Shown here: piece by piece, positions 1 to 20,899 of the stretch
How positions within the stretch are numbered: position 1 is the stretch's first letter
Layout of the letters: the number at the start of each line of letters is the position of its first letter
The notes under the pieces: generated by a model
Told to the model about the DNA's origin: nothing
Seen by the model: the letters and a program-made list of their open reading frames with translations, nothing else
Database searches by the model: none
Source: a virus
DNA length: 20,899 nucleotides
Strand: one strand, 5' to 3'
Virus record (IMG/VR): IMGVR_UViG_3300009172_000088
Span: 1 to 20,899 of that record
Position numbers and translations under genes: made by a program

Positions 1-1088
1 ATATTGTTGTAAATGTCTAGCTGATCATCAGCAACCATTTTGTCGTAATATTTATTGAACAAGTAGCAAGTACTTAAACAGTCAGTTAAATTGTATTCCA
101 TAAGTATTACAGTGCGTATCAAATTAATATCTTTAATATCTTCCTGGGCGTAGTTACCAGCAAACTCAATTGAATTGTCTTTTAATGACAATTTATTTTC
201 TGCAGTATTATTAGTAGCTAAATACGTAATTAACTTAGTGTCGTGCACTTTTTCATACATGACATCTAACGCATCTATCATTCCAACAAAATCAGTACTA
301 TCTTTCATAAAGAAGTCATAAATAATACAACGTATGTCAAATGTAGCATTGTGATATATATGTGTAGCATTAGAGGTTATAAAGTAATCTCTAAGCATCT
401 TTTTTATTGCAGCATCTTCTTCAAATGTACGAGTAAGATGATGGTTAATATTTATACACACACCTTCATGCTGGTTCCATGCAAATGCAATAGTAGCTAT
501 GCGAGATTTATCAATGCTTAAACCATAAGTTTCTACGTCACAAGTAAGAAAAGTATGTTTTTTTAACATTTTTAGTGTTTTTTCTATTTCACTTAAATCT
601 GTAACATACGTTGATGAGTGTATAATATTTTGACCTGGCTTTTGGTAACTGCCATCTAAATGAGTTGCAACTGCTGACAAGCTGAGGTCAATTTTTTCTT
701 GTATACGTGGGTTATAAAACAATCCTTGGTAGTTAGCAGTCAAAAACACACACATGTGTTCGTACCCGGCTACTGTACAAGGCATTTTGTAACCATAATG
801 TGGCTCAGCCTTAGATTGACGTGTAGCAGCTTTAAAATAAGCAGTGTCTGCAATAATTACTGTGGTTATGCCTTCAGCATCTAGATTAGCTAGAATAGCC
901 GGCAAAACTTCTTTAATCATTTTAGCAGGGGCTTTATTTAGAGAATTGTATTCTAATGGCAGGGCTTTTAAGCAGATGTTTAATGGATCTGCGTAATGTT
1001 TTTTTATATCAAAATACTTAAATGCTACTCCTTTTATTAATAGAGCAGCTTCCGGAAATTTATCCGGATCGGTATACAGATGTTTCAT
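1..1088 (-). CDS. DNA polymerase I-family phage replicative polymerase, N-terminal part (3'-5' exonuclease domain), partial
   Basis: The gene starts at the ATG ending at 1088 (SD GAGG 8 nt upstream) and runs off the left edge after 362 codons. All three DEDDy 3'-5' exonuclease motifs are visible: Exo I D184-V-E186, Exo II N247 to D251 (HNATFD), and Exo III Y332-x3-D336. A DTK..TYL segment near residues 283-291 is also typical of family A proofreading domains. The polymerase fingers and palm would lie beyond the window. The first 160 or so residues before the exonuclease match nothing I recognise. In N4-like phages a single long gene (N4 gp39) carries this domain order and replicates the phage genome. 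The exonuclease call is firm. The polymerase call is an inference from the N4-like context and from the long open frame continuing past the edge. Confidence 0.85.
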   Translation of the reverse strand, partial: MKHLYTDPDKFPEAALLIKGVAFKYFDIKKHYADPLNICLKALPLEYNSLNKAPAKMIKEVLPAILANLDAEGITTVIIADTAYFKAATRQSKAEPHYGYKMPCTVAGYEHMCVFLTANYQGLFYNPRIQEKIDLSLSAVATHLDGSYQKPGQNIIHSSTYVTDLSEIEKTLKMLKKHTFLTCDVETYGLSIDKSRIATIAFAWNQHEGVCININHHLTRTFEEDAAIKKMLRDYFITSNATHIYHNATFDIRCIIYDFFMKDSTDFVGMIDALDVMYEKVHDTKLITYLATNNTAENKLSLKDNSIEFAGNYAQEDIKDINLIRTVILMEYNLTDCLSTCYLFNKYYDKMVADDQLDIYNN

Positions 1089-1142
1089 AGATACCTCAGA
1101 AATTAGGAGTCCGTTGTGACCATAGGTGGACAAGTCCTACAG

Positions 1143-1164
1143 GAAAACCGCGATCAATTGCGGT
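1143..1164 (-). terminator. Weak candidate intrinsic terminator
   Basis: Five-base-pair stem ACCGC (minus 1164-1160) / GCGGT (1151-1147) around an 8-nt loop. It is followed on the minus strand by TTTTCC. It lies after the endolysin and small membrane protein genes and before the DNA polymerase start. The short stem and short T-run make it doubtful. Confidence 0.35.
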
Positions 1165-1289
1165 CGGTCATGCGTATGATTTAATAGATATAAGCGTATA
1201 AAAATTATATAAGCTATCACTGCTTAATATTTCTTGGATTTCAACTAAAGTGTAATGTTGCATCATATATTCCATAAAATGCTTAATTT

Positions 1290-1400
1290 CTATAGCGGTA
1301 GATTTATCCAATCCATTAGTTTTAGTATTATTAATAGTATTACTCCCACTACAAAACACGTAGCTGACTCTATACTAAGGTCGTCTTCGGTTATTTTCAC
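1290..1400 (-). CDS. 36-residue single-span membrane protein next to the endolysin (candidate lysis protein)
   Basis: This short gene starts at GTG 1400 with SD AGGAG six nt upstream and ends at TAG 1290-1292. The product has an acidic N-terminal stretch (KITEDDLSIES), one hydrophobic segment at about residues 13-29 (ATCFVVGVILLIILKLM), and a short amphipathic tail. It follows the SleB-like hydrolase by 37 nt, so it could act with it in lysis as a small holin- or spanin-like protein; this is inference from position and topology only. Its SD lies in the 3' arm of a hairpin at 1405-1423, so translation may be restrained. A longer frame (1168-1359) overlaps it, but has a worse start. Confidence 0.5.
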   Translation of the reverse strand: MKITEDDLSIESATCFVVGVILLIILKLMDWINLPL

Positions 1401-1404
1401 TTAT

Positions 1405-1423
1405 TGCTCCTAATTTTGGAGCA
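1405..1423 (-). promoter_or_regulatory. Hairpin covering the ribosome binding site of the small membrane protein
   Basis: On the minus strand TGCTCC (1423-1418) pairs with GGAGCA (1410-1405) around a 7-nt loop. The GGAG in the 3' arm is the only good SD for the GTG at 1400. There is no T-run, so it is not a standard terminator. A role in delaying translation is inferred. Confidence 0.4.
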
Positions 1424-1437
1424 CATATTATATATTG

Positions 1438-1854
1438 CTATTCCCATCTATAAAAGATGTGATCACCTATAAGACCAACACGAATCATACCAATATCGTT
1501 AATCCATTTTGGATAGTAACCTATTTTATGGTAATGAGTCGCTCCATCAGTTATATCGGGATGCATGCCTGAAATTATTAAACTAGCAAGTTGGTTAGAA
1601 TATAACCAAGCTTTTATATCGTAAGGTTCGTCAGACTTTCCGTCACACCACCAGCTGAAATGGCAAGCATGTCTTACAGGTTGCTCATTTCTATATTTTC
1701 CAGATTTAACTACATCACACACATTGTTTTTATAGCGGTGATCAGCAACACGGTTCATGACAACATGGTTTACAGCTATCTCACCTGCTGTAGGTTCTCC
1801 TCTAGCTTCGTGGTACCCATTAAGAGCTAGACACATTAACATTTCCGCTATCAT
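1438..1854 (-). CDS. SleB/CwlJ-type cell-wall hydrolase (Hydrolase_2), probable endolysin
   Basis: The 138-residue protein carries the hallmarks of the SleB/CwlJ hydrolase fold. These are YHEARGE (residues 14-20, with E16 the likely catalytic acid), the NH..MNR helix (29-35), a CHFSWWCDG segment (64-72) matching the family's FSW motif, DITDGATHYH (100-109), and IGDHIFY near the C-terminus. This family cleaves peptidoglycan glycan strands. It is about the length of a bare catalytic domain, with no signal peptide or wall-binding domain, so it would need a holin for export. SD GGAGG lies six nt before the ATG. The start overlaps the preceding gene by 35 nt. The lysis role is inferred from family and phage context. 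Confidence 0.8.
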   Translation of the reverse strand: MIAEMLMCLALNGYHEARGEPTAGEIAVNHVVMNRVADHRYKNNVCDVVKSGKYRNEQPVRHACHFSWWCDGKSDEPYDIKAWLYSNQLASLIISGMHPDITDGATHYHKIGYYPKWINDIGMIRVGLIGDHIFYRWE

Positions 1855-2023
1855 GTAAAACCTCCATTTCCATTACCATATCTTTAAAGTGATTTAATGC
1901 ACGTTGTTTATCAGTAGTTTTAAAAATGTGCACACCGTTTACATTATGTGAATGTACTTGGTGCATTCCTTTAAGAGTCATCATCATGACAATTCCTTCA
2001 GGATTTTCAAATCGTTTACCCAT
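1820..2023 (-). CDS. Small conserved-type phage protein, unknown function
   Basis: 67 residues, with SD AAGGA a few nt before the ATG. It lies 9 nt after the stop of the MGCDIH-family gene and its 3' end overlaps the hydrolase start by 35 nt, so the three genes look co-translated. The sequence is rich in Met and His (GIVMMMTLKGMHQVHSHNV). It has a short positively charged helix (KTTDKQRALNHFKDMVMEME) and no membrane segment. The first half could form a small beta sheet followed by a helix. I do not recognise a family. Confidence 0.65.
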   Translation of the reverse strand: MGKRFENPEGIVMMMTLKGMHQVHSHNVNGVHIFKTTDKQRALNHFKDMVMEMEVLHDSGNVNVSSS

Positions 2024-2032
2024 GTTAATTCC

Positions 2033-2494
2033 TTAATTATCAAACCAAAATACAATTCGTTTTTCTGTACTTTCTTCTATGTGAAATTCAAAAGGTATTT
2101 GATTCATATACTGTAACATATGGTGTAAATAAGCCTTCTGTCTGTTTACTGTATCATCTGCAGTCATTATAGATAATCTAATGATTAAAGCATTTAACTC
2201 AACTTCTGTAAAATAAGTAACAGAATGGGCATCTACTCCCCAACTTTTGTGCTCAGTACGCACAAGATGAGTTACATCATCAGGAAGACCTTTGCATTCT
2301 ACACTGTATGGATATTCACCACGCACACCTTCAGCTAACATGCCAAAAGCATCATAGTTTCTAGATGGTGCAGAATCGTCAAAAGCTCTACCCATCTCTG
2401 TACCTTCACTATACCAATGGTCGTAACTTATCCATTTGTTGTTATGTATATCAGGTGAACGGTATTCTTTGAATAAATGAATGTCGCAACCCAT
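2033..2494 (-). CDS. MGCDIH-family phage protein, unknown function
   Basis: 153 residues starting MGCDIHLFKEYR, with RNYDAFGMLAEGVRGEYP (about residues 45-62), GLPDDVT (69-75), and a HSVTYFTEVEL segment (about 90-100). Proteins starting MGCDIH with a following RNYxxFxxLAgVR and GLPDDvS pattern occur in many phages. I know of no established function for them. The invariant-looking Cys3/His6 and aromatic residues suggest a small enzyme or metal site, but that is only a guess. A GGGGAA SD precedes the ATG. The GGA-loop hairpin at 2512-2530 lies just upstream, so this gene may begin its own transcript. Confidence 0.75.
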   Translation of the reverse strand: MGCDIHLFKEYRSPDIHNNKWISYDHWYSEGTEMGRAFDDSAPSRNYDAFGMLAEGVRGEYPYSVECKGLPDDVTHLVRTEHKSWGVDAHSVTYFTEVELNALIIRLSIMTADDTVNRQKAYLHHMLQYMNQIPFEFHIEESTEKRIVFWFDN

Positions 2495-2511
2495 GATGTT
2501 CCCCTTTTCAT

Positions 2512-2530
2512 GAAAAAGTGCGGAGCACTT
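2512..2530 (-). promoter_or_regulatory. N4-type virion RNA polymerase promoter hairpin (or terminator), copy 1
   Basis: On the plus (template) strand AAGTGC-GGA-GCACTT makes a 6-bp stem with a GGA loop, preceded on its 5' side by an A-run. N4 early promoters have a template-strand hairpin with a 3-nt loop whose central G is position -11 and a stem G at -8. Here these are 2523 and 2520, giving +1 near 2512, 17 nt before the ATG at 2494. Read on the minus strand it also resembles a short intrinsic terminator for the gene ending at 2529, whose stop codon overlaps the stem. Confidence 0.55.
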
Positions 2531-3029
2531 ATGATAATAATAATAGTTTTATTTGTAGCTCATTTAATAAAGCGTACGTTTTTGGATCACGTAAATCTTT
2601 AATATAATAAGTTTCAGGTGTTACCATTGGAACAAGTTGATTAATGTGAGCAGGTAATGCGTACGCAATATCTACAACATTGTCACTCTTGTTATTTAAA
2701 TAACATAAATACACTTGAATTTCTTTTATAGAATCTTTTAAATTATCTATAAGTTGCAAATGTTTTTTTATTTCTACTTGATTAAAATCAGGTAAATCAA
2801 ATAAACAAATAGTTTTAACTTCATCAGTTAAATAACATGCATCATCAGAAGTATTAATAAAAGATTGATTGCCATTACTTTCTTGAAGTATAAACGTTAA
2901 ATATTTTGAATTTTCTTCAGTCATACTTTTAAGATAATTAAGCAGAAATTGTTTTCTGTTTTTAATAGCAGGTAAAACAAACTTTGCTTGTATTGAATTC
3001 AGAAGAGTTGTCATAGATAATTTATCCAT
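2529..3029 (-). CDS. Unknown 166-residue protein
   Basis: SD AGGAG lies seven nt before the ATG, and the start follows directly after the 81-residue gene (1-nt gap). It appears mostly alpha-helical: helices about residues 3-17, 22-37 and 86-108, and a Leu-rich C-terminus ending ELQIKLLLLS. There is no catalytic motif, signal or membrane span that I can identify. Its stop codon overlaps the stem of the hairpin at 2512-2530, so it probably closes the ATPase/VWA transcription unit. The family is not recognised. Confidence 0.7.
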   Translation of the reverse strand: MDKLSMTTLLNSIQAKFVLPAIKNRKQFLLNYLKSMTEENSKYLTFILQESNGNQSFINTSDDACYLTDEVKTICLFDLPDFNQVEIKKHLQLIDNLKDSIKEIQVYLCYLNNKSDNVVDIAYALPAHINQLVPMVTPETYYIKDLRDPKTYALLNELQIKLLLLS

Positions 3030-3030
3030 A

Positions 3031-3276
3031 TCAATCTCCTGAAATGGTTTGTTTAATTCTTATTTTATTAACGTTAACTTCGCTAACTAATTCCATAGAT
3101 ATTTTACTATCAAAATCAAATCCTTCAATAGCTAAAGTATCTCCATAACCTGTCATTATTTCTGCAGTTTTTAAAGATTTCATTATTGCTACTGCATCGT
3201 CTACAGGTAATAGGAACTTAGTTCCATACCCTAGACTAACTGTAGCAAGCAATTTACCATGCGTGTTTTGACTCAT
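3031..3276 (-). CDS. Unknown 81-residue protein overlapping the VWA gene
   Basis: The open frame extends upstream to 3411, but the best start is the ATG at 3276, which has SD GGGGAG about 10 nt upstream. Upstream in-frame codons sit inside the VWA gene and encode an unlikely Leu/Gln-rich peptide. From 3276 the protein begins MSQNTHGKLLATVSLGYG and looks alternately beta and helix, including VDDAVAIMKSLKTAE and a C-terminal strand-rich segment. It overlaps the VWA gene by 23 nt, so it is translationally coupled and could belong to the same module. I recognise no family. Confidence 0.65.
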   Translation of the reverse strand: MSQNTHGKLLATVSLGYGTKFLLPVDDAVAIMKSLKTAEIMTGYGDTLAIEGFDFDSKISMELVSEVNVNKIRIKQTISGD

Positions 3277-4411
3277 AATATATGGTCTCCCCGTATTCTG
3301 GTGCTTCTTGTTCTGAATAACAAATCCACATAGTTTCAAATTCGTATCCATCTTCTGCAGTAATAGATTCTGCATAAAGATCTGTAAAATAAAGCAAAAC
3401 ATTTGTAGCATTTTCTTTGCAGTAATCTAATACTGGATAAAATGATGTTCCGCCTCCTCCAGTAAACTTAAGCTTCATAATATCTGTGCTGTCGTCTACT
3501 TCGTGTATGTTATGAATGATTTCATCACAATCAAGTATAGTCATATTACTTGGTTGATACGTATCATAGATACTTTTAACTTCTGTAAGTATTTCAGACA
3601 TCATAGGATCAGTTACAGATCCAGATGTATCTATAGCAACTGTAAGATGCGCTATAGTTTCTGAGTACATAGTAGGCATGTAATGAGTAGGGAAGTAACG
3701 TCTGTTAGGACGTTTCCAAGTATGATCATTTTTAGTATTGCTATCCATAAACCTTGCTAGCAATTGACTCCAGTCTAATACTGGATTGATTAAATCATTA
3801 ATTAAACGATCTACTTCACCAGGTATTTTACCCGCTTCTTCACCACCTTCCATTTTAGCCTGTGCTCTGGCTTTCATTACAGTGTCTTGAATACTAGTAG
3901 CAATATCGCCTTTAGTTTCAGTGTCTGCATCTTCAGAGAAATCAATATCTCCATCAAGAATGTTAGGTTTATCTTGCTTACCTTGATGTTGAAGAAGGTC
4001 GTTGTAAACTTCTTCAGTGCTCCACCCATGATACTTTGCATCATATAAGTGTGGCTCAGGTAAAACATAACCAGAATTTCGCAATATATCGTTTATAACG
4101 TAATCACCTGCTTGGTTGTATAAATTATGATCACGCTCTCCTTTACGAAGTGGGTGCATTAAAGCAATGTGCATAATTTCATGAGCTAAAACACCAATGC
4201 GTTCTTGCTTAGATAAGCCGGTAAAAAATGCTGGATTAAAATAGATTCTTTTACCATCTGTAGCAGCAGTACTTACAATTTCTGTAAATACATGCTGCAT
4301 CATTAAACCAACAGCTATGAGGAAAGTTCCTCCTTGCATCATTAAGCCAATTTTTGTTTTATCTAACTCTTTTTGTAGAGCTGGAGTAATTTCAACTGCT
4401 GGATATTCCAC
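3254..4411 (-). CDS. VWA-like protein with N-terminal metallopeptidase domain (DUF2201-type), partner of MoxR ATPase
   Basis: 385 residues with two recognisable parts. The N-terminal part has a zinc-peptidase helix, H77-E-I-M-H81, followed by a helix with D103 (AGDYVIND), as in the putative metallopeptidase region of DUF2201 proteins. The C-terminal part is a von Willebrand A-type domain. Its metal-dependent adhesion site is complete: DTSGS at 261-265, the Thr of GGGGTSF (322), and D344 in YFTDLY. An acidic linker (about 150-200) joins them. Bacterial proteins of this type are encoded next to MoxR AAA+ ATPases, and N4 has a similar ATPase/VWA pair (gp24/gp25). Here the ATPase is two genes upstream. 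The likely role is recruiting or cleaving a target remodelled by the ATPase; the target is unknown. Confidence 0.85.
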   Translation of the reverse strand: MEYPAVEITPALQKELDKTKIGLMMQGGTFLIAVGLMMQHVFTEIVSTAATDGKRIYFNPAFFTGLSKQERIGVLAHEIMHIALMHPLRKGERDHNLYNQAGDYVINDILRNSGYVLPEPHLYDAKYHGWSTEEVYNDLLQHQGKQDKPNILDGDIDFSEDADTETKGDIATSIQDTVMKARAQAKMEGGEEAGKIPGEVDRLINDLINPVLDWSQLLARFMDSNTKNDHTWKRPNRRYFPTHYMPTMYSETIAHLTVAIDTSGSVTDPMMSEILTEVKSIYDTYQPSNMTILDCDEIIHNIHEVDDSTDIMKLKFTGGGGTSFYPVLDYCKENATNVLLYFTDLYAESITAEDGYEFETMWICYSEQEAPEYGETIYYESKHAW

Positions 4412-4421
4412 AATTTTCCCC

Positions 4422-5357
4422 TTATTTTAATTTAAGTTCTGAACGCCAGTACTCATGAACATCACAAGTAAAATAATCTACTTCAATTTCATGTCTATAT
4501 TGACTGTAATGTTTAATCATTTCTCTAATGACATCACGTCCAAGACTATAGCTATGACGCAAATTTTTACGCTCTATAAAAGATTTAAGAGCAAGTTGCC
4601 CATCGTAATTGTTTTGAATGTATTCATAAGCTTGTTTATGGGCCCACTCAGGCTCGTCATTATGCTTTTGCCACTTTTCTCGTGCAATGTTGTTTAATCC
4701 TTCAGGCATTTTAACATCGCTTCCGTCATCTTTTAGATAACTTAATAAAGTTACTTTTTTTATTAAAGCGTCTATTTTTTCACGATATTCTTTACGTGCT
4801 TCTTTATTAGGAGGCATGTAAAAATTACGTACTGAATCAGTTTGATGGCAATATTTGTAACTAAATTTATTTTGTTTAAATAGTTGAGTACCTTTTTGAG
4901 ATATATCAAATCTTACACGTCCGTTGTGCTGATTTGATAAATCAACAATCATAAAAGATTCGTTATCTATATTATTTTTAGGTACTTTAATAACATCATT
5001 ACTATTATTACTATGAGCAGTAATATTTCTAAGCCAATGTTTAAAACGTTTTGAAGGAGCTATTAAAATATCAAGAGCTTCAACGTGAAGTAAATCATTT
5101 ACACTATGATTAACCTGTAATTCAAAATCATTATTTTGAAATAATTTATAAGAAGCTCCAGCGTAATTATTACTATAATAAAACCTTCTTAAATCTTCTT
5201 TATCAAATCTAGCTGACACATGGTTAGATATAACACACATGTCTTTGACTTTTTTTGGTGTATCGTCAAGATGCATCAAAGCATAATCTGATTCAGAAAC
5301 GTTTTTAAATACGTTATGATCTACTGTGGCATCTAAAGCTGTTAGATAATGTCTCAT
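4422..5357 (-). CDS. Unknown 311-residue protein between MoxR ATPase and VWA genes
   Basis: It starts with a 4-nt ATGA overlap on the ATPase stop codon and ends 10 nt before the VWA gene, so the three are made together. The N-terminal half is predicted mixed alpha/beta, with a long polar Asn-rich stretch around residues 115-135 (AHSNNSNDVIKVPKNNIDN). The C-terminal half is highly charged and helical (about 186-230 and 243-285). No Walker, nuclease or membrane motif is visible. By position it may be an adaptor or substrate of the ATPase/VWA pair, but nothing in the sequence itself proves that. Confidence 0.75.
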   Translation of the reverse strand: MRHYLTALDATVDHNVFKNVSESDYALMHLDDTPKKVKDMCVISNHVSARFDKEDLRRFYYSNNYAGASYKLFQNNDFELQVNHSVNDLLHVEALDILIAPSKRFKHWLRNITAHSNNSNDVIKVPKNNIDNESFMIVDLSNQHNGRVRFDISQKGTQLFKQNKFSYKYCHQTDSVRNFYMPPNKEARKEYREKIDALIKKVTLLSYLKDDGSDVKMPEGLNNIAREKWQKHNDEPEWAHKQAYEYIQNNYDGQLALKSFIERKNLRHSYSLGRDVIREMIKHYSQYRHEIEVDYFTCDVHEYWRSELKLK

Positions 5358-6367
5358 AGCATCTCCTGAGCGTTTTTAGTAACCCATGCATCAATGTATG
5401 GTGCTTCCATTATTTCAGCGTTACGACGTACTGCAGACTTCCAAGTGACTACTTGAAAATCAGCCGGTAAGCGCTCTACGAATTTGGATAGGTTATCAAT
5501 GTTTTCTGTCGTTACTTCGTACGCAATGAGACCAGCTAATGCGTAATGCACACTTGGCTCATTAGGTATTTTGACAGTACTAGGTTTACTAATGATGTCC
5601 TTGATTTTAGGTAGACTTTGAAAGATCTCACTAAAGCCTTTGAACTCTAATGCGCAGCCTTCACCTACAGTACCTGCAGCTGTAACTACATCAATATGGC
5701 TAAGCTTTTCCTTACCCTTAATTATGTCGGATAAGAATGCCCATGTACGTGGACAAGCAAACGTATCATCAGCATGTGATGGATTGAATTTAAATAACAA
5801 TTCTTTCCTGTACTCAATGAATGATGTAATACGATGGTCGATACCAGCTACGTTAGCCCACTTGAGCCAATGATCTGGATCTACACCCATGTTTAGATGT
5901 ATAAGCCGACTCTGCATAGCAGTACCTATACGTTGAGTGATAGCTTTATCTGTAGCTAGGTTGCCTGCACCTATAACAGCTACATTTTTATGTAGGTTAT
6001 TTTGACCTACTTGTCTATCAAGACAGAGCTTATAAGCTGCAGCTTGCACACTTAATGGAGCACTGTTCATTTCGTCTAAAAATAGCAACCAGCCATTGTA
6101 TCCTTCAGGTACTGTGTCTCCTTCAATAGGAAACAAAGCAGCTGGTAAGAATGTAGCACGGCCATTTTCAACTCCAGGAAAACCCTGTAAGTCAGTTGGG
6201 TCTGCTTGACTTAAACGAAAGTCAATTACTTTTAGATTAAGTTCTTCAGCAACCTGCTTAATAATGTCAGATTTACCGATGCCAGGGCTTCCCTTCAAGA
6301 AAGGTACTTTGCCTGCATATAATACGTTGACAATCGCTTCTGGAATGTCTTTAGTTGAAAGTTCCAT
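5354..6367 (-). CDS. MoxR-family AAA+ ATPase (N4 gp24-like)
   Basis: 337 residues. Walker A is GSPGIGKS at 26-33, Walker B LLFLDE at 94-99, and sensor 1 the Asn of VIGAGN (136). A likely arginine finger is R154 in MQSRL. The insertions and the order ADPTDLQGFPG (55-65) after the first strand fit MoxR-type ATPases, which work as ring-shaped chaperones with VWA-domain partners. SD AGGAAA precedes the ATG. The GGA-loop hairpin at 6396-6414 sits about 30-45 nt upstream, so this gene probably opens a transcription unit that includes the 311-residue protein and the VWA/metallopeptidase. The biological target in phage infection is unknown. Confidence 0.9.
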   Translation of the reverse strand: MELSTKDIPEAIVNVLYAGKVPFLKGSPGIGKSDIIKQVAEELNLKVIDFRLSQADPTDLQGFPGVENGRATFLPAALFPIEGDTVPEGYNGWLLFLDEMNSAPLSVQAAAYKLCLDRQVGQNNLHKNVAVIGAGNLATDKAITQRIGTAMQSRLIHLNMGVDPDHWLKWANVAGIDHRITSFIEYRKELLFKFNPSHADDTFACPRTWAFLSDIIKGKEKLSHIDVVTAAGTVGEGCALEFKGFSEIFQSLPKIKDIISKPSTVKIPNEPSVHYALAGLIAYEVTTENIDNLSKFVERLPADFQVVTWKSAVRRNAEIMEAPYIDAWVTKNAQEML

Positions 6368-6395
6368 AGTATTTCCTAAATAATATTTAAATGGT

Positions 6396-6414
6396 TAAAA
6401 CGTGCGGAGCACGT
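6396..6414 (-). promoter_or_regulatory. N4-type virion RNA polymerase promoter hairpin, copy 2
   Basis: Template-strand ACGTGC-GGA-GCACGT, with AAAA between the stem and the predicted +1 at about 6396. The central loop G (6407) would be -11 and G6404 would be -8, as in N4. A clear terminator (6417-6440) lies just upstream and the MoxR gene start 29 nt downstream, an order expected of a promoter rather than a second terminator. Confidence 0.6.
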
Positions 6415-6416
6415 AT

Positions 6417-6440
6417 AAAAAAAGACACCCTTGGGTGTCT
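6417..6440 (-). terminator. Intrinsic terminator
   Basis: On the minus strand AGACACCC (6440-6433) pairs with GGGTGTCT (6430-6423), followed by seven T (6423-6417). It ends the unit whose last gene is 6461-6619. Confidence 0.85.
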
Positions 6441-6460
6441 CTTGTTTAGTTTTAATAAAT

Positions 6461-6619
6461 TTAAATTGCGTTTAATTTTACAAGTAATTCTTTCACTTTA
6501 CGTTGATAGTATTCAGTGTACTTACTTCCACCTTTAATAGCGTTTTCATAAGTAGTCATTTCATGACGAATGTCTTCAACTTTACGTGCTTTAATTAACT
6601 TGTCTTTTAAAGAAGACAT
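6461..6619 (-). CDS. Small charged protein, 52 residues, unknown function
   Basis: A short gene with SD GGAG nine nt before the ATG at 6619. The start overlaps the DUF3310 gene's end by 13 nt. The product MSSLKDKLIKARKVEDIRHE... is mostly charged and helical (two helices around residues 2-28 and 34-50). It ends just before the terminator at 6417-6440, which supports it as the last gene of this transcription unit. I recognise no family. Confidence 0.65.
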   Translation of the reverse strand: MSSLKDKLIKARKVEDIRHEMTTYENAIKGGSKYTEYYQRKVKELLVKLNAI

Positions 6620-6897
6620 TCATTTTCACTCCTTTCCAGGAATTCCAATTGCATTTGCAATACATGTATTGCTTTTGTAATGTCTTCTTTATGAGTGCCT
6701 TTATCACGAGTTAAGTATTTACATACTTTAGTGTGAACAGAAGCACGTAAGCCTATGTAACCAAAGTTAGCATAAGTAGCTTCAAGTGGTTGCACTCCAA
6801 GGACTTGATAATGATTACCACCTACTTGAGATTCTATTGCTGAATCTGTATAAGCTGGATCAGTTTTAGGTTCATCAATTGTTTTTCTTAATCTCAT
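6607..6897 (-). CDS. DUF3310 protein (T7 gp1.7-related family)
   Basis: 96 residues with the DUF3310 pattern. VGGNHYQ lies at 25-31, then VQPLEAT and FGYIGLRASVHTKVCKYLTR (residues 35-64). A C-terminal helix follows (KEDITKAIHVLQMQLEFL) in which the family's KYxxR...D..KA spacing is preserved. T7 gp1.7, a nucleotide kinase, contains this domain, but most DUF3310 proteins are uncharacterised, and no P-loop is visible here. It may act in nucleotide metabolism. The first ~20 residues are a polar extension. It begins with a 4-nt ATGA overlap on the helix-turn-helix gene. Confidence 0.8.
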   Translation of the reverse strand: MRLRKTIDEPKTDPAYTDSAIESQVGGNHYQVLGVQPLEATYANFGYIGLRASVHTKVCKYLTRDKGTHKEDITKAIHVLQMQLEFLERSENECLL

Positions 6898-7196
6898 GAT
6901 TCGTTATCTCTTCGTTTAAAATAATGATGTTTTTCAGCGTAAGCTACACCACCATGCGAACAGCCTATTAAACGAGCTATTTGTCTTGTACCAAAGCCTC
7001 TTTCTCTAAGATTTTTAATAGTGCTTAAAGGTAGTTTGACTTTATGGGGAAGATTAGACTTTAAACCCATTTTACTAGCTTTTTTTAAAACAGCTGTTTC
7101 AGTTTTACTTAAAACCAAAGCTAAAGCTACTACTGGAAGTACTCCGTACTTTTCCTTTAATATTTTAGTTTGGTCATAACTCCAAGTTCTATTCAT
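6894..7196 (-). CDS. Small helix-turn-helix DNA-binding protein
   Basis: 100 residues. The C-terminal half has a helix-turn-helix pattern at about 57-90 (STIKNLRERGFGTRQIARLIGCSHGGVAYAEK): an RxIAxLIGCS recognition region like resolvase/GcrA-type domains. The N-terminal part (WSYDQTKILKEKYG..) resembles a Myb/SANT-like helix start. It is basic, with no enzyme motif. The ATGA overlap with the DUF3310 gene indicates co-translation. It may be a transcription or endonuclease-associated DNA-binding protein; the target is unknown. It is the first gene after a short noncoding gap holding an inverted repeat. Confidence 0.7.
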   Translation of the reverse strand: MNRTWSYDQTKILKEKYGVLPVVALALVLSKTETAVLKKASKMGLKSNLPHKVKLPLSTIKNLRERGFGTRQIARLIGCSHGGVAYAEKHHYFKRRDNES

Positions 7197-7228
7197 AGAT
7201 TAGCCTTTTTGTGATTTATGTCTTTTTT

Positions 7229-7263
7229 GTTTCTTAAATTATACAAAGTAAAATATAAGAAAC
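7229..7263. repeat. Inverted repeat in intergenic gap
   Basis: GTTTCTTA (7229-7236) and TAAGAAAC (7256-7263) are perfect 8-bp arms around a 19-nt AT-rich loop. They lie between the genes at 7279 and 7196. The symmetric arms could be an operator or a middle-promoter element, but no T-run follows in the minus direction. Confidence 0.4.
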
Positions 7264-7278
7264 AATTAACTGTTTTTG

Positions 7279-7668
7279 TTAATCCCACAGATTCTCATAG
7301 TACCTGCCGAACATTTTAAATGCTTTAGTCATTCGTTTTTGATGTTCTTTCAAATTGTCTTTGAACATCCAATCGTCTTCACACTTCTGTTCAAAGGCCC
7401 AGATCATTTCATCCATTATCCAGTTCCAACGGGCATGGAAGTTGCTATCTGTGTCCCACTTATTTATTTTAGGGCCATCTACTGTGCTACGCAGTTCCTC
7501 TGGCACATCTTCATCATCGGTAAAGGGGCTACCATGTTTAGATTCTTTTAACTGTTTGAGCATCGGTAGGATTACATGTGCTAGGGTATAGTCCATGCTC
7601 CATGTGTCTTCTTTGTCTATTCTTACCTCGATTTCTGGATCAGGGTATTCCCCTATGTTAACTTTCAT
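7279..7668 (-). CDS. Unknown phage protein, 129 residues (DTWSMDYTLA..HARWNWIMDEM type)
   Basis: The protein has a pattern I have seen in many phage proteins. DTWSMDYTLAHVILPMLKQL (22-41) is followed by KHGSPFTDDEDVPEELR and HARWNWIMDEMIWAFEQKCED (about 78-98). I know of no function for this family. The product is acidic, with several Trp residues, and appears helical. SD AAGGA lies about 10 nt before the ATG, and the start overlaps the end of the next upstream gene by 11 nt. Confidence 0.75.
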   Translation of the reverse strand: MKVNIGEYPDPEIEVRIDKEDTWSMDYTLAHVILPMLKQLKESKHGSPFTDDEDVPEELRSTVDGPKINKWDTDSNFHARWNWIMDEMIWAFEQKCEDDWMFKDNLKEHQKRMTKAFKMFGRYYENLWD

Positions 7669-8071
7669 TGTCTTTATCCTTTAGGAATACTTTTAATGTT
7701 TTACCATCATCTTGATACGACAACTCGACACTAACGTCATAATGCGTCATGTTTACCATTCTACCTGTACCTGCCCATGTATGGTCTATAACCTCGAAGC
7801 GTTCCACACCTTGGTTAAGGTAAATTGTGTTATTTATTAGTTGTTTACGTTTTTTACTAATAGCTTCGTAGAGTTTATTAGTTGAGACAGCCATAGTGCA
7901 GGAAGCTGGCCTTCTTTTAAGAATTTTACCGCAGTCTACAAATGAAACAGAGAGTGCACGTAGCTCCATCAACAGACCTAGATCTGAATCAATCCAAGAT
8001 TCTTGGTTACGTACAGCAGTACTAAACGATTCAGGTATTTTAGGTTTAAATCCAAGATTTTTTGATTCCAT
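7658..8071 (-). CDS. Unknown protein with possible helix-turn-helix
   Basis: 137 residues, SD GAGG six nt before the ATG. Residues 30-80 (LGLLMELRALSVSFVDCGKILKRRP... followed by a basic helix AISKKRKQLI) resemble a helix-turn-helix with a variable second helix like those in small phage DNA-binding proteins. The C-terminal half (about 85-130) looks like beta strands (YDVSVELSYQDDGKTLKVFL). No enzyme motif is visible. The function is unknown, and the DNA-binding idea is tentative. Confidence 0.7.
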   Translation of the reverse strand: MESKNLGFKPKIPESFSTAVRNQESWIDSDLGLLMELRALSVSFVDCGKILKRRPASCTMAVSTNKLYEAISKKRKQLINNTIYLNQGVERFEVIDHTWAGTGRMVNMTHYDVSVELSYQDDGKTLKVFLKDKDNES

Positions 8072-8081
8072 CTATTACCTC

Positions 8082-8309
8082 TTACTTATTATTTTTAATA
8101 CCCCGGTAATTAACTTCACTGACGTATTTATTATTCCAAGCAGATTCACCTAAAATAAGATGTTTATTATCAGGTTCTGTTGGAGTCCACTCTCGTTTAG
8201 TGGTATCCCACTCTTCTTCTACACAAGCACTAGATAATGCTCGTTTAATACGATCTTTTGGTCTAGTGTCCTCACCAATAGGTGTCGGTAAATCATTAGG
8301 TATTTTCAT
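8082..8309 (-). CDS. Unknown 75-residue protein
   Basis: The start shows an ATGA overlap (8306-8309) with the membrane-protein gene, and an AAAGGA SD lies about 6 nt upstream. The product is polar and Pro/Trp-containing (PNDLPTPIGEDTRPKDR, TKREWTPTEPDNK). It is likely poorly structured, with no recognised motif. Confidence 0.65.
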   Translation of the reverse strand: MKIPNDLPTPIGEDTRPKDRIKRALSSACVEEEWDTTKREWTPTEPDNKHLILGESAWNNKYVSEVNYRGIKNNK

Positions 8310-8641
8310 TCACGATCCTTTCTAGCTTCGATACTCCTTATTATCTCACTTTCTAGGTCTTGGAGAAATCCTTTAATGTCTTCTTCGTCATGTAAACATG
8401 CGAATATTTCGTCATCATCTTTTTCATCTATGTCTGATGCTAATTCTAATAAATCATTAGCTACTCTTTCAAACAAACCAAATACTACTGTTAGTAATTT
8501 AGTAATAATTGCAAAGAAAGCACACATAAATACAAATGTTAATTCAGGGTTTATACTACCCCCGTTAGCTAAATGAAAAATAGCCACTATTAGTACTAAT
8601 AATGGAAAAGTTAAAAGCCCTTTACTTAAAATTGTTAACAT
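8306..8641 (-). CDS. Two-span inner-membrane protein, unknown function
   Basis: 111 residues with two hydrophobic segments (about 5-25 and 34-56) joined by a short GGSINPE loop. A strongly acidic cytoplasmic-looking tail (DIDEKDDDEIFACLHDEEDIK) follows. SD GAGGAAA precedes the ATG. It is coupled by ATGA overlap to the next gene. Small two-span proteins in phages can be holins or superinfection-exclusion proteins, but this sits among early/middle genes, away from the endolysin, so a host-takeover or exclusion role is at least as likely. No family is recognised. Confidence 0.7.
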   Translation of the reverse strand: MLTILSKGLLTFPLLVLIVAIFHLANGGSINPELTFVFMCAFFAIITKLLTVVFGLFERVANDLLELASDIDEKDDDEIFACLHDEEDIKGFLQDLESEIIRSIEARKDRE

Positions 8642-8651
8642 AATTTCCTCT

Positions 8652-9191
8652 TTACAATGTACTTATTAAAGAAATAACAGAGTCACGAAGACCATGTTTA
8701 CGTCCATTTATAACCGTTATGCCATGTTGACTTAGTATACCATCAAGTTTGTTAGCTAATTTGTCAGGTAAGCTAAAGGCGTAGGATCTCTCACCAGTGT
8801 TAGCCTGAGTGCCTGTATCAACTAACTTGCTCATGGGTATCTTTTTATACTTCTTAACAAATGCCACATGTCCTAGCTTAACGGTCTCCTTATTGATAGC
8901 AGCTACAAACTTAGTCCATCCAAGACGCTCTAAACAGTACTTCTGCTCTTTCTCTTGCCAGTTAAACTTCTGCATACATGTGTACCCATAGATAAGGTTA
9001 TACACCTCTGCATTAAGATTAGGGATCTCAGCCTTAATCATTGCATCGAATGTCACATACTGAGTGACTTCCCAATCAATGGTGTTAGCCGCCATGTTCA
9101 ACAACTTGGCAAACATGTACTTCTGACCTGTAGATGTACGGCTAAGTTTTTTGATACTTGTTACTAACTGACTTACGTTTAAGTTTTTCAT
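8652..9191 (-). CDS. Unknown 179-residue helical protein
   Basis: SD AAGGAA precedes the ATG. The sequence is predicted mostly alpha-helical, with basic patches (VKKYKKIPMSK) and a C-terminal part (SLPDKLANKLDGILSQHGITVINGRKHG) that reads like a small winged or helical DNA-binding module. Its codons look less AT-rich than those of its neighbours. A role in replication or transcription is possible but nothing specific is shown. N4 gp2, which helps load RNAP1/RNAP2 onto DNA, would be expected in this part of an N4-like genome; I cannot tell whether this gene is its counterpart. Confidence 0.7.
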   Translation of the reverse strand: MKNLNVSQLVTSIKKLSRTSTGQKYMFAKLLNMAANTIDWEVTQYVTFDAMIKAEIPNLNAEVYNLIYGYTCMQKFNWQEKEQKYCLERLGWTKFVAAINKETVKLGHVAFVKKYKKIPMSKLVDTGTQANTGERSYAFSLPDKLANKLDGILSQHGITVINGRKHGLRDSVISLISTL

Positions 9192-9200
9192 AATATTTCC

Positions 9201-9755
9201 TTATTGATTTTCGAATTTTATTAATCTTCCAAGTACAATTTTAATTCTACGTTGTTCAACAACGTCAGTAGGTATTTCATAAGCTGGAGTGCCAGTCTGT
9301 CTACAGAGAATACTTCTAACGTAGTAATCAGACACGTTCTCAATATATATACTGGCCACTTCTCTGCCCTTAGCTAGGTAAGTTTCATACCTAATAGGGT
9401 CTTTTAGCCTTTTGGCTAAACACTTCGATTTCTGGGCCTTAGCTTTTTCAGGGTTTTTTAATCGCCACTCTTTCGCATATTTCGCAGCTTTAACTTTTAT
9501 AGCTGGATCCGCTAAACTCATTTTATTATAGATCGAGTTGCAATATATCCTATGTTGTTTAAGCTCACTTTTAGTCATGTCTGCAACCAGTTTGTGGCTC
9601 CTCTTACCTGGATAAATAGACAGGCGTTTCGGTAAACGACGTGCCGCATGAGCTCTAGTAGCTGCATTGGCATACACACGATGTTGCTTATGTTCCTCTT
9701 CAGTCATATCAGCAACCTTCTTGCGACACTTCTTACCTGGATATATATTGGCCAT
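9201..9755 (-). CDS. Basic protein with duplicated N-terminal repeat
   Basis: 184 residues, strongly basic. Two copies of a motif lie 43 residues apart: IYPGKK....VADMTEEEHKQHRVY (from residue 4) and IYPGKR....VADMTKSELKQHRIY (from residue 47). They are followed by KYAKEWRLKNPEKAKAQKSK (92-111), a linker seen in phage HNH-type endonucleases, but no HNH catalytic motif is present. The C-terminal helix (EQRRIKIVLGRLIK) resembles the ends of such proteins. It may be a DNA-binding protein related to endonuclease families that lacks the nuclease. SD GAGG precedes the ATG. Confidence 0.7.
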   Translation of the reverse strand: MANIYPGKKCRKKVADMTEEEHKQHRVYANAATRAHAARRLPKRLSIYPGKRSHKLVADMTKSELKQHRIYCNSIYNKMSLADPAIKVKAAKYAKEWRLKNPEKAKAQKSKCLAKRLKDPIRYETYLAKGREVASIYIENVSDYYVRSILCRQTGTPAYEIPTDVVEQRRIKIVLGRLIKFENQ

Positions 9756-9776
9756 AGTTTCACCTCATAATGAGTT

Positions 9777-9801
9777 AAAAAAATACCCCAATTAAGGGGT
9801 A
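9777..9801 (-). terminator. Intrinsic terminator
   Basis: On the minus strand TACCCC (9801-9796) and GGGGTA (9789-9784) form a 6-bp stem with a 6-nt loop. Seven T follow (9783-9777). It lies between the GGA-loop hairpin at 9848-9868 and the gene starting at 9755. Confidence 0.8.
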
Positions 9802-9802
9802 C

Positions 9803-9849
9803 TAGAGTTTAAAATGGATAAATGCTATTAAAAACATTAGAGTTTAAAA
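9803..9849. repeat. Direct repeat TAGAGTTTAAAA, two copies
   Basis: TAGAGTTTAAAA occurs at 9803-9814 and at 9838-9849, beside the terminator hairpin and the GGA-loop hairpin respectively. It may be a duplicated control region. Confidence 0.5.
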
Positions 9850-9868
9850 AAGGGTGCGGAGCACCCTT
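9848..9868 (-). promoter_or_regulatory. N4-type promoter hairpin or terminator, copy 3
   Basis: Template-strand AAGGGTGC-GGA-GCACCCTT (9850-9868) has an 8-bp stem and GGA loop around the same 11-mer as the copies at 2518-2528 and 6402-6412. The central G is 9859, putting +1 at about 9848. On the minus strand it is followed by TTTTTT, so it could equally terminate the RNA polymerase transcript that ends at 9880. If it is a promoter, its RNA would meet the terminator at 9777-9801 after about 70 nt. Confidence 0.45.
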
Positions 9869-9879
9869 ATATTTTTGAT

Positions 9880-10863
9880 CTACGATAGTGCATATTCTGA
9901 GTTTAATATATGTTTACTTAGATCAGGTGAGTCTTTTATTAATAACACATTATCACCCGTAACATCTAGCATAAACTTATTAAGCGCATCTGAGTCAGCT
10001 AACTTGGCTAATATTACTCGGTAGTTATCACGCACCTTATTCATATGGTTAGGTGATGCCCAAAATGAGTCATGAATATGAGCTAATTGAAATCCCTGGT
10101 TATGCGCCATTCTTACCATCATACGAGCTACCCAGGCGTCTAGACTATGAATATAGTTAGGACATAGCGATGTATGTCTAGTACTAGGCTGGTTACTCGT
10201 ATATCGGTAAGTAAAGGTTGTATGATCTAGCTCATCAACCTCAATGCGTGTATCCATTGCTTCAGTCACTTTGACTTTAGATACATGGCCATCTGGCGTT
10301 ACCCATTTGTGATACAAAGCTGAGTTGTCCCAACACTCATTGATTATATTCATTACGTCTTCTGCACCAGAAAACAAAGAGTTTAATACTTCATGAAAAG
10401 CATTTTCTCGCTCACCTCTTAGACTGCCTTGTCGTGATTTATTATAGAAATGGGTCATTACAGGCTTTTTTACATCAGCCCGTACAACAGCATCAATTGG
10501 ATCTAAAATAAGATTCATTCCAGTAGCCACTTCTGTGTAAACATCTTCCCTGTCACCTGTATCAATCAAATTGACAGCAGCTGCAGTTTTAAGGCAGCCT
10601 GATAAACAGGCCATAATTTGTAGCCCTGATGCAGTAGCATCTAAGGCCATTATGTAACCCGTTGGTTTACCAGCTATTGCATCATTGTATGCATTAATAG
10701 CTTTAGTAAATAAAAACGGGTTAGAAGCTGCAGGAGTCATACTGTTAAGATTACTAACGTTGTAATCAAACCAATACAATCTATCTTGCCAAGAGAGTTT
10801 GTCTTTACCAAACTCATTAGCAGCTGCAATCTTTATATACTCTAATCCAGTGAATTTTTGCAT
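9880..10863 (-). CDS. Middle RNA polymerase, catalytic (C-terminal) subunit, N4 RNAP2-like
   Basis: 327 residues carrying the palm and fingers motifs of single-subunit (T7-type) RNA polymerases. Motif A has D75 in ALDATASGLQ. Motif B has R128-x3-K132 and Y140, with the same spacing as T7 R627/K631/Y639. Motif C is H264-D265 (IHDSFW). The DxRGRxY motif that precedes the palm is in the other subunit. The stop of the upstream gene shares one nt with this ATG, so the subunits are made in equal amounts. N4 RNAP2 is, as I recall, about 404 residues, so this copy is shorter. It transcribes middle genes with the partner protein. Confidence 0.9.
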   Translation of the reverse strand: MQKFTGLEYIKIAAANEFGKDKLSWQDRLYWFDYNVSNLNSMTPAASNPFLFTKAINAYNDAIAGKPTGYIMALDATASGLQIMACLSGCLKTAAAVNLIDTGDREDVYTEVATGMNLILDPIDAVVRADVKKPVMTHFYNKSRQGSLRGERENAFHEVLNSLFSGAEDVMNIINECWDNSALYHKWVTPDGHVSKVKVTEAMDTRIEVDELDHTTFTYRYTSNQPSTRHTSLCPNYIHSLDAWVARMMVRMAHNQGFQLAHIHDSFWASPNHMNKVRDNYRVILAKLADSDALNKFMLDVTGDNVLLIKDSPDLSKHILNSEYALS

Positions 10864-11726
10864 TATATTATAACCTCTTGTTTTACAAAGCTTAATAAAG
10901 CTTTCTTATAGTCAGTGGACTGGAAATTGATGTGATAACCTGAAGAGTACATTCTCCCCCGTTTATCAAATTTCCACATGAAGTAAAATGGAATATCTGT
11001 ATATTCTTTATATACTCTAGAACTAGTAGTTTTCATAAGATCAAACTGCATAGATTTTTCTGGGGTATCTAAAGTTTTATTAGGTTTCTCCCTAAGTTGT
11101 AGGATTTCAGGATCGAGCTCCCATTTAATAGACTGCAAGATATTTAAACAGTCTAAGCTTTGCTTTTCTTTATGATGGTTATGCTGCCCTAAGATGCAGG
11201 ACTCTTGTTGAGTATAATGCCCACCCCCCTGGTTAAACTTCCAAGGTTTAGGAGGTAACACCATTGGTGGTATGTACATAAACTCATCAATTTTCGACAA
11301 GACACTTAAACTAGGCTTAAGCTTTGGCTCAAGAGCTAGAGTACCAGTAGGATTACTTTCATAATCATGAGCTAGCAAGTCATACAATTTACCTTCACAT
11401 ACTGCTAAGATTTCAGCAGCTGTACGTACACCCTCAATTAGTTTAGTGTGAAGCAACGGTGCCATAGACGTGCAAATACTCTGTATAGGAGTAATTTCAC
11501 CGTTACATTTAATTACTGACGCCGCTAACTGATAAGCGATGTCAATAGATTCTACTTTAATTGCTTTTACACGAGCATTCTTACTATCATAGGAATACTC
11601 TTGGTTTAAGTAAGTTTCTATTGAAAATACTAAATCTGTAATACTTTCAATATCTACATCATCTTTTAACGAGGCCATAAGACCTCGTCTAGAGAACGTA
11701 GTCTCCAGTAGTTTTTGTTCGTTCAT
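10863..11726 (-). CDS. Middle RNA polymerase, N-terminal subunit, N4 RNAP1-like
   Basis: 287 residues. The C-terminus carries FDKRGRMY (253-260), equivalent to T7 DWRGRVY (421-427), a conserved nucleic-acid-contacting motif just before the palm. The N-terminal half would match the part of T7 RNA polymerase around the thumb, and VLPPKPW (156-162) also recalls T7-type polymerases. The break therefore falls after DxRGRxY, as in N4 RNAP1. N4 RNAP1 is about 269 residues as I recall. SD AAGGAA precedes the ATG. It is transcribed directly before the catalytic subunit, with a 1-nt stop/start overlap. Confidence 0.85.
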   Translation of the reverse strand: MNEQKLLETTFSRRGLMASLKDDVDIESITDLVFSIETYLNQEYSYDSKNARVKAIKVESIDIAYQLAASVIKCNGEITPIQSICTSMAPLLHTKLIEGVRTAAEILAVCEGKLYDLLAHDYESNPTGTLALEPKLKPSLSVLSKIDEFMYIPPMVLPPKPWKFNQGGGHYTQQESCILGQHNHHKEKQSLDCLNILQSIKWELDPEILQLREKPNKTLDTPEKSMQFDLMKTTSSRVYKEYTDIPFYFMWKFDKRGRMYSSGYHINFQSTDYKKALLSFVKQEVII

Positions 11727-11735
11727 GAGAATTCC

Positions 11736-11993
11736 TTAGAAAGGCACGTCTTCACTAACGTGTTGCAAAACATCTTCTAATGCTGTGCGGTGTATTGTGA
11801 GTATTTCGGATGAAGTACCCCAATTGATTTGGATTGTTCTCATGTCCCAGTAGGCTGAGGCCATAAGATCGCACACTCCGTTGGTCTTTTGCATAAAACT
11901 GCTAATTTCATCAATACTAACAGGTTTTAACAGGTTTATTTTTACTGCAAGCTTCTTACATTCACATGTATGCCTGCATATCGTGGTAATCAT
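11736..11993 (-). CDS. Unknown 85-residue protein
   Basis: SD GGAGG nine nt upstream supports the ATG at 11993, even though it overlaps the 58-residue gene by 32 nt. The first 12 residues contain C6, C10 and C12 (CRHTCEC), which could bind metal. The rest is mixed helix and strand (IDEISSFMQKTNGVCDLMA, MRTIQINWGTSSEILTIH). The stop is 9 nt before the RNAP1 start. The function is not recognised. Confidence 0.65.
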   Translation of the reverse strand: MITTICRHTCECKKLAVKINLLKPVSIDEISSFMQKTNGVCDLMASAYWDMRTIQINWGTSSEILTIHRTALEDVLQHVSEDVPF

Positions 11994-12138
11994 TTACGAT
12001 ATCCTCCGCAGCCTCATAAGCCTGCTTGAAGGTATCGTATTCGCCATCCAATCTCCAATCTCCATTTGAGAAAAACAATAGACCTTGGTTCACGAACTTA
12101 AATTGGTACCCACGTATGTTAAAATACTCTTCTTCCAT
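11962..12138 (-). CDS. Small acidic protein, 58 residues, unknown function
   Basis: It has a near-perfect SD (TAGGAGGT) directly before the ATG at 12138. The product starts MEEEYFNIRGYQFKFVN, with two or three beta strands up to about residue 30, then an acidic helix (YDTFKQAYEAAEDIVNDYHD). This strand-strand-helix pattern resembles small phage proteins with no known role. It overlaps the next gene by 32 nt. Two copies of an 11-nt repeat (12148-12171) begin where the SD ends. The strong SD makes the gene convincing despite its length. Confidence 0.75.
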   Translation of the reverse strand: MEEEYFNIRGYQFKFVNQGLLFFSNGDWRLDGEYDTFKQAYEAAEDIVNDYHDMQAYM

Positions 12139-12147
12139 ATTACCTCC

Positions 12148-12171
12148 TAACTATCTTACGTAACTATCTTA
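12148..12171. repeat. Direct repeat TAACTATCTTA x2 upstream of a strong RBS
   Basis: TAACTATCTTA occurs at 12148-12158 and again at 12161-12171, with 2 nt between. They lie in the 82-nt gap before the 58-residue gene, touching its SD. They could be a protein- or RNA-binding site controlling that gene. No promoter is evident. Confidence 0.5.
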
Positions 12172-12220
12172 GAACTTTTAAGCTTACCCCTACACTTGGT
12201 ATGGATAAGCTCTTTGCGTC

Positions 12221-12382
12221 TCACCCAGGCTCAATTTCGAGCTCTGAGTCCTGGTTTTCGTAAGTTTCCTCACCAATAGTAGAACGCCCCATCAGTTTTA
12301 GGGCATTCTTACGCGGAAACAACCGGTTAAACTCTTCCCGGTCATCAGTTTCCTCGTGCCAGTAATCTTCAGCCAATTTCAT
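12221..12382 (-). CDS. Small acidic protein, 53 residues, unknown function
   Basis: ATG at 12382 with SD AGGAG seven nt upstream; the ATGA overlaps the stop of the preceding gene (12379-12382), so they are coupled. The product is strongly acidic (MKLAEDYWHEETDDREEFNRL..., ending LEIEPG). It has one short positive patch (PRKNALKLMGR). Acidic early phage proteins of this size can mimic DNA or bind host polymerase, but nothing here decides that. Confidence 0.7.
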   Translation of the reverse strand: MKLAEDYWHEETDDREEFNRLFPRKNALKLMGRSTIGEETYENQDSELEIEPG

Positions 12383-12648
12383 GACTCTTCTCCTACAATT
12401 ATGCAGCCTTTGCCAGACCGCTCTATATCACGTCTTTCGATGCCTAATCGCACCATGTAGGCTATACATTCGTTCTGGGAATCCCAGGTTACTTTGTACG
12501 CCTTATACCCTTTATATTCCTTGATTCCTACAAGGATAACAAGAGCAATTACTGCTGAAATTCCTAGTATTACTGTAACTAAGCCGAATAGCTTAATTAC
12601 CTTTTGTGTTGAGACCTGATGTGGTCTACTTTTTATTTTTGGACGCAT
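12379..12648 (-). CDS. Small single-span membrane protein, unknown function
   Basis: The open frame reaches 12720, but SD GGAG lies six nt before the ATG at 12648, and no good SD precedes 12720. From 12648 the 88-residue protein begins with a basic segment (MRPKIKSRPHQVSTQKVIK). It then has one hydrophobic span (about 20-43, LFGLVTVILGISAVIALVILVGI) and a basic cytoplasmic- or periplasmic-side domain with two Cys residues (ECIAYMVRLGIERRDIERSGKGCIIV). It is probably an inner-membrane protein. It is coupled by ATGA overlap to the 53-residue acidic protein. Confidence 0.65.
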   Translation of the reverse strand: MRPKIKSRPHQVSTQKVIKLFGLVTVILGISAVIALVILVGIKEYKGYKAYKVTWDSQNECIAYMVRLGIERRDIERSGKGCIIVGEES

Positions 12649-12674
12649 AATATTCTCCAAGTTAATAATTCTAT

Positions 12675-12696
12675 AGACCAGACTTGTGCCTGGTCT
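12675..12696. promoter_or_regulatory. Seven-bp hairpin in leader of membrane-protein gene
   Basis: AGACCAG (12675-12681) and CTGGTCT (12690-12696) are perfect arms around an 8-nt loop. They lie about 27 nt upstream of the ATG at 12648, with no T-run. The hairpin may be a transcript-stabilising or RNA-processing element. Confidence 0.4.
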
Positions 12697-12726
12697 CCAA
12701 CGACTAGCTTTCCTAGCCATGTTGCA

Positions 12727-12975
12727 TTACATTTCTCCCCAGCCAGCTGAAGCCAGCCATTCGTTATCAGCTTTCATATCAGCTGCGCGATCTTTTTCAG
12801 ATTCTACATATTGATACAAATCTTCGTACCAATTAGATTCAAAAGCTGGATCCATACTGTATCCCAGTTCTGATTCGTAAGCTGCACACTCCAGCTCTAC
12901 ATCATCTATGGTCACATTGGCGCCATAAATACATGACTCTTTATACATATCTACTATAAACTTTGGATATTTCAT
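12727..12975 (-). CDS. Acidic early protein, 82 residues, unknown function
   Basis: SD AAGGA precedes the ATG. The product is very acidic, with many Glu/Asp and several Tyr/Trp residues (ECAAYESELGYSMD, NWYEDLYQYVESEKDRAADMKADNEW), and looks helical. No family is recognised. It is the first gene after the leader element at 13013-13031 and the terminator at 13066-13100. Its position among the earliest genes and its acidity are compatible with a host-interacting protein, but this is inference. Confidence 0.7.
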   Translation of the reverse strand: MKYPKFIVDMYKESCIYGANVTIDDVELECAAYESELGYSMDPAFESNWYEDLYQYVESEKDRAADMKADNEWLASAGWGEM

Positions 12976-13012
12976 ATTAATCCTTATATTTATTAATTTT
13001 ACAATTCCGGTA

Positions 13013-13031
13013 CCAAGTGGAAAGGAGTGAG
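13013..13031 (-). promoter_or_regulatory. Leader element A, candidate early promoter
   Basis: On the plus strand CCAAGTGG is followed by AAAGGAGTGAG, starting 38 nt above the start codon at 12975. It shares a 14-nt stretch (TGGAAAGGAGTGAG) with element B and its general form with element C. Position relative to the gene start is constant. Confidence 0.45.
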
Positions 13032-13065
13032 AGAGGAGGTCAGTGGAAAGTAACTAACTTATGAT

Positions 13066-13100
13066 AAAAAAAGAGAGACTGAGCTTACGCCCAATCCCTC
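13066..13100 (-). terminator. Strong intrinsic terminator
   Basis: On the minus strand a 12-bp stem (13100-13089 with 13084-13073, G:U pairs included) closes a 4-nt GTAA loop. Seven T follow (13072-13066). It ends the gene at 13107. Confidence 0.9.
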
Positions 13101-13106
13101 TACGCT

Positions 13107-13463
13107 TTAGATAAGGTCACCCATATCTGCAGCTGTGGTAGGTACACTGAAGCGTAATACCTCGGTACCAAACTTTTCTAAGAAGACAGCTTTACCGTCT
13201 TCGGCGCCATTTACCCACCCAATATGCACAGTGTTTCCATTTTCCCCTTTCTTGCAAATGGTCACACCCTTATCGTGGGTAGTAAGGAACAGGTCACCCT
13301 GCATCTTCTCTAAGGCAGATGGGACGATCTTATCCCAAAACTGCCTAATGCTAGAGTGCAGATTAATGATACCTGCTTGCTCACCTGACTGTGTGTTTAC
13401 GTAAATGCCTGGTGCTTGCGAACCATTGGCTTGTACAGTCTTATTTGCTTGTGCTTTCTTCAT
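13107..13463 (-). CDS. Early protein of unknown function, 118 residues
   Basis: Two ATGs exist at 13469 and 13463. The SD AAAGGA is only 2 nt from the first but 8 nt from the second, so MKKAQANK at 13463 is the better start. The N-terminal 20 or so residues are polar and flexible. The rest looks like a small mixed alpha/beta domain (about 35-118; FWDKIVPSALEKMQGDLFLTT then strands VTICKKG, VHIGWVNG). No catalytic motif is seen. It is followed by a strong terminator and preceded by leader element B, so it seems to be its own transcription unit. The function is unknown. Confidence 0.75.
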   Translation of the reverse strand: MKKAQANKTVQANGSQAPGIYVNTQSGEQAGIINLHSSIRQFWDKIVPSALEKMQGDLFLTTHDKGVTICKKGENGNTVHIGWVNGAEDGKAVFLEKFGTEVLRFSVPTTAADMGDLI

Positions 13464-13486
13464 GATCATGTTCCTTTAATTAAAGA

Positions 13487-13521
13487 CACGGATTGTGCCA
13501 TCCCATATGGAAAGGAGTGAG
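13487..13521 (-). promoter_or_regulatory. Leader element B, candidate early promoter
   Basis: On the plus strand CACGGATTGTGCCA leads to CCATATGG (13503-13510) and then AAAGGAGTGAG. CCATATGG starts 40 nt above the start codon at 13463. Element C has the same CACG-AT-TGCCA-CCATATGGAA order. Confidence 0.5.
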
Positions 13522-13582
13522 GATTCAACAAGATATAACAATCTTAACTCTCTTGTGTTGTGTGTGGTGTTGAAGTGTCTAT

Positions 13583-13606
13583 AAAAAAAACCAACCCGAA
13601 GGTTGG
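13583..13606 (-). terminator. Strong intrinsic terminator
   Basis: On the minus strand CCAACC-TTCG-GGTTGG, a UUCG tetraloop stem, is followed by eight T (13590-13583). It ends the gene at 13631. The 13470-13630 stretch otherwise contains only element B and no gene. Confidence 0.95.
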
Positions 13607-13630
13607 ATTAGAACTACGGTAGATGGTAGT

Positions 13631-13849
13631 TTATTTAGCTGCTTTGGCTGGGATGCCTGCTCTACGTGCAGTTATGGCATGTAGGTGCGCTATACGCTGT
13701 TGATGCGTAGTGCTCAACTTGTTGATACCAACTGATGCTGAGTCTAGTGACTCGTGGATGCTTTCGTCCACTGCTATGTCCACCAACGTTAAGATGTCGG
13801 TGAATGATGCACACACTGAGGTGATGGTAGCTGAGATGAATTTAAACAT
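13631..13849 (-). CDS. Early protein of unknown function, 72 residues
   Basis: It is the first minus-strand gene beside the divergent gap; SD AGGAG lies eight nt before the ATG. The N-terminal 30 residues (MFKFISATITSVCASFTDILTLVDIAV) are hydrophobic to amphipathic and could interact with membrane. The rest is polar with a basic C-terminus (QQRIAHLHAITARRAGIPAKAAK). It has its own leader element C and strong terminator, so it is a separate transcription unit. No family is recognised. Confidence 0.65.
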   Translation of the reverse strand: MFKFISATITSVCASFTDILTLVDIAVDESIHESLDSASVGINKLSTTHQQRIAHLHAITARRAGIPAKAAK

Positions 13850-13868
13850 AAGGTATTCTCCTGGTTAT

Positions 13869-13900
13869 GGCACGATGTTATGCCACTCCATATGGAACAA
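13869..13900 (-). promoter_or_regulatory. Leader element C, candidate early promoter
   Basis: On the plus strand GGCACGATGTTATGCCACT leads to CCATATGGAACAA, with CCATATGG at 13888-13895, 39 nt above the start codon at 13849. GGCA and TGCC form a 4-bp stem in it. Confidence 0.5.
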
Positions 13901-14095
13901 GGGACGTTACTCGTTATTAAGAGGGGGGGTGTCTCTGCTGTTAGTTCTGTGGGTCATTAGTACTACAACCATACCTAATTATTATTTTTCTTTAAATACC
14001 TGTATTAGTATTATCTTATCTATATGTATATATAATATATTACTTGTAATGTTAATATTCCTATTATAGTATGTACTTATACTACTCCTGTTAAG
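13901..14095. other. AT-rich noncoding gap between divergent early and late genes
   Basis: No gene that I trust lies here. It contains a run of seven G (13922-13928) and then a strongly AT-rich stretch. TTGTAA and TAGTAT about 17 nt apart (within 14044-14075) could be a weak host sigma-70 promoter for the plus-strand late genes. The plus-strand frame across it is an antisense extension of the 13631-13849 gene and lacks its own start. Confidence 0.5.
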
Positions 14096-14153
14096 GAAGA
14101 TACGAGAAGGAGACAGCGAAGCGAAGCGAGAGCTGTCTTCTTCGAGTATCTTT
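14096..14153. repeat. Large imperfect hairpin, 22-bp arms
   Basis: GAAGATAC...GACAGC (14096-14117) pairs with GCTGTC...GTATC (14132-14153) with one 2x2 internal loop and two G:U pairs. The 14-nt loop (GAAGCGAAGCGAGA) holds a repeated GCGA(A/G). A short T-run follows on the plus strand. It could be a bidirectional terminator or a genome-end structure. Confidence 0.65.
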
Positions 14154-14163
14154 ATTATATAAA

Positions 14164-14206
14164 TTATAATAGACTATAACTGTGTTATAAATATAAACGG
14201 TTATAC
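14164..14206. promoter_or_regulatory. AT-rich inverted repeats upstream of first late gene
   Basis: TATAAC-TGT-GTTATA (14175-14189) is a perfect 6-bp stem with a 3-nt loop. A second, shorter pair (TATAA / TTATA) overlaps the region up to 14203. TATAAT (14165-14170) and TATAAA lie here. It may be a late promoter or an operator, but no clear -35 box is visible. Confidence 0.3.
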
Positions 14207-14208
14207 CT

Positions 14209-14916
14209 ATGGATCAATCTACTGCAGTAACTGAAGTTTACCTCTCAAAAGAAGAGTTTAAGGCTACTCTGCCTAAAGCTATGAAAGGCCGTATAAGCGA
14301 CGAGCTTATGGGCAATATCAATTCCCTACTACAAGACCAATCCACTAGAGAAGAACTGCGGGATAACCTAGTCGGCTATGCGAGTGTTTTGGCTCAAGGC
14401 CGGTACAAGGTGGAGGATTATATCTCCGCCGTTAAGTATGTAAGTTATAAGATGCTTGGTTCTAGTAACTTAGAGTCATATGTAAAAACCTTTCCTAAAC
14501 GGTATAAGCGATTGCTCGATGATGGTGTAGATGATCATAGGGTTAGTGCTTATGCTTCTGCATATAATAAAAATCAGCTAGTTAATAAGATATATGAGCA
14601 AACTCTAATACCTTCCCATATTTTAAATGCCGACGTGTTTCAAAAGGCACTTAACGTACAGGCGGAGTTGATGGTTCATGCTAATAGTGAAAAGGTTCGT
14701 AGCGATGCCGCGAATAGTCTTCTGACCCATTTAAAGCGTCCTGAGATTACTAAGATAGAGCTGGACGTTGGTATGAAGGAAGATAAGACTATTAATGATC
14801 TAAGACAAGCTACTATGGCACTAGCTGCAAGCCAGCGGGATATGATAAAGTCAGGAATGATGAATGCTAAAGAAGTAGCACATAGCCAAATTTTAGAAGG
14901 TGAGGTGGTAGAGTAA
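14209..14916 (+). CDS. Possible small terminase or N4 gp69-like protein
   Basis: 235 residues, mostly alpha-helical and charged, no signal or membrane span. The second half (VQAELMVHANSEKVRSDAANSLLTHLKRPEITKIELDV, about 150-187) resembles the helical C-terminal parts of small terminase-like proteins. Together with position two genes before the large terminase, this suggests the small-terminase or gp69 position of N4. The sequence evidence alone is modest. No SD of normal strength lies before the ATG at 14209; the next in-frame Met is residue 25. The stop overlaps the next ATG by one nt (TAATG). Confidence 0.5.
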   Translation: MDQSTAVTEVYLSKEEFKATLPKAMKGRISDELMGNINSLLQDQSTREELRDNLVGYASVLAQGRYKVEDYISAVKYVSYKMLGSSNLESYVKTFPKRYKRLLDDGVDDHRVSAYASAYNKNQLVNKIYEQTLIPSHILNADVFQKALNVQAELMVHANSEKVRSDAANSLLTHLKRPEITKIELDVGMKEDKTINDLRQATMALAASQRDMIKSGMMNAKEVAHSQILEGEVVE

Positions 14917-15227
14917 TGGCAGAAATCTCTGGGCTGCAGAGTATTTTATCTAGTATGCACAAGCAATACCTTGCTGGTAACTTGCCCCTTGAGCAATATG
15001 CTACAGGTGTTAGTAATTTAGAGCAGCAAAGCCCTGAGATGTTTAATATGGCTGTAAATACACCTATCGCCGATCCTGGCAGTTTTAATATGGATCTACC
15101 TCCGTCAAATAAACCAGAATTAAGTAATATAGATTTTACTAAATCTGCCCCTAATACAGCTGTAGCTGTAGATAAAAGACAACCTGCAGACTGGGAAAAC
15201 TTTTCTGGACTATTTAACAAAACTTAA
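14916..15227 (+). CDS. Unknown 103-residue late protein
   Basis: It starts one nt inside the stop of the previous gene. The N-terminal 35 residues form helices (ISGLQSILSSMHKQYLAG, LEQYATGVSNLEQQ). The rest is Pro/Asn-rich and probably disordered. No membrane segment or motif is seen. By position it could be a packaging accessory or scaffold-type protein. The terminator at 15231-15270 follows directly. Confidence 0.65.
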   Translation: MAEISGLQSILSSMHKQYLAGNLPLEQYATGVSNLEQQSPEMFNMAVNTPIADPGSFNMDLPPSNKPELSNIDFTKSAPNTAVAVDKRQPADWENFSGLFNKT

Positions 15228-15230
15228 CGG

Positions 15231-15270
15231 GAGCACTTTTGCTTTTGATGGCGAAGTGTTCGATTTTTTT
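15231..15270 (+). terminator. Intrinsic terminator on the plus strand
   Basis: GAGCACTT (15231-15238) pairs with AAGTGTTC (15254-15261), and a GC pair closes the loop. Seven T follow (15264-15270). It sits after the 103-residue gene, so part of late transcription may stop before the large terminase. Confidence 0.7.
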
Positions 15271-15441
15271 AAAATAAAAAACTTTTTCTTCTGTGTAAAA
15301 GATTTAGTAGTTTTTATAGAATTAATAGAATCTAAAAGAATTATTAAATCTGCTAGTGCAGATGAATTTATTTTTTTATTAAAAAAGATGGAAGCAGCAC
15401 ATGTTGTTTTTATTTTTGAGCAAGAAAGCCTATGTCTTTAA
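15256..15441 (+). CDS. Possible 61-residue protein, start uncertain
   Basis: The frame begins at GTG 15256 and runs to 15441, overlapping the terminase start by 10 nt. The content (VKDLVVFIELIESKRIIKSASADEFIFLLKKMEAAH) reads like a real helical protein, not a random frame. But the GTG has no SD and lies inside the terminator stem. An ATG at 15248 in the neighbouring frame reaches the T-rich heptamer T-TTT-TTA and would join this frame by a -1 shift; a single T miscounted in the T-run would have the same effect. Function is unknown. Confidence 0.45.
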   Translation: MFDFFKIKNFFFCVKDLVVFIELIESKRIIKSASADEFIFLLKKMEAAHVVFIFEQESLCL

Positions 15442-17024
15442 CACAAAATCCAAAATCAGTAGAAAGTCTGGTACATGCGGTAAGTTTTGACACAGATCCG
15501 TACTATGTACCCTCTAATTTTGCACTAGAATTTGTTAACTTTATAAAGTTGGTAAATGGCGCAGAAGGCGAGGAGAACATGACTCCAGTGCTTCATTACA
15601 AAATGTTAGATCAAATTGCCACAGGCGATGCTGACGTATTAAACATGTTATTTCGAGGATCCGCTAAAACTACTTTAATGGGAGAGTATCTCTTTCTTTA
15701 TATAGCTACTTATGGCGGATTTCCGGAATTTGAAGTCGAATTAGCACTGTATGTCTCAGACAGTATTGAGAACGGTGTTAAAAATATGAGAAAAAATTTG
15801 GAGTACCGTTATGAAAATAGTGATTTTCTTAAAATTTATGTTCCTTATACTAAATTCACCGATATTAGATGGGAGTTCCGGAACGCGGAAGGCAAAACTT
15901 TTATTGTTAAAGGCTATGGAGCTAGCACAGGTGTACGTGGTAGTAAGGAAATGGGTAAGCGCCCAACGTTAGCCATATTAGATGATTTAGTTTCAGATGA
16001 GGATGCAAGATCTCCAACTGTTATTAAATCTATTGAAGATACAGTTTATAAAGCCATTAACTATGCTTTACATCCACAAAGGCGCAGAATTATATGGTCA
16101 GGTACGCCGTTTAATTCAAAAGATCCACTTTACAAAGCTGTAGAGAGTGGTGCATGGAGTGTGAACGTTTTCCCAGTTTGTGAAAAGTTTCCTTGTACTA
16201 AAGAAGAATTCAGAGGCGCTTGGGAAGATCGGTTTACTTTTGAGTACATTGAGGAGCAATACAACAGAGCAGTTAAAACTGGTCAAATTGCTTCATTTAA
16301 CCAAGAGCTCATGTTACGTATTATGTCTGATGAAGACAGACTGGTTCAAGATGGCGATCTAATTTGGTATGAGCGTAAAGGGCTTCTTAATAATAAAGGC
16401 GCTTATAATTTTTATATTACTAGTGATTTTGCTACAAGTGAGAAAAGTAGTGCCGATTTTAGTGTTATATCGGTTTGGGCACTCAATAGTAATGGCGACT
16501 GGTTATGGGTAGACGGAATATGCAAACGGCAATTAATGGATCAAAACATTGATGACTTGTTTAGATTGGCTCAAATGTACAAACCTCAGCAAGTGGGTGT
16601 AGAAGTAACAGGACAACAAGGCGGATTTATTCAGTGGATACAAAGAGAAATGACTAACCGCAATAATTACTTTACATTAGCGTCTGAAGGCAACAGTAAC
16701 AGGCCCGGTATACGGCCAGCTACAAATAAAATGCAAAGATTTAATATTGTTTTACCTTGGTTTAAAACTAAAAAAATATGGTTTCCGGAAGAAATGAAAC
16801 AAGACCCTATTATAGTAGAAGCAATGGAAGAGCTTTCATTAGCGTCAGCTGCAGGATTTAAAAGCAAACATGACGATTTTATAGACACTATATCTATGCT
16901 GGGCTCTTTAAACTCTTGGAGACCTAGCCAAGAAGTAGAATCTTCCATTGATGATAATAACTCTGTAATATGGAGCGATGATGATACTGAAAAATCTTCC
17001 CATTATGATTCATATATTGTTTAG
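15432..17024 (+). CDS. terL: Large terminase (packaging ATPase/nuclease)
   Basis: 530 residues with both domains intact. The ATPase domain has a deviant Walker A (R75-G-S-A-K-T-T81), Walker B LAILDD (180-185), and coupling motif SGTP (223-226). The RNase H-like nuclease domain has D332 (TSDFAT), E391 (GVEVTG), and D482 (DDFIDT), the three metal-binding acids. It cuts and pumps phage DNA into the prohead. The match to N4 gp68 is by position and class; the type of cut end cannot be read from the sequence alone. It starts at ATG 15432 with a weak SD (AAGAAAG). Confidence 0.95.
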   Translation: MSLTQNPKSVESLVHAVSFDTDPYYVPSNFALEFVNFIKLVNGAEGEENMTPVLHYKMLDQIATGDADVLNMLFRGSAKTTLMGEYLFLYIATYGGFPEFEVELALYVSDSIENGVKNMRKNLEYRYENSDFLKIYVPYTKFTDIRWEFRNAEGKTFIVKGYGASTGVRGSKEMGKRPTLAILDDLVSDEDARSPTVIKSIEDTVYKAINYALHPQRRRIIWSGTPFNSKDPLYKAVESGAWSVNVFPVCEKFPCTKEEFRGAWEDRFTFEYIEEQYNRAVKTGQIASFNQELMLRIMSDEDRLVQDGDLIWYERKGLLNNKGAYNFYITSDFATSEKSSADFSVISVWALNSNGDWLWVDGICKRQLMDQNIDDLFRLAQMYKPQQVGVEVTGQQGGFIQWIQREMTNRNNYFTLASEGNSNRPGIRPATNKMQRFNIVLPWFKTKKIWFPEEMKQDPIIVEAMEELSLASAAGFKSKHDDFIDTISMLGSLNSWRPSQEVESSIDDNNSVIWSDDDTEKSSHYDSYIV

Positions 17025-17033
17025 AGATAAAAA

Positions 17034-18380
17034 ATGACTACAGCCGCAGAGTATTTAAGACTAACAGAAGCAGAAGCTAATTCTGCAGCAACCTCAGCTG
17101 TGAATGTTCAAAACCAAGTAGCTGTTGCAGAAACATTTGCAAACACAGCTACTACTTATGCTAATGCTGTTGGTGCTAGTGTAGCTGCTGCAGAAACTGC
17201 TAACATTGCTGCTGGTTTAAAAGCTATTGAGTCTAAAAACTATAGAGATCTTGCATTATTATGGGGAAATGCAGATCCTAACGTTGTAGTAGAAGATAGT
17301 CTTTACTCTGCCAGACATTACTCTCAATTAACTGTAAATATGTTAGCTGCTATGCAGGCTAACTTAAATGCACATGAAGGCATTTATACTAATAATAAGA
17401 CTGTAACAGATGCAGCAATAGCATACTTAGGTTTTCGTTTAGATACAGGTGTATTATCTTTTGACAGTACTGCTCTTGAAGGATTAATTACTGACTTAGA
17501 AAACAACACTTCTGCTCAAATGGTTCAAAAATTAAATACAGTTTTATACAACACAGATCAACTTGAGTTAGCTGCTTTTGCTAAGTCTAATGATATTTCT
17601 ACAAGTAATAAAATTATAGATTACTTAGATGAAGCAGGACAAATAGCATTACAGGCTATGATTACAAGTTCAACTAATCAAACAAAGTTAAGCTATGCTG
17701 GTGTAGTAGTAGATGCCGATACAGGCGTTATAACTAGCGCAGCAGGTTCTGCGTTAGCTACAGAATATGGTTTAAGAGTAGCTGCAATAGAAGAAACAAT
17801 TGGCTCATCTGTTCAGCCTGGATTAGGAACCATGCAAGCCAAGTACACTATTAAAACAGATGTAAATGGGAATGTAGCTGGTTTTGGTTTATTTAATACT
17901 GCAAATACTGATATTACTAGTGCAGGATTTAGTGAGTTTATTATTAATGCAAACTCATTTAAAGTAGCAGGAACTAGCGACATAGTAGCACCATTTAGAG
18001 TTATTACATCCCCTGGTCTTTGCACTAGTAGCATAGGAGGTGAATCAGCATCAGGTCAAACAGCTTGTGTAAACAGTGGTGGAACGTGGAATGCTCCGGG
18101 TACGTACATAAGCGATACGATTATTATGAATGCAACTATAGACGCTGCAAATATTAGTAATCTTACAATAGGTACAGATGACGTAATAGGATATGTTAAC
18201 GCTACAAATGCTCTTATAGCTGCTGCTACAATTAATGCTAATCAACTTAACCTTACCCCACCTGATGTAGGAGCTGGTACTTACGCAACAGGCACAGGTA
18301 GTAGAATGATAATAGATTCAGACAGTATTGAAGTTTGGGAAGGCACAAATTTACGCGTTAAAATAGGAAATCTTACGTAA
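17034..18380 (+). CDS. Tail/appendage protein with lambda J-like DUF1983 domain
   Basis: 448 residues. The N-terminal 60 or so residues are Ala-rich coiled coil (TEAEANSAATSAVNV..). Residues 70-100 (NYRDLALLWGNADP..EDSLYSARHYS) resemble the linker motif before fibre domains in phage tail fibre proteins. Residues about 268-325 match DUF1983 of lambda host-specificity protein J: AKYTIKTDVNGNVAGFGL, SEFIINANSFKV, and APFRVIT. A C-terminal strand-rich part (360-448) contains an ATINANQL-type repeat. It likely builds a tail fibre or appendage in the virion. Two Cys (330, 345) flank a variable loop. Confidence 0.8.
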   Translation: MTTAAEYLRLTEAEANSAATSAVNVQNQVAVAETFANTATTYANAVGASVAAAETANIAAGLKAIESKNYRDLALLWGNADPNVVVEDSLYSARHYSQLTVNMLAAMQANLNAHEGIYTNNKTVTDAAIAYLGFRLDTGVLSFDSTALEGLITDLENNTSAQMVQKLNTVLYNTDQLELAAFAKSNDISTSNKIIDYLDEAGQIALQAMITSSTNQTKLSYAGVVVDADTGVITSAAGSALATEYGLRVAAIEETIGSSVQPGLGTMQAKYTIKTDVNGNVAGFGLFNTANTDITSAGFSEFIINANSFKVAGTSDIVAPFRVITSPGLCTSSIGGESASGQTACVNSGGTWNAPGTYISDTIIMNATIDAANISNLTIGTDDVIGYVNATNALIAAATINANQLNLTPPDVGAGTYATGTGSRMIIDSDSIEVWEGTNLRVKIGNLT

Positions 18381-18670
18381 TGGCGTACGGATTTGAAATA
18401 TATGAATCAGATGGGTCTTTACGGTTTTCATCATTAGACCAAACATGGACTGTACTTGGATATTATAAAACACCAGCTAATACAAATCAGACATACACTA
18501 ATGTACCTGTTATGAATACACGGCTTGTTACTCGCCAAATGTTAAATCAAGTTACGGGTGATGATGAGGCGTATGTACACACATATACATTGTCTGGATC
18601 TACTTTAACAACTACAGCACCAAATACATCAAATACAGTAGAAACTTTTTTTGTAGTATGGGGAAAATAA
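18380..18670 (+). CDS. Small tail-associated protein
   Basis: 96 residues beginning AYGFEIYESDGSLRFSS, a short beta-rich motif found at the start of various phage tail fibre and tip proteins (similar to the next gene's MTYGIIAKNTDNDILIDS). The rest is beta-strand rich with many Thr/Asn residues (YTLSGSTLTTTAPNTSNTVETFFVVWGK). No membrane segment is seen. It overlaps the DUF1983 gene stop by one nt (TAATG), so both are made together. It likely forms part of the receptor-binding assembly; the exact role is unknown. Confidence 0.7.
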   Translation: MAYGFEIYESDGSLRFSSLDQTWTVLGYYKTPANTNQTYTNVPVMNTRLVTRQMLNQVTGDDEAYVHTYTLSGSTLTTTAPNTSNTVETFFVVWGK

Positions 18671-18671
18671 T

Positions 18672-19763
18672 ATGACATATGGAATAATTGCAAAAAATAC
18701 AGATAATGATATTCTTATTGATTCAGAGTTTGCTCATTATCATTTTGCTGGTAAAGCTACATTATTTAATTCAACAAGAATACCAGCTATGTCAGGCGGC
18801 ACAAGTACTCAACATAGCCCAAGTACCCCTACTGGCTTAGCTGGAACTCAAGTTAATGGCAACATTTTTAAATATAGTTTATCAGCACGTGCCAATTCTA
18901 ATAGCCCTCCCCCTATGTGTTTTATAAAACCTATTAGTACAGGAAGTAACGCTCCGTATGCATCAGTTATTCTTACTACTAGGATAGGAACTAACTGGGA
19001 AATGTGGGTTATTCAAACTTACGGGCATTCAGCTCCTACGTTATATTGTTTTTTACCACTTAATGAAATGTCTTATGCAGCAGCTACTTCTTCAGATGAT
19101 TACGGGATACAAACATTTAATAGCTCTAATAATAGAACTTACGATTCTAGAATTTTGCCATTAAAAGTAGTAGGAGGAAATAATGCTTCTTCACCTTCTA
19201 TGGCAAATACTGGTGGAAGTTCCGCATATACTGTAAATTTAAGTGTAAATGTTGCGCCGTTATCTTTTGCAACAGGAGTAGTTGGTGCAGATAATACAGT
19301 TCCAGCATCTGATATGATGTATTATTGCCCTTCTATTGCACACTCATGTAGTGAATGGCAAGCAGCTAGTGACGGCGAGGGGTTTCAATCGCAGGGATAC
19401 AACTCGTTTTTTTATGCATGGTCTAGAGCTGATTTATGGTGGTGTTTTTATCGTAGTGCTTTTCGTATAAATAGTGGATTTTATTTCCAGTCATCATATT
19501 CTATATATGCATCTGGCCACGCTTGGGATACAGATGAAAATAAATCAGGACTTTTAAGTGCAATACTTGCTGCTGCGTTAGCTTTTGCAACTTTTGGTGC
19601 ATCATTACCTTTTTTTATTATAGCAGTAGGTGGTACTGCGCTTACTGCAGCATTTGCAAGTTCAGGAACTCCTGCAGGTTTTTATTATCCTTATAAAAAT
19701 GATTCAAGAAATACTGCAAATTCTAATCCTTTTATGATATCAAGAGCTTCTTACTATGATTGA
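18672..19763 (+). CDS. Tail tip or receptor-binding protein with hydrophobic C-terminal segment
   Basis: 363 residues. The N-terminus (TYGIIAKNTDNDILIDSEFAHYHFAGKA) parallels that of the 96-residue protein, then a long Ser/Thr/Asn/Gly-rich, beta-rich body follows with a Trp/Tyr-rich region (about 242-270; FFYAWSRADLWWCFYRSAF). Residues 293-330 are strongly hydrophobic and Ala-rich (LLSAILAAALAFATFGA, then LPFFIIAVGGTALTAAFA), unusual for a soluble tail fibre. It may help the virion insert into a membrane. SD GGGGAAAA precedes the ATG. The function is inferred from position only. Confidence 0.7.
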   Translation: MTYGIIAKNTDNDILIDSEFAHYHFAGKATLFNSTRIPAMSGGTSTQHSPSTPTGLAGTQVNGNIFKYSLSARANSNSPPPMCFIKPISTGSNAPYASVILTTRIGTNWEMWVIQTYGHSAPTLYCFLPLNEMSYAAATSSDDYGIQTFNSSNNRTYDSRILPLKVVGGNNASSPSMANTGGSSAYTVNLSVNVAPLSFATGVVGADNTVPASDMMYYCPSIAHSCSEWQAASDGEGFQSQGYNSFFYAWSRADLWWCFYRSAFRINSGFYFQSSYSIYASGHAWDTDENKSGLLSAILAAALAFATFGASLPFFIIAVGGTALTAAFASSGTPAGFYYPYKNDSRNTANSNPFMISRASYYD

Positions 19764-19771
19764 GGTAAAGT

Positions 19772-20686
19772 ATGTATGAAATACTAGATCAAAAAGACAA
19801 AGGTATTGATAGTATTGTTACAGTTAAAATATGTAAAGAACGTCTTTCAAAAGTTAATGGAGAAGTAGTTCCAACTTTAGATAAAAGTACTAATTACCAC
19901 ACTGAATTACATAACAATAAAATTCAACATGACCATAGACATGACAGTATACAAACTACAATACTTGTAGTTAATCCTGTAACTGATGAAAAAATCAGAA
20001 GCCAAATACAGACATTGTTAGATTGTGAATGCTTTGATATAGGCGAAGAAGAGCCAATTAATCATGAAATTGAAGAGGTATGCACAGTAGACGGGCAAGA
20101 TAAAACTTCTTACTTAATGCATAACTGCCCTCAGAGACTCAGAGACATAATTACAGAAAAATTTCCAAATGAGGATCAAACAGATTTTAGTGCAATGTCT
20201 AGTGACTTATTTCATTCAGTCTTACAAGAAAAAGTAATTACTGTTTTAAAGTATTCAAATAAACAACCGTTGCTTCGTTGCCCAGAAGGGCATATTGGAG
20301 CAATTGCAACAAAATACTGTTTAACAAGTAATAAAATTTATGATAAACGGTATGTTTTGTGCGATGAAACACATCCGTTACTTCCAACTGAATGTAGCGT
20401 AATTTGTAGGAGTTATAATAAAGTATACGATGCTAATTTTATTTTTCCAGAGCACTATGATTTATATTTTACTGGGGATCCATTATATGTTGAAGCAGCT
20501 TTTGATCTCCCACATAAGGTAGGGGCATATTCTACGTGGTATGGAGCAACAATTGTTAATAATGAGATTGTTAGAGTAAAACAATACATATACGATTATA
20601 ATAACGCTTTCTCTGATTGGGATGCGATACTTCAATTTACTAAAGATGCAGTCAATAGTTCTACTGTTTTTCAAGACATTGATTAA
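19772..20686 (+). CDS. Unknown late protein, 304 residues
   Basis: SD GAGG precedes the ATG. It is highly acidic, with many Cys (for example LLDCECFDIGEEEP, LRCPEGHIG, YVLCDETHPLLPTECSVICRSY), which could bind metal or form disulfides. A few His-rich stretches occur near 47-58 (ELHNNKIQHDHRHD). The C-terminal part appears alpha/beta (AFDLPHKVGAYSTWYGATIVNNEIVRVKQYIYDY). No recognisable enzyme motif or membrane span. By context it is a late, probably virion or tail-assembly gene, but the family is not recognised. Confidence 0.7.
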   Translation: MYEILDQKDKGIDSIVTVKICKERLSKVNGEVVPTLDKSTNYHTELHNNKIQHDHRHDSIQTTILVVNPVTDEKIRSQIQTLLDCECFDIGEEEPINHEIEEVCTVDGQDKTSYLMHNCPQRLRDIITEKFPNEDQTDFSAMSSDLFHSVLQEKVITVLKYSNKQPLLRCPEGHIGAIATKYCLTSNKIYDKRYVLCDETHPLLPTECSVICRSYNKVYDANFIFPEHYDLYFTGDPLYVEAAFDLPHKVGAYSTWYGATIVNNEIVRVKQYIYDYNNAFSDWDAILQFTKDAVNSSTVFQDID

Positions 20687-20726
20687 ATTTTTACGTTAAA
20701 ATTAATTAAATATAAGGTAAGATGGT

Positions 20727-20899
20727 ATGGCTTGGTATAATGTAGGTACAGTAACAGTTATTAACGGTTCTGCCGTAGTATCTGGTGTTGGAACGTTTTT
20801 TCTAAACACAGTTAAAACAGGTCATATTTTTTATGGGCCTGATAAAGAATTATATGAAGTGCTTAGTGTAGCTACAGATACACAACTTACTTTAAATTC
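20727..20899 (+). CDS. Tail fibre-type protein, N-terminal part (cut by window edge)
   Basis: An ATG at 20727, after SD AAGGTAAG, opens a frame of 57 codons to the window end. The visible sequence MAWYNVGTVTVINGSAVVSGVG...FYGPDKELYEVLSV matches the small beta-rich N-terminal domain found at the start of many phage fibre proteins (W..GTV.V.NGSA.V.G.GT.F...V..G..F.GPD...YEV.SV). The rest lies beyond the window. The ATG five nt upstream (20722) stops after seven codons. Confidence 0.8.
   Translation, partial: MAWYNVGTVTVINGSAVVSGVGTFFLNTVKTGHIFYGPDKELYEVLSVATDTQLTLN

Follow-up and report, generated by a model that had tools for sequence, protein, structure and literature searches.

The early promoters of phage N4 (P1-P3) start transcription at +10 after a hairpin loop, and the terminal G and A of that loop, together with its C-G closing pair, are important for hairpin extrusion (PMC4496689). 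The sequences that follow the three loops read GCAAC TTAT GG, GCTTC TTTT GG and GCAGC TTTT GG. Their transcription by the virion RNA polymerase depends on gyrase and SSB. Reports on relatives, in the parts accessible to us, describe three or four hairpin promoters in the early region of each genome (PMC3715699, PMC6027278, PMC6950046). In the accessible parts, three are predicted in each of LUZ7, LIT1 and PEV2 (PMC3715699) and CB1 (PMC6027278); these 3-nt-loop hairpins were recognised as N4-like and lie in the early region only, with middle-region hairpins unmentioned there. In Klebsiella phage KP8, the putative promoters are four GCTCCGC hairpins (PMC6950046), one of them ahead of an RNAP subunit gene. 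The N4 promoters of RNAPII, the RNAP1/RNAP2 heterodimer, serve middle genes and are AT-rich, melted by an unknown protein together with gp2, with no hairpin described (PMC4496689). Middle-region hairpin promoters go unmentioned in the accessible parts of the literature searched; the LUZ7 start-site map, which lies outside this comparison, could contain part of such a set.

Four hairpins in the gene gaps of an N4-like phage

The window, meaning the whole 20,899-nt stretch analysed, is record IMGVR_UViG_3300009172_000088, a fragment of an N4-like phage that encodes RNAP1, RNAP2, a gp24-like ATPase, a gp69-like protein and an N4-type terminase (Table 1). It has two overlapping contigs at >99.8% identity: G001 (hereafter g1; IMGVR_UViG_3300027780_000014, 62 kb), which covers the window almost fully, and G002 (51 kb). 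The split RNAP1/RNAP2, the N4-type terminase with gp69 and a giant virion RNA polymerase (vRNAP) identify the phage as a member of the Schitoviridae. The vRNAP-type ORF, found in g1, is 3,779 aa long; its polymerase domain shares 20-22% identity with annotated vRNAPs, and R424, D559, K670, Y678 and D951, which we take to be the catalytic residues in N4 mini-vRNAP numbering, all align. The phage thus encodes the polymerase that the sequence-only reading had asked for in the rest of the genome, and whose absence it had named as counter-evidence. The residues with which the N4 vRNAP contacts its hairpin show no recognisable conservation in either the g1 vRNAP or LUZ7 in the alignment. Because these positions do not align even for LUZ7, polymerase specificity is unreadable from sequence, and this approach was dropped.

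Table 1. Features of the hairpin loci (window coordinates unless another contig is named; hairpins in gene-strand sense)
Feature	Position	Strand	Details
11-mer GTGCGGAGCAC, exact copies	2518-2528, 6402-6412, 9854-9864	+	template strand for minus-strand genes
Site A hairpin	9850..9868	-	AAGGGTGC[TCC]GCACCCTT; template loop GGA; 8-bp stem
Site B hairpin	6400..6414	-	ACGTGC[TCC]GCACGT; 6-bp stem
Site C hairpin	2516..2530	-	AAGTGC[TCC]GCACTT; 6-bp stem; abuts stop codon of upstream gene
Site D (fourth exact 11-mer)	g1 22962		GCACAATTCTATGAAG; 5-bp stem; no T-run
Intrinsic terminator	9782..9803	-	~50 nt downstream of site A
Intrinsic terminator	6423..6440	-	AGACACCCAAGGGTGTCT + T-run; directly upstream of site B
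RNAP1 subunit (N4 gp15-like)	10863..11726	-	phrog_2166, E=8e-56
RNAP2 subunit of split T7-like RNA polymerase (N4 gp16-like)	9880..10863	-	phrog_2051, E=4e-104; early/middle boundary
Gene without assigned function	9201..9755	-	first past site A and its terminator
MoxR-type ATPase (N4 gp24-like)	5354..6367	-	phrog_1297, E=3e-121; first gene past site B
Gene without assigned function	2033..2494	-	first past site C
CCTTTCCATATGG-like motifs	13030, 13530, 13890	-	upstream of small left-end genes
GGCAC-AATCC-GTGTC hairpin	13485-13499	-	upstream of 120-aa gene
Hairpin with long conserved loop TCTCGCTTCGCTTC	~14100-14130		between gp69-like gene and left-end genes
Conserved intergenic block, ~150 nt	G001 22789-22960; L015:2789-2960		upstream of site D

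The recurrence of one 11-mer at three places, always on the template strand of minus-strand genes, had been noticed from the letters alone, and all three copies are indeed exact and lie in gene gaps. The search for further copies in gaps that had been suggested yields a fourth, site D, so that g1 and G002 carry four exact copies each, on a single strand, and zero copies with one mismatch; the 20.9-kb record likewise holds none with one mismatch. At up to two mismatches there are 7 matches against 1.56 expected, a number reached in 0 of 100 shuffles; together with recurrence in near-identical and sister contigs, this rules out chance recurrence. All four 11-mers fall in gaps, which account for 6.1% of the early/middle region. 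The sites are dispersed rather than confined to the genome end, as had been claimed, and all four lie downstream of RNAP2, up to 16 kb in. Other viral contigs with the 11-mer and a T-run have zero matches to the proteins of this phage and were set aside.

The four loops are all 3 nt long, and folding as single-stranded DNA returned the same hairpins at sites A, B and D (z-scores -3.4 to -5.2). Site A lies 11 nt past the RNAP2 stop codon. Site B stands between a terminator and the ATPase gene, which begins ~36 nt on, the order that had been foreseen for a promoter. At site C, the 11-mer starts on the first base past the stop codon, and the downstream sequence TTTCATGAAAA places T12-G13-A14, counted from the loop, with G13 at 2509. 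No such hairpin site occurs in g1 6681-9163.

A search for any C[NYN]GC triloop hairpin with a stem of at least 5 bp recovered, from the leftmost 40 kb of N4, all three mapped promoters (95, 564, 4553) and one other hairpin; in g1, it recovered sites A-D and two others in the late region. The sites share much with N4 P1-P3, which have stems of 5-7 bp: a 3-nt template-strand loop (GGA, or GGA/GAA in N4) with 5' G, 3' A and a central purine, a C-G closing pair, a G at -8, a T-rich non-template spacer, sense orientation to early/middle genes and a position in gaps. GGA with G at -8 is present in 4/4 g1 sites, bearing out the N4-like design that had been proposed; in site A of the relative G007, the base at -8 is A. 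The differences concern start and location. P1-P3 start with G at +10 and all stand ahead of RNAP1, whereas the window sites are all past RNAP2 and their start motif, where seen, is TGA at 12-14. The bases at +10 in g1 are T, A, C and T, with no GG at +10/+11, and among g1 and its sisters G occurs at +10 only in G007 sites A and B. The KP8 hairpins differ likewise, since all carry an N4-type start (TATGG, TTTGG or TGTGG) within the first 6 kb.

The sequence-only proposal that these are N4-type early vRNAP promoters therefore did not hold up: none stands at the left end, all lie past RNAP2 and the GG start is missing. In that reading, they would be true vRNAP promoters that act within minutes of infection and are distributed along 12 kb rather than packed together at the left end. 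The GGA loop, G at -8, C-G closure and T-rich spacer, all shared with N4 P2/P3, and the giant vRNAP ORF with its aligned residues speak for this reading, but a search of the left-end gaps of g1, G003 and G007 for C[TNC]G hairpins, even with relaxed stems, found none. The family-wide spacing classes described below, in which +10 hairpins fall chiefly in the early region and +13 hairpins chiefly in the middle region, also argue against it, and we regard this reading as unlikely.

Other elements lie near the left-end genes (Table 1). Two of the three CCTTTCCATATGG-like motifs recur in G003 and none was seen in G007; their TATGG resembles the N4 start region, yet no hairpin precedes it. The GGCAC-AATCC-GTGTC hairpin has a G007 version, GACAC-AACTTC-GTGTC, and by its sequence may represent an early promoter that has diverged in this clade. 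The stems of the hairpin with the TCTCGCTTCGCTTC loop show compensatory differences in G003 and G007.

Conservation in sister phages and across the family

Three sister contigs, G030, G003 and G007, whose RNAP2 is 91%, 80% and 69% identical to that of the window phage, carry sites A-D at the same gene boundaries, and the loop is TCC at every site in all of them. Site A is kept in G030 and G003, while in G007 its stem is rewritten on both sides (GGGTGC/GCACCC to GGGCAC/GTGCCC), giving AGGGCAC[TCC]GTGCCCT. Site B is kept in G030 and G003, and also in G007 with one C.A pair, corresponding to G.T on the template. At site C of G007, in the same place, the AAGTGC stem is replaced by AAGAGAGC[TCC]GCTCTCTT.

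Across six contigs of the clade, the intergenic block ahead of site D shows strong conservation, including long stretches without any change, and it holds clear inverted repeats; an Rfam search of the window and the site D block returned no match. On sequence grounds, this block is a candidate non-coding or cis-regulatory RNA of the phage.

To place the sites in the family, we tallied every triloop hairpin with a stem of at least 6 bp in 15 named Schitoviridae genomes after orienting them. Among the 461 such hairpins of the early/middle region, distributed over 256 triloop types (mean ~1.8 per type), three types dominate, namely C[TCC]G with 36 hairpins, C[TTC]G with 31 and C[TAC]G with 24; the next type reaches 9, and the excess of these three loops is absent from the late region of the same genomes. 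They are strongly oriented (91 sense versus 3 antisense in the 15 genomes) and mostly intergenic: across 19 genomes, 31/103 lie inside a sense ORF, compared with 372/448 of other triloops. On the template strand, all three read C[GNA]G, and GNA loops with G-C pairs form unusually stable DNA mini-hairpins (PMC4686876). GNNA tetraloops, which are likewise stable (PMC4686876), are the second commonest of their size class, behind UUCG-type loops. A family-wide G.T wobble test of DNA against RNA folding gave 7 versus 11; the antisense background was comparable, at 7 versus 6.

These data bear on two further explanations. The first takes the hairpins as intrinsic terminators that share a loop by coincidence. 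The sequence-only reading had allowed that each could be read as a terminator, which stands for sites A-C, where GC stems are followed by T-runs; site A scores as a good terminator, and canonical terminators adjoin A and B. It does not stand for site D, which has no T-run here or in any relative, and this defeats the terminator reading for the set as a whole; at site B of G003, the tail is only TTTC. Across the 19 genomes, a T-rich tail follows 5/103 of these hairpins versus 29/45 UUCG hairpins, and the recurrent TGR at a fixed distance described below is left unexplained. Because site D lacks a T-run and 95% of the family hairpins lack a T-rich tail, we rejected termination as the shared function, and coincidental terminators appear very improbable.

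The second explanation regards the hairpins as RNA elements of middle-gene 5′ leaders, acting in processing, stability or translation control. Their position just upstream of gene starts, the compensatory stem changes, which suit RNA equally well, and the conserved untranslated block adjoining site D are consistent with such a role. Against it, we know of no special RNA triloop of the UNC type with C-G closure, and the +10 class of hairpins includes the mapped N4 promoters P1-P3. The complement of the enriched UNC loop, GNA, is in turn a known special DNA loop (PMC4686876). We give this explanation very little credence.

Two spacing classes of hairpin

Downstream of the loop, a TGR motif begins at position 12 in 26/63 post-RNAP1 hairpins; with near-duplicates removed, the count is 22/58, compared with ~1.6 per other position, and T7 is present in 77% of the group. 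When hairpins with stems of at least 5 bp were counted before and after RNAP1, the N4-like T9-G10-G11 class numbered 17 before and 7 after, and the T12-G13-R14 class 4 before and 37 after. The two classes separate by region (Fisher p = 6e-7), a value to be read in light of their having been noticed and counted on the same data and of the non-independence of related genomes, although removal of near-duplicates alters little. No antisense occurrence of either motif was found. In N4 and Pantoea phage G19, the T9-G10-G11 class alone is present, always before RNAP1; KpCHEMY26 and SP076 have both classes, mostly split by region. Sites are numerous in Vibrio phage MS02, Pseudoalteromonas phage pYD6-A and Klebsiella phage KpCHEMY26, and LUZ7 carries hairpins at oriented positions 14555 and 15839.

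The window phage and two of its sisters provide a partial out-of-sample check, as g1, G003 and G007 were left out of the profiles in which the middle class first appeared. TGR at 12 occurs in 4/4 sites of G007 (one with a stem mismatch), in 2/4 of g1 and in 1/4 of G003, and T7 is present at every site of all three. In g1, the matches to T12-G13-R14 are sites C and D, with TAA in that place at site A and CCA at site B; in G003, site D alone matches in full. Judged by their sequence, the window sites appear to fit the T12-G13-R14 class best.

In the Vibrio phages pVa5 and 1.026.O, the only hairpins of this kind in the early region, at stems of at least 6 bp, have TAC loops, mostly followed by T11-G12-A13, counted from the loop, which may represent a third spacing class.

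A proposed second set of hairpin promoters

We infer, with a probability of roughly 0.64, that the hairpins are promoters of a phage single-subunit RNA polymerase, of the kind extruded on the template strand, as shown for N4 vRNAP, and that they constitute a second spacing class serving middle genes. Negative supercoiling would cause the inverted repeat to extrude, and the template strand would form a C[GGA]G mini-hairpin of the C[GNA]G type, whose loop and upper stem the polymerase would bind. Transcription would start ~13 nt beyond the loop, usually at the G of TGR, some 3 nt further from the loop than at the N4 vRNAP hairpins, with their +10 start in TGG. Site B would thereby drive the ATPase operon, site C the operon after the 166-aa gene and site D an exonuclease/primase operon. 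With a terminator ~50 nt beyond it, site A may give rise to a short RNA or to an attenuated leader; it could also act as a terminator itself.

The regional separation of the two classes suggests a second reader. Its genes lying just upstream of site A, RNAPII is probably the user of the hairpins, and a likelier one than vRNAP. In N4, RNAPII serves the middle genes, and its minimal promoter, which spans -7 to +2, would coincide in part with the T7...TGR portion of the sites. A vRNAP that reads both spacings is a possible alternative.

Extended to the family, the proposal of a second, middle promoter class would mean that most Schitoviridae outside the N4 genus have two temporally separate sets of DNA-hairpin promoters sharing the C[GNA]G loop, one at 10 nt (vRNAP, early) and one at 13 nt (RNAPII, middle). 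With the 13-nt set assigned to RNAPII, this polymerase too would read hairpins, and N4 would be a derived exception. We advance this broader model tentatively, at somewhat less than even odds.

Hairpin promoters have so far been a left-end curiosity of the injected polymerase of N4. If hairpins pattern middle transcription family-wide, they would hint at how RNAPII finds its start sites, a step attributed in N4 to an unknown factor. If the proposal is true, the hairpins would also offer candidate orthogonal promoter-polymerase pairs and would make middle operons callable from sequence alone in uncultivated phages.
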